DNA of 64,000 bases from Chitinophagales bacterium. GTDB taxonomy: Bacteria; Bacteroidota; Bacteroidia; Chitinophagales; Chitinophagaceae. The stretch is taken from contig JAATGJ010000168.1 in assembly GCA_015654695.1 (NCBI GenBank), positions 1-64,000 on the forward strand. Direction: 5' to 3'. A program made the translations under genes and the position numbers. The notes under the pieces were generated by a model, which did no database searches, was not told the origin of the DNA, and worked only from the letters and a program-made list of their open reading frames with translations. This document shows positions 1 to 64,000 of this stretch, piece after piece. Numbering within the stretch: the stretch's first letter is position 1; each line of letters starts with the position of its first letter.

Positions 1-103
1 AGGAAGCATACGAATAGGACAGACCCTTGGCAGCGGTACTTATTATGCAGAAGTGACGCAGGGCGATCAGCGAAAAGTGGTGAAGATGGTCAAAGTGAAT
101 TAG
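1..103 (+). CDS. C-terminal end of a T9SS-secreted protein (partial)
   Basis: The frame from base 2 to the TAG at 101-103 encodes the last 33 residues of a protein whose start lies left of the window. It closely matches the final residues of the large protein at 1145-9214: a G-Q-L/T-x-x-G-S/T-Y-Y/F-A-E-V core, then QGDQRKVVK and a short basic tail. That is the last strand region of a type A T9SS sorting domain, so the missing part was probably an exported outer-surface protein. The neighbouring genes have the same ending, so it is likely another member of the same local family. Its catalytic or binding domains cannot be judged. Confidence 0.8.
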   Translation, partial: GSIRIGQTLGSGTYYAEVTQGDQRKVVKMVKVN

Positions 104-134
104 AGCGACGGTATTCTTTTAATAGAAATGTATT

Positions 135-158
135 AACCAGGAAAATTATTTCCTGGTT
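135..158 (+). terminator. Hairpin after the partial T9SS gene
   Basis: A perfect 10-bp inverted repeat (AACCAGGAAA at 135-144, TTTCCTGGTT at 149-158) with a 4-nt loop lies 31 bases after the stop at 103. No long T-run follows, so it is a terminator candidate rather than a textbook intrinsic terminator. Confidence 0.5.
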
Positions 159-196
159 TCTCCGGTATCGTTAGTTAACTATCACTTGTATTTTTT

Positions 197-741
197 ATGG
201 CGTTGCAGGAAATCATTTTTTCATTGCTCTTCGCATTGGCATTATATAGTATTTCATTTTCACAAACCACTATTTTTCAACCAACAGGTATTCCGTAAAT
301 ACCGCTCAATAATGATGGCCGGCCGATTGAACCCCGGTTCAGATTCCGGACTACTCAATCAGGTTATATAACTGGCCTTCGTTATCATAAAGGAACTGGT
401 AATACAGGTACACCTATCGGGTGTTTATGGAGCCAGCAGGGAACCAGGCTGGCAGAAGCTACTTTTGTGCTGAAACAACTTCGGGCTGGCAGCAACCAGC
501 GTAGTTGTCCAATCTGCTGTAGAAAGGACACACTATCCGGCAGTAATCACTTTGATATTGTCATTAATAATAATGTGGCTGGCCCGGCAACGGTACGGGT
601 GCCTGATATTTTGGAAAGGTATCGGAGAAATACGAAAAGGTATCTGCCCGTAGCATGCGAATTGGTCAAACTCTGGCCGGCGGGACTTATTTTGCTGAAG
701 TGATACAGGGCGACCAAAGACAAGTCATAAAAAATTATTAA
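197..741 (+). pseudogene. Decayed DUF4082 / T9SS sorting-domain protein
   Basis: The remains of a relative of the 1145-9214 gene. From ATG 197 the frame reads a good signal peptide (MALQEIIFSLLFALALYS, then ISFSQT) and the opening of a DUF4082 domain (TIFQPTGIP), then hits an in-frame TAA at about 290. The same frame continues with recognisable DUF4082 sequence (FRTTQSGYITGLRYHKGTGN, then LWSQQGTRLAEATF). Near 466 it shifts frame, because ETTSGWQQ matches ETASGWQQ of the intact gene in another frame. The second half of DUF4082 is missing and the sequence passes directly to a sorting domain (HFDIVINNN, ATVRVPDI). A second frameshift occurs near 617, and the end (GGTYFAEVIQGDQRQVIK) runs to the TAA at 739-741. 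The one stop, two shifts and internal deletion make a working product unlikely. Confidence 0.85.
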
Positions 742-1144
742 GTTGAATTAAAACTAATAGTATCAGGCTAAAACAATAGTTTAATCATACCGGCAAAAGT
801 AAAAAATATCTATGAGCTTGGATTTTCTAAGTGGTTTGCCTATTTTGGGGTCTCATTTAAGAAATAGTATCCTTCCAGCCGAAAACACATAATATCCGCT
901 TAGGAATTCCATCATTTTTTTATTTTTTTAATTAAACATTCTGTGTGAATGATGTTTTCATCATACAGGTTGAAGCATATTTTGATGCTATGACAATTTA
1001 CATCAGGATCATTTACTTTTCCCTGATATAATTAGCGCCAAAACATAATATCCTCTGGTAAGCTCCAAAGTATAATATCCTTTCTAAAGAACTCCGGTTA
1101 GCTCCGGTTTCTGTTCATTTATTAAAACATCAAATCTGTTACCC
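742..1144 (+). promoter_or_regulatory. 403-bp upstream region of the giant gene with repeated ATAATATCC motifs
   Basis: There is no gene in this stretch. It holds three copies of ATAATATCC, at 889-897, 1045-1053 and 1072-1080. The last two are 27 bp apart, and each is followed by C/T-rich sequence and an AACTCCGG- or AGCTCC-like word (GAACTCCGG at 1088-1096). The same compound motif recurs upstream of the paralogue at 9508, where the two copies are 54 bp apart. This pattern is what one expects of an activator-binding array or of duplicated promoter DNA. No consensus TAnnTTTG box was confidently placed. Confidence 0.5.
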
Positions 1145-4100
1145 ATGGTACGTAATTTTACGTTTGCAGGATTTTTTAGGCAATGCTTGTTTTTAGTAAT
1201 TGCTGTAATGTCGTTTATCATTTCTTTCGCTCAATCAGATGTTACCAGGCCAACGGTAGTATCTGTTTCTCCAGGAAATTGGTCTATAACTATTAATTCC
1301 GGCGCAACTGTTTCCGCTGTATTCAGCGAAGCAATGAATGCTGCCACTATCAATGGAGCTACATTCGAGTTGCGTAATACATTTACTAATGCACTGATCA
1401 CTACTACTATTGGCTATAATAGTACTACAAGAACAGCAACATTATATCCAACAACGCCACTTACCACTGCGTTTGTTTATACTGCAAAGATCAAAGGCGG
1501 CACTTCCGGGGTAAAAGACGTAGCTGGCAATGCCATGCTAAATGATTATACATGGTCTTTTATTGTGATCCCTCTTGTTGACCTTACTACGCCAACTGTA
1601 CTATCTGTTTCACCGTCAAATGGGGCTACGGGAGTGAGCCGGAATACGGCCGTTACAGCAGTTCTTAGTGAACTATTGATGCCTTCCAGCGTAAGCGCAT
1701 CAACTGTTGAATTGCGTAATGCAGCCAATGCACTGATACCAACTACGATCACTCATGACGTAGCTAACCGCATAATTAAATTAACTCCTTCAGCCACTCT
1801 TGCCAGTTCTACTCTTTACAGAGCAACGATCAAAGGAGGTAGCTCCGGGGTAAAAGATGCATCGGGTAATCCTTTATCAGCTAATTATACATGGTCATTC
1901 ACCACCGGGACTACAAGCGATGTTACGGCTCCGGCTGTGACCTCTGTTACGCCGGCAAACAATGCAACCGGTATATCGGTGAATGCGACTGTTTCAGCGG
2001 TATTCAGCGAACCGATGAATGCTTCTACCATGATCTCCAATACAGTTCAGTTACGTAATTCAGCCAATGTATCCATCGCTGCGGCCATTACTTTCAACGA
2101 TGCTACCAGGACAGTTACATTAATACCTTTAAGCCCTCTTACCAATTCAACTGTATATACTGCCACGATCACGGGCGGCTCTGCGGGAGTAAAAGATGCT
2201 GCGGGAAATGCATTGCCGGGTAATTATGTATGGTCATTCACTACTATTGCTCCCCCGGATCTTACAGCGCCAACTGTAACGACAGTCGCACCGGTAAACG
2301 GTGCAACTGGTGTAGCTGTTACTACAACAGTTTCAGCGGTTTTTAATGAAACTATCAGTGCATCCACCATAAACAATTCAACATTCCAATTACGTAATCC
2401 TGCAAACACATTGATCACGGCTACGGTTACTTATAATGCATCCACTAATACAGCTACATTAACGCCATCAGCTTCGCTGGCTAATTCAACAGTATATACC
2501 GCCACGATAACAGGCGGCGCTGCAGGAGTAAAAGATGCTGCAGGAAATTCTTTGGCAAATAATTTTGTATGGTCATTCACTACAGCCACCCCACCCGATG
2601 TCACACGGCCAACAGTATCGTACGTGGCGCCTTCCAACGGAACAAACGGCGTATCGCTTAATACTACCGTTGTGGCAGGTTTCAGTGAAGCAATGAATGC
2701 TTCTACTATCAACACTACTACGGTTCAATTGCGCAATTCAGCTAATGTGGTGGTTGCAGCATCAGTTACTTATAATGCCTCTGCTAATACAGTTACGTTA
2801 ACACCTTCCGCCGCATTGGTTAATTCAACTTTATACACTGCAACGATCACAGGCGGATCTGCAGGTGTAAAAGACGCCGCAGGTAATGCTCTCCTCAATA
2901 ACTATACCTGGTCGTTTACTGCTGTTTCGGACAATATTAGCCCAACGGTAATGTCTGTTACACCCGTAACGGGCACTAATAATGTAAGCATCAGCACGCC
3001 TGTTTCAGCAGTGTTCAGCGAAACCATGAATGCCTCCACTATCATTGCTTCTGCATTCGAAATGCGCAATACTGTCAATAATACAGTAATACCGGTTTCT
3101 GTTACATATAATACTTCAACAAATACTGCAACATTAACTTATACCGGCTCTCTTAATTATTCAATTACATATACAGCTACTGTGAAAGGTGGTGCATCGG
3201 GCGTGAAAGATGCAGCAGGGAACCCCCTGTTAAATGATTATACATGGGCATTTATTACTGTACCTCCCCCTGCTGATGTTACACCACCTTCAGTAACGTC
3301 TGTTACGCCGGTAAATGGTGCAACTGGTATAGCTGTTAATACTGCTGTTTCAGCCATATTCAATGAAGCGATGAATGCTTCTACAATAAGCGCTGCAACG
3401 GTTCAATTACGTAATGCATCTAATGTGGCTATTCCTGCCACTGTTGCTTATAATGCTACTACAAGGACAGTTACATTAACACCTTCAGCAGCTCTTGCTA
3501 ATTCGGCTACATATACTGCCACGATTACAGGCGGCGCTGCAGGAGTAAAAGATGCTGCAGGAAATTCTTTGGCAAATAATTTTGTATGGTCATTCACTAC
3601 CGCTCTGGATATTACAGCGCCCACTGTAACGTCCGTTGCACCTGTAAATGGTGCAACCGGGGTAGCTGTTACCACAACTCTTTCAGCAATCTTCAGTGAA
3701 GCTCTTAATGCAACTACAGTAAGCAGTTCAACTTTCCAATTACGTAACGCTGCAAATTCTTTGATTACAGGTACAGTTACCTATAATGCATTAACCAATA
3801 CAGTCATATTAACGCCATCAGCCCCGCTGGCTTATTCAACAGTATATACCGCCACTGTATCAGGAGGTGTATCGGGTATTAAGGATGTTGCGGGAAATGC
3901 TTTGGCAAGTAATTATGTATGGTCATTTACTACAGCCCCTCCTCCGGATGTTACGGCTCCAACTGTAACTTCAGTCGTGCCGGTAAATGGCGCAAACGGT
4001 GTAGCTGTTACTACAAGTGTGTATGCAGCGTTTAGTGAAGCGATAAACGAAACTACCATCAATGCGTCAACATTTCAGTTACGCAACGCCGCTAATGTAG

Positions 4101-7100
4101 TGGTGAACGCAACGCTTTCCTACGATGCTATCAGCAAAATTGCAGTATTAACCCCAACGGCTGCGCTTAGCGGCTCGACAGTATATACGGCTACTGTAAC
4201 AGGTAGTACAGAAGGTGTTAAAGATCTTGCGGGCAATGCTCTGGCAAGTAATTATGTATGGTCATTCACTACAGCAGATGTTGCACCTCCGGCTGTCACG
4301 TCTGTGACACCGGTAACTGGCACAAGCGGGGTAGCTGTTGCTACAACTGTTTCAGCGATCTTTAATGAAGCTCTTAATGCAACAACCATAAGCAGTTCAA
4401 CATTCCAGCTGCATAATGCCGCAAATACATTGATCGCAGCTACGGTTACATATAATGCTTCAACTAATACAGCTACATTGACGCCATTAACTTCCCTGGC
4501 TAATTCAACAGCATATACCGCTACGATTACGGGCGGAGCGCCTGGTGTAAAGGATCAGTCTGGTAATGCCCTTGTAAATGATTACACATGGACATTTACA
4601 ACTGATGGAGTTCCACCTGTTTCTATATTTAAGCCAACGGATGTGCCTGTAGTACCCCTTACTATTGACCAGGCGATTGAAGTAGGGACTAAATTCCGGA
4701 CAACGAAAAATGGAGTTGTTACAGGTTTCCGTTTTTATAAAGGAGCCGGGAATGCAGGAACACATACAGGCCATCTCTGGAGTAGTGATGGGGCATTGCT
4801 TGCTGAAGCCACCTTTGTTAATGAAACAGCTTCCGGCTGGCAGCAGGTATTACTTGCTACGCCGGTTGCCATCAGTACAGGTAATACATATATTGTATCC
4901 TACTTTAGCAGTTCTGGTAATTACGCTTATACATACTCTTACTTTACCTCGGCAGTAGTAAATGGCCCCCTGCGTGCATTGGCTGATGGCGAAGACGGTG
5001 GTAATGGTTTGTACATCTATACAGCATCAGCAGCTTTACCCACTAATTCTCTTTTATCATCTAACTACTTTGCGGATGTTGTGTTTGTGGCAAATTCAGG
5101 GCCTGATGTTACCGCACCGTCGGTTACATCTGTTACACCGGCTAATTTGGCAACAACTGTAAATAGCATTACTACAGTTACCGGTATTTTTAATGAAGAT
5201 ATAAATACATCTACTATCAGCAATTCGACATTTGAGTTGCGTAATGCTTCTAATGCACTTGTTGCAGCAACGGTAACTTATAATTCAGCAAATAATACAG
5301 CTACATTAACGCCTTCTTCCGCCCTTGCTGCTTCTGCAGTATATACGGCAAAGATCAAAGGCGGGGCTTCTGGTGTGAAGGATCAGGCAGGTAATGCAAT
5401 GGTAAGCGATTACACATGGACATTTACAACCGCCGGAGCCGCAACTGTTTCTATCTTCCAACCCACAGATTTACCAACAATTCCTTTTATTGTTGATCAA
5501 CCCGTTGAAGTAGGGACTAAATTCCGGTCAACACAAAAAGGTTTTGTTACAGGCTTCCGTTTTTATAAAGGAACAGGTAATACAGGTACGCATACCGGGC
5601 ATCTTTGGAGCAGTACTGGTGCACAACTGGCTGAAGCTACTTTTATCAATGAAACGGCTTCCGGCTGGCAGCAGGTACAGCTTGCTAATCCTGTCGCTAT
5701 CACTTCCGGTATAACTTATATAGTGTCTTACTTCAGCAGTGCCGGCAATTATTCTTATACAAATAATTATTTTGCTTCAGCGGTTGTGAATGGTCCGCTG
5801 CGCGGATTAGCTGATGGTGAAGACGGAAGTAACGGGTTATACAATTATACTCCTTCACCGTCTTTCCCTGTCAATTCTCATTTATCATCTAACTACTGGG
5901 TAGATATTGTATTTGCACCAAGCACAGATCCGGATGTTACAGCCCCTGTAGTTACCACTGTTACACCGGTTAATGCGGCAACAAATGTAAATACCAATAC
6001 GGCTGTTACAGGCGTATTCAGCGAGGCTGTCAATGCATCAACCGTTAACAGTTCAACAGTTGAATTGCGTAATGCTTCCAATACACTGGTTGCAGCAACA
6101 ATAGCTTATAATGCTTCAACCAATACAGTGACATTAACGCCTTCTTCTGCCCTTGCTGCTTCTGCAGTATATACAGCAAAAATTAAAGGCGGCGTGTCGG
6201 GTGTGAAAGATGTGGCGGGTAATGCATTAGCAAACGATTATGCCTGGTCGTTTACAACTGTTGCAGTTGCAACTGTTTCTATTTTCAAGCCAACAGATGT
6301 ACCCACAGTTCCCCTTGCTGTTGATCAGCCGATTGAAGTAGGGACTAAATTCCGGTCAACACAAAACGGGTTTGTTACAGGTTTCCGTTTTTATAAAGGA
6401 GCAGGCAATGCAGGTACGCATACTGGTCATCTTTGGAGCAGTACTGGCACACAACTGGCGGAAGCCACGTTTATCAATGAAACGGCTTCCGGCTGGCAGC
6501 AGGTGCAGCTTGCTAATCCTGTCGCTATCACTTCCGGTATAACTTATATAGTGTCTTACTTCAGCAGTGCCGGCAATTATTCTTATACCAATAATTACTT
6601 TGGTACAGCGGTTGTAAATGATCCGCTGCGCGGATTAGCTGATGGTGAAGACGGAAGTAACGGAGTATACAATTATGCTTCCTCACCGTCTTTCCCCACT
6701 CAATCTCATTTATCATCTAACTACTGGGTAGATATTGTATTTACACCCAGTACAGGTCCTGATGCTACTGCACCGGTAGTATTAAGTGTAACACCGGTTA
6801 ATAACGCAACGAATGTTAATATCAATACAGTTGTTACAGGAGTATTCAGTGAGCCTGTCAATGCATCTACCGTAAACAGTTCGACGGTGGAATTGCGTAA
6901 TGCTTCCAATACACTGGTTGCAGCAACGATAACTTATAATTCTGCAAGCAATACAGTTACATTAACGCCTTCTTCTGCTCTTGCTTCATCTGCGGTATAT
7001 ACCGCCAGGATCAAAGGCGGCATATCCGGAGTAAAAGATGTGGCGGGTAATGCATTAGTAAATGATTATACATGGACGTTCACTACTACCAGTGAACCGT

Positions 7101-9214
7101 TACTGGCGCCAACAGAAGGCCCCGGCGGGCCGATCCTGGTGATCAGCAGTACAACTAATCCATTCAGCCGTTATGCCGTGGAGATACTCAGGGCAGAGGG
7201 TCTGAATGAGTTCGCTGCATCAGATATTTCAACCATTACTGCTACGGTATTGAATAATTACGATGTAGTGGTACTTGGAGAAATGACAGTAACAGCCGCG
7301 CAGGTGACGATGCTGACCAATTGGGTGAATGCGGGTGGTACATTGATCGCATTTAAACCCGGTTCATTATTGAACTCTTTAATGGGGATATCCGCTGCAA
7401 CAGGTACACTCACCGATAAATACCTGCTGGTCAATACATCATCAGGGCCCGGAGCAGGTATAGTGAACCAAACTATGCAATTTCACGGTACGGCTAACCT
7501 GCACACATTAAGCGGAGCAACAAGTTTAGCTACACTTTATTCTGCAGCATCTACCGCAACTGCTAACCCGGCTGTAACAACAAGGACAGTAGGGACAAAC
7601 GGTGGAAGAGCTATTGCATTTACGTATGATCTTGCAAAATCAATCATCTATACAAGACAGGGTAATCCTGCATGGGCGGGTCAGAAAAGAGATGGACAGC
7701 CCGAAGTGATACGTTCCGATGATATGTTTTATGGAGGCACCTCCTCACCTGACTGGATAGACTTTAATAAGATTGCTATCCCGCAGGCGGATGAACAGCA
7801 ACGTTTACTGGCGAATATTATTCTTCAAAGCAATCTTCACCGTAAACCATTACCACGCTTCTGGTATCTGCCAAGAGATCTCAAGGCTGCTATCGTAATG
7901 ACAGGGGATGACCATGGTGCGAACGGAACGGTTGGCAGGTTTAATCACCACCGTACACTCGGCCCCAATACAGCGCAGGATATTGCTGACTGGAAGGCGG
8001 TAAGAAGCACTTCTTATGTTTATCCGAATACACCTATTACCAATGCGGAAGCGGTTTCATTAGAAGCCCAGGGATTCGAGCTGGCGTTGCACCCTACTAC
8101 AAATTGTGTGGATTATACGTTAGCTTCTTTGCAAAACACTTTCACTACTCAGCTTGCCCAGTTTGAAAATGCTTATCCTGGCGTCACGGTTCCGGTTACC
8201 AACAGGACTCACTGCCTTGCATGGAGTGACTGGTCATCTACGCCGAAAGTTGAATTACAGCATGGCATACGCCTTGACGTTACTTATTATTACTGGCCTG
8301 AAGTATGGATGCAGAACCGTCCTGGTATGTTTACCGGATCGGGTATGCCCATGCGATTCGCCGATCTTGATGGTTCCCTTATTGATGTTTACCAGGCGCC
8401 ATCGCAAATGACGGATGAAACCAATATGAATTATACTGCTTTTTGCAATGCGGTTCTTGATAAAGCGGTTGGCTCAGAAGGATATTATGGCGTATTTACC
8501 GCTAATATGCATACGGACCAAACCTCATCAACTGCAGCCTCAGATGCCATCATAGCTTCTGCACAGGCCAGGCAGGTGCCGGTTATATCAGCAAAGCAAA
8601 TGCTTACCTGGTTAGATGGCAGGAACAATTCTTCTTTTGGTAATATGACCTGGAACAATAACCAGCTTACTTTTTCAGTAACAGTACGCAACGGTGCAAA
8701 TAGTATTAAGGCTATGCTGCCGTTCTTCGCTGAATCAGGTCAACTGGTTTCCATTACCCGCAATGGCAGCCCGGTTAGTTTTACTACACAAACGATCAAA
8801 GGGATGCAATATGGATTCTTTGCGCCTGTTGCGGGCACAAACACTTATGTGGCTAACTATAGTGTTATGACCAGGGTAGCAGCTCCTCCTCCTGCTGTAG
8901 TAACAGCACAAACTGAGCAAATAGCCTCAGTAGAAAAAGTAAAGGAAGAAAAATCAATACAGCCTGGTAAATTATATGTCAACGTAATGCCTAACCCAAG
9001 TACCAGCTATTTCAACATGGTCATTAACAGTAATGATGAAAACCCTGTAACGGTAAGAGTGATGGATATTTCCGGAAGGGTGATTGAAACGCATGAAAAA
9101 ATAGCATACTCGGGTATTTTGAAATTAGGTCAATTATGGAAAGCCGGCAGTTACTTTGCTGAAGTGATACAGGGTGAGCAGAGAAAAGTGGTAAAGCTCA
9201 TCAAAGCAAATTAG
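1145..9214 (+). CDS. Giant T9SS-secreted Ig-like/DUF4082 protein with GATase1-like and polysaccharide-deacetylase-like domains
   Basis: A 2689-residue secreted protein. A signal peptide ends near residue 30 (ISFAQ). Ten SbsA-type (Big_5) Ig-like domains of about 112 residues follow (residues ~32-1157), each opening with a D-[VLI]-T-x-P-x-V-x-S-V-x-P pattern. Next come three DUF4082 domains (~1158-1318, ~1434-1596, ~1710-1871), each followed by one more Ig-like domain, giving 13 in all. From about 1993 there is a GATase1-like Rossmann region (GGPILVISS), then a NodB-like polysaccharide-deacetylase segment with MTGDDH (D2255, D2256, H2257) and ALHP (H2316). A type A T9SS sorting domain starts near 2609. 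DUF4082 and Ig-like stalks suggest a cell-surface or secreted carbohydrate-active protein. The substrate is not visible, and deacetylase activity is an inference from the motifs. Both this gene and the paralogue at 9508 start with MVR, which supports the chosen start. Confidence 0.85.
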   Translation: MVRNFTFAGFFRQCLFLVIAVMSFIISFAQSDVTRPTVVSVSPGNWSITINSGATVSAVFSEAMNAATINGATFELRNTFTNALITTTIGYNSTTRTATLYPTTPLTTAFVYTAKIKGGTSGVKDVAGNAMLNDYTWSFIVIPLVDLTTPTVLSVSPSNGATGVSRNTAVTAVLSELLMPSSVSASTVELRNAANALIPTTITHDVANRIIKLTPSATLASSTLYRATIKGGSSGVKDASGNPLSANYTWSFTTGTTSDVTAPAVTSVTPANNATGISVNATVSAVFSEPMNASTMISNTVQLRNSANVSIAAAITFNDATRTVTLIPLSPLTNSTVYTATITGGSAGVKDAAGNALPGNYVWSFTTIAPPDLTAPTVTTVAPVNGATGVAVTTTVSAVFNETISASTINNSTFQLRNPANTLITATVTYNASTNTATLTPSASLANSTVYTATITGGAAGVKDAAGNSLANNFVWSFTTATPPDVTRPTVSYVAPSNGTNGVSLNTTVVAGFSEAMNASTINTTTVQLRNSANVVVAASVTYNASANTVTLTPSAALVNSTLYTATITGGSAGVKDAAGNALLNNYTWSFTAVSDNISPTVMSVTPVTGTNNVSISTPVSAVFSETMNASTIIASAFEMRNTVNNTVIPVSVTYNTSTNTATLTYTGSLNYSITYTATVKGGASGVKDAAGNPLLNDYTWAFITVPPPADVTPPSVTSVTPVNGATGIAVNTAVSAIFNEAMNASTISAATVQLRNASNVAIPATVAYNATTRTVTLTPSAALANSATYTATITGGAAGVKDAAGNSLANNFVWSFTTALDITAPTVTSVAPVNGATGVAVTTTLSAIFSEALNATTVSSSTFQLRNAANSLITGTVTYNALTNTVILTPSAPLAYSTVYTATVSGGVSGIKDVAGNALASNYVWSFTTAPPPDVTAPTVTSVVPVNGANGVAVTTSVYAAFSEAINETTINASTFQLRNAANVVVNATLSYDAISKIAVLTPTAALSGSTVYTATVTGSTEGVKDLAGNALASNYVWSFTTADVAPPAVTSVTPVTGTSGVAVATTVSAIFNEALNATTISSSTFQLHNAANTLIAATVTYNASTNTATLTPLTSLANSTAYTATITGGAPGVKDQSGNALVNDYTWTFTTDGVPPVSIFKPTDVPVVPLTIDQAIEVGTKFRTTKNGVVTGFRFYKGAGNAGTHTGHLWSSDGALLAEATFVNETASGWQQVLLATPVAISTGNTYIVSYFSSSGNYAYTYSYFTSAVVNGPLRALADGEDGGNGLYIYTASAALPTNSLLSSNYFADVVFVANSGPDVTAPSVTSVTPANLATTVNSITTVTGIFNEDINTSTISNSTFELRNASNALVAATVTYNSANNTATLTPSSALAASAVYTAKIKGGASGVKDQAGNAMVSDYTWTFTTAGAATVSIFQPTDLPTIPFIVDQPVEVGTKFRSTQKGFVTGFRFYKGTGNTGTHTGHLWSSTGAQLAEATFINETASGWQQVQLANPVAITSGITYIVSYFSSAGNYSYTNNYFASAVVNGPLRGLADGEDGSNGLYNYTPSPSFPVNSHLSSNYWVDIVFAPSTDPDVTAPVVTTVTPVNAATNVNTNTAVTGVFSEAVNASTVNSSTVELRNASNTLVAATIAYNASTNTVTLTPSSALAASAVYTAKIKGGVSGVKDVAGNALANDYAWSFTTVAVATVSIFKPTDVPTVPLAVDQPIEVGTKFRSTQNGFVTGFRFYKGAGNAGTHTGHLWSSTGTQLAEATFINETASGWQQVQLANPVAITSGITYIVSYFSSAGNYSYTNNYFGTAVVNDPLRGLADGEDGSNGVYNYASSPSFPTQSHLSSNYWVDIVFTPSTGPDATAPVVLSVTPVNNATNVNINTVVTGVFSEPVNASTVNSSTVELRNASNTLVAATITYNSASNTVTLTPSSALASSAVYTARIKGGISGVKDVAGNALVNDYTWTFTTTSEPLLAPTEGPGGPILVISSTTNPFSRYAVEILRAEGLNEFAASDISTITATVLNNYDVVVLGEMTVTAAQVTMLTNWVNAGGTLIAFKPGSLLNSLMGISAATGTLTDKYLLVNTSSGPGAGIVNQTMQFHGTANLHTLSGATSLATLYSAASTATANPAVTTRTVGTNGGRAIAFTYDLAKSIIYTRQGNPAWAGQKRDGQPEVIRSDDMFYGGTSSPDWIDFNKIAIPQADEQQRLLANIILQSNLHRKPLPRFWYLPRDLKAAIVMTGDDHGANGTVGRFNHHRTLGPNTAQDIADWKAVRSTSYVYPNTPITNAEAVSLEAQGFELALHPTTNCVDYTLASLQNTFTTQLAQFENAYPGVTVPVTNRTHCLAWSDWSSTPKVELQHGIRLDVTYYYWPEVWMQNRPGMFTGSGMPMRFADLDGSLIDVYQAPSQMTDETNMNYTAFCNAVLDKAVGSEGYYGVFTANMHTDQTSSTAASDAIIASAQARQVPVISAKQMLTWLDGRNNSSFGNMTWNNNQLTFSVTVRNGANSIKAMLPFFAESGQLVSITRNGSPVSFTTQTIKGMQYGFFAPVAGTNTYVANYSVMTRVAAPPPAVVTAQTEQIASVEKVKEEKSIQPGKLYVNVMPNPSTSYFNMVINSNDENPVTVRVMDISGRVIETHEKIAYSGILKLGQLWKAGSYFAEVIQGEQRKVVKLIKAN
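4619..7102 (+). repeat. Three tandem 828-bp units (DUF4082 + Ig-like) inside the giant gene
   Basis: Equivalent bases of the three DUF4082 openings fall at 4623, 5451 and 6279, exactly 828 bp apart. The Ig-like openings at 5105, 5933 and 6761 are also exactly 828 bp apart. Each unit is 276 codons with no net indel, and units two and three share long identical stretches, for example around 5690-5760 and 6520-6590. This points to recent tandem duplication or ongoing gene conversion. Confidence 0.9.
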
Positions 9215-9238
9215 AAACAGTGTTCACAGGGTTAGGAT

Positions 9239-9273
9239 AAAAGAAGGCTCCGGTAACGGGGCTTTCTTCTTTT
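9239..9273 (+). terminator. Intrinsic terminator of the giant gene
   Basis: A GC-containing hairpin with a GTAA loop (arm AAAAGAAGGCTCCG at 9239-9252, opposing arm 9257-9273) ends in TTCTTCTTTT, 25 bases after the stop at 9214. The A-tract/T-tract flanks make it a good rho-independent terminator. Confidence 0.8.
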
Positions 9274-9383
9274 AAAATAGGCTGAGTAAAAGGGACTTAT
9301 CTATTGGATATTTTCCTGAAAACTTTTTAAAATACTACACCCTATGAAGTTTTTTTTACCGATATTTGGAGGGTAGATTAGTT

Positions 9384-9462
9384 ATAATATCCTTTCTATT
9401 AACTCCTTCCGTCTCCCTTATCGTTTCAGGCAAAAGAATAATATCCTCTTTAAAGAACTCCG
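9384..9462 (+). promoter_or_regulatory. ATAATATCC motif pair upstream of the 704-aa paralogue
   Basis: ATAATATCC occurs at 9384-9392 and 9438-9446, 54 bp apart (twice the 27-bp spacing seen at 1045/1072). Each is followed by a C/T stretch, and AAAGAACTCCGG (9452-9463) is identical to the sequence after the copy at 1072. The conservation across two paralogous loci suggests a shared regulatory element, though simple co-duplication of upstream DNA would also explain it. Confidence 0.5.
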
Positions 9463-9507
9463 GCATGCCGCTGATTTTTAATAATTATTAAACCACAATG
9501 ATTCAGG

Positions 9508-11622
9508 ATGGTACGAAAAAACTTGCATTCGGGGTTTGTAATGCAAATGCTTCTTTTTATTTTATTGACAGCAGCGCTAATTTTTATTTACAAGCCTGAC
9601 ACAAAGGTAACTTCTGCAACATCACCATTTGAAATGGCAAATGCGACTGCATCTGCCAGGGAGATAAAGGATAAGCCTCATCGTAGCGCGAACAGAGCGG
9701 GCAATACACTAACAGAATATGATGATTCAGCTTATTCAAGTTCAGACCTTCCATTCCTGGAGTCAGCGGAAGGACGGGGCGGACCTGTATTAGTCATCAG
9801 TTCTGCCGACAATCCTTTTAGCTTATACACTGTGGAGATTCTAAAGGCTGAAGGATTAAATTATTTCGCTGCTACAGATATCTCAGCATTGACTGCATCC
9901 ATGCTGAGTAATTATGATGTACTGATAGTCGGAGAGATGGTTGTTAGCAAAAGCAATGTTGCCATGTTGACTGACTGGGTGAATGGCGGCGGTACCCTGA
10001 TTGCCTTCAAGCCCGGGCCATTACTGGCGCCTTTATTTGGAATTACATATACTAATGTCACACTTAAAGACAAATATTTGCTCGTCCACACAGGTTATGG
10101 ACCCGGTGCCGGTATAGTAAACCAAACTATCCAGTATCATGGCATAGCTAACCTTTATTCACTCAAAGACGCCATAAGCCTTGCAACACTTTATTCTACC
10201 GCATCTGTTGCTACTGGCAATCCTGCCATAACAGTAAGGAAAGTAGGTCGAAATGGAGGGAGTGCCGTGGCTTTTGCATACGATCTGGCAAAATCAATAA
10301 TTTATACCAGACAGGGCAATCCGAGGTGGGCTGGTCAGAAAAGAGACGGGCAAATTGACCCGATCCGTTCAGATGATATGTTTTTCCCTGACTGGGTTGA
10401 TTTTAATAAAGTGGCCATACCGCAGGCAGATGAACAACAACGTTTATTGGCTAATATCATTTTGGAATGCAATCTTCACAGGAAGCCATTGCCGAGATTC
10501 TGGTATTTACCAAGGGACCTGAAAGCCGCTATTGTAATGACAGGTGATGATCATGCGGAGAATGGTACTGTAGGCCGCTTCAATCAATACCTGACACTAG
10601 GGCCCAACACACCTGAGGATGTTGCAGATTGGAAAGCCATAAGAGGTACATCCTATATCTATCCCAATACGGCGATGACCGACGCACAAGCTGCTGCATT
10701 TGAAGCGCAGGGATTTGAGATTGCTTTGCATCCCAATACCATGTGTATCAACCAATCTTTGTTTTCATTACAAAATACATTTACTAAAGAGCTGGCGAAG
10801 CTGGCTGCTAACTTTCCAAGTATATCTGCTCCTGTTACCTGCAGAAAACATTGCCTGGCCTGGGGTGACTGGTCATCAACTCCAAAAGCGGAAATGCAAA
10901 ACGGGATCAGGCTTGATGCTAATTATTATTACTGGCCGGGCTCATGGGTACAAAACCGACCTGGTATGTTTACAGGTTCCGGTATGCCTATGCGATTTGC
11001 CGATACGGATGGAAGTATTATTGATAACTACCAGTTGGTTACCCAAATGACGGATGAATCTGGTATAGATATGAGTAACTTCTGCAACCAGTTATTGGAT
11101 AAAGCTATTGGGGCTGAAGGATATTACGGAGTATTTTGCGCCAATATGCACACAGATATCGCAGATCATGCAGGATCAAACGTCATCATAGCGTCTGCCC
11201 AGGCACGGGAGATCCCTGTCATTTCTGCCAAACAACTTCTCACCTGGCTGGATGGAAGAAACAACTCTTTTTTTAGCAATATTAATTGGAGTAAAAATCA
11301 GCTTGGCTTTAAGATAATAGCACAAAGAGGAGCTAAAAATCTCAGAGCTATGTTGCCATTGTATGCGGAAACCGGGCAACTGGTATCTATTAAGATGAAT
11401 GGCAACCCTGTTTCGTTCACTACTCAAACTATTAAAGGGATACAGTATGCTTTCTTTTCTGCTGCCATGGGTAATAATGCTTATACAGCCGACTATAGTG
11501 GTTCGTTTTTAAAAACGCCGGAAAAGGTTGTAGCAAAAAATGAAAACGTTTCAGAAAATAAATGGAACAATCCGCTCCACCTCCTTCAATATAAATGGGA
11601 CATGCAAAGTGTTCAAAGATGA
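9508..11622 (+). CDS. Paralogue of the giant protein core: GATase1-like plus polysaccharide-deacetylase-like, membrane-anchored or secreted
   Basis: This 704-residue protein aligns along its length with residues ~1985-2580 of the preceding gene. It has the GGPVLVISSADNPFSLYTVE opening near residue 90, the characteristic IIYTRQGNPRWAGQKRDG stretch, FWYLPRDLKAAIVMTGDDH (D347, D348, H349) and ALHPNT (H408). It lacks the Ig-like repeats, the DUF4082 domains and the T9SS sorting domain; the reading frame stops after a short unrelated tail (YKWDMQSVQR). The N-terminus has one hydrophobic segment (residues ~12-28) without an obvious cleavage site, so it may be a signal anchor that leaves the enzyme in the periplasm. 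The chosen ATG aligns with the MVR start of the neighbour; an earlier ATG at 9498 is in another frame. Activity and substrate are unknown. The shared upstream motif suggests co-regulation with the giant gene. Confidence 0.75.
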   Translation: MVRKNLHSGFVMQMLLFILLTAALIFIYKPDTKVTSATSPFEMANATASAREIKDKPHRSANRAGNTLTEYDDSAYSSSDLPFLESAEGRGGPVLVISSADNPFSLYTVEILKAEGLNYFAATDISALTASMLSNYDVLIVGEMVVSKSNVAMLTDWVNGGGTLIAFKPGPLLAPLFGITYTNVTLKDKYLLVHTGYGPGAGIVNQTIQYHGIANLYSLKDAISLATLYSTASVATGNPAITVRKVGRNGGSAVAFAYDLAKSIIYTRQGNPRWAGQKRDGQIDPIRSDDMFFPDWVDFNKVAIPQADEQQRLLANIILECNLHRKPLPRFWYLPRDLKAAIVMTGDDHAENGTVGRFNQYLTLGPNTPEDVADWKAIRGTSYIYPNTAMTDAQAAAFEAQGFEIALHPNTMCINQSLFSLQNTFTKELAKLAANFPSISAPVTCRKHCLAWGDWSSTPKAEMQNGIRLDANYYYWPGSWVQNRPGMFTGSGMPMRFADTDGSIIDNYQLVTQMTDESGIDMSNFCNQLLDKAIGAEGYYGVFCANMHTDIADHAGSNVIIASAQAREIPVISAKQLLTWLDGRNNSFFSNINWSKNQLGFKIIAQRGAKNLRAMLPLYAETGQLVSIKMNGNPVSFTTQTIKGIQYAFFSAAMGNNAYTADYSGSFLKTPEKVVAKNENVSENKWNNPLHLLQYKWDMQSVQR

Positions 11623-11858
11623 GTGGTGAGTTTTCACCTCTTACTAGTATTGCGATTTTCCACTCTTTAATTCATTTTAACCACAGGCGCTGATCAGCAT
11701 GGTTGCATGTGCGAAGGGTGAATATAACTGCAAGGGAATTACGTTTATTTTATTGTATTGGAAGAGATTCTCCGGGAATGCAATTCCCCTGTAAAGTTTC
11801 ATAAACTTAACACATCTTTGTCATTGCATTAGCTCTTATAAAATAACGAATTTACTAT

Positions 11859-12557
11859 ATGAATAAAAATGTAATCATTACTTTAATTGTTTCAGCAATG
11901 CTTTCCTGCACTTCGTCTTCCTTTGCACAATCGCGTAGCCTTTTTAATGGCAGAGATTTAAATGGTTGGCATGTGGATGTTCCGGAAATGGATACCAATA
12001 CAGCGGCAATAAATCCATTCATCATCCGTAACGGATTACTGGTAAGCCTTGGCACGCCACAAGGCCATCTTATTACCGATTCTGTTTATCAGAATTACCG
12101 TCTTAATGTTGAATACCGCTTCGCTGGCAAACCCGGAAACTGCGGTGTGCTTGTATTTGCCTCTTCGCCACGGGCTCTTTATAAAATGTTTCCCAGGTCT
12201 ATTGAAGTTCAACTGATGCATAAAAATGCCGGTGATTTTTGGTGCATCGTGGAAGATATTACTGTGCCCGATATGGAAACGCGCCGCGGACCAAAAGCCG
12301 ACTGGGGTATTACAGAAGGTAAGGAGCGTCGTGTTAAGAACCTTACTGACAGTTCTGAAAACCCGGTTGGACAATGGAACAGCATGACGGTTGAATGTGT
12401 GGGCAATTCTATTAAAGTCTGGGTGAATGGAGACCTGGTGAATTATGGGTTTAACTGTACAACCAGCAAAGGCAATATCGCATTGCAGGCTGAAGGTTCG
12501 GAAGTGGAATTCCGTAAAGTGGAGTTAACGCCTGTTACAAAGTTTGCCGGTCAATAG
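11859..12557 (+). CDS. DUF1080 (3-keto-disaccharide hydrolase family) exported protein
   Basis: A 232-residue protein with a signal sequence (residues 1-24, ending SSFAQ; an LSC triplet at 15-17 could also act as a lipobox). The mature part opens with SLFNGRDLNGW (residues 27-37), the signature of the DUF1080 family, a concanavalin-like lectin/glucanase fold found in 3-keto-glycoside hydrolases and sugar-binding proteins. Further family features are YRLNVEYRFAGKPGNCGVL, a WCIVEDI strand, and a C-terminal strand ending in EVEFRKVEL. The length is usual for a single-domain member. It most likely acts in the periplasm or at the outer membrane on sugars. The gene is alone on its strand, preceded by 236 bp without a gene and followed by a convergent permease gene. 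The exact substrate cannot be read. Confidence 0.85.
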   Translation: MNKNVIITLIVSAMLSCTSSSFAQSRSLFNGRDLNGWHVDVPEMDTNTAAINPFIIRNGLLVSLGTPQGHLITDSVYQNYRLNVEYRFAGKPGNCGVLVFASSPRALYKMFPRSIEVQLMHKNAGDFWCIVEDITVPDMETRRGPKADWGITEGKERRVKNLTDSSENPVGQWNSMTVECVGNSIKVWVNGDLVNYGFNCTTSKGNIALQAEGSEVEFRKVELTPVTKFAGQ

Positions 12558-12625
12558 CGGCAGGGTTGTAAATAGTTTTACGGGCCGGGCTTAAGATGTT
12601 TTTGATTTTCACAGATATCCCTTAC

Positions 12626-13711
12626 TTATCTTTTTTTATTCTGCCTTTTCTTGGTAAGGACTGGTTGGTCATCACCCAACAGATCGCCCCAGGGTTCTAA
12701 TCCATCCACCCTGTCAAAAATAACTTTCAGGATAGCAATGCCTGGAATAGAAAGAAACATGCCGGATAGACCTGCCAGCGCTCCGCCTATCAATACACCG
12801 ATAATACTTACCAGGGCGTTGATCCGCACTTTGGAACTAACTATATAGGGCATGATAAAATTATTATCAATGAACTGCACTACAATCAGTATAACGCCTA
12901 CCCATATAATATCGCCTATATTATTTGAAGTAGTAAGTGTAACAGCCATACAAATTACAGAAGCGATAAGCATTCCTATGTAGGGGATCAGGTTCAGTAC
13001 TGCAGCAAAAACACCCAGGAAAACTGCATATTGAATACCTATTACCAGGAAGCCCGCCGTATTAAGCCCGGTTACAATAGCCATTTCCAGCAGCAGGCCT
13101 ACCATATATCCCTGCACGATTGTCTTTGACTCGGTTAATACATCTTCTACTTTTGAACGGTGACGTTCGGTAAAAACATCCAGCAGGAACTTATGAATGA
13201 GTTTACGATAATACAGGATCAGGAAAGTGTAGATGGGCAACAATATCAGCATGACAAGTGCATTAGCTATGCCCATCAGGGCAGTCCCCATTCCGGAAGA
13301 ACCTGATTGCTGCATATTTTCCTTAGCGCTTTCTACCGCGGCCTCCTGTTGCTTCGTACTGATATTCAGTTGATCGTTGATCCAATCCTGCAGCGTGGAG
13401 AGATGCTGGTTTAATTTTATTTTTATTGCCGGCAGATCATTCATAAAACCTGCTACCTGGGAAGAAAGAAAATAAATTATACCACCTACAAAAAGCGCTG
13501 CCATCAAAATAGCCATTAACATAGAAAGTACGCCCGGAACACCTTTACGAATAAGCCAGTTAACAACAGGCAATAATAACATGGCCAGCACGATAGCGAA
13601 ACACAAGGGCATAAGGATACTGCTACCGGTATAGATGAGCACGCCAAGAATAAAAAGATTTATTAAATGCAGGCAAAGTTTGGCGTAAAAAGGCAGAGAT
13701 GTTGTGCTCAT
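12626..13711 (-). CDS. AI-2E family transporter (PerM/YdiK-type permease)
   Basis: A polytopic inner-membrane protein, 361 residues from the start at 13711 (MSTTSLPFYAKL). A longer frame reaches 13762, but its 17 extra residues are hydrophilic and non-family. There is the usual plan of N-terminal hydrophobic helices (ILMPLCFAIVLAMLLLPVV), a soluble periplasmic loop with short coiled-coil character (about residues 95-145), and C-terminal helices with the typical PYIGMLIASV and DNNFIMPYIVSSKV motifs. The family exports small molecules (AI-2 in the type member) or acts as a Na+/H+ exchanger; the substrate here is unknown. The tail is strongly basic (KKRQNKKR). It stands alone and converges with the DUF1080 gene. 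Confidence 0.88.
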   Translation of the reverse strand: MSTTSLPFYAKLCLHLINLFILGVLIYTGSSILMPLCFAIVLAMLLLPVVNWLIRKGVPGVLSMLMAILMAALFVGGIIYFLSSQVAGFMNDLPAIKIKLNQHLSTLQDWINDQLNISTKQQEAAVESAKENMQQSGSSGMGTALMGIANALVMLILLPIYTFLILYYRKLIHKFLLDVFTERHRSKVEDVLTESKTIVQGYMVGLLLEMAIVTGLNTAGFLVIGIQYAVFLGVFAAVLNLIPYIGMLIASVICMAVTLTTSNNIGDIIWVGVILIVVQFIDNNFIMPYIVSSKVRINALVSIIGVLIGGALAGLSGMFLSIPGIAILKVIFDRVDGLEPWGDLLGDDQPVLTKKRQNKKR

Positions 13712-13883
13712 AAGGTTGATTTGTAAAATGTCGTTTAACGTATCAAATTTACAATACCTCAAATGTACACCGTCTTACATTTAGTATCAGGGCAAAATTT
13801 AAGTGTTCAATATTGTTCTCCGGTGGTGTAACAATTTAGTATTCGGCTTTATATTCTTCTATTTCTTATACGGATCTGTGAAG

Positions 13884-13930
13884 CGGACTCGTTGCGAAAT
13901 GAATTTTTGCTTCGTAGTACGACAAGTCCG
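13884..13930. repeat. Imperfect hairpin in a 332-bp intergenic stretch
   Basis: CGGACTCGT at 13884-13892 pairs with ACAAGTCCG at 13922-13930 with one mismatch, and inside it TGCGAA pairs with TTCGTA. It lies between the permease start and a 40-codon ORF. It may be a dispersed palindromic element or a terminator; the rest of 13712-14043 shows no gene. Confidence 0.35.
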
Positions 13931-14043
13931 GAATTGACCCCGAAAAAGTAAACTAATAATTCAAAATACAAAAAGGTATTTATCCTTCCGCAGATCCACA
14001 CAATAACAAACAGGATTAAGGTTTCTCACAGCGGGGAATTTTT

Positions 14044-14166
14044 TCAACAATGCACATTGCCCAGTAAAAAATAGACGACAACAAAAACTGCAATAAAGCC
14101 CAGGCATCCGCCACCCCATTTCCATCCTGCGTATCCTGCTATTAATGTTTTCAGCCAACCTTTCAT
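14044..14166 (-). CDS. Small hydrophobic protein (40 aa)
   Basis: ATG at 14166 begins a 40-residue frame ending in TGA at 14044-14046. It reads MKGWLKTLIAG, then a YAGWKWGGGC stretch and one membrane-spanning helix (LGFIAVFVVVYFLLG), ending in a C-terminal cysteine. A basic amphipathic N-terminus, a glycine-rich hinge and a single transmembrane helix are typical of small bacterial membrane proteins. A longer ORF on the same strand in another frame (14251-13961) is cysteine-rich and of poor composition, so it was not used. No function is recognised. The case rests on composition and clean boundaries only. Confidence 0.45.
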   Translation of the reverse strand: MKGWLKTLIAGYAGWKWGGGCLGFIAVFVVVYFLLGNVHC

Positions 14167-14324
14167 AGTTATATGTTTTGCAATAACTATAAATAAAATT
14201 ATGCCAACATTCAATCCTGGTTTTTAGGAAGATATACTGAGTGCGGAACAAAATGTTTATACCCGGCTAAGCAATCTGCAATAGCGGCTGGTTATTTATA
14301 TATAACTATTGATACCCTCTTTGA

Positions 14325-14357
14325 GGCCAGTGGTTAGTCACAAACTAACCACTGGCC
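14325..14357. terminator. Strong 14-bp hairpin
   Basis: GGCCAGTGGTTAGT (14325-14338) and ACTAACCACTGGCC (14344-14357) form a perfect 14-bp stem with a CACAA loop. T-rich sequence follows on the plus strand, although the nearest gene (14414-14749) ends here from the minus strand, so it may act in both directions. Confidence 0.55.
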
Positions 14358-14413
14358 GTTAATTTTTATTTTCTTATTTGTTTGCCCCTGGTGACACTTT
14401 CTTTTAGCAATCA

Positions 14414-14749
14414 TTATCTTCTACCGCGACGGCCATGATTGTTATGATAGCGTTTCCAGTCATTATATTGGCGATGGCCGTAATAGGACCTGCTTATATA
14501 TCTTCTGTCAAGATAATACCGGTTGTCATAACCCCGCCAGTAAGTAAGACCACGCGGGTCCCTGTAATAATACATTCCATTGGGATGTCTCATTATCACC
14601 AGCCCGGGTGATGAACCGATGATCAGCGAAACATCAGTTCGGGCAGGAGGATAAGGCCGGCCATGATAATCACGGCTGGAACCACAACTGCTTAACACGG
14701 CCACTATACCAATTAATAATGCCGCTTGTACCATTCTTATTCGTTTCAT
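14414..14749 (-). CDS. Small tyrosine/arginine-rich lipoprotein
   Basis: A 111-residue protein with an N-terminal hydrophobic segment and a lipobox (VLSSC, Cys22), so probably lipid-anchored. The mature part is short and rich in Tyr, Arg, Gly and His (RHPNGMYYYRDPRGLTYWRG, then repeated YxxR groups), with a basic tail (HGRRGRR). This composition recalls small cell-envelope proteins of Bacteroidota, but no family is recognised. It is divergent from the NTF2-like gene at 14812, with starts only 62 bp apart, so the two promoters share the gap. Confidence 0.65.
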   Translation of the reverse strand: MKRIRMVQAALLIGIVAVLSSCGSSRDYHGRPYPPARTDVSLIIGSSPGLVIMRHPNGMYYYRDPRGLTYWRGYDNRYYLDRRYISRSYYGHRQYNDWKRYHNNHGRRGRR

Positions 14750-14811
14750 AATGATTGATTTTATTTTTGAGACGGCAATTCATTTACCAAAAGAGCTTAA
14801 ACTTTGTTAAC

Positions 14812-15264
14812 ATGCGGTGCTTTTTAATACTCTTAACAGCTTTAGTAATTAATGAAACCACTTTTTCTCAAACAACAGAAGATTCTGTAAAAGCAGTAAT
14901 CAATAATTTGTTTGCCGGTATGAAGAATGCCAATGCTGACCTGTTCAAAACTGTTTTTGCAGACAGTGCCGTTATGCAAACGATAAGCAGGACAAAAGAA
15001 GGGGAAACGGTGGTCTTAAATGAAAGTGTAAATGAGTTTACAGAATTTGTAAGTCATCTCAGGAAGGATTCCGCTGATGAGCGGATAACATTTGAAACTA
15101 TAAAAATTGACGGTACTCTTGCCATCGCATGGACACCTTACCGGTTTTACCACAATGGTATATTCAGTCATTGTGGTGTAAACTCATTCCACCTTGTCCG
15201 TTTCAATGGAATATGGAAAATGCAATACCTGATAGATACACGACGGAAACAGGGGTGTCTGTAA
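14812..15264 (+). CDS. NTF2-like (SnoaL/DUF4440-type) exported protein
   Basis: 150 residues from ATG 14812 (MRCFLILLTALVINETTFSQ, a signal peptide). An upstream in-frame ATG at 14755 would bury the signal peptide and is rejected. The mature part has the cone-shaped alpha/beta pattern of the NTF2-like superfamily: helix DSVKAVINNLFAGMKNANAD, LFKTVFADSAVM, then a sheet including FETIKIDGTLAIAWTPYRFY and the closing strand NSFHLVRFNGIWKMQYLIDTR. Members bind or turn over small hydrophobic molecules; the ligand here is unknown. The stop (15262-15264) directly abuts the stop of the convergent gene at 15265. Confidence 0.8.
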   Translation: MRCFLILLTALVINETTFSQTTEDSVKAVINNLFAGMKNANADLFKTVFADSAVMQTISRTKEGETVVLNESVNEFTEFVSHLRKDSADERITFETIKIDGTLAIAWTPYRFYHNGIFSHCGVNSFHLVRFNGIWKMQYLIDTRRKQGCL

Positions 15265-16539
15265 CTATTTCCCGGTGAGCCTGTATTTCTTATTTACTTT
15301 CGGGCTGTTGAAATAATTATTTAATTCTTGCTCGGTCATATCATTGGTAATATCCACCGGCACGTCTATTAATTGCATCTGGCTTTGCTTTAATTCTTCT
15401 TTCAGTTTGTTGGTCTTTGCCGTGATGGTGAAATCTTTTTCACCCACCAGCGAATAGTCATAGATCATATATTCCAGCCGTTTGATAGAAGAACGGATCA
15501 GGGAAGCCTGGTTTTGTTCTATGTTTTTATTAGGAGAAGTGGCTTCCTTTACCGGTACTAAAGCCAGGCCAACACTGGGTAAAATCTTTCCGGTATTTTG
15601 TCCTGATTCCCCACCTGTCGTTGAAAGTATCGTTCCTGTCAATGCTGTAGATGCTGATGTCAGATCAAAAGAAGTACGGGCCGTTTTTGTTTTTTTTAAT
15701 TTCCTGTCTAATTGCAGAAAAGTATATTTCAGCCGCAGGATATAGTTTTTAATATTCCCCATCAGCATTTCATATTCCTGTTTTGCTAGAGGGTAGTTAA
15801 GGGCGTCTTTTACGATAATACGCACATTGGCGGTATCTCTCACTTTAAATTTTGTAGAACCAATAAAACTAAGATTGAGTATTTTGACTCTTGCGGAGTC
15901 GGTTTCTTTTACAAAGTCATAAGGCGGTGTCCAGGTGAATTCATCATCACAATGGGTGACCAGTTTATATTCATGTATAGTAATATTGCTTGAAAAAAGA
16001 ATGTCATCAACAGGAAAATTGCCGGCTTCACATTGTACTTTAAAGGAAACCTGTTCGCCTTCATCTACTGTAAGCGCAGAAGAAACAGTCGGCTTTACTT
16101 TGGGTAAAATAATTTCTGTGTTGTAAAAAACAAGGACAAACCCGGTATCAACTTTATCAGCAGGGTCAGAAAGGCTTTGCACCCCGATCTTTACCGAATA
16201 TTCCTGGTCATACTTTAGTTTACCTGAAAGAAAGAATGATTTTTCCGCTTTAAATGTAAGGAGGCCATTATCCTTATTGACCTTAAGACCAATGGGAGAA
16301 TTTTTCAGGTACCAGTAATATTTTTTTTCATCCCTGTTAATAGCGAGCTGGTACGAAAGCATGGAATCAACATGCAGGGTAAAATACGGATTGAGGTTAG
16401 TAATACGCAGGACAGTATCTTTTTTAGGCACAATCAGGGTGTCGCTAGTGACTTTTAGGGAATCAGCCGTAACCTGCGCATGGGTGGCCAAAAAAGATAG
16501 AAAAGTAACCAGGAAAAGAATATTTTGTTTTCTCAGCAT
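15265..16539 (-). CDS. Exported protein of unknown function with Ig/cadherin-like strands
   Basis: 424 residues from ATG 16539, chosen because a clean signal peptide starts there (MLRKQNILFLVTFLSFLATH, cut after AQ); a further ATG at 16566 adds nine hydrophilic residues. The N-terminal half consists of beta-rich segments of cadherin/putative-Ig type: YYWYLKNSPIGLKVNKDNG, then GKLKYDQEYSVKIGVQSLSD, and a second module with FTWTPPYDFV. The C-terminal third changes to charged helical sequence (KNYILRLKYTFLQLDRKLKK). No catalytic motif is visible. It is probably a periplasmic or surface structural protein. Confidence 0.6.
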   Translation of the reverse strand: MLRKQNILFLVTFLSFLATHAQVTADSLKVTSDTLIVPKKDTVLRITNLNPYFTLHVDSMLSYQLAINRDEKKYYWYLKNSPIGLKVNKDNGLLTFKAEKSFFLSGKLKYDQEYSVKIGVQSLSDPADKVDTGFVLVFYNTEIILPKVKPTVSSALTVDEGEQVSFKVQCEAGNFPVDDILFSSNITIHEYKLVTHCDDEFTWTPPYDFVKETDSARVKILNLSFIGSTKFKVRDTANVRIIVKDALNYPLAKQEYEMLMGNIKNYILRLKYTFLQLDRKLKKTKTARTSFDLTSASTALTGTILSTTGGESGQNTGKILPSVGLALVPVKEATSPNKNIEQNQASLIRSSIKRLEYMIYDYSLVGEKDFTITAKTNKLKEELKQSQMQLIDVPVDITNDMTEQELNNYFNSPKVNKKYRLTGK

Positions 16540-16597
16540 ATGTCGGTGGTTGGTAAAAGCAGGCAAATTTACCGGATTTTATAAAAAGGTTTGTTTG

Positions 16598-16630
16598 AAA
16601 AAAAGAAACCCCATCGTAGAAACGACGGGG
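16598..16630 (-). terminator. Intrinsic terminator of hsp20 (minus strand)
   Basis: On the minus strand a CCCCGTCGT...ACGATGGGG hairpin (plus coordinates 16609-16630) is followed by TTTCTTTTTTT (16598-16608). This is a textbook rho-independent terminator, 38 bases beyond the hsp20 stop. Confidence 0.85.
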
Positions 16631-16668
16631 TGTAAACCAAAACCAACTGCTTATGAGAAAAACTTTAA

Positions 16669-17115
16669 TTATTGTATGCTTATATCTTTAGACGCTGATT
16701 TGACTTCTTCCTTTTTAGGAAGGTTTAATGTTAGGACACCATTAACATATTTGGCGTCAATACCGGCAGCATCAATTTTTTCATCAAGGGTAAACGACCT
16801 TTTAAATGAACGGTAAGAGTACTCCCTGCGGATTTCTTTTTCTCCTTCATTCTTCACTTCCTCTTTCTTTTCCGCAGAAACCGTAAGAATGTTCTGATCA
16901 AGGCTAATTTTAAAATCGGCCTTTTCAAAACCAGGCGCTACTACATCCAGTGTATAACTTTTTTCACTTTCCCTGATATTAACAGGAGCGAAACCTTTCC
17001 ATTCCTGCTGGCTATTGCCATTCTTGAAGATGGCAGGCATTTCAGCAAAAATGTCATCCACCAATGAACTGAAGGTTGTTTCAAAAGGCTTGCGGCTAAA
17101 TTTAACTTGTGTCAT
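16669..17115 (-). CDS. Small heat-shock protein, Hsp20/alpha-crystallin family
   Basis: 148 residues, a normal length. The alpha-crystallin domain spans about residues 40-140: APVNIRESEKSYTLDVVAPG opens it, DFKISLDQNILTVSAEKKEE gives beta strands 3-5, REYSYRSFKRSFTLDEKID carries the dimerisation region, and VNGVLTLNLPKK is the conserved A/G-x-L-x-L-x-L/P-type closing strand. Short flanking tails are as expected. It is an ATP-independent cytoplasmic holdase that keeps unfolding proteins soluble. It has its own terminator downstream and shares a 210-bp divergent promoter region with the bacilliredoxin gene. Both genes have stress-related roles. Confidence 0.95.
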   Translation of the reverse strand: MTQVKFSRKPFETTFSSLVDDIFAEMPAIFKNGNSQQEWKGFAPVNIRESEKSYTLDVVAPGFEKADFKISLDQNILTVSAEKKEEVKNEGEKEIRREYSYRSFKRSFTLDEKIDAAGIDAKYVNGVLTLNLPKKEEVKSASKDISIQ

Positions 17116-17289
17116 AATATTTTGTTTTGTGGTTTAAATTTTATTCCGTGTATGGTTCTTCAAAGCATATACCACCCTTTTTTTTGGTGACGAAATGAAA
17201 CTAAAGCTCAGTATTTCAAGACAAAATTTCCGAAAGCATTCGTTGAGCCTGACATTATTGCTTATTTAAGTCTGAATGAACTTTTTAGT

Positions 17290-17297
17290 TATTTTTG
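17290..17297 (+). promoter_or_regulatory. Candidate -7 box for the bacilliredoxin gene
   Basis: TATTTTTG matches the Bacteroidota -7 consensus TAnnTTTG, 29 bp before the ATG at 17326. No convincing -33 element was placed. Confidence 0.5.
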
Positions 17298-17325
17298 CGT
17301 TCTCATAAAACAAACTATAAAAACT

Positions 17326-17742
17326 ATGTATCCTGAAGAGATAGTAATACCCATGAAAGAGGAATTAACAGATAACGGTTTCCAGGAATTGTTGACCTCT
17401 CAAGATGTAGAAGCTCAGCTCAGCAAGGAAGGAACAACCCTTATCATGATCAATTCAGTTTGCGGATGTTCTGCTGGTTCGGCACGCCCGGGAGTATTGA
17501 TGGCAGTAGCCAATGCCGTCTCCAAACCAGATTTCCTTACGACAAGTTTCGCCGGGTTTGATATAGATGCTATAAGGACACTTCGCCAGCACCTGTTACC
17601 ATACCCGCCATCTTCGCCTGCCATCGCCTTGTTTAAAAATGGCCAGTTGGTTCATTTTATCGAAAGGCACCAAATTGAAGGAAGACCCGCCCAGATTATA
17701 GCCAAAAATCTTATCGGGGCATTTGATCAGTACTGCAATTAA
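17326..17742 (+). CDS. Bacilliredoxin, BrxA/BrxB (YphP/YqiW) family
   Basis: 138 residues, the normal family length (about 140). It has a thioredoxin-like fold with the family-specific C-G-C active site (INSVCGCSAGSARPG, Cys46 and Cys48) in place of CxxC. In Firmicutes these proteins remove bacillithiol from oxidised proteins. In Bacteroidota many members occur, and the partner thiol is inferred, not seen. Other landmarks are SPAIALFKNGQLVHFIERH and the EGRPAQIIAKNL helix. A single-gene unit with its own terminator (17767-17795), divergent from hsp20. Confidence 0.93.
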   Translation: MYPEEIVIPMKEELTDNGFQELLTSQDVEAQLSKEGTTLIMINSVCGCSAGSARPGVLMAVANAVSKPDFLTTSFAGFDIDAIRTLRQHLLPYPPSSPAIALFKNGQLVHFIERHQIEGRPAQIIAKNLIGAFDQYCN

Positions 17743-17766
17743 TTCCTTTAAAAAATAAAATCATTG

Positions 17767-17795
17767 AAAAAGCTGCTTCTTTGAAGCGGCTTTTT
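17767..17795 (+). terminator. Intrinsic terminator of the bacilliredoxin gene
   Basis: AAAAAGCTGCTTC (17767-17779) and GAAGCGGCTTTTT (17783-17795) form a 13-bp stem (one G-T pair) with a TTT loop, ending in five T bases. Confidence 0.85.
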
Positions 17796-17967
17796 GTATC
17801 TTATCAAGGTGTTTAATTTTAATAATTGAATTTCCCATAAACTGGGATCAACTATTTTCCCGCTACGCAAAAAATTAGCAGGTAAAACGTTATAGCTGCA
17901 CCCTCAGAATTTATTACCTTACCTTCAACTTATAGTTTTAGCATAGTTCAGTTATTTTATATCTGCC

Positions 17968-19434
17968 ATGAAAATAAACGTTAGCCGTATCGGCCTCAGG
18001 ATGAACCCGGATTATAAAAAAGTAATTCCCCGGTTTTTTAATAGCGGAATCGAACGTTCAAGAATACTTATTGAAAGGGTATTGAATTTGCCCGAGCAGG
18101 AAGCTGGGGAGCTATTAAACCAGGTACTCGCTGAATTCTCGCCCCGTTATCGTGACATCAAATCAATCTTTGTCAAACATTTTGAATTGATACGGTACTT
18201 ATTGCTGGACACTGAACAGCAACATTTATCAGAAGTAAATAAATTACTGCTGGGTTCTTATTTTACTATGGAATATTCTCTTGAAGCAGCAGCACTCTTC
18301 AATCCTTCTATTGTAGAAGACCCTGACCAGTCAGGTGCCGCTAACGGAAAGAAAAAAGTGATTATCAGTTTCAGGGCAACCGGAGAAAGTCATATTTCTT
18401 CACTGGTTTTCAAAAGGGCCACGCTTGACGAGAAGGGAAATATCATTTTTGAACCTTCCGGAAAATTTATTGGTGAAGGAGTGCTCACGGAAAAGAGCAA
18501 GATCAACAAAGAAGGCTTTGAAACAATGTTGTCGCAATTATCATTGCCCTCTGAAATACGCCGCCAGATCCTCGAACAGTTGAATGACCCCTTCTATTAT
18601 AAGGAGATCGAAATGGTATTGAAAAGCGCTTTACAGCCCATAGAATCCCCTATAGAAAGAAAGCGATTGAAATATGAGATACTTGATGTGGTGAATACGA
18701 ATTATGAATTGCGTTTCTCTCCTGAGTCACATGTATCAGAAAGAGTCATCTTTCCTGTTACCTATGCTGAAAAAAATGGTATAGAAGATGCAAGATTTGT
18801 ACGGTTCACGTCAGAGAACGGTACTGTGCGGTATGCAGCCACTTATACGGCTTACGACGGATTGACCATACGTCCACACCTGATCGAAACAAAGGATTTT
18901 TTATTTTTCAAAGTATCCCCCTTACATGGGAAGGCGGCTATCAATAAGAACCTGGCGCTGTTTCCCAGGAAGATCAATGGTCAGTATGTGATGGTCTCCC
19001 GTATAGATGGATTCAATAATTATATTATGTTTTCCGATGATCTCTACTTGTGGGAAGATGCGGAACTATGGCAACAACCCAAATATCCCTGGGAGTTTGT
19101 CCAGATTGGTAACGGGGGTTCCCCCATTGAAACAGGAAAAGGCTGGCTCGTTATTACACATGGCGTTGGACCTATGCGTACATATTGTCTTGGCGCCAGT
19201 TTATTTGACCTGGATGATCCCCGTAAAGAACTGGGCCGGTTAAAAGAACCATTACTAATACCTAATGAAGACGAAAGACACGGTTATGTGCCTAACGTAG
19301 TATATACCTGTGGATCTATGATCCATGGAGATAAATTATTTCTTCCCTATGCGGTATCTGATCATGCGTCATCGTTCGCTACGATTCCCTTAGCTGAATT
19401 GCTGGATGAGCTACTGGGAACTGCCGGTACCTGA
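17968..19434 (+). CDS. Glycoside hydrolase family 130 protein (mannoside phosphorylase/hydrolase type)
   Basis: 488 residues. The N-terminal ~150 residues are helical and precede a five-bladed beta-propeller core of the GH130 family: VTYAEKNGIEDARFVRFTSE, KNLALFPRKINGQYVMVSRI with IDG, a blade with QIGNGGSPIETGKGWLVITH, and the closing DERHGYVPNVVYTCG near residue 435. GH130 enzymes phosphorolyse or hydrolyse beta-mannosides (beta-1,4-Man-Glc, beta-1,2-mannobiose/oligomannan). Lack of a signal peptide makes it cytoplasmic. It is longer than the shortest characterised GH130 phosphorylases because of the N-terminal helical part. It faces a GT operon on the other strand (gap 17 bp), the only evidence for its pathway. 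Phosphorylase or hydrolase cannot be decided by eye. Confidence 0.9.
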   Translation: MKINVSRIGLRMNPDYKKVIPRFFNSGIERSRILIERVLNLPEQEAGELLNQVLAEFSPRYRDIKSIFVKHFELIRYLLLDTEQQHLSEVNKLLLGSYFTMEYSLEAAALFNPSIVEDPDQSGAANGKKKVIISFRATGESHISSLVFKRATLDEKGNIIFEPSGKFIGEGVLTEKSKINKEGFETMLSQLSLPSEIRRQILEQLNDPFYYKEIEMVLKSALQPIESPIERKRLKYEILDVVNTNYELRFSPESHVSERVIFPVTYAEKNGIEDARFVRFTSENGTVRYAATYTAYDGLTIRPHLIETKDFLFFKVSPLHGKAAINKNLALFPRKINGQYVMVSRIDGFNNYIMFSDDLYLWEDAELWQQPKYPWEFVQIGNGGSPIETGKGWLVITHGVGPMRTYCLGASLFDLDDPRKELGRLKEPLLIPNEDERHGYVPNVVYTCGSMIHGDKLFLPYAVSDHASSFATIPLAELLDELLGTAGT

Positions 19435-19451
19435 AAGGTTCCTTTTGCAGA

Positions 19452-20465
19452 TTAATAAGATCGGCTTATTATTTTTTCATACAGTTTCATATAATGCAGG
19501 GCCATAGGCTGGCTGCTGAATTTAGCCATAGCATGATCGCGGCAATCTTGTCTGCAGATACGATCTGATCTATTAATAACATCAATAGCTTCTTCCGTAT
19601 TCCTTACTAAAAAACCCGTCCTGCCATCCAGTATCAGTTCTTTCATCGAGCCGCGGTCAAATGCTACCACGGGTGTACCACATAACATCGCTTCCACAAC
19701 GCTTAATCCAAATGGTTCTTCAAAGCTGATAGGATGTAATAATGCAGTTGCAGCTCCCATTAATGTATTGCGTTGTACAGGGTCAATATTGCCTTTATAA
19801 ATAATATTGCTGTCATTCAGATAAGGTTTTACTTTCTCATCAAAATAATCCTGGTCCTGTACCAGCCCGCATAAGATCAGTTTTTTATTTGCCTGCATAG
19901 CGATCTGTATCGCTTCATAAGCTCCTTTATGAGGATGTATCCTGCCGAAATATAAGAGATAATCTCCGTCTCCATCGCCTGGTTGGAACTGTGTTTCATC
20001 TACGCCATTATAAACTGTATCAAGGTATTTTAATGAAGGATGCCGGTCGCTGTTACTGATAGAAATATAATGTGAATGAGCGTTATATTTTTTATAGACG
20101 GGGATAATTTGTTCTGAAGAAAACCCATGGATGGTAGTGATCATCGGGCAGGGAATCAGCTTTGTATAAGTAAGAGGTAAAAAATCAAAATGATTGTGAA
20201 TGATATCAAAGAAACCCGCCTGTTCCACGAGATGGGAAATATGGAGACATTCCAGGACTTTCATGTCGCCACCGGATTCACCCACCGGGCTCTCACAAAC
20301 AGATTGGAGACGGGCACTGGTAATAGAATCCGCAGTTGCAAATAATGTTACATCCAGGCCATTCTTTACCAAAGCTTCTGTTAGTACAGAAGCAACCTGT
20401 TCCCATGGTCCATAGTGCCTGGGCGGTGTTCGCCAGGTGATGGGCGCCAGTATAGCTATTTTCAT
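19452..20465 (-). CDS. GT4-type glycosyltransferase
   Basis: 337 residues with two Rossmann-like halves of the GT-B fold. The N-terminal half opens with ILAPITWRTPPRHYGPWEQV and contains DIIHNHFDFLPL. The C-terminal half has LYFGRIHPHKGAYEAIQIA and the nucleotide-sugar site EPFGLSVVEAMLCGTPVV (E-x7-E motif), then DGRTGFLV. These are hallmarks of retaining GT4 enzymes using a nucleotide-activated sugar. It has no signal peptide or membrane helix, so it is cytoplasmic or peripheral. It is the last gene of the operon: its ATG overlaps the stop of the preceding gene by 4 bp (20462-20465), indicating translational coupling. Donor and acceptor are unknown; the GH130 gene alongside hints at mannose chemistry. 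Confidence 0.9.
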   Translation of the reverse strand: MKIAILAPITWRTPPRHYGPWEQVASVLTEALVKNGLDVTLFATADSITSARLQSVCESPVGESGGDMKVLECLHISHLVEQAGFFDIIHNHFDFLPLTYTKLIPCPMITTIHGFSSEQIIPVYKKYNAHSHYISISNSDRHPSLKYLDTVYNGVDETQFQPGDGDGDYLLYFGRIHPHKGAYEAIQIAMQANKKLILCGLVQDQDYFDEKVKPYLNDSNIIYKGNIDPVQRNTLMGAATALLHPISFEEPFGLSVVEAMLCGTPVVAFDRGSMKELILDGRTGFLVRNTEEAIDVINRSDRICRQDCRDHAMAKFSSQPMALHYMKLYEKIISRSY

Positions 20466-21550
20466 TTGTTCAATACATCAGCTACCGCAAAATGCGAGAT
20501 CCAGTAAGACAAAGTGCTTTCTGCTCCCTTGTTATGATTGATGCCTTCCGCCTGCAATCCATCAGCGCAGCCCCCTGTTTCAGGATCATACAACGACAAG
20601 TCAAGATCATTGGCACCAAGAAACCATTGATAACTGTTGTTCATCCGTGATAAGTATTTTCTATCCTGAAAGAGTTTCCATGCCTGTTGGTAATACAGCA
20701 CCATGGCCATAGCATCAATTCCCTGCTGATCAAATTGCGCAGCTTGACCTCCGCGGGGCAACCATCCCTGGTTACCGATTGGTCTCAGCATATTTTCATG
20801 AAATACTTTTGATTCAAGAAAAGACATGGATTCTTTTGCAATGGAGACATATATCTCATCACCTGTCAGTTCATAAGCATGTAATAACCCCAATGGTAAC
20901 ATGGCATTATCATAAGCCAATACCGGCTCGAACCAATGCCAGTTTTCTTTTTTATTATCCCGGTACATCCTCACCATTTTATTGGCAAGGCGAACGACTT
21001 TTTCTTTAGCCAGGTCGTCGGGATAATTACCTTTAATGAATTGACAAAGCCCAATGATTGAACTGGCAATACCCCTCACGGTAACCAGGTAATCAACAGT
21101 GTGGGAAACGTTTGCAAAAATTTCTTTTCCGGCTTTTACTAATAAAGGAGAATAACCTTCATTCACCAGATAGCCTAACGCCATCAGCGTTCTTCCAAAA
21201 GAATCTTCCGATCCGTTCTTTTCAGGGCACACCTTAGTGTAGTACATGAAATTCCTGACCCCCCCATTCTCTGTTTGCATATAATTAATAAAACTCAGAT
21301 ATACAGGAAGCAACCTGCGTGCCGTCAGGTTATTCTTATCTTTTCCGGCCCACACCATTAATAGCAATGCTCTTGAGTTATCATCAATGCAATAACCTTC
21401 TTTTAAATTCGGCATATCATACAATGCATGCTGAATGATGCCGGTAGTATCAGTCAGGTTGCTGATATGTGTGAAGTTAATGTCCGGAAGATCTGTATTG
21501 ATCAAAAGACCGGGTTTTGAATAGACGAGTATATCTTCTTCTGTTTCCAT
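20462..21550 (-). CDS. Alpha/alpha-barrel-like protein of GT clusters (glycosidase-like, function unknown)
   Basis: 362 residues, mostly helical. It opens with LPDINFTHISNLTDTTGIIQ, then GYCIDDNSRALLLMV; a similar H-x-x-x-x-T-D-x-T-G...GYC-x-DDN-x-RAL pattern is found as a C-terminal module in some GT4 proteins of other bacteria. Repeated helix pairs, WHWFEPVLAYDNAMLPLGLL, and NQGWLPRGG with FDQQGIDAMAMVL suggest an (alpha/alpha)6 toroid like those of glycoside hydrolases and lyases that act on sugars. The acidic DDN and the paired aromatic residues would suit a carbohydrate site, but no reaction can be assigned. It lies between two GTs, coupled to the downstream one by an ATGA overlap and separated by 18 bp from the upstream one. 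Confidence 0.7.
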   Translation of the reverse strand: METEEDILVYSKPGLLINTDLPDINFTHISNLTDTTGIIQHALYDMPNLKEGYCIDDNSRALLLMVWAGKDKNNLTARRLLPVYLSFINYMQTENGGVRNFMYYTKVCPEKNGSEDSFGRTLMALGYLVNEGYSPLLVKAGKEIFANVSHTVDYLVTVRGIASSIIGLCQFIKGNYPDDLAKEKVVRLANKMVRMYRDNKKENWHWFEPVLAYDNAMLPLGLLHAYELTGDEIYVSIAKESMSFLESKVFHENMLRPIGNQGWLPRGGQAAQFDQQGIDAMAMVLYYQQAWKLFQDRKYLSRMNNSYQWFLGANDLDLSLYDPETGGCADGLQAEGINHNKGAESTLSYWISHFAVADVLNK

Positions 21551-21568
21551 AAAAAATAATTATAATGG

Positions 21569-22768
21569 TCAACTGGTAAATTGATTGGACAATGCAGGCC
21601 TGGCGATAGGGGTTTTTGTAACCTCACCGAATAAACGGGCATGCTTCCCCGCTACTTTCTCCCATGTCGTATTTCTTGTTTTCAGATATGCATTATGTCC
21701 CATTTGTTTCCTCTGCGCATCATTTTGTAAAAGATGAATAGCCTGTTCCGCCAGTTCTTTTTCATCATTTGTCTTCAGGATGATGCCCGTTTGTTCATCC
21801 AGCATTTCTTTGGCAAGTACAAATGAATTGGAAATGATGGGGCAACCAGCGCTCATGGCGTATAAGAATGTGCCGCTTACAGCCTGGTCAGGGTCTTTTG
21901 ATGTGAACAGGTAGATATCGGTCAGTGTTAAATATTCCATTAGCTTTTGAGTGGTCATGTACCCATTGATAAGCCGTACGTTTTTCTGCAAGCCATTTTC
22001 CGCAATCAATTGCTGTAGGTAATCACGGTATTTTTCACCTTCCTGTACTATCAGGTTGGGGTGTGTTTGTCCCAGTACGAGATAGATGGCCTCCGGAAAT
22101 TTTTCACTGATCGTCTTCATAGCAAGAATCGCTTTTTCCACACCTTTATTCGGACTTAATAATCCAAAGTTGGTTAGCACAAGGCGATTGTCAAGGTCAT
22201 GCTGATGTTTTAACGTCAATGGATCAATGGTGCTATGATTATGTGTGCCATGAGGAATACGAAGAATTTTTTTTACCGGTATATGGTAATCATTTTCCAG
22301 TAATGATGCAGAATGATTAGTCATTACAATCACTTTATCTGCCAATGAACTTATGGTCTGAACCATTTTCAATCTTTTGGGAGAAGGTTCCGGCAACACC
22401 GTATGAAAACGAATAATAAATGGTTTTTCAAGCATTGATAAAAACCCAAGTAAATATTCGCCTAATTCACCCCCAAATAATCCAAATTCATGCTCGATAC
22501 AAATGAGTTTGATAGATTCATCGTGGTTGATCCTGACTGCGGTCTCCATGCAGGAATCTATTTCATGACTATCCATCACCATCGTAACGGGCTGATCATA
22601 TAACCGGGCAGCGCTTTTTTTATCCAGTGCGCAAACAGTAATGATTGTTTCATTCTTTATTTCCTGGCTGATGGCATTGATCAGGTCCTGTGTAAAACTG
22701 GCAATCCCGCATTTCCGCGGAGGAAATGTGCTGATAAAAAGAACAGACGAGTGCTGATGTGATGTCAT
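21569..22768 (-). CDS. GT4-type glycosyltransferase (first gene of the operon)
   Basis: 399 residues of GT-B type. The N-terminus FISTFPPRKCGIASFTQDLI is the glycine-containing nucleotide-sugar transferase opening. The C-terminal domain has LTNFGLLSPNKGVEKAILAM, and the active-site region reads DPDQAVSGTFLYAMSAGCPI. Here the usual E-x7-E is replaced by a Q-x-x-SGT-x-x-YA pattern, seen in one GT4 branch. There is no signal peptide. It begins the three-gene minus-strand operon; its promoter must lie in the 468-bp gap shared with lgt. Donor and acceptor are not visible. Confidence 0.85.
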   Translation of the reverse strand: MTSHQHSSVLFISTFPPRKCGIASFTQDLINAISQEIKNETIITVCALDKKSAARLYDQPVTMVMDSHEIDSCMETAVRINHDESIKLICIEHEFGLFGGELGEYLLGFLSMLEKPFIIRFHTVLPEPSPKRLKMVQTISSLADKVIVMTNHSASLLENDYHIPVKKILRIPHGTHNHSTIDPLTLKHQHDLDNRLVLTNFGLLSPNKGVEKAILAMKTISEKFPEAIYLVLGQTHPNLIVQEGEKYRDYLQQLIAENGLQKNVRLINGYMTTQKLMEYLTLTDIYLFTSKDPDQAVSGTFLYAMSAGCPIISNSFVLAKEMLDEQTGIILKTNDEKELAEQAIHLLQNDAQRKQMGHNAYLKTRNTTWEKVAGKHARLFGEVTKTPIARPALSNQFTS

Positions 22769-23236
22769 ATTACTATAAAATTTAACCGGTTAAGAAATAT
22801 AAACACGAGTCCTTATTCAAATCGCCTCTGATAAAATGCAAAGTCTCTCCGAGCAATTAGTACAAGTGGCAGGCCAAACTTATTAGTTGTAAAGTGGAGG
22901 ATAATAAGCAGAAAACAAAACAGTTGAAAGCAACTGCCCAATGCACTGAAGATAGCTGATTAAGCTGTAAGAAACTAAACTATTAAATTATTGTTCAGCT
23001 ATGGCGTTTAAGAAACCTGGCCCCGCCATTGTTAATTTCTTTCCGCTCCATACCCTTAAGAGGGAATATTTTCCACATATAACAAAAAAGTGGTAAACAT
23101 CGTGACGATAAGCTATAAAAAAGCCCCGGCAAAATTGTACCTGGTCTTATTTGTTCAGATCGTCTTATAATTTTGTCTTTATATTGTTTTTGTCATTATC
23201 TGTATATTCGCCTTTCTAACAAATCAACGAATTTTA
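22769..23236. promoter_or_regulatory. 468-bp divergent intergenic region (GT operon / lgt)
   Basis: No ORF of worth, tRNA or obvious structured RNA was seen. It must hold the promoters of the GT operon (minus) and lgt (plus). TATATTCG at 23203-23210 is one mismatch from the TAnnTTTG -7 consensus and lies 26 bp before the lgt ATG. Confidence 0.4.
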
Positions 23237-24403
23237 ATGTATCCCAACCTGCAATTTGCCTTTAAGGACCTTTTTGGAGTGGACTGGCAATTTCTTCGCT
23301 TTGTTAATTCTTTCGGTTTTTTTGTCGCCATCGCTTTTATTGTTGCCGCCATTGTCCTCACTATGGAATTGCGGCGCAAAAGCAAACAGGGATTACTGCA
23401 TCCTACGGAGATGCAGGTGATGGTCGGTCAACCGGCTTCTATTGGCGAATTATTGCTAAATTTTTTACTTGGCTTTTTGCTTGGGTATAAAATAATCGCT
23501 TTGTTTATTATGGATAATTCTGCGACGGAAGATCCGCAGGCCTTTATTTTTTCGCCCATTGGCAGCTGGCCTGCAGGTATTGGGCTTGGATTGTTATTTG
23601 CAGGCCTGAAATGGTATGAAAAGAACAAACAAAAACTTCCGAAACCTGAGAAAAGAACTATAAGAATATGGCCCCAGGACAGGGTAGGGGAAATAACCAT
23701 ACTTGCATTGGTTTTCGGCCTGGTAGGGGCTAAAATATTTGATACATTCGAGAACTGGGACATGTTTGTAAAAGATCCCTCGTCTATTCTTTCAGTATCC
23801 GGGCTTACCTTTTATGGAGGTCTTATTTGCGCTGCGTTAGCAATATGGTGGTATGCGAGGAAGCATAAGATTGGCTTCTGGCATTTAAATGATGCAGCAG
23901 CCCCGTCATTAATGCTCGCTTATTCTCTGGGCAGAATAGGGTGCCAGGTAGCGGGCGATGGTGACTGGGGAATTGCCAACCTGAGACCCAAGCCTTTTTC
24001 CTGGTTACCGGACTGGATGTGGGCTTACAATTACCCTCATAATGTAAATGAAGCGGATACTCCCATTTCGGGATGTATAGGAAAATATTGCCATGAGTTA
24101 AAAGATGCCGCCTATCCAACTCCATTTTATGAAACTGTCGTTTGCCTGGTCCTCTTCTTCGTACTCTGGTCACTTAGGAAAAAATTGAAGGTTCCCGGCA
24201 CTTTATTTGCCTTATACCTAATGCTTAACGGATTAGAAAGATTTTTTATAGAAAAGATCAGGGTAAACACAAGGCTGAATTTTTTCGGATTTCAGCCTAC
24301 CCAGGCTGAGGTGATATCAACCTTACTTTTCCTGTCAGGCCTTACAATATGGATCGTATTATCCCGGAAAGAAAAGGCTACAAAAAGCATAGACAATAAG
24401 TAA
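23237..24403 (+). CDS. lgt: Prolipoprotein diacylglyceryl transferase
   Basis: 388 residues, an integral inner-membrane enzyme that moves a diacylglyceryl group from phosphatidylglycerol to the lipobox cysteine of prolipoproteins, the first step in lipoprotein maturation. Seven or so hydrophobic segments are visible. The diagnostic segment is SLGRIGCQVAGDGDWG (near residue 230), the Bacteroidota form of the G-R-x-G-N/C...G-E/D Lgt signature; LTFYGGLICAALAIWW precedes it. It is longer than the E. coli enzyme (about 290) because of an N-terminal extension and an insertion after the signature (residues ~240-285), both usual in this phylum. Several lipoproteins in this window would be its substrates. 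The gene stands alone. Confidence 0.95.
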   Translation: MYPNLQFAFKDLFGVDWQFLRFVNSFGFFVAIAFIVAAIVLTMELRRKSKQGLLHPTEMQVMVGQPASIGELLLNFLLGFLLGYKIIALFIMDNSATEDPQAFIFSPIGSWPAGIGLGLLFAGLKWYEKNKQKLPKPEKRTIRIWPQDRVGEITILALVFGLVGAKIFDTFENWDMFVKDPSSILSVSGLTFYGGLICAALAIWWYARKHKIGFWHLNDAAAPSLMLAYSLGRIGCQVAGDGDWGIANLRPKPFSWLPDWMWAYNYPHNVNEADTPISGCIGKYCHELKDAAYPTPFYETVVCLVLFFVLWSLRKKLKVPGTLFALYLMLNGLERFFIEKIRVNTRLNFFGFQPTQAEVISTLLFLSGLTIWIVLSRKEKATKSIDNK

Positions 24404-24552
24404 TTCACAGTAAAGTGTAATTTTTTTTGAGTAACTGGCAAATGTCTGGAATACATATCCAGACTGAATTACAGGTGATACAAGTATGAATCATATTGAC
24501 TTGTGTCTTTATAATTTATTCACATAAGCTATGAGATTTGGCGTTTGCGATG

Positions 24553-24560
24553 TATTTTTG
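24553..24560 (+). promoter_or_regulatory. Candidate -7 box for rpoD
   Basis: TATTTTTG matches TAnnTTTG, about 98 bp upstream of the ATG at 24658, implying a roughly 90-nt leader. Confidence 0.5.
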
Positions 24561-24657
24561 TAACGAACTTGGACGGTTCTATTTAACTACCCTTTTGCAA
24601 CATTCTGCAAACAAAGACTGTCTATTATTCGTTGTTACTTAAACACATAGATTTAAT

Positions 24658-25515
24658 ATGAGACAGCTCAAAATTGCAACCCAGATTACGAACAGAGATT
24701 CACAGGCAGTTGAGAAATACCTCCAGGAAATTTCAAAGATCTCGATGATCACTCCTGAAGAGGAAACGACTTTGGCACAGCGCATTAAGATGGGAGATCA
24801 GAAAGCATTGGATAAACTGGTGCAGGCAAACCTCCGTTTCGTAGTGTCTGTAGCGAAGCAATATCAGCACCAGGGCCTGTCTCTCAGCGACCTTATTAAC
24901 GAGGGCAACCTTGGATTAATTAAAGCGGCGCAACGTTTCGATGAAACCAAAGGTTTCAAATTCATTTCTTATGCGGTATGGTGGATTCGTCAATCCATCC
25001 TGCAGGCATTGGCAGAGCAGGGCAGATTAGTACGCCTCCCCCAGAATAAAATCGGTACGTATAACAAGGCTAACAAAGCTTATATGGCTTTTGAACAGGA
25101 ACATGAGAGAGAGCCTTCGACAGAAGAATTGGCCGAATTACTGGAAATGAGTGAAACAGAGATTAACAACATTTTCCAAAGTAATACCCGCCACACTTCA
25201 CTGGATGCACCTGTGCATGAAGCAGAAGATGTAGCTATGGGCGACCTTTTAGAAGGCGGTTCAGATACGGATGATGATGTAATGAAGGATTCATTGAGAA
25301 ATGAGATCCGCCGTGTACTGAAATCACTTAGCCCAAGGGAAGCAGAAATTGTAAATGCTTACTTCGGTTTGGATGGTGAACAGGGTGTTACCATTGAGCA
25401 GATTGGTCAGAAATATGATCTTACCAAAGAACGTATCCGGCAGATCAAAGAAAGAGCCATTAAACGTTTACAAAAAGCCAGGTATAGCAGCGCTTTGAAA
25501 GCATATCTTGGTTAA
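24658..25515 (+). CDS. rpoD: Primary RNA polymerase sigma factor (sigma-70 group 1, Bacteroidota type)
   Basis: 285 residues, the short form normal for Bacteroidota (no long region 1.1). Region 1.2 starts at VEKYLQEISKISMITPEEE. Region 2 has LRFVVSVAKQYQHQGLSLSD, then GLIKAAQRFDETKGFKFISY and AVWWIRQSILQAL for -7 element recognition and melting. Region 3 follows (REPSTEELAELLEMSE). Region 4.2 has LTKERIRQIKERAIKRLQKA, the helix-turn-helix for the -33 element. This protein directs housekeeping transcription and reads the TAnnTTTG promoters noted here. It is monocistronic with a terminator at 25599-25630. Confidence 0.96.
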   Translation: MRQLKIATQITNRDSQAVEKYLQEISKISMITPEEETTLAQRIKMGDQKALDKLVQANLRFVVSVAKQYQHQGLSLSDLINEGNLGLIKAAQRFDETKGFKFISYAVWWIRQSILQALAEQGRLVRLPQNKIGTYNKANKAYMAFEQEHEREPSTEELAELLEMSETEINNIFQSNTRHTSLDAPVHEAEDVAMGDLLEGGSDTDDDVMKDSLRNEIRRVLKSLSPREAEIVNAYFGLDGEQGVTIEQIGQKYDLTKERIRQIKERAIKRLQKARYSSALKAYLG

Positions 25516-25598
25516 ACTAGTACATAAAAGTCCGCCAGTTGGCAGATAAAATAACAGTCCGCCTAGCGGCGGAAATTTGGTGGGTTTATTTAAGAAAG

Positions 25599-25630
25599 CA
25601 GCTTCAGTCAATTTGATTGAGGCTGTTTTC
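25599..25630 (+). terminator. Intrinsic terminator of rpoD
   Basis: CAGCTTCAGTCAA pairs with the TGATTGAGGCTG that follows, and a TTTTC tract comes next. It lies about 85 bases after the rpoD stop; in between is a small CCGCC/GGCGG palindromic stretch (25530-25575). Confidence 0.75.
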
Positions 25631-25672
25631 ATTTAGCCGATAAAATAATACTCAGGTAAAAAAATTATTACC

Positions 25673-25696
25673 GGTAAATGCAATGAATCATTTACC
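25673..25696. repeat. Hairpin GGTAAATG/CATTTACC upstream of the efflux operon
   Basis: GGTAAATG (25673-25680) and CATTTACC (25689-25696) are perfect 8-bp inverted arms. They sit just before a TACTTTTG box (25699-25706), so this may be an operator overlapping the RND operon promoter. Confidence 0.4.
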
Positions 25697-25698
25697 CT

Positions 25699-25706
25699 TA
25701 CTTTTG
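25699..25706 (+). promoter_or_regulatory. Candidate -7 box for the RND operon
   Basis: TACTTTTG matches TAnnTTTG exactly, 111 bp before the TolC-family start at 25817. No clear -33 element was placed. Confidence 0.4.
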
Positions 25707-25816
25707 TTTTCCAATCTAATTATTTATTACAACAATACTTGGTTTTTCGTGTTGTATAGCCACTTGCCGTAATCTAACGAAGCTCGCGCCCTAAGGAATT
25801 TTATATTGTTTACATT

Positions 25817-27169
25817 ATGCTTAGAGATTATATTATTAAAAAGTGCAGGTATTTTGTTCTCCTGGGATTGGCTGTTACTCTCTTCATCCCGGATGTTCAT
25901 TCCCAGCAAAATGCGGATAGTTTACTGAAAGAGGCTACGCTTCAGAATGTAATTCAATACACATTAAAAAGGCAACCACAGGTACAACAATCCCTGGCAG
26001 ATGAAAAAATAACTGAATTACAGATCAGGTCAAAACTCGCTGACTGGTATCCACAGGTAAATTTTAATTATCTCTACCAGCACAATTTCCAGGTACAGAC
26101 AAGTGTGATAGGAGGCAACCCCGTACGACTGGGTGTAAGTAATACTTCTGCGTTCCAGTTTGGCGCATCACAAATCATTTTTAACCGGGATGTTTTATTA
26201 GCCAAACAAACCCGGGGAAGTGTGCTGCAGCAGGTAAAACAGCAAACGGAAAATACAAAAATCAACGTGGTAGTAAATGTGTCTAAAGCCTTTTATGATG
26301 TATTGGCGACGGAACAACAAATAAAAGTGGCCAATGAAAACATTGTCCGGTTAGAAAGAAGCCTCAAAGATGCCCGTGCCAGGTACGATGCAGGTATTGT
26401 TGATAAAACAGATTATAAAAGGGCAACGATCGCTTTAAATAATTCAAGAGCTTCAAAGAAAAACAATGAAGAAGCATTAAAAGCAAAGATTGAATACCTG
26501 AAAGCAGTAATGAATTACCCGGAGGCTGGAAAACTGGATATCCTGTATGACAGTACAACTCTTGAAAAAGAAACAGTACTTGATACGTTGCAGGGGATTG
26601 ACTATGCCAGCCGGATCGAATACCAGTTATTAGCGACACAACGCAGGTTGCTGGAAGCAAATCTTAAGTATAATAAATGGAGCTACCTTCCGTCATTATC
26701 AGCTAATGGCGCCTACAACCTCAATTTCCAGGATAATAATTTTGGAAAACTATATAACCAATCATTTCCCAATTCCTACGCCGGGCTGACGCTTTCATTT
26801 CCCATCTTCCAGGGAGGGAAACGAAAATATAATACAGCGCAGGCCGAATGGGAATTGAAAAGAACAGACCTGGACCTGGTAAGTTTAAAAAATTCTATAA
26901 ATGCTGAGTACAACCTGGCATTGGCCAATTATAAAGCAGGGCTTGCAAACTTTCTTGCTATAAAAGAAAATGTATTGCTGGCGCAGGAAGTATATGATGT
27001 GATACAGTTACAGTATAGTTCAGGTATCAAAACTTATCTCGAAGTGATAACATCTGAAACAGACCTGCGAACAGCGCAAATAAATTATTTCAATGCATTA
27101 TACGATGTGCTGAGCAGCAAGATAGATGTGCAAAAGAGTTTGGGACAGATAAACCCGCTGTCTCCATAA
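25817..27169 (+). CDS. TolC-family outer-membrane efflux protein
   Basis: 450 residues with a signal peptide (VLLGLAVTLFIPDVHS, cut before QQNAD). It has the duplicated TolC/OEP layout: helical hairpins of the periplasmic tunnel (e.g. ARYDAGIVDKTDYKRATIAL and LQYSSGIKTYLEVITSETDL, the two conserved Y-x-x-G-x-x-x-x-x-x-x repeats) and beta strands for the outer-membrane barrel, such as WYPQVNFNYLYQHN and YLPSLSANGAYNL. It forms the trimeric exit duct of a tripartite pump. It is followed at 107 bp by the adaptor gene and then the RND pump, so it is the first gene of the efflux operon. Confidence 0.94.
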   Translation: MLRDYIIKKCRYFVLLGLAVTLFIPDVHSQQNADSLLKEATLQNVIQYTLKRQPQVQQSLADEKITELQIRSKLADWYPQVNFNYLYQHNFQVQTSVIGGNPVRLGVSNTSAFQFGASQIIFNRDVLLAKQTRGSVLQQVKQQTENTKINVVVNVSKAFYDVLATEQQIKVANENIVRLERSLKDARARYDAGIVDKTDYKRATIALNNSRASKKNNEEALKAKIEYLKAVMNYPEAGKLDILYDSTTLEKETVLDTLQGIDYASRIEYQLLATQRRLLEANLKYNKWSYLPSLSANGAYNLNFQDNNFGKLYNQSFPNSYAGLTLSFPIFQGGKRKYNTAQAEWELKRTDLDLVSLKNSINAEYNLALANYKAGLANFLAIKENVLLAQEVYDVIQLQYSSGIKTYLEVITSETDLRTAQINYFNALYDVLSSKIDVQKSLGQINPLSP

Positions 27170-27275
27170 AGAAGTGACTTATGATTATGACGAAGCAGTA
27201 CTTAGATGTCGAAATCGTTGAAAGAAAAAGAGAATAAAGATTTGTTTTTATTTCAAAATTTGAATTTATACTGAT

Positions 27276-28406
27276 ATGATATTTATAAGAATGAATGGGG
27301 CCTTAGTTATTGCAATTGCTTTAATCCTGTCCGCTTGCGGCGGAAAGCAACAGCAACAACAAGGACCACCACCGGCAATTCCAGTTACAGTGGAGGATGT
27401 AAAAAGTACCGAAGCTGTTTATTACGATGAGTATCCGGGAACAATAGTGGCGCTTAATCAAACAGAATTAAGGGCGCAGGTCACCGGGTATGTTACCGGC
27501 ATTTATTTCAAAGATGGCGCTAAGGTTAGTAAAGGACAGCGTTTATATTCTATAGACCAGCAGTTATACAATGCTAACTACCAGCAGGCGGTTGCAAACC
27601 AGCTGGTACAGGAAACCAATATGATGAAAGCGCAAAAAGATGCTGACCGTTATCATGAGCTGGATAAGAAAGATGCCATTGCCAAACAACAGGTGGACTA
27701 TGCTGATGCAGCACTGGAAGCGGCAAAACGCCAGGTGGATGCTGCTAAAGCCAATGTGAATGCAGTAAGGGCTAACGTAAGCTTCGCAACTATCGTAGCG
27801 CCATTCAGTGGTACGATAGGTATATCAATGGTGAGAAGCGGAACATCCGTAGTTGCTGGTCAAACAGTATTAAATACAATATCAACGGACAATCCAATAG
27901 CGGTTGATTTTGCTGTTGATCAGAAAGAAGTGTATCGTTTCTCGCAATTGCAGCTGGCGCAAAAGCCCAATGATTCTACTTTTACCATTGCTTTTGGGAA
28001 TGATATCTACCCGTTACATGGCAGCATCAACCTGATTGACCGCGCTGTTGACCCGCAAACAGGAACTATTAAAACAAGATTAGTTTTTCCTAATGATAAA
28101 AATATGCTGCAAGCAGGGATGAGCACAACAGTGAAAGTATTGAACAGCGCTTCTGAAAAATCGGTGGTCATTCCTTATAAAGCTATTACAGAACAATTGG
28201 GCGAATTCTATGCATATGTAGTAGGAGACAGCAATAAAGTGTCTCAGCGGAAACTGGTATTAAGCAAACAGATCGGTACTAATATCATTGTAAAAGATGG
28301 ATTGAAAGAAGGAGAAAAGATAGTGGTGCAGGGGATACAGAACCTGCGGGAAGGTGCGGTTATCACAACTGCGCCGCCGCAACAACCGGGAGCAACAAAA
28401 AAATAG
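27276..28406 (+). CDS. RND efflux periplasmic adaptor (membrane fusion protein)
   Basis: 376 residues, a lipoprotein by its ALILSAC lipobox (Cys21). Membrane-fusion order is clear: a beta-barrel/lipoyl start (VYYDEYPGTIVALNQTELRA, VTGYVTGIYFKDGAKVSKGQ), an alpha-hairpin (VANQLVQETNMMKAQKDADR, then AAKRQVDAAKANVNAVRANV), the second lipoyl half (VAPFSGTIGISMVRSGTSVV) and a C-terminal membrane-proximal domain. It bridges the inner-membrane pump and TolC. A second in-frame Met at 27291 is possible. It is 67 bp from the pump start and surely in the same operon. Substrates of the pump cannot be told. Confidence 0.94.
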   Translation: MIFIRMNGALVIAIALILSACGGKQQQQQGPPPAIPVTVEDVKSTEAVYYDEYPGTIVALNQTELRAQVTGYVTGIYFKDGAKVSKGQRLYSIDQQLYNANYQQAVANQLVQETNMMKAQKDADRYHELDKKDAIAKQQVDYADAALEAAKRQVDAAKANVNAVRANVSFATIVAPFSGTIGISMVRSGTSVVAGQTVLNTISTDNPIAVDFAVDQKEVYRFSQLQLAQKPNDSTFTIAFGNDIYPLHGSINLIDRAVDPQTGTIKTRLVFPNDKNMLQAGMSTTVKVLNSASEKSVVIPYKAITEQLGEFYAYVVGDSNKVSQRKLVLSKQIGTNIIVKDGLKEGEKIVVQGIQNLREGAVITTAPPQQPGATKK

Positions 28407-28473
28407 AATTAAGTTATAAGACAGGTGCTGACCGGTGAAAAAATTCACTATTCACCACTCACTATTCACCAAC

Positions 28474-31400
28474 ATGATAGCAGAAACTTTTATAAAAAGA
28501 CCAGTTACCGCCATTGTTATTTCAATAGTGCTGGTATTGGTAGGGCTTATTTCACTGATCAATTTACCCGTTGCGCAATACCCGGAAATTTCTCCGCCCA
28601 CTGTTTCTATTTCCGGAAATTTTACAGGCGCTGATGCCCAAACTGTAGAGCAAACTACTACTACTGCCATTGAAGCGCAGGTGAATGGTACTCCCGGCAT
28701 GACCTATATGACCAGTAACAGTACCAGCAGCGGCCAGAGCAGTATCACGGTGAATTTTGAAGTAGGTACCGATATCAATATCGCTACACTGGACGTGCAG
28801 AACAGGGTGAGCGTGGCTCAGCCATCTTTACCTGATGCGGTAAAACGTTTAGGACTTACCGTGCGCAAACGTAACCCGAGTATCATGATGGCCCTGGCAT
28901 TTTATTCACCCAATGGCACACATGATATTACTTTCATCGGCAACTATGTGAACCTATATGTAAAAGATGCGCTGTCCCGTGTAAAAGGCGTTGGCGATAT
29001 TTTTTCCCGCGCTGATGATTTTAGTATGCGTATCTGGTTTAACCCGGAAAAGCTGGCCGCCCTTGGTATGACGCCTGCTGATGTAAATGCAGCGCTGCAG
29101 GAACAGAACCTGCAGATAGCAGCCGGAACAGTGGGTGGTAACCCGCAGCCGGGTGTCCAGGCTTTTGAATATAGTGTATTGACGAATAGCCGTATCAATA
29201 CACAGGACCAGTTTGAAAATATTGTAGTACGCTCAAGGCCCTCAGACGGAAGTATTGTGTATTTAAAAGATGTGGCCAGGGTTGAGCTGGGAAAATTTGA
29301 TTACACCGCAAATGCTTTTGTAAATGGTAAACCCGCCGCCTTTGTATTAGTTTACCAGGCTCCCGGCGCCAATGCCCTGGATACTTACGAGGGCATCAAT
29401 AAGACATTGACGGAAATGAAAAAGAATTTTCCGAAAGATGTTGATTACCTCGTACCACTTGAAACAGCAACCGTAGTACAAGTTTCTATCAGTGAAGTGG
29501 TGAATACACTTGTGGAAGCTTTGATACTCGTGGTACTTGTTGTGTTCCTTTTTTTACAAAACTGGAGGGCAACACTTATTCCCGTATTGGCTATTCCTGT
29601 TTCGCTGATCGGTACATTTATTTTATTCAGCTCGATGGGTTTTACTATTAACACACTTACTTTATTTGCTTTTGTGCTGGCTATAGGTATTGTCGTGGAT
29701 GATGCTATCGTGGTGGTAGAAGCCGTGCAGCATAATATTGATCACGAGAAAATGTCGCCAAAAGATGCTACCCGGAAAGCGATGAAAGACATATCGGCGC
29801 CGGTGATAGCGATCGCATTGATCCTGGCTGCGGTGTTTGTACCGGTGGGTTTTATTCCCGGCATTGTCGGAAGATTATACCAGCAGTTCGCTATTACTAT
29901 TGCCGTATCAGTTATTATTTCTGCATTTGTGGCTTTGTCACTAACACCGGCTTTGTGTACCATTATGCTCAAGCCATCAAAAGATGCAAACGCAAAGAAA
30001 AATATCCTGGAGAGATTTTTTGCATGGTTTAACAGGGGCTTTGGCCGTTTAACTAACGGCTATACAAAAAGTGTGGGGCGATGGATAAAAGGAACGCCCT
30101 ATGTATTGATTATGCTTGTCGCATTATTTGTTGGATTGTTTTTCTTGTTTAAAAATAAACCCACCGGGTTTATTCCTACAGAAGACGAAGGCCGTATGTT
30201 CGTGACATACGAAATGCCGGAAGCCACTTCTACCAACAGGAGTATAGAGATGTTAAAAGAGATCATGGGCCGTGTGCAGAAGTTGCCCGAGATAAAAGTA
30301 GTAGGAGGCCTGGCTGGTTTGAATATCGTCACTTTCTCTACCAAAGCAAATGCAGGCACCATGTTCGTGAACCTGAAACCATGGGATGATAGAAAAGGGA
30401 AAGAGCATCATGTTCAAAGTGTGATCGCAAAGATCCGGGCCATCACCGCTGATATAAAAGAGGCGAGGGTATTGCCCATTGCGCCACCGGCCATTCCTGG
30501 CCTGGGTGCTACGGCAGGTTTTTCTTTTCAATTGCAACAAACCAGCACTACGGATGATATTCAGAAATTTGAACAGGTAGCCCGTGATTTTTTAGGAAAA
30601 TTGAATCAGCGACCGGAGATAGGAATGGCTTATACGTTCTTTAATGCAAGAACACCAAGCTACCAGGTGGACGTAGATAAAGAACAGGCAAAAAAACTGG
30701 GTGTATCTGTTTCGGATGTTTTTCTTACTCTTTCTAATTTCCTGGGTAGCAGCTATGTCAATGACTTTAATTTATATGGAAGAAATTTCCGGGTGATGTC
30801 ACAGGCCGATAGTTTATACCGTGGTTCTTTGTCAAACCTTGAAAAATATTATGTGCGCAACAGCCAGGGCGGAATGGTGCCATTAGGATCGCTGATAACA
30901 ACAAAGGTGATAGAAGCGCCGTCTGTTATTTCGCATTATAATATCTATCGTTCTGTAGAAATAAACGGGTCGCCCAAAGCCGGTTTCAGCAGCGGGCAGG
31001 CAATAGAAGCGTTAAAAGAAGTAGCTAGAACATTACCAGCAGGGTATGGGTATGAATTTTCCGGAATGAGCCGCGAAGAAATAATAGCAGGCAATCAGCA
31101 GACGACTGTCTTTGCTATTTCCCTCATATTCGTGTTCCTGTTCCTGGCGGCATTGTACGAAAGCTGGTCAGTGCCATTTTCAGTATTGTTCGCCGTACCT
31201 ATTGGCGCCTTTGGTTCTATCCTGACGCTGACATTCATTCCCAGCCTCAGCAATAATATTTACGCACAAATTGGTTTGATCACATTGATCGGCTTAGCCG
31301 CTAAGAATGCGATATTGATCGTTGAGTTCGCTAAGGAAAGGGTAGATAAGGGGGTAGATATTATTCATGCAACATTGCAGGCAGTTCGTTTGCGTTTGCG

Positions 31401-31668
31401 TCCCATTATAATGACTTCACTGGCATTTATTCTTGGTGTTCTGCCACTGGCTTTTGCAAGCGGTGCAGCAGCTGAGAGTCGCAAAACTATAGGATGGACA
31501 GTGTTTGGCGGGATGATCGCTGCGACTACACTCGCTATCTTTGTCGTGCCTGTTTTATATGCGCTCATCACCAAATTATCTTATGGTAAAAAAGTAAAAC
31601 GGCTTGCGGAAGAACATGCAAAGGAAGGAGAGATAGATAAACGGATCATTGACGAAAGACTGGGGTAA
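28474..31668 (+). CDS. RND multidrug efflux pump, AcrB/HAE1 family
   Basis: 1064 residues from ATG 28474 (MIAETFIKRPVTAIVIS, the canonical RND N-terminus). An upstream in-frame ATG at 28435 adds only residues from a repetitive spacer. Hallmarks: RP(V/I) start of TM1, PAVSGNFTGADAQTVEQ-like porter entry, TM4 with AIGIVVDDAIVVVEAV (the paired proton-relay aspartates), MSREEI periplasmic loop and C-terminal TM10-12 (GLAAKNAILIVEFAKE with the relay lysine). The protein is trimeric, proton-driven and located in the inner membrane. AcrB-like rather than CusA-like, so drug-, bile- or dye-like substrates are expected, but this is inference. Confidence 0.95.
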   Translation: MIAETFIKRPVTAIVISIVLVLVGLISLINLPVAQYPEISPPTVSISGNFTGADAQTVEQTTTTAIEAQVNGTPGMTYMTSNSTSSGQSSITVNFEVGTDINIATLDVQNRVSVAQPSLPDAVKRLGLTVRKRNPSIMMALAFYSPNGTHDITFIGNYVNLYVKDALSRVKGVGDIFSRADDFSMRIWFNPEKLAALGMTPADVNAALQEQNLQIAAGTVGGNPQPGVQAFEYSVLTNSRINTQDQFENIVVRSRPSDGSIVYLKDVARVELGKFDYTANAFVNGKPAAFVLVYQAPGANALDTYEGINKTLTEMKKNFPKDVDYLVPLETATVVQVSISEVVNTLVEALILVVLVVFLFLQNWRATLIPVLAIPVSLIGTFILFSSMGFTINTLTLFAFVLAIGIVVDDAIVVVEAVQHNIDHEKMSPKDATRKAMKDISAPVIAIALILAAVFVPVGFIPGIVGRLYQQFAITIAVSVIISAFVALSLTPALCTIMLKPSKDANAKKNILERFFAWFNRGFGRLTNGYTKSVGRWIKGTPYVLIMLVALFVGLFFLFKNKPTGFIPTEDEGRMFVTYEMPEATSTNRSIEMLKEIMGRVQKLPEIKVVGGLAGLNIVTFSTKANAGTMFVNLKPWDDRKGKEHHVQSVIAKIRAITADIKEARVLPIAPPAIPGLGATAGFSFQLQQTSTTDDIQKFEQVARDFLGKLNQRPEIGMAYTFFNARTPSYQVDVDKEQAKKLGVSVSDVFLTLSNFLGSSYVNDFNLYGRNFRVMSQADSLYRGSLSNLEKYYVRNSQGGMVPLGSLITTKVIEAPSVISHYNIYRSVEINGSPKAGFSSGQAIEALKEVARTLPAGYGYEFSGMSREEIIAGNQQTTVFAISLIFVFLFLAALYESWSVPFSVLFAVPIGAFGSILTLTFIPSLSNNIYAQIGLITLIGLAAKNAILIVEFAKERVDKGVDIIHATLQAVRLRLRPIIMTSLAFILGVLPLAFASGAAAESRKTIGWTVFGGMIAATTLAIFVVPVLYALITKLSYGKKVKRLAEEHAKEGEIDKRIIDERLG

Positions 31669-31861
31669 ACCCCTGTCCCCTAAAGGGGAAACTTAGACCG
31701 ATATTTTCTTCAATGTTTGGCATAGGATTAATGCCAGGCTAAACGAGTTATAAAGATTTGTCCTGATGCTTACATTCTTGCAGTATTGCAATCTTTAACT
31801 TTAATGCTTTATAAACAGCAAATAGCTGATTTAATCTAAGTTCCCTTTAGGGACAGGGGTT
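31668..31861. repeat. 194-bp element with inverted ends (CCCCTGTCCC...CTTAGA family)
   Basis: The left end 31668-31697 (AACCCCTGTCCCCTAAAGGG with CTTAGA after it) is the imperfect reverse complement of 31835-31861. The arms are 27-30 bp and also carry an inner CCCCTAAAGGGG palindrome. A related CCCCTAAAGGGG occurs again at 32891-32902 after trxB. The interior holds only short palindromes (TTGCAGTATTGCAA). It looks like a non-autonomous palindromic repeat; the first arm could also terminate the RND operon. Confidence 0.65.
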
Positions 31862-31937
31862 GTGTTTCCTCTTTTGGCATTTTGCCCAAATAAACTTTCT
31901 TTTGCAATTATTGTTTTTAAAGGGAATACCAACCACT

Positions 31938-32882
31938 ATGGCAGACGTAACAACGGAAAAAGTACATGTATTAATTATTGGCAGCGGGCCAGCCGGATAT
32001 ACAGCCGCTATCTATGCATCAAGGGCCAACCTCAAACCTGTTTTATACCAGGGTATTCAGCCGGGCGGGCAATTAACCATTACCACCGAAGTAGAGAACT
32101 ATCCGGGCTATGCAAACGGAATACAGGGTCCGGAGATGATGGTGGATTTTGAAAAACAAGCGCATAGAATGGGGGCCGATATTCGTTATGGATTAGCTAC
32201 CAAAGTTGACTTCACTTCACAACCTTACAAAGTACAGATAGACGAGGAAAAATGGATAGAAGCGGATTCGGTGATCATCGCAACCGGTGCGTCAGCTAAG
32301 TGGCTGGGGCTGGAAAGTGAGCAACGATTAAATGGTTACGGTGTCAGCGCCTGTGCCGTATGTGATGGATTTTTCTTTCGCGGAAAAGAAGTGGCGATCG
32401 TTGGCGCCGGTGATACGGCTGCTGAAGAAGCATTGTACCTGTCAAAATTATGTACCACTGTTCACATGTTCATTCGCAGGGATGCTATGCGTGCAAGTAA
32501 AGTAATGCAGGACAGGGTTATCAATACACCTAATATTAAAATGTACTGGAACACAGACACGGAAGAAATAATCGGCGATAATAAAGTAACTGCCGTAAAA
32601 ATAAAAAATAACAAGACCGGTGTTTCGCAGGAAATTCCCGTTAATGGATTTTTTGTTGCGATAGGTCACCAGCCAAACTCTGATATTTTTAAAGGCTGGC
32701 TGGATATGGACGAAGCGGGTTATTTAAAAACAATACCCGGTACGTCTAAAACAAATGTGGAAGGCGTATTTGCTTCTGGTGATGTGCAGGATAAAATTTA
32801 CCGCCAGGCGGTAACGGCTGCCGGAAGTGGTTGTATGGCAGCATTGGATGCAGAACGCTATCTTAGCGCCAAAGGAATGTAA
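31938..32882 (+). CDS. trxB: Thioredoxin reductase (NADPH)
   Basis: 314 residues from ATG 31938 (MADVTTEKVHVLIIGSGPAG). An earlier frame start at 31860 lies within a repeat and is rejected. FAD-binding GSGPAGYTAAIYASR, the redox pair CAVC (Cys139, Cys142), the NADPH-binding GAGDTAAEEALYL, and the C-terminal GVFASGDVQD match low-molecular-weight TrxB. It reduces thioredoxin, feeding ribonucleotide reduction and thiol repair in the cytoplasm. It is followed after 40 bp by folB, in the same direction. Confidence 0.96.
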   Translation: MADVTTEKVHVLIIGSGPAGYTAAIYASRANLKPVLYQGIQPGGQLTITTEVENYPGYANGIQGPEMMVDFEKQAHRMGADIRYGLATKVDFTSQPYKVQIDEEKWIEADSVIIATGASAKWLGLESEQRLNGYGVSACAVCDGFFFRGKEVAIVGAGDTAAEEALYLSKLCTTVHMFIRRDAMRASKVMQDRVINTPNIKMYWNTDTEEIIGDNKVTAVKIKNNKTGVSQEIPVNGFFVAIGHQPNSDIFKGWLDMDEAGYLKTIPGTSKTNVEGVFASGDVQDKIYRQAVTAAGSGCMAALDAERYLSAKGM

Positions 32883-32922
32883 CCCCCAGCCCCTAAAGGG
32901 GTGTAAGAAATTTATATTCATC

Positions 32923-33285
32923 ATGTCAGACCTCTTGACCATCTCTCTCAACAATGTGCGCTTCCGGGCTTATCATGGTTTGTTTCCTGATGAAAGACAG
33001 AAGGGAAACGATTTTGTAGTGAATATGGAAGTGAGTTATACACCCAAAAGCGGAACGATCCTGTCACTGGAGGATACTATTGATTATGCCACGCTGTTCG
33101 AAATAATCCATTCTACTATGCAACAGCCTGTTGATCTGTTGGAAACGGTGGCACAGGCTATAGCGCAACATTCATATAAGCAGTTTCCCCGGATAAAAGT
33201 AATAACCGTTTCAATTGAAAAATTAAACCCTCCGATTGACAAATTTTCCGGAACGGTGGGAGTGAAGTATTCGAAAGAATATTAG
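32923..33285 (+). CDS. folB: Dihydroneopterin aldolase
   Basis: 120 residues from ATG 32923, the usual length. It carries out the aldol cleavage of 7,8-dihydroneopterin to 6-hydroxymethyl-dihydropterin in folate synthesis. Family landmarks are LNNVRFRAYHGLFPDERQKG (with the Tyr/His pair of the active site), the TIDYATLFEIIHSTM helix, and the C-terminal VSIEKLNPPIDKFSGTVGV. The in-frame ATG at 32827 would overlap trxB and is rejected. It lies downstream of trxB, separated by a short palindromic repeat. Confidence 0.95.
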   Translation: MSDLLTISLNNVRFRAYHGLFPDERQKGNDFVVNMEVSYTPKSGTILSLEDTIDYATLFEIIHSTMQQPVDLLETVAQAIAQHSYKQFPRIKVITVSIEKLNPPIDKFSGTVGVKYSKEY

Positions 33286-33314
33286 GCTTTCTTATTTTTC
33301 ATTAGATTCGGTAT

Positions 33315-34187
33315 ATGAAAAAAATACTCATCATCTTTTTTGCCTTTTCATTTCTTACATCCGCCGGTCAATCCGGCTCTGAAATATTTTTATTTGACCT
33401 GAAGGTTAAAGACGGGCAGGTAATTCTTTCCGGGGGAATGAATATTACTGATCATAAAGGCTACGATAACCAGCCTTTCTTTCATCCGTCCCAGCCTCTC
33501 ATTTACTTTTCTTCTTTTAACGACAGTGGCAGAAGTGATATAAAATATTACGACTATAAAAAGAAAACAACGGCTAATCTCACTGTTACCAATGAACGGG
33601 AATATTCCCCTACGGTAACACCGGATGGCAAATTCATCTCATGTATCATACAAAGAGACAACGGAGTACAGGACCTGGGAAAATATCCTGTCAGTGGTGG
33701 CGAACCAGAAGTGCTGATCAATGATCTTACAATAGGTTATCATGCATGGGCTGGGAATAATAAGCTGTTATTATTTGTTCTGGGCGACAGCAGCAGGAAC
33801 ACCTTACATTATTATGATCTGCCAGCGAAGAAGGATACTATTCTTTCGACTAATATTGGCCGCAGTCTTCATAAAATTCCGGGACAAAATGCAATGAGCT
33901 TTGTTCAAAAAATTTCTGAAAAGGAAAGTGTAATAAAGCGATTTGATATGGCTAATGCAGCTATTACCCCTATTACTCCTGCTTTGCCGGGAAAGGATCA
34001 TCTGGCATGGTTGCAGAATAGTACCATACTGATGAGTGACGGAGTAAAACTATTTTCTTACCGTCACGGAATAGATAAAGTATGGCAACCTGTTATTGTT
34101 GAAAGTGATATTTCTGCGCTGAAAGGAATATCCCGGTTAGCTGTCAATATAGAAAATACTAAACTGGCTCTTGTAGTGAGTGAATGA
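33315..34187 (+). CDS. Exported TolB-like beta-propeller (PD40 repeat) protein
   Basis: 290 residues with a signal peptide (ILIIFFAFSFLTSAGQ). PD40/TolB-like blades are visible: YDNQPFFHPSQPLIYFSSFN, REYSPTVTPDGKFISCIIQR and further D-x-x-x-x-x-Y-D pairs of the WD40-like type. Blade number is about six. It may bind a ligand or protein partner in the periplasm. The gene lies 29 bp after folB, likely cotranscribed only by read-through. No catalytic site visible. Confidence 0.8.
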   Translation: MKKILIIFFAFSFLTSAGQSGSEIFLFDLKVKDGQVILSGGMNITDHKGYDNQPFFHPSQPLIYFSSFNDSGRSDIKYYDYKKKTTANLTVTNEREYSPTVTPDGKFISCIIQRDNGVQDLGKYPVSGGEPEVLINDLTIGYHAWAGNNKLLLFVLGDSSRNTLHYYDLPAKKDTILSTNIGRSLHKIPGQNAMSFVQKISEKESVIKRFDMANAAITPITPALPGKDHLAWLQNSTILMSDGVKLFSYRHGIDKVWQPVIVESDISALKGISRLAVNIENTKLALVVSE

Positions 34188-34236
34188 AAAACAGCAGGAT
34201 GAGTCCCCGCAAATTTCTTTATGAAGCGTAATCCTC

Positions 34237-34956
<720 letters not shown>

Positions 34957-35203
34957 TTAGCAAAAAGATAGTATCTGAAATTGGTTCAGCAAGATTTGAA
35001 GTTATGATTTTTTACGTTGTAGTATTTTGAGACCTGTTGAAAAGGATTTTGAAATGTGCTATTTGTTATTTCCCATACGCAACTTTTTGAGGTTGCTATT
35101 CCTTTCTGAAAATTAATAATAATCAATGCCTGAACTGACCGGCTGCAATTATTTTTATTGGATTGAATACTTCATAGCGCAAGTCCATTACCAGGGAGTT
35201 TTC

Positions 35204-35382
35204 AGATTGCTTCGGCCTGCCACAAGCATACATTATCATTCGGGTTTACAATGGCAGGCCTCGCAAAGACGGAGACACTGGTGTTTGAAGTAGCCCCAAG
35301 TGATCGGAGTCTCCGTCTTTGCGAGGCCTGCTGAAAAGACTTTTGAAGTGTAATAATTGTTGTCAGCAGGCCGAAGCAATCT
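35204..35382. repeat. Nested inverted-repeat element (cruciform) in a 612-bp gene-free region
   Basis: The 612 bp between 34903 and 35514 hold no gene. An outer perfect 17-bp pair (AGATTGCTTCGGCCTGC at 35204-35220 and its reverse complement at 35366-35382) encloses an inner perfect 23-bp pair (35254-35276 and 35309-35331, each carrying GCAGGCCTCGC or its complement and GGAGAC). The loop is 32 bp. The GATTGCTTCGG and CTCGCAAAGACGG words resemble the widely dispersed palindromic repeats of Bacteroidota. Confidence 0.85.
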
Positions 35383-35514
35383 CATAAGAAATTGAATGTG
35401 ATCTTCAGATAATTTTTTACTGGATTGAACCTTAAGTGAAACAGTGGATCAAAAGTACAAGTGTACCGGATCAAGTCCGGTGTTAACGCGCAACGAAGCT
35501 AATCCTTCAGCCCG

Positions 35515-36873
35515 CTAAATAACTTTCTTCCTCCACTTACCACTCCTGATATATAAAAATGAAAGCGTGAACAGCGTGCCCCAGTACAATAACTCAGAAC
35601 CCCAGGCCCAGACCAATGAAAGGTTCCAGACCTTTAACACCAGCCAGATATAGATACTATAGAGGAAGATGGTGATAATTTCTATAAAAAGATTTATGCG
35701 GGTATTACCGGTGCCTGTTACTGCATTGAGCCAGACTGTAGCAATAGACATACCAAGTACACCGATGCTTACCATACGGATGACAGGTATGGCGTCTGCA
35801 ACAAATGATTTGTCGCGGCCAAATACACTGAGAAATAGTTCCGGGAAAAGATTGAGCAGTATGCAAAGAAATAATGTAAAGCTAAAGCTAAGTTTCACGA
35901 TCTTCCTGATGAGTCTCTCCACTTCATCTTTTTTCCCCTGGCCAATGATATTGCTGACCATGGCATTGCTGGTGCTGGCAAAGGCCCATACAAATATGCC
36001 AAAGAGGCCAAAGATATTCCGCATCGTATTACTGATCGCGAGTTGGCGTTCACCATGATGTTCAATCAGGATATAAAATAACAACCAGGCCATGATGCTG
36101 AGCAGGAATTGCAATACCAGCGGTGATGATTGTTTGAAAATAAGTCCCGCTAATGTTTTATTAAATGACAGGTGAGTAAACAAACCAAAACGATGATGCA
36201 TTTTTTTATACATAATGATCCCGAATACAACCAGCAAGGCAACTACTTCCGCTATAATGGATGCGACCGCCGCTCCATTGAAACCTAATTCCGGAAAACC
36301 AAAATGACCATAGATCAGCACATAGTCGAGAAAAATATTGAGGGTAGCTTCAATAAAGAAGGCATACTTCATGTACCGGCTGTTATTGGTGCCAACGAGA
36401 AAGGCATTACCCAATTGAAACAAATAAAGAAAAGGAATACCCCATATCCGGATCTTTAAAAATTGTATGGCTTCCGTTTGTACCGTGGATGAACGTAAAC
36501 TTGCTGTCAGGAAAAAAGGGGCAAACAAATAAGTGAGCAATATGCCAGCAGCGGCAAAGAACATTCCTATCCAGATGGATTGTCCGAATAATTTACCAAT
36601 TTCTGCAGGGCGGTTTTCACCGGCACGGCGGGCAATAAGCCCCTGCAAACCGCTGTTCAATCCATTACCCACCAGTGCAAAGACGAGATAGAAAACGCCG
36701 GTGATACCGGCTGTGCCTAATTCAGTTTCACCAAGACCGCTTAGAAAAATATTATTGGTCACAAAATTGATCTGCGGCACCAATAATGCAAGACTGATAG
36801 GTAAAGCGATCTTTAATATCTGCCGGTTGGTGATTTCTACCTGGAGGTCCGTATGCGGGGATATTGTTGCCAT
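35515..36873 (-). CDS. MATE-family efflux transporter
   Basis: 452 residues with twelve hydrophobic segments in two six-helix halves, as in MATE/DinF-type transporters. The first half starts with QILKIALPISLALLVPQINF. Helix 3-4 residues IYGHFGFPELGFNGAAVASI and the second half MSIATVWLNAVTGTGNTRIN carry the typical G-x-x-x-A-x-x-x and N-A-x-x-G-x-G-x-T motifs. It exports drugs or metabolites using Na+ or H+. Located in the inner membrane; substrate not known. The gene is alone, with the nested repeat downstream. Confidence 0.93.
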   Translation of the reverse strand: MATISPHTDLQVEITNRQILKIALPISLALLVPQINFVTNNIFLSGLGETELGTAGITGVFYLVFALVGNGLNSGLQGLIARRAGENRPAEIGKLFGQSIWIGMFFAAAGILLTYLFAPFFLTASLRSSTVQTEAIQFLKIRIWGIPFLYLFQLGNAFLVGTNNSRYMKYAFFIEATLNIFLDYVLIYGHFGFPELGFNGAAVASIIAEVVALLVVFGIIMYKKMHHRFGLFTHLSFNKTLAGLIFKQSSPLVLQFLLSIMAWLLFYILIEHHGERQLAISNTMRNIFGLFGIFVWAFASTSNAMVSNIIGQGKKDEVERLIRKIVKLSFSFTLFLCILLNLFPELFLSVFGRDKSFVADAIPVIRMVSIGVLGMSIATVWLNAVTGTGNTRINLFIEIITIFLYSIYIWLVLKVWNLSLVWAWGSELLYWGTLFTLSFLYIRSGKWRKKVI

Positions 36874-37046
36874 GGTTTTAAGAGGCGCAAACCTACAATT
36901 TATTACCGGAAACCTGCAGGCAGGAACGATAAGATAAAAGGATACTTATCGACTTCCCGCCTTACCGGCTGTATTAAATGATGAAATCCGTTCAATCCAT
37001 TATTCCGTGATTTTTTTTCCCTATTATTGCACGCAATCAATAAAGC

Positions 37047-37868
37047 TTGAAACGACTTTTTTATATAAATAAGGAAAGCAATAATGACACAGGTCCGAAA
37101 CTACTATCCATAAGTATCGGCGACCGGCATTTCAGTTTTGCCATTACAGATAAGACAGGTGGTGAACTCTATTCCCTTTCCTATTATACGGCTGATGAAA
37201 TAACAAGCGATTTGCTGACCGACACAATCTCTGAGCACAAAGAATTGAATGATACATTTTTTGAAGTGCAGGTGTCTTATGATTATTCCAGGAGTTTACT
37301 GGTTCCCCTGCAGTATTATTATATTGAAGGGTCAAAAGTGCTTTTGAATACCGTGTATGGATTGAACAGTAGGGCGCCTGTTATTGCTGATGCGATTAAT
37401 GAATGGCAGTTGTTTAATGTATATACTTTGCCGAATGATATCCAGGAATGCATGAACCGGAAATATCCCGGTTGCCAATCAAGGCATCATTTTACCCTTG
37501 CTATCAAAATGATGCCAACCGGTTCAGACGACAGGTTGCTGATCAATATCCGGGCGGATGAATTTTCATTTATCGCTATGAAGGATAATAAATTACTGAT
37601 TGCGCAAACACATGTATATTCTTCACCGGAAGATATCTGTTACTATTTGTTAAAGACCTGTCACCAGTTCTCCTTGTCGCAGGAACAGGTGCAATTATCT
37701 GTTTCCGGGTTAATAGAAAAAGAATCGCAGCTATACCGGGAGTTGTACCAGTTTTTCGTGAATGTTGAATTCAGGAACCCTACCTGGAGGATGCCCATAA
37801 CAGAAGATCATGAATACCCGGCTCATTTTTTTACTACGCTTAATGATCTTGCCCGATGCGCATCATAG
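37047..37868 (+). CDS. DUF3822 protein (Bacteroidota conserved, ASKHA-like)
   Basis: 273 residues, no signal peptide, so cytoplasmic. It matches the DUF3822 family by layout: N-terminal LLSISIGDRHFSFAITDKTG, central YDYSRSLLVPLQYYY, and C-terminal LSVSGLIEKESQLYRELYQF. The family is actin/hexokinase-like in fold prediction and is routinely encoded next to rsmD or coaD in Bacteroidota; the function is not known. It overlaps the rsmD start by 13 bp, so the two are surely co-translated. Confidence 0.85.
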   Translation: MKRLFYINKESNNDTGPKLLSISIGDRHFSFAITDKTGGELYSLSYYTADEITSDLLTDTISEHKELNDTFFEVQVSYDYSRSLLVPLQYYYIEGSKVLLNTVYGLNSRAPVIADAINEWQLFNVYTLPNDIQECMNRKYPGCQSRHHFTLAIKMMPTGSDDRLLINIRADEFSFIAMKDNKLLIAQTHVYSSPEDICYYLLKTCHQFSLSQEQVQLSVSGLIEKESQLYRELYQFFVNVEFRNPTWRMPITEDHEYPAHFFTTLNDLARCAS

Positions 37869-38395
37869 GCGGAGAACATGGCGGAAGAAAATTTAATCCG
37901 CCGGCAAAGATGCCTTATACAAGGCCTACTACTGATATAGCAAAGGAAGGTTTGTTCAATATAATTCAGCATAACCTGGATATTGAAAAATTGAAAACCC
38001 TTGACCTGTTTGGCGGCACGGGCAGTATCACGTATGAATTAGCTTCCCGTGGAGCAACCAACCTGACCATCGTGGAGAAAGATCCAACCATGTATGAGTT
38101 TATTAAGAAAACGGCGGAACTACTGAGAATTGAAAACCTCAAAGCGATAAAGATGGATGTTTTCAAATATATCGGGCAATGCACGGAAAAATTTGATTTC
38201 ATATTTGCCGGTCCGCCCTATGCGCTTACTAATATTGATGATCTGCCTAAACTGATTATTGAAAAAGAAATGCTGAATCACGGGGGATGGTTTGTACTGG
38301 AACATACACCGAGGAATACGTATAAAACATTTCCTTTTTATAAAAATGAAAGGAACTACGGTACAACGATCTTTACTACGTTTGTAAATGAATAA
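37856..38395 (+). CDS. rsmD: 16S rRNA (guanine966-N2)-methyltransferase-like protein, RsmD family
   Basis: 179 residues. MRIIGGEHGGRKFNPPAK, then PYTRPTTDIAKEGLFNII is the family opening. The SAM-binding region is LKTLDLFGGTGSITYELASR and the acidic VEKDPTMYEFI. The catalytic loop, normally (D/N)PP(Y/F), reads FAGPPYAL, with glycine in place of the aspartate. The C-terminal strands fit. The enzyme would methylate G966 of 16S rRNA; the missing acidic residue makes activity uncertain, or the substitution may be tolerated. It overlaps DUF3822. Confidence 0.88.
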   Translation: MRIIGGEHGGRKFNPPAKMPYTRPTTDIAKEGLFNIIQHNLDIEKLKTLDLFGGTGSITYELASRGATNLTIVEKDPTMYEFIKKTAELLRIENLKAIKMDVFKYIGQCTEKFDFIFAGPPYALTNIDDLPKLIIEKEMLNHGGWFVLEHTPRNTYKTFPFYKNERNYGTTIFTTFVNE

Positions 38396-38401
38396 GGTAT
38401 T

Positions 38402-38560
38402 GCCGGAAAAGGGGTAAGACGGAAAGAATTACTTTATCACTTTTTCATTGATAGTATAAAGCATATTGTTAAACAGGTAACAAAAATTATAAGAAACCAG
38501 GATAACTATTGATGTGAAGTTGGTAAGACTAAAAACTTACCGCCTTCCCGTCTTACCGGC
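38402..38560. repeat. Imperfect inverted repeat with a shared TCTTACCGGC end
   Basis: Left arm 38402-38423 (GCCGG, an 8-base insert, then TAAGACGG) opposes right arm TTCCCGTCTTACCGGC (38545-38560). A related CTTCCCGCCTTACCGGC occurs at 36953-36969 just before the DUF3822 gene. It lies in the 177-bp gap between rsmD and the next gene. Confidence 0.5.
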
Positions 38561-38572
38561 GATATTTTCATC

Positions 38573-39142
38573 ATGCAAAAAAAAGAAGCCAGGAAATTAT
38601 ATAAAGAAAAGCGGCTGCGACTTTCAGAAGCTGAAAGATCAAAGCTGGATGACCTGATGCTCATACAGTTTCAGACAGCAGAACTTCCTTTTCTTGCGTC
38701 ATTACTTTCTTACTGGCCCATTGAAGAAAATAATGAACCCAATACACATTTGTTTACGGAGTTCCTGCGTTTCAGAAACCCCGAACTGAAAGTTTGTTAC
38801 CCGGTTTCAAATTTTGAAACAACAACCATGTATGCGGTTGCTACGGATATTGATACTCCTTTTGAAAAAAAGAATCTCAATATATATGAACCGGGAAGTG
38901 GCGATATTGTTTCGGCCGGTGATATAGATATGGTGATTGTTCCCCTGCTGGCGTTTGATCAGCAGGGCTACCGGGTGGGCTATGGAAAAGGCTTTTACGA
39001 TAAATGGCTGGCTGAGTGCAGGGATGATTGTATCAAAGCCGGTTTCTGTTATTTTGACCCTGTTGACCACATTGATGACCACCATGAATTTGACGTACCT
39101 TTAGACCTTTGTATCACACCGCAAAACGTGTATGTTTTCTAA
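38573..39142 (+). CDS. 5-formyltetrahydrofolate cyclo-ligase
   Basis: 189 residues, normal length. It converts 5-formyl-THF to 5,10-methenyl-THF with ATP. Signature elements are the basic N-terminus (KKEARKLYKEKRLRLSEAER), a VPLLAFDQQGYRVGYGKGFY stretch with the D-x-x-G-x-R-x-G-x-G-x-G-F-Y-D motif, and the C-terminal P-L-D motif (EFDVPLDLCITP). It starts an operon with lpxK, which overlaps its end by 11 bp. Confidence 0.95.
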   Translation: MQKKEARKLYKEKRLRLSEAERSKLDDLMLIQFQTAELPFLASLLSYWPIEENNEPNTHLFTEFLRFRNPELKVCYPVSNFETTTMYAVATDIDTPFEKKNLNIYEPGSGDIVSAGDIDMVIVPLLAFDQQGYRVGYGKGFYDKWLAECRDDCIKAGFCYFDPVDHIDDHHEFDVPLDLCITPQNVYVF

Positions 39143-40205
39143 TATCTTCCTTAAATCATTCCGCGTTTTTTTATTGCCGTTTGCTTTGCTGTACTGGCTG
39201 GGTATTGCTGTTCGCAACTGGCTGTTTGATAAAAATATTTTTAAATCAAGCTCTTTTGGTTTGCCGCTGATCTGTGTAGGAAATTTATCGGTGGGAGGAA
39301 CCGGTAAATCACCGATGGTGGAGTACCTCGTCAGGATATTAAAAGATAATTTTGCTATCGCCACGCTTAGCAGGGGTTATAAACGAAGAACAAAAGGCTA
39401 CGCATTAGCCAATGAAACAAGTACAGCGCTGGATATCGGTGATGAACCCATGCAGTTTCATCTCAAGTTTCCGGGTTTGCCTGTTGCGGTGGGTGAAGAA
39501 CGGATGGTTGCTATTCCACAATTGTTACATGATAAGCCCGGCATACAGGCGATCATACTGGATGATGCGTTTCAGCACCGTTCGGTAAAAGCCGGGTTGA
39601 ACATTATATTAACGGAGTACAGTAATTTATTCACCCGTGATTTCTATTTACCTGCCGGTGACCTGCGTGATTTGAAATCATCATATAAAAGAGCCCATAT
39701 CATTATTGTTACCAAATGTGATCCCGTTATTTCAGAAAATGAAAAACAGAAGATCATTAAAGAGATCAATCCTAAACCCGGTCAATCTGTTTTCTTTACA
39801 GCTATCCTGTATGGTGAAGCCTATCATTTTATTACCAAACAAAATTACCGGCTGGATGGCAAGGCTGAAGTATTGCTGATAAGCGGTATCGCCAATCCAC
39901 GGTCTTTAAAAAACCTGTTGGAAGAATACACCGAGACCTATAACTTCATACAATACCCCGATCATCATATTTTCACCATTGATGATCTGAAAGAAATAAG
40001 AAAGAAATTCAGGCAAATAGAATCGCCGGAAAAGATCATTATCACCACGGAAAAAGATGCGGTACGGTTAATAAAATTCAATACAGACCTGGCGGACCTG
40101 CCGCTATATGTGATACCTGTACGGCATCATTTTTTATTTGGCGAAGCAGAAAAATTCAATGAGCTTGTCATTGATTTTATAAACCATTTCAGGAAGACGG
40201 AATAA
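39132..40205 (+). CDS. lpxK: Tetraacyldisaccharide 4'-kinase
   Basis: 357 residues. LpxK phosphorylates the 4' position of the lipid A disaccharide precursor at the inner membrane. An N-terminal hydrophobic helix (FLLPFALLYWLGIAV) precedes the P-loop VGGTGKSP (residues 54-61). Also visible are the TLSRGYKRRTKGYALAN motif, DDAFQHRSVKAGLNII and TEKDAVRL near the C-terminus, all typical. The presence of lipid A synthesis fits a Gram-negative envelope. It overlaps the preceding gene and directly abuts rnr (no gap). Confidence 0.96.
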   Translation: MFSNIFLKSFRVFLLPFALLYWLGIAVRNWLFDKNIFKSSSFGLPLICVGNLSVGGTGKSPMVEYLVRILKDNFAIATLSRGYKRRTKGYALANETSTALDIGDEPMQFHLKFPGLPVAVGEERMVAIPQLLHDKPGIQAIILDDAFQHRSVKAGLNIILTEYSNLFTRDFYLPAGDLRDLKSSYKRAHIIIVTKCDPVISENEKQKIIKEINPKPGQSVFFTAILYGEAYHFITKQNYRLDGKAEVLLISGIANPRSLKNLLEEYTETYNFIQYPDHHIFTIDDLKEIRKKFRQIESPEKIIITTEKDAVRLIKFNTDLADLPLYVIPVRHHFLFGEAEKFNELVIDFINHFRKTE

Positions 40206-42236
40206 ATGAAAACTATGGGAAGAAAAAATTCAAACAAAACAAAAAAAGGTGACAGCGGAAGCGGTGGAAAAACTTTCAAAGGAAACCTTGATGTAACACG
40301 TTCAGGAATGGGATTCGTGATCGTTCCGGATATGAAAGTGGACATACTCATTCGTCCCAACGATTTTAATACTGCCATGCACGGAGATACAGTGATTGTC
40401 AGGGTAAAGAACCTGGGAGGCCGCCGTATGCAGGGCGAAGTGGTGGAAGTGCTTACCCGCAAACGGGTGGAATTTATCGGGCATATCCAGTTAAGCAAGG
40501 ACTTTGCATTTTTCATTCCTGAAATGGATAAGCCAATGCCTGACCTGTTTATTCCTCTTACTGCATTGAATAACGCAAAAGATAAAGACAGGGTAGTGGC
40601 CAGGCTGGTGCAATGGGAGCAAGGCGGGAAGCGCCCGGTTGGTGAAGTGATAAGTATATTGGATGCAGAGAACAGTAATGATGCAGCCATGAAAGAGATA
40701 TTGCTGGAAAATGGTTTCCCCCTGGAGTTTCCTGATGATGCACTTGAAGTAGCCGCAAGAATACCGGATACTATTCCTGGAGAAGAAATAAAAAAGAGAA
40801 AAGATGTTCGTGAAATTCTAACGTTCACTATTGATCCTGCCGATGCCAAAGATTTTGATGATGCTATTTCTTTCCGGTTACTGAAGAATGGCAATTATGA
40901 AATAGGTGTTCATATTGCTGATGTGAGCCACTATGTAGAACCAGAAACGCCATTAGACAAGTTCGCTTATCAAAAAGCTACCTCTGTGTATTTACCTGAC
41001 AGGGTGAACCCGATGCTGCCGGAACATATCTCTAATGTATTATGTTCATTACGTCCAAAGGAAGATAAGTTGACTTTCTCCGCTATATTCCAGCTAACAC
41101 CCAAGGCTGAAGTAAAACAATACTGGCTGGGAAGAACAGTAATACATTCCGATCACCGGTTTACGTATGAAGAGGTACAAGCGATCATTGAAAGCAAAGA
41201 TGGATTGTATAAAGACGAGATACTGCTGTTGAATGATTTCGCGCAGAAGATGCGTAAAAGAAGATTCAATAAAGGAGCGATCAATTTTTCTTCTACAGAA
41301 GTACGGTTTAAATTGGATGAAAAAGGCGATCCCATTGGTATCGTGATCAAAGAAAGCAAGGAGTCGCACCAGTTGATCGAAGAATTCATGTTGCTGGCCA
41401 ACAGGTATGTGGCGGAAAATGTATCGAAGATCAAAATAAAAGGCAAGCAGGTTCCATTCCCGTATCGCATACATGATAACCCGTCTGAAGAAAAATTATT
41501 GCCGTTCGTGGCCTTCGCCAAAAAATTTGGTCACGAGTTCGATACTTCATCACCGGATGCTATTGCTTCTTCATTTAATCAATTGCTGAAAGATGCACAT
41601 GGTAAGCCTGAACAGCATGTATTGGAGCAGTTAGGCATACGCACTATGGCGAAAGCGAAATACACAACGGAGAATGTGGGTCATTATGGATTAGGTTTTG
41701 AACATTACTGCCACTTTACTTCTCCCATACGCCGTTATCCCGATGTGATGACACACAGGATATTGCAGGACGTGCTGGATAACAATGTCACCCCTGATAA
41801 AAAACTGGAAGAAAAATGTAAACATTGCAGCGAAAGAGAAAGGGCGGCTATGGAAGCTGAACGTGCTTCCAACAAATACAAACAGGTGCAGTATATGAAG
41901 AATTACCTGGGAGAAGAGTTTGAAGGCGTTATCAGTGGCGTGGCCAGTTTTGGTTTCTGGGTAGAAACAGTGGAGCATAAATGCGAAGGCCTTATCAGTG
42001 TAAACAGTTTGCTCGAGTATGATGAGTTCAGGCATGTGGAGAGTGATTATTGCCTGGTAGGTCAGCGGAGCGGAAGAAAATTCAGGATGGGAGATAAGGT
42101 TTGGATAAAGGTAGTGGCCGCAAACCTTACCAAACGGCAACTGGATTATGAATGGGTGGTAGCGGGAGAGTTAGTTAAAGAAAAAATGGATGAAGCGGCA
42201 ATGCCGGAAAAACAAAAAGCAAAAAAGAAGAAGTAA
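40206..42236 (+). CDS. rnr: Ribonuclease R (RNase II/R family 3'-5' exoribonuclease)
   Basis: 676 residues. N-terminal OB/cold-shock domains (GMGFVIVPDMKVDILI, then MHGDTVIVRVKNLGGRRMQG) lead into the RNB catalytic domain with TIDPADAKDFDDAISF (residues ~209-224; the Asp cluster that binds Mg2+), and a C-terminal S1 domain (EEFEGVISGVASFGFWVETV). A lysine-rich tail ends it (PEKQKAKKKK). It degrades structured RNA and takes part in RNA quality control. Its ATG follows the lpxK stop without a gap, so it is the third gene of the operon. Confidence 0.96.
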   Translation: MKTMGRKNSNKTKKGDSGSGGKTFKGNLDVTRSGMGFVIVPDMKVDILIRPNDFNTAMHGDTVIVRVKNLGGRRMQGEVVEVLTRKRVEFIGHIQLSKDFAFFIPEMDKPMPDLFIPLTALNNAKDKDRVVARLVQWEQGGKRPVGEVISILDAENSNDAAMKEILLENGFPLEFPDDALEVAARIPDTIPGEEIKKRKDVREILTFTIDPADAKDFDDAISFRLLKNGNYEIGVHIADVSHYVEPETPLDKFAYQKATSVYLPDRVNPMLPEHISNVLCSLRPKEDKLTFSAIFQLTPKAEVKQYWLGRTVIHSDHRFTYEEVQAIIESKDGLYKDEILLLNDFAQKMRKRRFNKGAINFSSTEVRFKLDEKGDPIGIVIKESKESHQLIEEFMLLANRYVAENVSKIKIKGKQVPFPYRIHDNPSEEKLLPFVAFAKKFGHEFDTSSPDAIASSFNQLLKDAHGKPEQHVLEQLGIRTMAKAKYTTENVGHYGLGFEHYCHFTSPIRRYPDVMTHRILQDVLDNNVTPDKKLEEKCKHCSERERAAMEAERASNKYKQVQYMKNYLGEEFEGVISGVASFGFWVETVEHKCEGLISVNSLLEYDEFRHVESDYCLVGQRSGRKFRMGDKVWIKVVAANLTKRQLDYEWVVAGELVKEKMDEAAMPEKQKAKKKK

Positions 42237-42493
42237 ACCGCAAAGCCGCTAAGTCCAGGCAAAGAACGTAAAAAGAGGCAAGGATATCCCATAGGGTCTC
42301 AGTTTAAAATAAATATGAAACACGAATACACAAAGACATGAATACACGAAGTAATAAAAGGCTTTGAGCCTCTGTGCCTTATTGCCTTTGTGTTTCAATA
42401 ATGAGAAAATCCAAATTAAGACATCACCAGAAATCCGGAAACTATTAGAATCAACTTATAAATCCTTGCGTATCCTTTGCCTCTTTGCGGTTA
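42235..42493. repeat. Nested inverted-repeat element between rnr and the polyprenyl synthase gene
   Basis: Outer ends AAACCGCAAAG (from 42235, overlapping the rnr stop) and CTCTTTGCGGTTAAA (to about 42495) are inverted. Next inside, AGAGGCAAGGAT (near 42276) is inverted to ATCCTTGCG (near 42460). An inner pair, GAAACAC (42317-42323) and GTGTTTC (42390-42396), forms a second nested arm with ACACGAA and CTTTGTG words. It fills almost the whole 268-bp gap; it resembles dispersed AACCGCAAAG repeats of Bacteroidota. Confidence 0.7.
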
Positions 42494-42504
42494 AATAAAA
42501 TCAC

Positions 42505-43470
42505 ATGCAATCATTCGAACAACTTTCACAACAATTCACACTGCGTTTTGATCAGCGGCATTTCCCTTCTGAGCCCGCAAGCTTATATGCACCCAATGAA
42601 TATTTTTTACGGATCGGGGGCAAACGTGTCCGTCCCGTACTATGCCTGATGGGTAATGAATTGTTTGACGAAATAAAATCCGATACCTGGGAAATGGCTA
42701 CGGCTATAGAGCTGTTTCATAATTTTACTTTGATACATGATGATATTATGGATAAGGCCCCATTGCGGAGGGGAAAGGAAACGGTGCCGCAAAAATATGG
42801 GGTCAATACAGCAATACTTGCCGGTGATGTAATGCTGATCGCTGCATACGAGCTGATGAATAATGTCAGCCTCACCGTCATACGGCAGGTACAAAACCTT
42901 TTTAACGCTACTGCCAAAGAAGTATGCGAAGGCCAGCAAATTGATATGGATTTTGAAACACAGGAAAATGTTTCCTTTGAAGAGTATTTAAAGATGATTG
43001 AATTAAAAACATCTGTATTACTGGCAGCCAGTTTAAAAATGGGCGCTATACTCGGTGGGGCGGGAGAAAGGAACCAGAATCTTGTATATGAATTTGGAAA
43101 GAAACTCGGATTGGCCTTCCAGGTACAGGATGATTACCTGGATGCATTTGGCGATCCTGGTAAATTTGGTAAACAGGTAGGCGGCGATATTTTGTCCAAT
43201 AAAAAAACATTCCTGCTTATCCATGCTTTAGAAGCTGTTTCTGCTGCACAAAAAAAGGAATTAAAAAAGCTGATGCAGGAAAATCCTGCGGATAAGGTCA
43301 GCAGGGTGTTACAAATATTCCGTGATAGTAAAGTAGATGAGTGGGCCATACAGCTAAAAAATAAATATCTTGATGAGGCGTTTACACATCTCGACGACAT
43401 TGCAGTATTATCCAACCGGAAAGGACCGCTGAAGGAACTGGCGCTGTTTCTTATAAAAAGAGAACAATGA
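42505..43470 (+). CDS. Polyprenyl synthetase (trans-isoprenyl diphosphate synthase)
   Basis: 321 residues, all-helical trans-prenyltransferase. Both aspartate-rich motifs are present: DDIMD (residues 79-83, in the FARM) and DDYLD (209-213, in the SARM), with GGKRVRPVLCLMG at the IPP site and GKETVPQKYG. The two residues before the first motif are L-I-H-D-D, with small/aromatic residues further upstream (ELFHNFTLIHDD), so product length (FPP, GGPP or longer) cannot be fixed. Probably makes the prenyl chain for quinones or carrier lipids. It overlaps the next gene by 4 bp (ATGA). Confidence 0.9.
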   Translation: MQSFEQLSQQFTLRFDQRHFPSEPASLYAPNEYFLRIGGKRVRPVLCLMGNELFDEIKSDTWEMATAIELFHNFTLIHDDIMDKAPLRRGKETVPQKYGVNTAILAGDVMLIAAYELMNNVSLTVIRQVQNLFNATAKEVCEGQQIDMDFETQENVSFEEYLKMIELKTSVLLAASLKMGAILGGAGERNQNLVYEFGKKLGLAFQVQDDYLDAFGDPGKFGKQVGGDILSNKKTFLLIHALEAVSAAQKKELKKLMQENPADKVSRVLQIFRDSKVDEWAIQLKNKYLDEAFTHLDDIAVLSNRKGPLKELALFLIKREQ

Positions 43471-44165
43471 TAGCGGAACAACTTATTAAATACCGTTCAT
43501 TCAATGATAAAGCACTGGCCACTGAGCTGTATCAAAAGCTTACCGAAGAAGGGGTGCCTGTTGCCTGGGAAGATACCGAAGGCTACTTCGATGCTTCTTT
43601 TTCCAACAATGAATTTCTTAACATCTATTACATCAAACTCCGGCAGCAGGATTTTAAAAAAGCGGATGAGATATTAATGCGGTCGGTCAGCGAAAACAAA
43701 GAGGAGCCGGTTGGAGATTATTACCTCTTTTCATTTTCTGACGATGAATTAATGGATGTATTAAGGAAGCCGGATGAATGGAATGAATTCGATCTGTACT
43801 GGGCTAAAAAAATATTACACATCAGGGGCGTGGAAATAAAACCGGAAGACCTGGAAAAAGCAAAACTGGAAAGACTTGACGAATTAAAGCAACCCTGGAT
43901 ATTGGATAAACTCTGGATCATTTGCGCCATAGCTTTATGGATATTGGCTTTTTGGTTCATACATATTTATGGAGCGGTTGCCGTTATTTTTATTGGCGCT
44001 TATATTTCATTCAGTAAGAAAACAATGCCGGATGGCCAGCGGGTAAAAGCCTTTTCAACGGGGGACAGGTTGCTTGGAAAAATTGTATTGGCAGCCGGGA
44101 TGACTCTCGCTGTGTTTATTCTCCTGCAGTATTATGCGGTCATTGATTTTATCCGGCCTTTGTAA
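43467..44165 (+). CDS. Membrane protein of unknown function, coupled to the prenyl synthase
   Basis: 232 residues. The N-terminal ~130 residues are soluble, acidic and helical: KYRSFNDKALATELYQKLTE, then VAWEDTEGYFDASFSNNEFL and a YYIKLRQQDFKKADEILM helix, similar in layout to DUF2007-type signal-transducing modules. Three hydrophobic segments follow (LWIICAIALWILAFWFIHIY, then AVIFIGAYISF and LAAGMTLAVFILLQYYAVI). It is translationally coupled to the prenyl synthase by an ATGATAG junction. No family can be firmly assigned. Confidence 0.65.
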   Translation: MIAEQLIKYRSFNDKALATELYQKLTEEGVPVAWEDTEGYFDASFSNNEFLNIYYIKLRQQDFKKADEILMRSVSENKEEPVGDYYLFSFSDDELMDVLRKPDEWNEFDLYWAKKILHIRGVEIKPEDLEKAKLERLDELKQPWILDKLWIICAIALWILAFWFIHIYGAVAVIFIGAYISFSKKTMPDGQRVKAFSTGDRLLGKIVLAAGMTLAVFILLQYYAVIDFIRPL

Positions 44166-44203
44166 GATTTTCCTTATTTTCCTTTCTCAAAACCAACTGA
44201 CTG

Positions 44204-46000
44204 ATGGCAAATTCCTTATTCCGCACAAAAAAGATTGAATCAATACTGGCAGAAGGAAGCGATGATTCACACGGAGGTGGCGGCTTAAAGAGGGTCTTGA
44301 CGATGCGTGACCTTACTTTCTTTGGTATTGCCGCTATTTTGGGAGCAGGAAGTTTCAGCAGTCTTGGGGGAGCCGTATTTCACGGTGGCCCCGGAGTCGT
44401 TATATTATTCATCATTACCGCTATCGCTTGTGCCTTTACTGCATTTTGTTATTCTGAATTCGCCAGCCGTATTCCCGTAGCGGGGAGCGCCTATACATAC
44501 GCGTATGCATCTTTTGGTGAATTGTTCGCTTGGATCATTGGCTGGGCATTGATCATGGAGTATTCCATCGGTAATATCTATGTGGCCTATAGCTGGAGTG
44601 ATTATTTTACTTCTTTCCTGGATAAGACAGGCGATATACTAAAGATCAACCTTCATATTCCTGAATATCTCAGTACAAGTTATATGGAAGCCAAACACGC
44701 AATAGCAGATGGTAGCACGAATGCTGCTGTACTATCGGCCTGGAATAACTCCCCGGTTGTTGGAGGATTGAGAATAATTTTTGATCTGCCTGCATTGATC
44801 ATTAACCTGCTGATCACCTATCTTGTTTATCGTGGCATAAAGGAAAGCCGAAACTTCAGCAACGTGATGGTCGTATTAAAATTGATCGTAGTGGCATTGA
44901 TCATCATAGTGGGAGGATATCTTGTTTTTTCAAACGGGCTTACGGTTAACTGGACACCTGCCAATGATGAAGGGGTAAAATCGTTTATGCCTAATGGTTT
45001 CAGCGGAGTAATGGCTGCGGTGAGTGGCGTATTCTTTGCCTATATCGGTTTTGATGCAGTGAGTGTGCTGGCGGAGGAAAGTAAAAATCCACAACGCGAT
45101 CTGCCAAAGGGAATGATACTTTCGTTAGTAATATGTACCATCGTATATATTTTATTAACGCTGGTGCTGACCGGTGCGGTTAATTACAGGAGTTTTGACG
45201 GCGTAGGCGATCCCCTCGCTTTCATTTTTGAAAAACAAAATTTGAATGTTGGCTGGATGCAGTTCTTTGTTTCCATTGCCGCGGTAGTAGCTATGACAAG
45301 CGTATTACTGGTATTTCAAATGGGGCAGCCACGTATATGGATGAGCATGAGCCGCGATGGATTACTGCCACCCGTATTTCAAAAAATACATCCAAAATTT
45401 AAAACACCTTCTTTCTCCACTATTGTTACGGGGCTGGTAGTAGGTGTCCCGATTTTGTTCACCGATAAAACGTTTGTGCTTGATTTTACCAGTATAGCCA
45501 CCCTTTTTGCCTTTGTACTGGTTTGCGGTGGCGTATTGCTGATCCCAAGAAGAGAGAAGGAGCAGGGCAAATTCCATATACCATTTATTAATGGCCAGTT
45601 TATTTTTCCCCTCATTGTTGCCGGGGCTATTGTAATGGCACAGTTATTATCAAAGAATTATTTTGCAGACATATTTAGTTTCGATTTTAGCGGCAATGAA
45701 GATTATGTGAAAGGAAAAATAAGCTTTATGGATGCGGCCACACCAAACATATCACTGATTATTTTTTGGCTGAGTGCTATAATATTGAGTATAGTAACCT
45801 TTATAAAAAAATATTCCCTTATTCCCCTGATGGGACTTATCACCTGCATGTACCTGCTTACCGGGATGACCAAAAGTAACTGGACCTGGTTCCTCGCGTG
45901 GCTGGTGATAGGAGTTATTTTTTACTTTTTATATGGGTATAAAAAAAGTAAACTGGCCATTATTGAAGCTGCTATGCAGGAAAGCGGGACAAGGTTCTGA
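44204..46000 (+). CDS. APC-superfamily amino-acid permease
   Basis: 598 residues, about twelve or more transmembrane segments of the APC (amino acid-polyamine-organocation) superfamily. N-terminal LKRVLTMRDLTFFGIAAILG is the canonical helix 1 with the G-x-G substrate-binding break. YSEFASRIPVAGSAYTYAYA, then IIGWALIMEYSIGN and AYIGFDAVSVLAEESKNPQR are conserved in YfnA/CAT-type members. Probably a cationic or branched-chain amino acid symporter in the inner membrane. Stands alone, downstream of the prenyl-synthase pair. Confidence 0.9.
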   Translation: MANSLFRTKKIESILAEGSDDSHGGGGLKRVLTMRDLTFFGIAAILGAGSFSSLGGAVFHGGPGVVILFIITAIACAFTAFCYSEFASRIPVAGSAYTYAYASFGELFAWIIGWALIMEYSIGNIYVAYSWSDYFTSFLDKTGDILKINLHIPEYLSTSYMEAKHAIADGSTNAAVLSAWNNSPVVGGLRIIFDLPALIINLLITYLVYRGIKESRNFSNVMVVLKLIVVALIIIVGGYLVFSNGLTVNWTPANDEGVKSFMPNGFSGVMAAVSGVFFAYIGFDAVSVLAEESKNPQRDLPKGMILSLVICTIVYILLTLVLTGAVNYRSFDGVGDPLAFIFEKQNLNVGWMQFFVSIAAVVAMTSVLLVFQMGQPRIWMSMSRDGLLPPVFQKIHPKFKTPSFSTIVTGLVVGVPILFTDKTFVLDFTSIATLFAFVLVCGGVLLIPRREKEQGKFHIPFINGQFIFPLIVAGAIVMAQLLSKNYFADIFSFDFSGNEDYVKGKISFMDAATPNISLIIFWLSAIILSIVTFIKKYSLIPLMGLITCMYLLTGMTKSNWTWFLAWLVIGVIFYFLYGYKKSKLAIIEAAMQESGTRF

Positions 46001-46014
46001 CACTCGCTTACGCT

Positions 46015-46022
46015 TATCTTTG
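46015..46022 (+). promoter_or_regulatory. -7 box directly before the DUF2027-Smr start
   Basis: TATCTTTG is an exact TAnnTTTG match ending 4 bp before ATG 46027. If used, the transcript would begin at or very near the start codon (leaderless or nearly so). Confidence 0.55.
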
Positions 46023-46026
46023 CACC

Positions 46027-47046
46027 ATGAAGTTCCAGATAGGTGATACCGTGCTGATCCTGCATTCCAATGAAGAAGGCGAGGTGATTGATATTATCAA
46101 CGAGAAGATGGTAATGGTGAACGTACAGGGCGTCAGGTTCCCCGCTTATACCGATCAGCTTGATTTTCCTTATTTCAAACGTTTTTCTGAAAAAAAAATG
46201 TTCCCGGCGAAGAAAGAGAAGAAATACATTGATGATATAAAAAAAGAAAAACAATCTTCAGCGCCTAAGGTAGCCGATGGCGCCTGGCTTACTTTTCTCC
46301 CGGTATTCCATACCGATGAATTTGGAGATGAAGTGGTGGAAGAATTAAAAGTGCATTTGGTAAACAGGACAGAAGCCGCTTACAATTTTATCTATAAACT
46401 TACTTACTTTGGAAAGCCGGAGTTTGAACTAAAGAACATTGTCAATCCATTTGAAGACTTTTACCTGCATGATGTGGACTTCGCTGACCTGAACGATAAT
46501 CCCGTTTTTGGATTTGAATTCTCTTTAGTACAACCTGATAAGAAGAAAGCGGAATATTATGAATCATCGTTGAAACTGAAGGCCAAACAACTTTTTACCC
46601 GGATAGAAGAAATAAAGCTAAAGAACGAACCTACTTTCTCTTATAAGCTGTTTGAGAAATACCCTGACAGGGCTTTTGAAGAAAGTTTTGATATGGATCA
46701 TCTTGCTTCTAAAGGATATAAGATCTACGATGCAAAGAAAGCAAGGCAGCACCTGGACCCGCCGCGCAGTATTATTGATCTGCATATTGAAAAACTTTCC
46801 GATGACTGGAAGCACCTGAGCAATTACGAAATACTAAGCATCCAGTTAAAAAACTTTGAAAAGTATTACGAACTGGCCCTTGCTCATATCCAGCCTTCTT
46901 TGATCGTGATACACGGAGTGGGGGAGGGCAAGCTGCGAGATGAGATACACGACAGGTTGCGTTTGAAACGGGAAGTAAAGTCTTTTGTAAACCAGTATGA
47001 TTCAAGATTTGGGTATGGAGCGACGGAGATATTTTTTCAGTATTGA
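46027..47046 (+). CDS. DUF2027 / Smr (small MutS-related) domain protein
   Basis: 339 residues. The N-terminal KFQIGDTVLILHSNEEGEVI is an SH3-like strand pair, and the central part is the DUF2027 beta-rich region (LTFLPVFHTDEFGDEVVEEL). The Smr domain is C-terminal (about residues 250-339): SIIDLHIEKL, LVIHGVGEGKLRDEIHDRL (the H-G-x-G-x-G-x-L-R signature) and FGYGATEIFF. Smr domains have DNA- or RNA-nicking activity; in Bacteroidota the DUF2027-Smr fusion is conserved and uncharacterised. It converges with the Uma2 gene (2-bp gap). Confidence 0.88.
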   Translation: MKFQIGDTVLILHSNEEGEVIDIINEKMVMVNVQGVRFPAYTDQLDFPYFKRFSEKKMFPAKKEKKYIDDIKKEKQSSAPKVADGAWLTFLPVFHTDEFGDEVVEELKVHLVNRTEAAYNFIYKLTYFGKPEFELKNIVNPFEDFYLHDVDFADLNDNPVFGFEFSLVQPDKKKAEYYESSLKLKAKQLFTRIEEIKLKNEPTFSYKLFEKYPDRAFEESFDMDHLASKGYKIYDAKKARQHLDPPRSIIDLHIEKLSDDWKHLSNYEILSIQLKNFEKYYELALAHIQPSLIVIHGVGEGKLRDEIHDRLRLKREVKSFVNQYDSRFGYGATEIFFQY

Positions 47047-47048
47047 GA

Positions 47049-47678
47049 TTAGGGAGCGATCTCCTGAATTTTTGTTCTCTCATAAATATCTGCAACCGGA
47101 ATAGTAACCTGGATAGATGTCAAAGAAAGCTGACTGTTTAATGATTTGTATTCTTCCAGTTCCCAGTGTCCGCTGCTATTGAGGCGGAAAGCTTCAATAC
47201 GGACAGCGTCCGTATCAACCAGTACATATTCTCTTAAGCTTGGAATGTCACGGTATGACATGAATTTTACACCCCGGTCATAATTTCTTGTTGAAGGAGA
47301 CAGTATTTCTATAAGAACAGTTGGCTGAACAACAGTATCCTCATCCAGGGCTGAGGCTTGGGGTTCACCGCAAAAAATGGAAATATCAGGATAGGTGTAT
47401 AAAGTATTTTCAGGGATATTAATCCGCATATCGGGTCCGTACGGCTGGCAGAATTTGCCTTTTAACAGGATTGCTATTGCTGAGAACAAATTGGAAAAAA
47501 TAACATTATGCCTCATGCTGGCACAGGACATAGCCAGCAGGTTTCCATGCCCGTGCATTTGGAATATCTCGCCTTTATAATATTCATGCGTCTGTGTTGC
47601 AGCCTTCTCCATCTGAAGATATTCTTCCTCAGTAAATTTCTTTTTTCCATAAGCTACTATCGGCTCGTTTACTTCCAT
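47049..47678 (-). CDS. Uma2 (DUF820) family putative PD-(D/E)XK nuclease
   Basis: 209 residues, a normal length. It has the Uma2 layout: [80 protein letters not shown] and [20 protein letters not shown]. The D in YPDISI and E in IEILS fit a PD-(D/E)XK core with K in the RGVKF element. These proteins are abundant in cyanobacteria and some Bacteroidota and may be endonucleases; the role is not known. On the minus strand, convergent to the Smr gene. Confidence 0.88.
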
Positions 47679-47873
47679 AACCCTAAATTACAAAATCCCA
47701 CAGGAAAATCTCTTGCGTTTTGTATGATAGTTTAACTGCCACCGATGTTAGTTTACGGTACTAAGAGCGTCATTTCAATAAAAACTTATGCTGATTCTAA
47801 AGATATTAGTTTTCTCTATTTCAATTATGTTGCCAATCAATTTCGAAAGAATTCAATAGTCGTTTAATAAATT

Positions 47874-47881
47874 TATCTTCG
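47874..47881 (+). promoter_or_regulatory. Candidate -7 box for rnpB
   Basis: TATCTTCG is one base from the TAnnTTTG consensus and lies six bases before the 5' arm of RNase P helix P1 (47887). Confidence 0.5.
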
Positions 47882-47886
47882 CTCCC

Positions 47887-48285
47887 GCTACAAGCCAGGC
47901 TATCGTCCCGATCTAATCGGGAAGGAAAGTCCGGACAGCACAGAGCAATGCACCGGTAAAGAGCCGGGTTCCGCTTCTCTTTAGACGGAAGCGGAAACAG
48001 ACAGTGCCACAGAAAATAACTATCCCGATGCAAATCGGGACAAAGGTGAAAACGTAGGGTAAGAGCCTACGGCTTATGATGGTAACATCATTCGCGGGTA
48101 AACCTTGCATGCTGAAATGCCACGTATAGTACCGCCTGAGAACTGCTCGTTCGAGGTACAGGGTAGGCAGATTGATTCCGATAGGTAACTTTCGGAACAG
48201 ATAAATGATAGCCACTTTCTCTCATCATTGCGACTCAGAGCGCAGCGAAGAGGAAGCAACAGAATCCGGCTTACCGGCTTGTAGC
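47887..48285 (+). ncRNA. rnpB: RNase P RNA (bacterial class A)
   Basis: About 399 nt. Ends form helix P1: GCTACAAGCC (47887-47896) pairs with GGCTTGTAGC (48276-48285). The universal cores are GGAAAGTCCGGAC after the P3 region (5' strand of P4), AGATAAATGATAGCC near 48199, and ACAGAATCCGGCTTA near 48259-48273 (3' strand of P4). GTAGGGTAAGAGCCTACGGC fits a conserved mid-molecule helix. The RNA is the catalytic part of RNase P and cleaves 5' leaders from tRNA precursors. Between the AGATAAATGA stretch and P4, a P19-position hairpin is extended (about 48212-48256) and resembles dispersed repeats. A strong terminator follows. Confidence 0.95.
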
Positions 48286-48290
48286 TTTTT

Positions 48291-48323
48291 AAGTATGCCA
48301 TGTTTTCAAAACATGGCATACTT
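48291..48323. terminator. 33-bp near-perfect palindrome shared by rnpB and the CPBP gene
   Basis: AAGTATGCCATGTTTT (48291-48306) and AAAACATGGCATACTT (48308-48323) are perfect 16-bp arms around one base. T-rich sequence precedes it on the plus strand (TTTTT at 48286-48290). It overlaps the last two bases of the convergent CPBP gene stop (48322-48324), so it likely terminates transcripts from both sides. Confidence 0.85.
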
Positions 48324-49236
48324 ATTCTAACGCATTTCCAATATACCCGCCGATCTCCATCAACCATGCAATACCGAGATGAACCATCAATCCACCGAAA
48401 ATAGAACGGGTATTATAAACAACAATACCTAATAGCATTCCTCCAAAATAAGAACTGATACATTCTCCTAATGGTTTACCGAAATGAATAGTGCAATAAA
48501 AGCAGGCCATCGGCAGTATAGCATCTTTACCTGCCCATTTTACAAATGCAAGTACCAGGAATCCCCGAAAGAATAATTCGATTGTAATGAAATCACTGCC
48601 ATAAGAAAGTTCAAAGAGCAATTTTTTCCACCACGAAAGCCCGTTCGTATTCGTAACATTGGTTATCAATTTTAGTTTTGGATACATGGCCTGGAAATCC
48701 GGTTGCGTGGATGCAACAGCGATCAGCGGAATCATGATCATAAGCATGATGATGTACGGCTTCCAGTTCATGTTCTTTGTGCTAATACCATAAAAAGGCT
48801 GATTCCTGTCAAATATTTTCCATAACACAAACAGTATAGCAGCAATGATGATGAGCAATGCGGGCCAGTAAAAAACATGGTTCCAGAAATTGTTCGTGTT
48901 CCCATCGTCAGAAAAATGCAGCGCGGGGTTCAGTGCAACTTTAAGAGAGAATATAAAAGGCGCTACAATGAAAAGAGCAGTAAAGGAACTATGCTTAAAA
49001 TGATCTCTGCGGCTTATTAATTTATACAACAAATAAGGCAGGCCAAAAGCTATTAAAAATATTCCTGCCCGGCTGAAGAAACTGATCCAAAAATTATCGT
49101 GGTTACTGATCCGGTCATCTATGCCTGAATAATAGTTCAGGAAAATGAGAATGGCTGTAAGGATGGATACAAACCCTAAGACCTGTTTGTCCGTTTCGTA
49201 GAAATACGTCTTTATATACCCGATTATTAATTTCAT
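48322..49236 (-). CDS. CPBP/CAAX-type intramembrane protease family protein
   Basis: 304 residues, with about seven or eight hydrophobic segments. The Abi/CPBP (Rce1-like) region is present: the first motif reads TIELFFRGFLV, the second ACFYCTIHFGK (H), and the third GLMVHLGIAWLMEIGG (H). Rce1-type enzymes are glutamate endopeptidases using EExxxR; here the first Glu of the pair is Ile (I-E-L-F-F-R), so the catalytic residue looks replaced, though the second Glu and both His motifs are kept. In bacteria the family is linked to processing of, or immunity to, small peptides. Location: inner membrane. Its stop overlaps the rnpB terminator. Confidence 0.8.
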   Translation of the reverse strand: MKLIIGYIKTYFYETDKQVLGFVSILTAILIFLNYYSGIDDRISNHDNFWISFFSRAGIFLIAFGLPYLLYKLISRRDHFKHSSFTALFIVAPFIFSLKVALNPALHFSDDGNTNNFWNHVFYWPALLIIIAAILFVLWKIFDRNQPFYGISTKNMNWKPYIIMLMIMIPLIAVASTQPDFQAMYPKLKLITNVTNTNGLSWWKKLLFELSYGSDFITIELFFRGFLVLAFVKWAGKDAILPMACFYCTIHFGKPLGECISSYFGGMLLGIVVYNTRSIFGGLMVHLGIAWLMEIGGYIGNALE

Positions 49237-49337
49237 CCTGCCTGGAAAATAAATTTTTTACCGGTTCATTAAACTTTCCTGCGCCCGGCGCTTCCAAAGT
49301 TGCGTTAATATTTTCCATAAACCCTAAAAGTATAGTC

Positions 49338-50228
49338 ATGAAATTTTTATCAACAAAAAGCACAATCTTAGCTGTTCTGATAGCGTTCGCAACAGTTTTG
49401 TACTCTTGCCAGAAAGAAGGCAGTTCAGTTAATTCAACTCAACCGGTAACTGAAGAAGAAGCGGTTACTTATTCCGATGAAAGCACACAGGCGGAAGCCA
49501 GTTTCGATGATGTAGAAGACATCAGCCGTGTTGCTGCCGATGAAGAAGGTGTTGTCAGTGCACCCAATGGTCGGTTATTTCCTTTTGCACAGCTTCGCCT
49601 GAGACTCGGTTTCTGTGCAGAGATATCTGTTACACCCGATGACAGTACCTATCCTAAAACCGTTACTATTAAATTCCCCGGTGATGGTTGCTGGTGCGCG
49701 GATGGTAAACATCGTAAAGGAACTATTACCATTCATTTTACAGGACCTATCCGTCGCCCGGGTTCAGTAGTGACCATCACACTGACTGATTTTTATCTTA
49801 ACCGTGCACATATCGAAGGCACAAAAACGATCAGTAACCTGAGCGAAAACGGTGCGGTGAAATTCACTGTACAGGTGACAGGTGGTAAAATAACTTTCCC
49901 CGGCGGAAGAGGTTACCAGTATGATGGTTTGAAATATGTGGCGCAAATAGAAGGTGCCGGAACACCCAACCTTGTGGATGATGTGTACAAGATCGAAGGC
50001 AGATCAAAAACACAATACAATAGCGGTGTTACCGTTAACCTGAACACTGAATCGCCATTGATCAAAAAATTTGATTGCCGCTGGATAAGTGATGGTACAC
50101 TGAAAATAAAGATCAATGACAGGGTATTATTTCTTGATTATGGCGCACCCGGTAATGGTGATTGCGATAACAAAGCCCTGCTGACCTGGAACAATGGCAA
50201 TAAGCAACGATTGATCACCTTACCTTAA
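49338..50228 (+). CDS. Exported lipoprotein of unknown function
   Basis: 296 residues. A signal sequence leads to a lipobox (ATVLYSC, Cys24), followed by an acidic low-complexity linker (TEEEAVTYSDESTQAEASFD). The mature domain is beta-rich with an even number of cysteines, such as GFCAEISVTPDDSTYPKTVT, then GDGCWCADGKHRKGTITIHF (the C-x-C pair with a following H/R/K stretch) and FDCRWISDGTLKI, ending in WNNGNKQRLITLP. It recalls Bacteroidota lipoproteins with a beta-sandwich, but no ligand or activity is recognised. A terminator (50259-50293) follows. Confidence 0.6.
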   Translation: MKFLSTKSTILAVLIAFATVLYSCQKEGSSVNSTQPVTEEEAVTYSDESTQAEASFDDVEDISRVAADEEGVVSAPNGRLFPFAQLRLRLGFCAEISVTPDDSTYPKTVTIKFPGDGCWCADGKHRKGTITIHFTGPIRRPGSVVTITLTDFYLNRAHIEGTKTISNLSENGAVKFTVQVTGGKITFPGGRGYQYDGLKYVAQIEGAGTPNLVDDVYKIEGRSKTQYNSGVTVNLNTESPLIKKFDCRWISDGTLKIKINDRVLFLDYGAPGNGDCDNKALLTWNNGNKQRLITLP

Positions 50229-50258
50229 ACAATACAATATCCGTATCCCGAAAATTCC

Positions 50259-50293
50259 AAAGCCTGTCTTGTTTTTAACAAGGCGGGCTTTTT
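50259..50293 (+). terminator. Intrinsic terminator after the 49338 lipoprotein gene
   Basis: AAAGCCTGTCTTG (50259-50271) pairs with CAAGGCGGGCTTT (50279-50291; two G-T pairs) around a T-rich loop, and a T-rich tail follows. It lies just before the next gene's -7 box. Confidence 0.75.
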
Positions 50294-50300
50294 ATATTTG
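50293..50300 (+). promoter_or_regulatory. -7 box for the 50305 lipoprotein gene
   Basis: TATATTTG matches TAnnTTTG exactly and ends 4 bp before ATG 50305; it overlaps the T-tail of the preceding terminator, so one gene ends where the next promoter begins. Confidence 0.55.
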
Positions 50301-50304
50301 CACT

Positions 50305-51126
50305 ATGCGGTGGCCGTTTCTTTTACTTATTGTATTAATTGTTTCCTGCAAGTCTCCGACTGAGCATGAAAAAATACGCGGGGTATTAACCGGTAAATGG
50401 CTGATCCTGCATCCCGATCATCAATTAAAGAATGACAGGCAGACAGAACTTTACAGCCGGATGCAGGATTCAATTGTTGGATTAACCGGGCTGAAACTGA
50501 TCATTCTTTCTGAAGATGGTTCCTTTCAGCAAATGGATAGCGTGGGAATGAAAGGTAAGTGGGCTGTTTCGCCGGATAAAGTTGTATATATAGAAAAAGG
50601 AGGTAAGGGGTTTGAAAATTTCACTACCCGTATTACCAGGTATAAAAAGGGAATTATGCATTTAACAGAGATGGTGCAGGCGGAAGGAGAAACGATCAAA
50701 CTGGTTTGGAACCTGAAAAAGATAACGGGTGGTAATGCTGCTGATCTGTTCAGCGCAGAAAGCAATGAATGGAGAAAACGTCCCGATCAGCCGGAATTGG
50801 AAGTGCAAATAAAACAACGGCTATCTTCTATGCTGCAATACTATTCGGATTATTTTACACTTGTAACAAAAGAATCCAGTTTTTTTGTTCCCACAAGAAT
50901 TATTCTTCCGCTCAGGTTTTACCAGCATGCTATCGGTATGAAGGATTTTGATGAAGAAAGTTTTTTTTCAAAACTATTTTTCAATAAACAACAGGCGAAG
51001 GACGCACATCATTACCTCACCGTCATTATAAGAAGGCTGAGGGATGATTACCCGACAAGGGATAATTATGTAAAAGAGTATGCTGCTTTCATGGAAAACA
51101 TGGCGGAGAGGATCGTGAAGCAATAA
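50305..51126 (+). CDS. Lipoprotein of unknown function
   Basis: 273 residues from ATG 50305 (the frame reaches back to 50269, inside the terminator). The signal peptide MRWPFLLLIVLIVS ends in a lipobox with the acyl-accepting Cys15. The first half has lipocalin-like strands (GVLTGKWLILHPDHQLKND, then GLKLIILSEDGSFQQMDSVG, GMKGKWAVSPDKVVYIEKGG) as in small lipocalin-like lipoproteins, the second half is helical and charged (IKQRLSSMLQYYSDYFTLVT). Function not known. Its stop lies 2 bp before the convergent AlkD gene. Confidence 0.6.
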   Translation: MRWPFLLLIVLIVSCKSPTEHEKIRGVLTGKWLILHPDHQLKNDRQTELYSRMQDSIVGLTGLKLIILSEDGSFQQMDSVGMKGKWAVSPDKVVYIEKGGKGFENFTTRITRYKKGIMHLTEMVQAEGETIKLVWNLKKITGGNAADLFSAESNEWRKRPDQPELEVQIKQRLSSMLQYYSDYFTLVTKESSFFVPTRIILPLRFYQHAIGMKDFDEESFFSKLFFNKQQAKDAHHYLTVIIRRLRDDYPTRDNYVKEYAAFMENMAERIVKQ

Positions 51127-51127
51127 C

Positions 51128-51697
51128 CTATTTTTCTTTATCAAAATTTCTTTTTATCCAGGCAACGGCTTTCTTTACATAGTATTCATCATCATCTTCA
51201 AGATTCTTCACCAGCTTTTTTATTTCCCCATGGCGGTCGCTATGACGGGTGTACCATTCCACCATCACGAGTGATAATCTTCTTTGCCATGGATCTTTTG
51301 AATGGTTATACTGGCGGGCTATAGTAAATATTTCCGCAGCATGTGTCTTAACAATGCCACGAAGGAATTGCATGCCCAGTCCGTCACAAACAGCCCAGTT
51401 ATTTATTTTCTTTGAAAACTCTTTGAATGATCTCAATACTTTACCCGGGTCAGTCTTACCTGTCTTTTCAATGATCTTAATAGCGATTATTTTTTCTTCC
51501 AGCGCCCCTGATGCCCACAACTCTTTTGCCAGGTCAAAGGACCAGGATTTGTATCGCTGTGCCAGTATATTGAGTTCCGGTGTCTTTACACCATAGATCA
51601 TTTGACGGCCGGGTACCATCTTTTGAAAGAATACCCTGTTCTTTTTATCAGCTTTCGCCGTTAATATTTTTTCTATTTCCTTAAATTGCTGTGACAT
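51128..51697 (-). CDS. DNA alkylation repair protein, AlkD-like glycosylase
   Basis: 189 residues from ATG 51697 (MSQQFKEIEKIL), chosen because it avoids the 40-bp overlap of the longer frame (start 51739) with the upstream gene. HEAT-like helical repeats are clear. Landmarks of AlkD are YGVKTPELNILAQRYKSW, the WAVCDGLGMQFLRG segment (typical W-x-x-x-D), RQYNHSKDPWQRRLSLVMVE (the conserved W-x-R-R) and DDDEYYVKKAVAWIKRNFD. It excises bulky or charged alkylated bases such as N3- and N7-alkylpurines. Two bases separate it from the radical-SAM gene, so they form an operon. Confidence 0.92.
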   Translation of the reverse strand: MSQQFKEIEKILTAKADKKNRVFFQKMVPGRQMIYGVKTPELNILAQRYKSWSFDLAKELWASGALEEKIIAIKIIEKTGKTDPGKVLRSFKEFSKKINNWAVCDGLGMQFLRGIVKTHAAEIFTIARQYNHSKDPWQRRLSLVMVEWYTRHSDRHGEIKKLVKNLEDDDEYYVKKAVAWIKRNFDKEK

Positions 51698-51699
51698 AG

Positions 51700-52587
51700 T
51701 TATTCCAAAATAGTATTCCTGACCTGGTATTTTCTGCAAAGCCGCTGTGCTTTTTCTTTTAATTCATTTTGATAGCGAAAAGAGGTATAGGGATTTGAAC
51801 CGTACAATTGCTGGTACTTAGTCAAAAGAGAACTATCATATCGTTCGAGAAATTTATAAAAAAGTGTTTTGCTATCGGCAATGCCTGTTCCAAACAAAGT
51901 TAATCCGCCCACTAATATATAATCAGCACCAGATTCTTTGGCCGCAGCGATGATCTTTTCCAGTTCTTCTTCTGTATCCGAAATATAGGGCAGTATGGGA
52001 ATAGCATTTATACCAACTAAAAAACCTTCCTGTTTTAATCGCTTTACCAATTCCAATCGTTGCAGGGGAAGAGCAGCTCCCGGTTCCAGCATATTGCTGA
52101 TCCCTTCATGTAAAGTAGAAACAGAAACAGAAAGAATAAGACCTCTTTTGAGTGCTTTAAGATCATCCGGTACAATGGCATTCTTATCAATTTCTTTCAG
52201 TAATTCAATATCTCTTGTGATCAGTGTGCATTTGGTACTGATAAAAACAGGAAACCGGTACTTCAGCAACAGCTTAAGCATTCCTTCCGTCAGCCTGTAT
52301 TGCTTTTCATGATGAATATAGGCGTCTGTGCCTGATCCTACTGCCACAAAACCATATTGTCCTTTTTTCGCTCTTGCTGCCAGTTGTTTCTCCAATACTT
52401 CCAGCGCATTCGTTTTGACGGCTAGTCCTTCATCCATATTTTCTCCATACTTGCTGCCACGTATATAACAGTAGAGGCAATTGCAACTGCATCCTTCATA
52501 CGGGTTCACGGAATAATCATCCAGGAACCAGCTATCTCTTTTTTTATGTTTGTTTAAAACGGTTTTGACCTGCTTTAGATGGAGCAT
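51700..52587 (-). CDS. Radical SAM protein, SPL (spore photoproduct lyase)-like family
   Basis: 295 residues. The N-terminus is H-L-K-Q-V-K-T-V-L-N, then DDYSVNPYEGCSCNCLYC, with the CxxxCxxC cluster for a [4Fe-4S] centre (C-S-C-N-C-L-Y-C). The TIM-barrel continues with VAVGSGTDAYIHHEKQYRLT, FPVFISTKCTLITRDIELL and YILVGGLTLFGTGIAD. The SPL-like group repairs UV lesions in spores or modifies nucleic acids in non-sporeformers; which of these it does cannot be read. In an operon with the AlkD-like gene, which supports a role in DNA damage. Confidence 0.9.
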   Translation of the reverse strand: MLHLKQVKTVLNKHKKRDSWFLDDYSVNPYEGCSCNCLYCYIRGSKYGENMDEGLAVKTNALEVLEKQLAARAKKGQYGFVAVGSGTDAYIHHEKQYRLTEGMLKLLLKYRFPVFISTKCTLITRDIELLKEIDKNAIVPDDLKALKRGLILSVSVSTLHEGISNMLEPGAALPLQRLELVKRLKQEGFLVGINAIPILPYISDTEEELEKIIAAAKESGADYILVGGLTLFGTGIADSKTLFYKFLERYDSSLLTKYQQLYGSNPYTSFRYQNELKEKAQRLCRKYQVRNTILE

Positions 52588-52666
52588 GCGATAAAGTTAA
52601 ATAAAACTGTTTTGGTGATCAGGGTTGTTAAAACCGCATCCCTTAGTTTTGCTGCAAAGTTCAACT

Positions 52667-53812
52667 ATGCGGCAGGTACTGTTTTTTCTTGTAATCACTT
52701 TTATGATCGGTTGTTCATCCGCGCGGAGATCGGCTGGCAATACATCGGCGGTCAGTATTAGTGAAATACGTTTTCTCGGGGAATATATACTACCGAACAA
52801 TATGTCATTCAAAAATACCACCGTGGGTGGTTTGTCCGGTATTGACTATGATGCAAAGAGGGACCTGTATTACATGATCTGTGATGATCCTTCTACCAGG
52901 GGCCCGGCCCGGTTTTATACTGCAAAAATACCTGTCAGTGAAAAAGGAATAGACAGCGTACAGATCATAGAGGTAACGCCTTTATTAAATCCCCACGGGC
53001 AAACCTATGCTGATATTACAAAAGACAGGATACATTCCGCCGACGTCGAAGCTATGCGGTATGATCCGTCAAGAGATGAACTGATCTGGAGCAGTGAAGG
53101 GCAGCGTGTGGTCAGAACGGATACACAGTTATTGCAGGATCCTGCTGTTGTGATCATAACCAGGGAAGGACACTATAAAGACAGTTTGGCTTTACCGGCT
53201 AATATGCACGTACATACTGAAGAAAAAGGCCCCAGGCATAACAGCGTGTTTGAAGGCGTAACCTTCGATGAACATTACAGGCATGTATTTGTAAGCCTGG
53301 AAGACGCTATCTATGAAGATGGGCCAAGGGCGGGACTTGGTGATTCTACTGCATGGATACGTATCATAAAATACAACAGGAAAATAAAAGAACCGGTAGC
53401 GCAATATGCTTACCAGTTAGATCCGGTACCGTATGCGCCTGATCCACCGGGAGCATTTAAAATAAATGGCATATCAGATATTCTATATACAGGTAATGAT
53501 AAGTTCATGGTGATAGAAAGGGCTTGGTCAACAGGCAGGGTGCCTTCTGATATCCGTGTATATATCGCCGATGCCAAAAACGCAGACGACATTTCATCCG
53601 TAACTTTTTTAACTGAAACACCCTTACACAGGCCGGTAACCAAGAAGCTATTGCTTGACATGAGCAGTCTTGGTCGTTTTATTGATAATATAGAAGGAGT
53701 GACGTTTGGCCCGGTATTACCCAATGGTCATCGCAGCCTGGTCTTTGTAGCTGATGATAATTTTGATAAAAAGCAAAAGAGCCAGTTCTTACTTTTTGAA
53801 GTGATCCCATAA
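52667..53812 (+). CDS. Esterase-like (phytase-like, PF13449-type) lipoprotein
   Basis: 381 residues from ATG 52667 (MRQVLFFLVITFMIGC, lipobox MIGC, Cys16); the in-frame ATG at 52625 would extend past the lipobox start. It is a beta-propeller of the esterase-like/phytase-like family: GGLSGIDYDAKRDLYYMICD opens the propeller, DVEAMRYDPSRDELIWSSEG and VFEGVTFDEHYRHVFVSLED carry the repeated E-x-M-x-x-D and E-G-x-x-x-x motifs, and a final FIDNIEGVTFGPVLPNGHRS ends it. The substrate (phosphoester or lactone) is unknown. Lipid-anchored to the envelope. The 366-bp gap downstream holds a repeat element. Confidence 0.85.
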   Translation: MRQVLFFLVITFMIGCSSARRSAGNTSAVSISEIRFLGEYILPNNMSFKNTTVGGLSGIDYDAKRDLYYMICDDPSTRGPARFYTAKIPVSEKGIDSVQIIEVTPLLNPHGQTYADITKDRIHSADVEAMRYDPSRDELIWSSEGQRVVRTDTQLLQDPAVVIITREGHYKDSLALPANMHVHTEEKGPRHNSVFEGVTFDEHYRHVFVSLEDAIYEDGPRAGLGDSTAWIRIIKYNRKIKEPVAQYAYQLDPVPYAPDPPGAFKINGISDILYTGNDKFMVIERAWSTGRVPSDIRVYIADAKNADDISSVTFLTETPLHRPVTKKLLLDMSSLGRFIDNIEGVTFGPVLPNGHRSLVFVADDNFDKKQKSQFLLFEVIP

Positions 53813-53875
53813 CTGGTAATGCTGCTATCTGCCATGTTTGACAGGGCAGACGCATTAAAAATTGGTTAATAAAGC

Positions 53876-54058
53876 ACACGGATGACACGGATAAAACGGA
53901 TTTACACAGATTTTTTTCGTCAGATTCCATATTAGTTCACCGCTATTGTAAATAGAACATACGTGAAAAGATTTTCACAGATTTATTCAGCGAAGCTGAA
54001 TAAAGAATCCGTACAGAGCTTGCCGAAGTATCATCCGTCCAACCCGTGTCATCCGTGT
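53876..54058. repeat. 183-bp MITE-like element, copy 1
   Basis: Perfect 15-bp inverted ends: ACACGGATGACACGG (53876-53890) and CCGTGTCATCCGTGT (54044-54058). An internal TTATTCAGC...GCTGAATAA palindrome and repeated ACGGAT/TCACAGAT words lie inside. It has no ORF of its own. A copy of nearly the same length sits at 61956-62137 in the opposite orientation. No direct target repeats were seen at the ends. Confidence 0.85.
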
Positions 54059-54178
54059 TCCTTTTTTTGATTTCAACCAGCTTTTAAGTTCGTTTTAAGG
54101 CGTCTGCACTGCCATGTTTGAAAGTTGTTATTATTATTCTCAGTTCTTTATTTATCTTTCACAGCTATAAATCCTGTT

Positions 54179-56626
54179 ATGCGAATTGTTCCATTTATTG
54201 CATCTGCTGTAGTTACTACAGGTCTTGTATGGGCGTTGAATAAAGGATGGGGCACCATACCCCCGATGGGAAGATTTTTAAGCCCGCAACATGGCTTCTG
54301 GCAAAATGCAGAAGCGGCAGACTATGATTACTCTGCTGATCTTAAGTTTCCTGATCTGAAAGGCAAGGCCAACGTATATTTTGATGAACGTTTAGTGCCG
54401 CACATTTTCGCGGATAATGATGAAGACCTGTATTTTTTACAGGGATATATTCATGCAAAGTTCCGTTTGTTCCAGATGGACCTGCAAACCAAAGCTGCCG
54501 AAGGAAGAGCCAGTGAAATAGCCGGCCCCAAAGCCATCAATTATGATAAAGAACAAAGAAGACTGGGAATGAGGTTCGCCGCCGAAAACGCTTTAAAAGA
54601 AATAGAGAAAGACCCCGTTTCCCTTGCATTGTTCACAGCCTATACAAAAGGAGTGAATGCCTATATTCATTCATTAAAAGAAAGCGAAGAACCGCTTGAA
54701 TACAAATTATTAAATTTTAAACCCGAAGAGTGGAGCAATCTCCGGACAGCCCTGCTGCTGAAGATGATGGCGAAAATGCTGAGTTCCGGAACAGAGAATG
54801 ACCTGGAAGATACCAATGCAAAAACAATTTTTTCGCAGCAGGATTTTAATACGATCTATCCGCAGGTACCGGATTCATTACTTCCTATTGTTCCCAAAGG
54901 AACAATCTTTGACTCCGCGGGTATTATACCTGTAAAACCGGCCACTGCTGACTCCCTCTATTTTGGAAAAGAAGATATAGTCACTGCGACAGAAATTTCA
55001 AGACCCGATAAAAATAATGGAAGCAATAACTGGGTAGTAGCGGGCAGCAAAACACAAAGCGGCGCCCCGATCCTTTGTAATGATCCGCACCTTGAATTAT
55101 CGTTGCCATCCATCTGGTTTGAAATGCAATTGTCAACACCCACCAGCAGTTCGTATGGTGTTTCGCTTCCCGGCAGCCCTTTTATTATTATTGGTTTTAA
55201 TGATCATATCGCCTGGGGAGTAACCAATGCGCAGAGGGATGTAAAAGATTATTTTGAAATAAAATTTAAAGATGTCTCCAAAAAAGAATATTGGTATAAC
55301 GGCAAATGGGAACCGGTTCAGCAAACACGAATCGAGGAAATAAAAGTAAAAGGCGGGGCAACCGTTTATGATACGGTAGCCTATACAGGTTTCGGCCCGG
55401 TCATGTTTGATCAAAGCTTCGGTGACAGCCTATCCAATAAAAAATCATTAGCGATAAGATGGACGGCTCATGAACCAAGTAATGAAGGGATAACATTTTA
55501 TAAACTGAATCGTGCAAAAAATTATGATGAGTATGTGGATGCGATAAAAAGCTTTGATTGTCCCGGCCAGAATTTTGTATTTGCTTCCAAAACCGGTGAT
55601 ATTGCTTTATGGCAACAGGGAAAATTCCCGGCGAGATGGAATGGCCAGGGATTGTATGTAATGCCCGGCGAAGATGCCAGCTACAACTGGCAGGGATTTA
55701 TTCCGCAAAATGAAAACCCTCATGCAAAAAATCCTGAAAGAGGTTTCCTGGAAAGCGCTAACCAGCGACCTGCTGATTCAGCTTACCCGTATTTTATTCC
55801 CGGTACTTACATCACACCAAGAGCGATCGCTATTGAACATTTTTTATCCGGTATGACTGGCATTACACCGGCGGATATGATGAAACTCCAGAATAATTAT
55901 TTCAATACACTGGCTGAAGAGGCTTTGCCCGTTTTGCTTAAATATGTAAACGAAAATGAATTGACCCCCGAGGCAGGAAGATACCTGGAAATAATAAAAG
56001 CATGGAACCTGGAAGCTGATCCGGCATCAAAAGGGCAAACGGCTTATCAAAACTGGTGGAATAGTTTGGAAGAAGCGATATGGAAAGATGATATGTCAAG
56101 GACTCATCCCGCTTCTCCCATGCCGGAAGATCAAACAACAGCGGAATTGCTGATAAAGGATACCAGTTCATTAAAATTTGCTGACAATATCAATACCCCG
56201 CAGGTAGAAACATTATCTGATGATATAACAATAGCATTAAATAAAGCTGCTATTTTGCTGGCCCAAAAAGAGAAAGAAGGGAAGCTTGAATGGAGTAAAT
56301 TTAAGAATCCCACCATTTATCATTTATTAAAAGATGCATTGCCTGCTTTTGCAAGAAAAGGGTTGAATGTTGGCGGCAGCGGAACTATCATTAACGCTGT
56401 TACCCATAGCCATGGCCCAAGCTGGCGGATGATCGTTCAGTTATCTGCCACCACCGAAGCGTATGGCGTTTATCCCGCCGGGCAAAGTGGCAATCCGGGG
56501 AGTAAGTATTACGATAATTTTGTTGACACATGGGTAAAAGGCGAATACTTTAAACTCTGGATGATGAAAGCCTCAGAAGCTGCAGATACAAAAGTGAAAT
56601 GGACGATGAAGTTTGGAAAGGGATAA
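54179..56626 (+). CDS. Penicillin acylase family protein (N-terminal serine hydrolase)
   Basis: 815 residues from ATG 54179 (MRIVPFIASAVVTTGLVWAL, a signal or anchor segment); the frame also opens at 54125, which is less natural. The alpha-subunit part (VYFDERLVPHIFADNDEDLY, then AKFRLFQMDLQTKAAEGRAS) precedes the self-cleavage site before Ser282 in NNGSNNWVVAGSKTQSG, the N-terminal nucleophile of the beta subunit. Further conserved parts are NDPHLELSLPSIWFEMQL and GVSLPGSPFIIIGFNDHIAW. It is an Ntn-hydrolase that cleaves amide bonds (acyl-homoserine lactone or penicillin-like) in the periplasm; substrate not given. Confidence 0.93.
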   Translation: MRIVPFIASAVVTTGLVWALNKGWGTIPPMGRFLSPQHGFWQNAEAADYDYSADLKFPDLKGKANVYFDERLVPHIFADNDEDLYFLQGYIHAKFRLFQMDLQTKAAEGRASEIAGPKAINYDKEQRRLGMRFAAENALKEIEKDPVSLALFTAYTKGVNAYIHSLKESEEPLEYKLLNFKPEEWSNLRTALLLKMMAKMLSSGTENDLEDTNAKTIFSQQDFNTIYPQVPDSLLPIVPKGTIFDSAGIIPVKPATADSLYFGKEDIVTATEISRPDKNNGSNNWVVAGSKTQSGAPILCNDPHLELSLPSIWFEMQLSTPTSSSYGVSLPGSPFIIIGFNDHIAWGVTNAQRDVKDYFEIKFKDVSKKEYWYNGKWEPVQQTRIEEIKVKGGATVYDTVAYTGFGPVMFDQSFGDSLSNKKSLAIRWTAHEPSNEGITFYKLNRAKNYDEYVDAIKSFDCPGQNFVFASKTGDIALWQQGKFPARWNGQGLYVMPGEDASYNWQGFIPQNENPHAKNPERGFLESANQRPADSAYPYFIPGTYITPRAIAIEHFLSGMTGITPADMMKLQNNYFNTLAEEALPVLLKYVNENELTPEAGRYLEIIKAWNLEADPASKGQTAYQNWWNSLEEAIWKDDMSRTHPASPMPEDQTTAELLIKDTSSLKFADNINTPQVETLSDDITIALNKAAILLAQKEKEGKLEWSKFKNPTIYHLLKDALPAFARKGLNVGGSGTIINAVTHSHGPSWRMIVQLSATTEAYGVYPAGQSGNPGSKYYDNFVDTWVKGEYFKLWMMKASEAADTKVKWTMKFGKG

Positions 56627-56666
56627 TGAAGAACAATAAATAACCGCGTTATCAAATATTATAAAC

Positions 56667-57011
56667 ATGAAATTTTTGGTTGCATTACTACTTACCGCTT
56701 TACTGGCATTTGTTGCTGGTTTATGGCTCGGCTGGTGGAGTATAGCTATTGCCGCGTTCCTGATCGCCGTCTTAATTCATCAGAAAGCAGGCAAAGCATT
56801 TCTTTCCGGGTTTACGGGTGGTTTTCTTTTATGGGGACTACTTGCCCTGCTGAGAGATATTCCCAATGAAAGTTTATTATCCAAAAAAATAGCAGCAATA
56901 TTACCGCTTGGCGGAAATGCTATGTTACTTATCCTTGTTACTGCTTTCGTTGGCGCTTTGGTAGCAGGGTTTGGCGCTATGAGCGGAAGTTATTTGAGAA
57001 GCAGTAAATAA
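56667..57011 (+). CDS. Small membrane protein of unknown function
   Basis: 114 residues with three to four hydrophobic segments (FLVALLLTALLAFVAGLWLG, then FLSGFTGGFLLWGLLALL and AMLLILVTAFVGALVAGFGA) and Gly/Ala-rich helix packing. No domain is recognised. It follows the acylase at 40 bp and its stop overlaps the next ATG by one base (TAATG), so it is likely cotranscribed with both. Confidence 0.55.
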   Translation: MKFLVALLLTALLAFVAGLWLGWWSIAIAAFLIAVLIHQKAGKAFLSGFTGGFLLWGLLALLRDIPNESLLSKKIAAILPLGGNAMLLILVTAFVGALVAGFGAMSGSYLRSSK

Positions 57012-57337
57012 TGGAAGCGAAAGCAGATAAAGAAGTTCAATATGTAAATAAGGCTAATCAACGGTTTACTGAGTTTAAACAATTTGTTTTTTTAGCCTGT
57101 AAGGGGATTGCCTATCTTGACTCTAGCAATATTAATTTATTCAGGGTAAGAAATTATATAAAGGAGAAAAGATGGTCTTCATTAGCCAGCATGAAAAATG
57201 CTTTTATCCCAAAAGGGGAAGATTGGCTTATTGTATATGAATGCGATGGCGCTAATAATTGTAAATACGTTGTTGTGATTGTTGATCCGATAGAGTTATG
57301 GGAAGACCCATACACAATAATTGCAGAGACGATGTGA
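57011..57337 (+). CDS. Hypothetical soluble protein (108 aa)
   Basis: 108 residues without signal or membrane segment. It is charged, ends in an aromatic, acidic segment (DWLIVYECDGANNCKYVVVI, then DPIELWEDPYTIIAETM) and starts with a Lys/Glu-rich helix. The TAATG overlap with the upstream small membrane protein suggests translational coupling. No family recognised. Confidence 0.5.
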   Translation: MEAKADKEVQYVNKANQRFTEFKQFVFLACKGIAYLDSSNINLFRVRNYIKEKRWSSLASMKNAFIPKGEDWLIVYECDGANNCKYVVVIVDPIELWEDPYTIIAETM

Positions 57338-57390
57338 CTTTCTCATTACTCTAACAATTTCCGGGGTATTTTCGCATTTCATTAACCTGT

Positions 57391-59898
57391 ATGCTGCGAT
57401 TAACACTCTGCTTATCTTTCTTCATTCTTAGTTTGATTTCTTTTGCCGGCAAAGTTTCTGGGAAAGTAACAGACGACAATGGCGCTCCATTGGCTTACGC
57501 TTCTATCAGCATCAAGGGCACTACAAAAGGAACGAATGCTAACAGCTCAGGCAATTATTCCATTACATTAAGCCCGGGTCAATACACACTTATTTGCCAG
57601 TATGTAAACTACAAGAAAGAAGAAACAACGATCACCGTTACAGCAGATGACCAGGTGGTGAACTTCACCCTCACTATACAGCAACTGACATTAAGCGAAG
57701 TAATCGTAAGGAAAGGGGAAGACCCTGCCTATGAAATCATACGGCAGGCTATAAAGAAAAGGTCATACTATAATAATCAGGTGGATTCATTTTCGGTGGA
57801 TGTATATATAAAAGGGTTACTTCGTTCAAGGGGGATGCCCAAAAAAGTATTCGGAAGAAAAATCGAACGCGAGGAAAATGATGGACTGGATTCCCTGGGC
57901 AAAGGGATATTGTTTCTTTCAGAATCTGTTACCAAGGTATCATACGCTAAGCCGGATAAGATAAAATACCGTGTTATCTCCTCGCGGCAAAGCGGTGGCG
58001 GCTTCGGGCTTAGTTTGCCTTTGTTTATTAATTTTTACCAGAACAATGTTTCCGTTTTTGATAATAACCTGAACCCACGCGGGTTTATTTCGCCGATTGC
58101 TGACGGCGCTTTGAATTTTTACAAATACAGGTATGAAGGCAGTTTTATAGAAGATAATAAAATGGTGAACACGATAAGGGTGACACCCAGGCGTAAGAAC
58201 GAACCCCTATTCAACGGTACTATCCAGATAACGGAAGAGGACTGGCGTATTTACAGCCTCGACCTGCAAATTACAAAAGACTATGCGCTGGAGCTGGTGG
58301 ATACTATACGCATCAGCCAGATACATTCATCCATTGATAATGATATATGGAAAACAAAGAGCCAGGTCGCTTATATAGCGATGAAAGTACTGGGCTTTGA
58401 TTTCACCGGCAATTTCGTGAACGTATATGCTGATTATGACCTGGCCCCGGGGTTTACTAAAAAATATTTCGACCGCATACAGATGAAGTACGATACAGCC
58501 TTTGATAAAAAGGATAGCAGTTACTGGGACAGGGTGCGGCCGGTATCGCTGGAGCAGGATGAAAAAAGGGACTTTGTTTTTAAGGACAGCATCGCCAAAC
58601 TCAACCGTGATTCTTTTCTTACCAAACGCAATCTTGATTCATTAAGAAAAAATCAGAAGCCCATTACGCTGGTAAATATAGTTTGGTCGGGTGTGCGCCA
58701 TAATTTCTATAGTAAAAAAACAATGATCACGTATAGTGTCAAACCACTGCTGGCGAAATTAGAATACAATACGGTGGAAGGCCTGGCGCTGAATGCAGAA
58801 CAAAGGTTCCGGTATTCTTCCCGGAAAAGAAAGAATATTTATACGTTGGACTGGAATACCCGTTACGGATTCAGCAACACGCATCTTAATTCGTATGGTG
58901 AGTTGACGATCCGGTCAAACAATATCAATAACAATATACGCAACCGGTATTTAAAACTATCAGGTGGCAAACGATTATCGCAGTTTAACCGCGACAACCC
59001 GATCGGGGCCTTAGGCAATTCCATTGCTACCCTGGTCTTTAAAAACAATTATATCAAGCTCTATGAAAACTGGTTTGGCCGGGTGGAGTATAATACAAAA
59101 ACAGAGAGCGGTCTCCGGCTTAATTTTCATGTAACGTATGAAGACAGGCTGCCTGTTGACAACAGCACTGATTTTACATTCTTTCGTAAAAAGGATTCAT
59201 TGCTACCCAATCATCCGTATGAACTGGCGAATATTCCTTTTGCAAGAAACCAGGCGCTGGTGGCCGGGATAAAGCTGGTATGGCAACCGGGGCAGCGTTA
59301 TATCCAGTTTCCTACGTATAAATCAGCTATCGGTTCCAATGCGCCGACCCTTGAACTGGAATACAATAAAGGCATAAAAAAGTTATTATCCAGCGATGCG
59401 GACTTTGACAAGTGGAAGTTCTCTGTTATGGATAATATGAATCTGAAGCTGGCTGGTGAGTTTAAATATAAAGTGAGCGTCGGCGGATTTTTAAATAATA
59501 AGAGAGTGGATATTCCCGACTACCAGCATTTTAATGGCAACCAGTTTTATACTATCTGGAAATACCTGGATGCTTTTCAATTGGCTCCTTATTATAAATA
59601 CAGTAACACGGAAAATTTCTATATTGTTGCTCATGTTGAGCATCACTTCAATGGGTTGCTCACGAATAAAATTCCCCTGTTCAATAAACTGAAATGGAAC
59701 CTGGTGGCAGGGTCAAACGCTTTTTATGTGAACCGGGATAAACATTACTTTGAAGCTTTCCTGGGTATTGAGAACATCCTGAAGATATTCCGCGTTGATT
59801 TTATCAATGCCTACCAGCCGGGACTCAACTACAAATTCGGTATCAAAGTCGGCGCCGGTGGCCTTATTGGCGGGAAGATAAAGTTTGAAGATCAATGA
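57391..59898 (+). CDS. DUF5686 outer-membrane protein with carboxypeptidase-like regulatory domain
   Basis: 835 residues. The signal peptide (LTLCLSFFILSLISFAG) precedes a carboxypeptidase-regulatory-like domain (residues ~20-105; KVSGKVTDDNGAPLAYASIS, typical CarboxypepD_reg-like), then the DUF5686 region: YEIIRQAIKKRSYYNNQVDS near 120-140, and a long beta-rich C-terminal half with alternating strands (FNFYSKKTMITYSVKPLL-like, RVEYNTKTESGLRLNFHVTY, AHVEHHFNGLLTNKIPL) that would form a barrel. The family is found near other surface proteins in Bacteroidota; a role in outer-membrane export or polymer handling is suspected, not known. Confidence 0.85.
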   Translation: MLRLTLCLSFFILSLISFAGKVSGKVTDDNGAPLAYASISIKGTTKGTNANSSGNYSITLSPGQYTLICQYVNYKKEETTITVTADDQVVNFTLTIQQLTLSEVIVRKGEDPAYEIIRQAIKKRSYYNNQVDSFSVDVYIKGLLRSRGMPKKVFGRKIEREENDGLDSLGKGILFLSESVTKVSYAKPDKIKYRVISSRQSGGGFGLSLPLFINFYQNNVSVFDNNLNPRGFISPIADGALNFYKYRYEGSFIEDNKMVNTIRVTPRRKNEPLFNGTIQITEEDWRIYSLDLQITKDYALELVDTIRISQIHSSIDNDIWKTKSQVAYIAMKVLGFDFTGNFVNVYADYDLAPGFTKKYFDRIQMKYDTAFDKKDSSYWDRVRPVSLEQDEKRDFVFKDSIAKLNRDSFLTKRNLDSLRKNQKPITLVNIVWSGVRHNFYSKKTMITYSVKPLLAKLEYNTVEGLALNAEQRFRYSSRKRKNIYTLDWNTRYGFSNTHLNSYGELTIRSNNINNNIRNRYLKLSGGKRLSQFNRDNPIGALGNSIATLVFKNNYIKLYENWFGRVEYNTKTESGLRLNFHVTYEDRLPVDNSTDFTFFRKKDSLLPNHPYELANIPFARNQALVAGIKLVWQPGQRYIQFPTYKSAIGSNAPTLELEYNKGIKKLLSSDADFDKWKFSVMDNMNLKLAGEFKYKVSVGGFLNNKRVDIPDYQHFNGNQFYTIWKYLDAFQLAPYYKYSNTENFYIVAHVEHHFNGLLTNKIPLFNKLKWNLVAGSNAFYVNRDKHYFEAFLGIENILKIFRVDFINAYQPGLNYKFGIKVGAGGLIGGKIKFEDQ

Positions 59899-59949
59899 TG
59901 GCTGCATGACTCACAACTCATAACTCATAACTCGTAAGCGGACTTCCCT

Positions 59950-59957
59950 TATCTTTG
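59950..59957 (+). promoter_or_regulatory. -7 box for trhO
   Basis: TATCTTTG, an exact TAnnTTTG match, 51 bp before ATG 60009. It follows a short tandem spacer (CTCATAA units, 59908-59935). Confidence 0.5.
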
Positions 59958-60008
59958 CCATGTTTAAAATTTTTAACTGCAACGCAAGCAGTCACGAAAA
60001 TTTACCTC

Positions 60009-61037
60009 ATGGCTATTTTACACAATCGTATCTCCCAGAAGGAGCTGAAAGAACGTTTATACCAGGAAACAGAACCCCGTATTACGCTTTCCTTTTATCA
60101 TTATTTTCCTGTTGCTGACCCTCTTCAATTCAGGGACGACCTGTACAAAACGCTGAATGAATTAAAGGTGTTTGGACGCATCTATGTAGCCCATGAAGGT
60201 ATCAACGCGCAGGCAAGTGTGCCTAAAAGTAATTTCGAATTATTTAAAAACCATTTGTATTCGATTGAACCATTACATGGTATCCGGCTGAATATAGCAG
60301 TGGATGATGATGGTAAATCTTTCTGGGTATTAAAAATAAAAGTAAGGGAGAAGATCGTGGCAGATGGCATTACCGATCCTGCTTTTAGTATGACCAATAA
60401 AGGAAAGTATGTAAATGCCGCTGAAATGAACGAGCTGATGAAAGACAAGGATACAGTAGTGATGGATATGCGCAATCATTATGAGTTTGAAGTAGGACAT
60501 TTTGAAAATGCGCTGGAGATACCGAGCGATACTTTCAGGGACCAGTTGCCGGTGGCAGTGGAGATGATGAAAGATAAAAAGGAAAAGAACATCATTATGT
60601 ATTGCACGGGTGGTATCCGTTGTGAAAAAGCATCGGCGTATATGCTGCACAATGGATTTAAGAATGTCTTTCACCTGGAAGGAGGGATCATTAATTATGC
60701 GCAGCAGGTAAAGGAACAAGGATTAGACAGTAAGTTTATAGGTAAGAATTTTGTATTTGACGACAGGTTAGGGGAGAGGATCACCGAAGATATTATTGCC
60801 AAATGTCACCAGTGCGGCAAGCCCGCCGATACACACACTAATTGCAGGAACAGCGGATGCCATCTTTTATTTATACAATGTGAAGAATGTGCGGCGAAGT
60901 TTGAAGGTTGTTGCAGTAAGGAATGTTTGGATATCATTCACCTGCCGGAAGAAGAGCAGAAGAAAGTAAGGGCGGGTATTGATAAAGGACAAAATATTTT
61001 TAATAAATCAAGGAGACGAAGAATATCGGACGGATAA
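60009..61037 (+). CDS. trhO: tRNA uridine(34) hydroxylase TrhO (rhodanese-like)
   Basis: 342 residues from ATG 60009 ([20 protein letters not shown]); the in-frame ATG at 59955 adds an unrelated leader. An N-terminal acylphosphatase-like part ([40 protein letters not shown]) is followed by a rhodanese domain whose active loop is [15 protein letters not shown] (Cys199). The C-terminus is a Cys-rich zinc-binding tail ([19 protein letters not shown], then [16 protein letters not shown]). TrhO makes 5-hydroxyuridine at tRNA position 34 using O2. Housekeeping; alone. Confidence 0.92.
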
Positions 61038-61163
61038 AAAAAAATAAGCAGTATCTCAATTTGGGTTCCCGGAGCGTACGCAGAGGCGACTGATGGTACG
61101 GCAAACGCTGCACCGTTGCGAACACTGCGTGAAATATTTTTTCAAACTGGGACACCACAAAAG

Positions 61164-61814
61164 TTATCTCAGTTCCAATTCCGAAAACCAATATTTGTTA
61201 TGCAAAAGTTTGCGGTTCACTTTCACATTAATTCTTTTTGTAAACAAAGGACAATTCAACACCAACGTATGAAACTCTCCATTCTCGCCACAGGCATCTA
61301 TTCCCATTAATTCTAATTCATCCACCAGTTTCGCTGTTATTGTCTTCCCGATAAATTCTTCACCCATTGTCTCATTGCAACTTACGATGATAGTTTCTAT
61401 ACCTGCGTCCAGCATTTGTAATACCAAATCTTTCCTGTTTTGCTGCCATAGTGGTAACATGGCCTGCAGCCCTGCGTTAACACAAACTTTTTCTTCCCAG
61501 TCGCGGTGAGCTTGCAGGTCAATATCACCAAATACGGCATCGGTCAGTTTGTAATGTTCTTTCAATTGCGATAATGCGGCGGTAAACTTTTTTTCATATT
61601 CCTCCCATGAACTGCTGATCAGGTGAATGGGCAGACCTGCGACATCCGCCTGCGCCTGCAAAATAGCGGAAGGAATACCATGTGACCGTGATATTTTTCC
61701 TTCTTCATTTAATACGTTCAATAAAACTTTTGGACGGTACCCTGTTTGCAGGGCTTTCATTAATGCAAAGCAACTATCCTTACCACCGCTCCAGGAGCAT
61801 ACTATTTCTTTCAT
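61164..61814 (-). CDS. Diphthine-ammonia ligase-like (Dph6-type) ATP pyrophosphatase
   Basis: 216 residues from ATG 61814. The frame extends to 62051, but the 79 extra residues cross the 182-bp repeat and include a poor sequence, so they are rejected. PP-loop motif CSWSGGKDSCFALMKALQTG (SGGKDS at residues 9-14); HGIPSAILQAQADVAGLPIH; and the family's C-terminal EFIGKTITAKLVDELELMGI with DACGENGEFHTLVLNCPLF. In archaea and eukaryotes such enzymes amidate diphthamide; in bacteria the substrate is not known and B12-linked or other adenylation roles are proposed. Alone. Confidence 0.88.
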   Translation of the reverse strand: MKEIVCSWSGGKDSCFALMKALQTGYRPKVLLNVLNEEGKISRSHGIPSAILQAQADVAGLPIHLISSSWEEYEKKFTAALSQLKEHYKLTDAVFGDIDLQAHRDWEEKVCVNAGLQAMLPLWQQNRKDLVLQMLDAGIETIIVSCNETMGEEFIGKTITAKLVDELELMGIDACGENGEFHTLVLNCPLFTKRINVKVNRKLLHNKYWFSELELR

Positions 61815-61955
61815 AATTCTTTTGAATATATATCTATTTAACCATACAGGGATAACTAACCTGCTGTCAAAATCCTTTCCATCTCCCTCATTCCGGAACA
61901 GGCCAGGTGACAAACGCATTAAAAGGAGCATTAAAGGTTGATACCAAAAAGGGGA

Positions 61956-62137
61956 ACACGGATGACACAGGTGGGACGGATGATACTTCGGCAAGCTCTG
62001 TATGGATTTTTTATTCAGCTTTGCTGAATAAATCTGTGAAAATCTTTTCAAGTATGCTTTATTTGCAGTAACGATAAACTGATATGAGATCTGACAAAAA
62101 AATCTGTGAAAATCCCTCTAATCCATGTCATCCGTGT
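61956..62137. repeat. 182-bp MITE-like element, copy 2 (inverted relative to copy 1)
   Basis: Ends ACACGGATGACAC (61956-61968) and GTCATCCGTGT (62127-62137) are inverted. Read from its left end it matches copy 1 read from its right end: GACGGATGATACTTCGGCAA, TATTCAGC...GCTGAATAAA, then TCTGTGAAAATCTTTTCA, with clear identity through about 180 bp. It lies upstream of the Dph6-like and the GMC genes. Confidence 0.85.
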
Positions 62138-62200
62138 GCTATTCTACCTGGATTTTAATACGTGTGCTCATCTCTCAGTATCTTTATTAAAACAGTTTCC

Positions 62201-63922
62201 ATGCCCGGTGATTCGCTCCGTATAAATATAAAAGCAAAGCCACAAAACACGTATGACGCCATCATTGTTGGTTCCGGTATCAGCGGCGGATGGGCCGCCA
62301 AAGAATTGTGTGAAAAAGGATTGAAAGTATTATTGCTGGAACGTGGCCGCAATGTGCAGCATCCCGATTATCCCACCGCTACACTGTCCCGCTGGGAATT
62401 TCCGAACCGGTTGAACTTATCAGAAGAAGACAGACAACGAAACTATATTCAGAGCCGGCATTATTCCTATCGCGAAGACAACAAACATTTTTATATCAAT
62501 GACCAGGAAAACCCGTATGCCGAAACCAAACGTTTTGACTGGATACGGGGAGATGTAGTGGGCGGCCGCTCCTTGTTATGGGCAAGGGCCTGCTACCGCT
62601 GGAGCGACCTGGACTTTGAAGCGAATCTCCGCGATGGTCATGGTGTTGACTGGCCCATACGGTATAAAGACATAGCGCCATGGTATGATCATGTAGAATC
62701 TTTTATCGGTGTTAGTGGTAACAGGGATGGCATACCTCATTTACCCGACGGGCAATTTCAACCGCCGTTTGAAATGAACGTGGTGGAAAAACATTTTAAA
62801 GAAAAGATAGAAAGCATTTACACCGACAGGAAAGTGATCATGGGCAGAACGGCTAATCTCACGCAACCTGTGAAGGGGAGAGGACAATGTATGGCGAGAG
62901 ATCTTTGTCACCGGGGTTGTCCCTTCGGAGCCTACTTCAGTACCAATGCGAGCACTATGCCTGCGGCGTATGCTACGGGCAATTTAACGGTGAGACCTCA
63001 TTCGCTGGTGAATAAAGTGATCTATGATGAACAAAAGCACCTGCCTGCCGGCAGGCAAGGAAAAGCAACAGGCGTAGAGATCATTGATACGGAGACTAAA
63101 CAAACGGAAGAATTCCACGCACGGCTTATTTTCCTGAATGCATCTACAGTAGCCACGGCTTTTATTTTATTGAACTCTGTATCCTCCCGTTTTCCCAATG
63201 GACTGGGCAATGGCAGCGACCAGGTGGGCCGCAACCTGATGGACCACCACAAGGGGATTTCTATCTCGGCCCGTGTGGATGGCTTTGAAGATATGTATTA
63301 CTCAGGCCGCAGGCCCGTACCCTTGTTTATACCCCGCTTTCAAAATATAAAAGATACAACACCGGGCTATATCCGGGGTTATCATTTTGGGGTGAGTGCA
63401 TCCCGGCCGAGGCAGGCAGGTGATGCGGTGATTGGTGCGGAATTAAAAGAAGCATTGTCTGAACCGGGGCCATGGCAGATTGGTATCTATGGCTATGGTG
63501 AATGTTTGCCTTATGCAGATAATAGGGTCACATTAGATCATGATAAAAAAGATTCGCTGGGCCGGCCTATCATTACCATCAATTGCGAGTTTAAAGACAA
63601 TGAAAAAGCCATGCATACTGATATGGTAAAAACGGGGCAGGAGCTATTAGACGCAGCGGGGTTTAAAGATATTAATGTGAGAGCGGAGCTATCTGCACCT
63701 GGCAATGCCAACCATGAAATGGGTATTGCCCGTATGGGCCATGATCCCAAAACATCTGTGTTGAATAAGTACAACCAACTGCATGAAGTACCCAATGTAT
63801 TTATTACCGATGGCTCTTGTATGAGCTCCAGCGCCTGCCAGAACCCTTCTTTAACATATATGGCGCTGACGGCAAGGGCTTGTGATTATGCGGTGAAGGA
63901 GATGGGGAAGGGGAATATTTGA
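62201..63922 (+). CDS. GMC-family FAD oxidoreductase
   Basis: 573 residues from ATG 62201 (MPGDSLRINIKAKPQNTYDA); a frame start at 62162 lies in the repeat flank and is rejected. The FAD site is IIVGSGISGGWAAKELCEKG near residues 17-40, then WIRGDVVGGRSLLWARACYR; the substrate side has MARDLCHRGCPFGAYFSTNA. The C-terminal GMC part carries GNANHEMGIARMGHDPKTSV (conserved His) and NVFITDGSCMSSSACQNPSL (Asn/His region). It oxidises an alcohol or sugar in the periplasm or cytoplasm; the type seems gluconate/glucose-dehydrogenase-like. Residues 281-287 (LPAGRQG) come from an in-frame palindrome. Confidence 0.9.
   Translation: MPGDSLRINIKAKPQNTYDAIIVGSGISGGWAAKELCEKGLKVLLLERGRNVQHPDYPTATLSRWEFPNRLNLSEEDRQRNYIQSRHYSYREDNKHFYINDQENPYAETKRFDWIRGDVVGGRSLLWARACYRWSDLDFEANLRDGHGVDWPIRYKDIAPWYDHVESFIGVSGNRDGIPHLPDGQFQPPFEMNVVEKHFKEKIESIYTDRKVIMGRTANLTQPVKGRGQCMARDLCHRGCPFGAYFSTNASTMPAAYATGNLTVRPHSLVNKVIYDEQKHLPAGRQGKATGVEIIDTETKQTEEFHARLIFLNASTVATAFILLNSVSSRFPNGLGNGSDQVGRNLMDHHKGISISARVDGFEDMYYSGRRPVPLFIPRFQNIKDTTPGYIRGYHFGVSASRPRQAGDAVIGAELKEALSEPGPWQIGIYGYGECLPYADNRVTLDHDKKDSLGRPIITINCEFKDNEKAMHTDMVKTGQELLDAAGFKDINVRAELSAPGNANHEMGIARMGHDPKTSVLNKYNQLHEVPNVFITDGSCMSSSACQNPSLTYMALTARACDYAVKEMGKGNI
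63042..63057. repeat. In-frame 16-bp palindrome inside the GMC gene
   Basis: TGCCTGCCGGCAGGCA is a perfect palindrome read in frame as L-P-A-G-R-Q within KHLPAGRQGKATG (residues 281-286). It looks like an insertion in a surface loop between two beta strands (VIYDEQKH and GKATGVEII). Confidence 0.75.
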
Positions 63923-63936
63923 TTGGAGGTTTAAAA

Positions 63937-63966
63937 TTTAATCCCGTCGAATTCGACGGGATTAAA
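63937..63966 (+). terminator. 30-bp perfect palindrome after the GMC gene
   Basis: The arm TTTAATCCCGTCGAA (63937-63951) and its exact reverse complement (63952-63966) form a perfect palindrome centred on GAATTC. With T-rich left and A-rich right ends, it can act as a terminator in both directions. The 10-mer TCGAATTCGA at its centre recurs at the window's last ten bases (63991-64000). Confidence 0.7.
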
Positions 63967-64000
63967 ATATTAATGCAAAACTCAAAGTGGTCGAATTCGA

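Follow-up and report, generated by a model that had tools for sequence, protein, structure and literature searches.

Two GT4 glycosyltransferases, an (alpha/alpha)6-barrel protein and a long GH130 enzyme encoded as a conserved gene set, possibly for making and recycling a mannose-containing glycan

The locus

The window is a stretch of 64,000 nucleotides from a Chitinophagales bacterium (contig JAATGJ010000168.1). On its forward strand, positions 17968-19434 encode a GH130 protein of 488 amino acids, here called the long GH130. It is opposed by three genes on the reverse strand: a GT4 glycosyltransferase of 337 amino acids (GT337, 19452-20465), an (alpha/alpha)6-barrel protein of 362 amino acids (HEL, 20462-21550) and a second GT4 glycosyltransferase of 399 amino acids (GT399, 21569-22768). 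HEL and GT337 overlap by 4 bp (20462-20465), HEL and GT399 are spaced by 18 bp, and the stop-to-stop gap between the long GH130 and GT337 is 17 bp (19435-19451). Open reading frames and coordinates agree with the original prediction, in which a GH130 gene faced, 17 bp away, a tight operon of a GT4, a helical protein and another GT4.

Because homologues of each of the four frames are carried by tens of genomes, the frames are not chance. By eye, no obvious signal peptide was found at the N-terminus of the long GH130, GT337, HEL or GT399. A promoter scan gave 14 sites compared with 17.0 in shuffled sequences, i.e. no signal, and a terminator scan gave 9 terminator-like sites compared with 4.4 (sd 2.4), none of them in the 17-bp convergent gap.

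Conservation of the set and its neighbours

The HEL family was found in Bacteroidota, Bacillota, Dictyoglomota, Armatimonadota, Acidobacteriota and archaeal bins. The best 80 of 591 confirmed HEL loci were used for comparing neighbourhoods. GT4 and HEL are coupled, with a GT4 fused to HEL in 67 of the 80 loci and adjacent in 11, a total of 78; a smaller sample had the fusion in 28/30, so that the earlier statement of HEL being fused to GT4 elsewhere holds in both samples. Within approximately 10 kb a GH130 is present in 66 of the 80, and 42 have a second GT4. GH130s of at least 370 amino acids occur at 56 of the loci (one, L103, without the long-form signature), in opposite orientation in 51/56 and at a median distance of about 1 kb. 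No GH130 was seen at 14 of the 80, seven of these having nearly 10 kb downstream. Clustering of the neighbouring proteins at 60% mutual length, without annotation, gave no further cluster in more than 11 of the 80 loci, and therefore no single importer family accompanies the set.

Co-occurrence was counted across 247 genomes belonging to the same phylum as the window, where a HEL match was called strong at 90 bits or above (46 genomes) and weak otherwise (14 genomes). With relatedness ignored in all statistics, a HEL-family match is found in 36/36 genomes carrying a long GH130 (Fisher p=1.4e-27), a strong one in 29/36 (p=1.7e-19), and a strong one also in all 17 genomes, out of 31, in which GT337 matches at E<1e-110 (p=2.3e-14). 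The other seven long-GH130 genomes have weak HEL only; the HEL profile confirms four of them (G019, G031, G120, G158), and those of G062, G064 and G152 stand as weak matches. The long GH130 is absent from 17 of the 46 strong-HEL genomes. By distance, a HEL-family gene lies near 30 of 38 long-GH130 places (20 strong, 10 weak only), a count that leaves out one of 39 places (G148, E 5.7e-5). The remaining eight have no HEL within 8 kb; seven of these belong to one genus and one is a second copy.

Linkage of the four genes is conserved across phyla; its absence, which would have told against the original prediction, was not what these genomes gave. The other objection stated there, GH130 homologues acting in unrelated pathways without GT partners, applies in part, as the weak form of HEL is the only one at the 10 places mentioned. 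Seven of these were read; six of the seven have ABC importer genes together with a HEL whose N-terminus is of secretion type, and look catabolic. Loci L112, L113, L114, L115, L117 and L118 join a secretion-type HEL to ABC importer genes and GH130s, most of them also to a gene of GH2 size. The long GH130s of importer loci carry the same signature as that of the window.

Two Thermoanaerobacter loci (L098 and L100) have the order GH130-GH130-nucleotidyltransferase-GT4-HEL, and L098 also has an ABC importer. The GH130 pair of L098 is virtually identical over its full length to 7fip and 9fj8, the proven beta-1,2-mannoside phosphorylases of PMC4264767 (available excerpt). GMPP-like genes, with matches below the curated cut-offs, adjoin GT4-HEL in L098, L106, L108 and L110. 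Phosphohexomutases are found in L104 and L108, the former matching best as phosphoglucosamine mutase, and L104 also has a mannose-6-P isomerase cupin (PF01050) over the cut-off. The window's own genome has two GDP-mannose dehydratases over the cut-off, as well as a GMPP-like gene that is split into two parts. A mannose-containing product had been offered as a mere 'perhaps'; the link to mannose is now firmer, because GT4-HEL sits together with genes of GDP-mannose-supply type and, in Thermoanaerobacter, with GH130s that match beta-1,2-mannoside phosphorylases of proven activity, and the product itself keeps its 'perhaps'.

Compared through L098 and L100, HEL is very probably the 'hypothetical protein' Teth514_1785 of the Thermoanaerobacter cluster Teth514_1785-1796. 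In the excerpt of PMC4264767 this cluster shares with the window a GT4 beside HEL and GH130s, and has a mannose-1-phosphate guanylyltransferase. It differs in that its GH130s are a pair of short, proven phosphorylases and that it contains an ABC importer; in the window there is one long GH130 together with a second GT4, and the six neighbours scanned include no importer. The same excerpt leaves Teth514_1785 'hypothetical', reads the cluster as salvage, and poses a puzzle dating from 2014, since beta-1,2-mannoside phosphorylases stand beside GDP-mannose genes and the source of the glycan is unexplained. Apart from this cluster, no description of the gene set was found in titles and abstracts among the literature matches listed.

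The encoded proteins

HEL carries the signature GYC-x-DDN-x-RAL (residues 51-63, EGYCIDDNSRALL), and no Pfam or NCBIfam model fits the family. Two Pfam matches are borderline: PF07470 (GH88) with 26.4 bits against a cut-off of 26.6, over a partial stretch, and PF06662 (D-glucuronyl C5-epimerase) with 23.7 bits against 23.3, over 35 residues. At E<=1 these models match 37/46 and 18/46 HEL members, respectively. As the matches are borderline and partial, a place for HEL in GH88 or among the C5-epimerases appears doubtful.

The structure model of HEL has a pLDDT of 92.1, and most of the nearest solved proteins whose activity is known are (alpha/alpha) sugar enzymes. YPO2471 (PDB 7tem), very probably a distant relative, has the HEL fold (Z 38.8, rmsd 2.5 over 332 residues, 18% identity) and shares with it the residues DD, R, N, D-G and N-x-N-x-G-A-E-S; it differs in being exported, according to its title, and is uncharacterised, no paper being found by its name. 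MmpH is also a fold neighbour (Z 25.8, rmsd 2.7 over 285). Both have acidic residues between the first two barrel helices, Asp47/Asp50 in MmpH and Asp56/Asp57 in HEL when matched by helix order. However, identity is 12% in the structural alignment, and MmpH is absent from the sequence matches. Membership of the MmpH family is defined by sequence homology together with Asp47/Asp50/Glu262, of which the two aspartates have a candidate counterpart in the Asp56/Asp57 of HEL. The adjacent pair Asp56-Asp57 can be set beside the pair D136/D137 of GH76 alpha-1,6-mannanase, known here from PDB titles and compared without residue-level structure alignment.

Epimerases are among the best fold neighbours of HEL. 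AGE and cellobiose 2-epimerases are marked by two catalytic histidines. A 2-epimerase is disfavoured for HEL because only one histidine, His41, is invariant in 46 sequences; the next, His28, is found in 40/46 and no other His column reaches 30/46. In the secreted form, D56, D57, R60, N100, R120, D330, N338, N340 and E344 are kept in 7/7 sequences. Secreted relatives are grouped with ABC importers and GH130s, which points to a glycan-cleaving role for HEL, and the folds and conserved residues of both HEL and the long GH130 suit glycan-active enzymes.

Both glycosyltransferases belong to GT4, with PF00534 over the cut-off at E=6.7e-23 and 2.4e-21 (Pfam; PF00534/PF13692). NCBIfam gave many weak EPS-type matches far under the cut-off. 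GT399 is homologous both to the GT domain that other genomes carry as a fusion with HEL and to the GT4 next to HEL in Thermoanaerobacter; it has no match in PDB at E<=1e-10. The closest solved relative of GT337 is TeGSS (7fg9), a UDP-glucose:sucrose alpha-1,2-glucosyltransferase, aligned over the whole length of GT337 with E 1.7e-69. The Tyr18, Arg179, Lys184 and Glu256 positions are kept in GT337. Trp10, which stacks on sucrose in TeGSS (PMC9909042, available excerpt), is replaced by Thr10, and no sucrose gene is present among the six window neighbours scanned.

The long GH130 has a GH130 propeller fold and matches PF04041 at residues 257-480 (E=1.5e-33, 116.6 bits, cut-off 26), which places it in GH130. 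The propeller is complete and carries two helical insertions, seen in the secondary structure of the model. Residues around 27-98 form the first (18046-18261, forward strand), and of its alignment columns those listed (60, 61 and 91-103) are gaps in 19/20 short GH130s, the exception (L089:13224-14228) being itself a long form cut short. The second covers residues around 180-242 (18505-18693, forward strand), with gaps at the listed columns 179-222 in 18-19 of the 20, a set of short forms that includes L089 and several truncated ORFs; four GH130s of intermediate length were set aside.

Asp274 is present in 53/53 long forms and matches the invariant catalytic-type Asp, i.e. Asp142 of BT3780, the role of which is described in PMC4599007. 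Also in 53/53, Lys327 is the equivalent of the beta-1,2 lysine Lys199 of BT3780, a match made by motif and not by coordinates (57 residues past Asp142 to CKSGSI, paired with an NKD/NKN motif). Of the phosphate-site positions, Arg345 and His398 are kept in 53/53. At the position of Arg194 in Teth514_1788, 52/53 long forms have Gln379 and 19/20 short forms have Arg or Lys; phosphorolysis by the long GH130 is therefore not assured. Arg345, Gln379 and His398 are here compared with the presumed trio of basic phosphate-site residues in GH130 phosphorylases.

By a gapless motif match, Glu268 of BT3780 corresponds to Gly381, a Gly in 53/53 long forms, and a hydrolase of the BT3780 type was rejected on this ground. 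Glu227 of BT3780 falls near Arg345-Ile346-Asp347, and as Asp347 (52/53) is acidic, a counterpart of this second Glu is possible. A Glu140/His142 motif is invariant in, and confined to, long-type sequences. Arg404 is typical of the long form, although one short form, L111, also has it.

The long GH130 is closest to beta-1,2 enzymes. In fold these rank at Z 36.8-35.3, above beta-1,4 enzymes (33.7) and hydrolase-type ones (31.9); the mannoside synthase Uhgb_MS matches at Z 35.7 and the GDP-Man-dependent MPT-2 at Z 21.8. Profiles rank 9fj8 (7.8e-45) and 7fip (7.7e-42) ahead of Uhgb_MS, Lin0857 and then beta-1,4 enzymes, with hydrolases last (1.6e-9 and weaker).

Proposed function and alternatives

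We give about even chances to the view that the four genes constitute a self-contained cytosolic module which makes and recycles a mannose-containing oligo- or polysaccharide, its product, its direction and the chemistry of HEL all being putative. In order of falling confidence, GT399 would be a retaining enzyme that uses GDP-mannose as mannose donor and forms alpha-mannosides; HEL, as a glycoside hydrolase or transglycosidase, would trim or cleave the chain made by GT399 and so regenerate short primers, drawing its acid and base from Asp56/Asp57, Asp330 and Glu344; the long GH130 would act on beta-mannosyl units, perhaps beta-1,2-linked, most likely in the direction of breakdown, returning Man-1-P or mannose to GDP-mannose; and GT337 may add, or start with, another residue, perhaps a 1,2-linked glucose. 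Such a glycan might serve as a reserve or as a solute that protects against stress. Primer regeneration would resemble the part of MmpH in the mycobacterial methylmannose polysaccharide cycle, where the cluster (ManT, MmpH, methyltransferases; PMC9883506, available excerpt) uses a GDP-mannose GT for making a mannan that an (alpha/alpha)6 endo-mannosidase cuts into new primers; the window differs in having a GH130 and in GT and glycosidase being fused or coupled across the family. Leishmania mannogen offers a GH130-type propeller, GT108, acting on a beta-1,2-mannan reserve (PMC8950772, available excerpt). GT108 matches the long GH130 in fold at Z 22.4, with 13-14% identity in the structural alignment. 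To our knowledge, it has no GT4 or HEL partner.

Salvage, the proposal published for Thermoanaerobacter in PMC4264767 (excerpt), is a somewhat unlikely alternative for the window: the GH130 would split imported environmental beta-mannosides, Man-1-P would pass to GDP-mannose, and the GT4s would merely spend it. The importer in L098 and the six loci that join secretion-type HEL, importer genes and GH130s argue for it. Yet the GT4-HEL loci lack a recurrent further cluster among their unannotated neighbours, the HEL of the window is coupled to a GT4 and by eye has no secretion-type N-terminus, and the genome holds three other GH130s, one of them by eye beside SusD-like and MFS-like ORFs. A surface polysaccharide or glycolipid pathway, with a lipid-linked or capsular unit assembled by the two GT4s and edited by HEL and GH130, appears improbable. 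GT4 enzymes are commonplace in such pathways and the weak EPS-type matches are consistent with one, but the want of a further cluster counts here too, as do the lack by eye of signal peptides on GH130 and HEL and the resemblance of GT337 to a synthase of a soluble oligosaccharide.

Since GT4 enzymes are retaining and the substrates of GH130 are beta-linked, the beta bond that the GH130 would break has no known maker in this set, unless the GH130 runs backwards. A synthase or transferase, making a beta-mannosyl part from Man-1-P (as the title of Uhgb_MS has it) or from GDP-mannose (as GT108, of the same fold), would supply this bond. The unusual donor site (Gln379, Gly381, the long-type Glu140/His142, Asp347, and Arg404, the last also in L111) and the fold matches to Uhgb_MS and MPT-2 speak for such an enzyme. 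We nevertheless regard it as unlikely: importer loci, which are expected to serve breakdown, encode long GH130s with the same signature, GT108 is distant in sequence, and Arg345, His398 and Lys327 are kept.

Returning to the make-and-recycle module, a broader and more tentative suggestion, possible but on balance doubtful, is that it represents a widespread, undescribed bacterial and perhaps archaeal counterpart of mannogen. A cytosolic mannan or manno-oligosaccharide derived from GDP-mannose would be made by a GT4 joined to a chain-length-resetting glycosidase of an unnamed (alpha/alpha)6 family, and a long GH130 whose donor site has changed would recycle or extend it. Other bacteria would scavenge the same glycan through the locus of secreted HEL, ABC importer and GH130. 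This would tie together the HEL barrel family, the long GH130 subfamily with its odd active site and the Thermoanaerobacter puzzle, and might bring to light a bacterial sugar, common yet overlooked, that acts as a reserve or as a protectant.

The long GH130 was also considered as a simple 'mannan-PUL GH130'; this was rejected, as the three other GH130s of the genome appear to fit that description better. Of these, besides the one near SusD-like and MFS-like ORFs, one is by eye next to an epimerase-like ORF, and the third is of lipoprotein type and close to BT3780.

Arrangement and spread of the gene set

Four genes had been noted from the sequence alone, and ORF calling found all four ORFs at that location. 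The gene of the long GH130 (488 aa) lies at 17968-19434 on the plus strand, followed on the minus strand by the glycosyltransferase GT337 (19452-20465), the 362-aa helical protein HEL (20462-21550) and the second glycosyltransferase, GT399 (21569-22768). The convergent stops of the GH130 gene and GT337 are separated by 17 bp, GT337 and HEL overlap by 4 bp, and 18 bp lie between GT399 and the downstream HEL. The scanned flanking genes, which include Hsp20, a Disulph_isomer (BrxA/B-type) protein, Lgt and a sigma-70 factor (Pfam), do not suggest a polysaccharide utilisation locus. A terminator-like hairpin of 13 pairs (17767-17795) is located 3' of the BrxA/B-type gene and upstream of the GH130 gene, and 1145-9214 encodes a protein of 2689 aa in which Big_5 matches 13 stretches and DUF4082 three, besides a Por secretion tail.

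The gene set is real and widely shared. In a within-phylum sample of 247 genomes, the phylum being taken as Bacteroidota, the HEL query matched 60 genomes, 46 of them with at least 90 bits (strong HEL). GT4 and HEL are fused in 28 of the 30 loci returned, and homologues of GH130 and GT337 occur in many of these 28 within 4 kb of flank. When named genomes were scanned with the HEL alignment, at least 593 pattern matches came up, and 591 were confirmed. We analysed the best-scoring 80 of the 591, and this sample therefore leans to Bacteroidota. The titles of these 80 loci also name Ignavibacteria, Balneolales, WOR-1, Aminicenantes, Acidobacteriota, Lentisphaeria, Thermoanaerobacter, other Bacillota, Dictyoglomaceae, Armatimonadota, Nomurabacteria, and bins titled Nanoarchaeota and Bathyarchaeota; since many source genomes are MAGs, isolated odd taxa may be binning errors. 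Chitinophaga are the closest named relatives of the window's gene set, both among the 80 loci and in the trees, so the window genome probably belongs to Chitinophagaceae.

Among the same best 80 of 591, GT4 is fused to HEL in 67 loci, adjacent in 11 and neither in two (L077 and L109, where the contig starts inside or just before the gene). GH130 of any length is found in 66/80 and GH130 of at least 370 aa in 56, counting L103, which lacks the long-form signature; in 51 of the 56 it is opposite in orientation to HEL, like in the window. A GT337 homologue is present in 42. Several of the 14 loci without GH130 stop shortly past HEL, and seven lack it with just under 10 kb downstream (L047, L065, L085, L090, L104, L106, L109). 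When the proteins of these loci were clustered, without annotation, every further cluster was confined to at most 11 of the 80. The single enzyme families, HEL excepted, are ordinary; their combination as a set is not.

Detected by its N-terminus (aa 1-248), the long GH130 occurs in 36 of the 247 genomes, every one with a HEL-family match (29 strong, 7 weak only). With genome relatedness ignored, Fisher p is 1.7e-19 for strong HEL and 1.4e-27 for any HEL. Four of the seven weak-HEL genomes were examined with a HEL profile and all were confirmed (E 5e-26 to 8e-31). There are 38 long-GH130 places: 20 have a strong HEL within 8 kb, 10 others have only a weak-scoring relative, within 6 kb, seven, all in a single genus (g15), are unlinked to HEL or on another contig, and one is a second copy 52 kb from HEL. 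The long form is absent from 17 of the 46 strong-HEL genomes, and some of these 17 have a short GH130 next to HEL in its place, e.g. L018, L025 and L027. A strong HEL is present in each of the 17 genomes whose GT337 match reaches E<1e-110. At L121:7402-9540 the GH130 profile hits an ORF of 712 aa that has a short GH130 and a homologue of GT337 as neighbours; the GT4-HEL of this genome is on another contig. At L120:6412-9745 GT4-HEL and a 360-aa GH130, which has His at the Gln379 position, overlap by 20 bp; the long GH130 of this genome is more than 1 Mb off.

HEL and its GT4 partners

The HEL model is excellent (pLDDT 92.1, pTM 0.91) and is an (alpha/alpha)6 barrel. The top solved match is the exported protein YPO2471 (7tem; Z 38.8, rmsd 2.5/332, 18% identity), followed, nearly tied at Z 30.7 to 29.6, by GH9-type enzymes, cellobiose 2-epimerases and GH76 alpha-mannanases; mycobacterial MmpH is reached at Z 25.8 (rmsd 2.7/285). 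Invariants in 46 HEL sequences include Asp56, Asp57, Arg60, Asn100, Asp116, Arg120, Arg159, Asp330, Asn340, Gly342 and Glu344. The acid candidates of MmpH are Asp47, in the loop joining helices one and two, and Asp50 (PMC9883506); by helix order in the model, Asp56/Asp57 of HEL occupy the same loop as Asp47.

A second HEL form was found in L112-L118; it measures 419-441 aa except in L116, where the ORF is longer. In the loci other than L116 it has, by eye, a signal- or lipoprotein-type N-terminus and is accompanied by ABC importer genes and GH130s; in L116 no importer was seen in the stretch examined. Pfam matches back the importer parts of L112, L113 and L115 and, in L113, a GH2 that carries a mannosidase-type Ig domain; other annotations in these loci rest on eye and size. 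All seven sequences keep Asp56, Asp57, Arg60, Asn100, Arg120, Asp330, Asn338, Asn340, Gly342 and Glu344; Asp116, Arg159, Glu208 and Gln276 are not kept. Glycan cleavage best explains a secreted HEL form in an uptake locus, and as the acidic residues are common to both forms, cytosolic HEL probably performs the same chemistry. These uptake-type loci (e.g. L113:2481-11471) combine the secreted-type relative with short and long GH130; most have a GH2-size gene, and L112 a GH94-like gene.

GT337 matches TeGSS (7fg9) over its full length (E 1.7e-69), keeping Tyr18 and the positions Arg179, Lys184 and Glu256 but not Trp10. The products of TeGSS are 1,2-linked glucosylsucroses, which build up in Nostoc under salt stress (PMC9909042). 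For GT399 no PDB match at E<=1e-10 was found. In a tree of 74 rows the window HEL groups with the main Bacteroidota HELs (support 100/91). In a tree of GT parts, GT399 joins those of L026 and L031 (100/100) and stands apart from the clade (100/100) in which the GT parts fused to those HELs are found. Deeper forks are less supported in a smaller HEL tree (91/90, 89/85). The conflict shows that the Chitinophaga-like lineage has had its GT4 partner replaced, and GT4 and HEL therefore seem to remain partners despite replacement of one.

The long GH130

The Pfam GH130 match is confined to aa 257-480. The model (pLDDT 89.5, pTM 0.85), which contains two helical insertions, nevertheless aligns with GH130 propellers from end to end. 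The closest folds belong to beta-1,2 enzymes, namely 7fir (Z 36.8, rmsd 1.7/282), 9gph (36.5, 1.8/284), 5b0q (36.5, 2.1/288) and Uhgb_MS (35.7, 2.0/286). Beta-1,4 phosphorylases (4kmi; 33.7, 2.5/294), hydrolase-type enzymes (about 31-32) and GT108 (about 22) follow, and a profile search ranks the relatives in the same order.

Asn112, Arg136, Glu273, Asp274, Arg276, Lys327, Arg345, Gly381, His398, Tyr406 and Asp465 are invariant in 53/53 long forms. Glu140 and His142 (53/53) occur elsewhere only in one cut-short long form, and Arg404 (53/53) also in one short form (L111). In 52/53 residue 379 is Gln, a position that is basic (Lys or Arg) in 19 of the 20 short forms. In GH130, the catalytic-type residue is the Asp (Asp274 here), and beta-1,2 specificity goes with Lys199 in proven enzymes; phosphorylases share a trio of basic residues, hydrolases the pair Glu227/Glu268 (PMC4599007). 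When the numbering of the hydrolase-type BT3780 is placed on the long form, Lys199 falls on the Lys327 motif, Gly381 stands where BT3780 has Glu268, and Glu227 comes out near Arg345-Ile346-Asp347. On these residues the long GH130 resembles the phosphorylases, minus one basic position, and has no base of the Glu268 type; Asp347 (52/53) is a loose end. In short GH130s of Bacteroidota loci, e.g. L037 and L058, the Lys327 position is occupied by Arg, so linkages may differ among lineages.

Mannose supply and the candidate cycle

In Thermoanaerobacter (L098, L100) the gene order is GH130-GH130-nucleotidyltransferase-GT4-HEL, and the two GH130s of L098 are nearly identical to 7fip and 9fj8 along their full length. 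For strain X-514 the activities of both GH130s, as beta-1,2-mannoside phosphorylases, are proven, and in the annotated cluster 1785 is listed as a hypothetical protein, 1786, by BLASTP, as a GT4-type mannosyltransferase and 1787 as a mannose-1-phosphate guanylyltransferase (PMC4264767). By gene order and homology via L098/L100, 1785 is very probably HEL. GMPP-like proteins adjoin GT4-HEL in L098, L106, L108 and L110; GMPP is their top NCBIfam name, yet under the curated cut-offs (278.6, 303.1 and 300.7 vs 440; 334.7 vs 373). Phosphohexomutases are found by GT4-HEL in L104 (best name phosphoglucosamine mutase, 334 vs cut-off 439) and L108 (PgmG, 492 vs 600), and L104 has a mannose-6-phosphate isomerase cupin. 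The window genome, a 5.4 Mb draft, has two GDP-mannose dehydratases above cut-off and a GMPP-like gene in two complementary parts (contigs C11 and C164), each under the family cut-off; the frames are open at the ends of the stretches examined, so this is probably an assembly break.

The best fit is a scheme in which GT4 synthesis would be fed by GDP-mannose and coupled with a predicted trimming by HEL, and GH130 would give back beta-mannosyl units. It would work like the mycobacterial methylmannose polysaccharide cycle and have substrates in common with mannogen metabolism; we file it as a member of neither. Its weak points are the published view of the Thermoanaerobacter cluster as salvage (PMC4264767), the presence of the same long GH130 in uptake loci and the loss of one basic residue in that enzyme.

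A PIG-L-type deacetylase (Pfam) lies directly 3' of GT4-HEL at L103:6121-6744 (Nomurabacteria bin), and a protein of the same cluster takes this place at L105:3521-4099 (Nanoarchaeota bin), a hint that this variant of the glycan includes an amino sugar.
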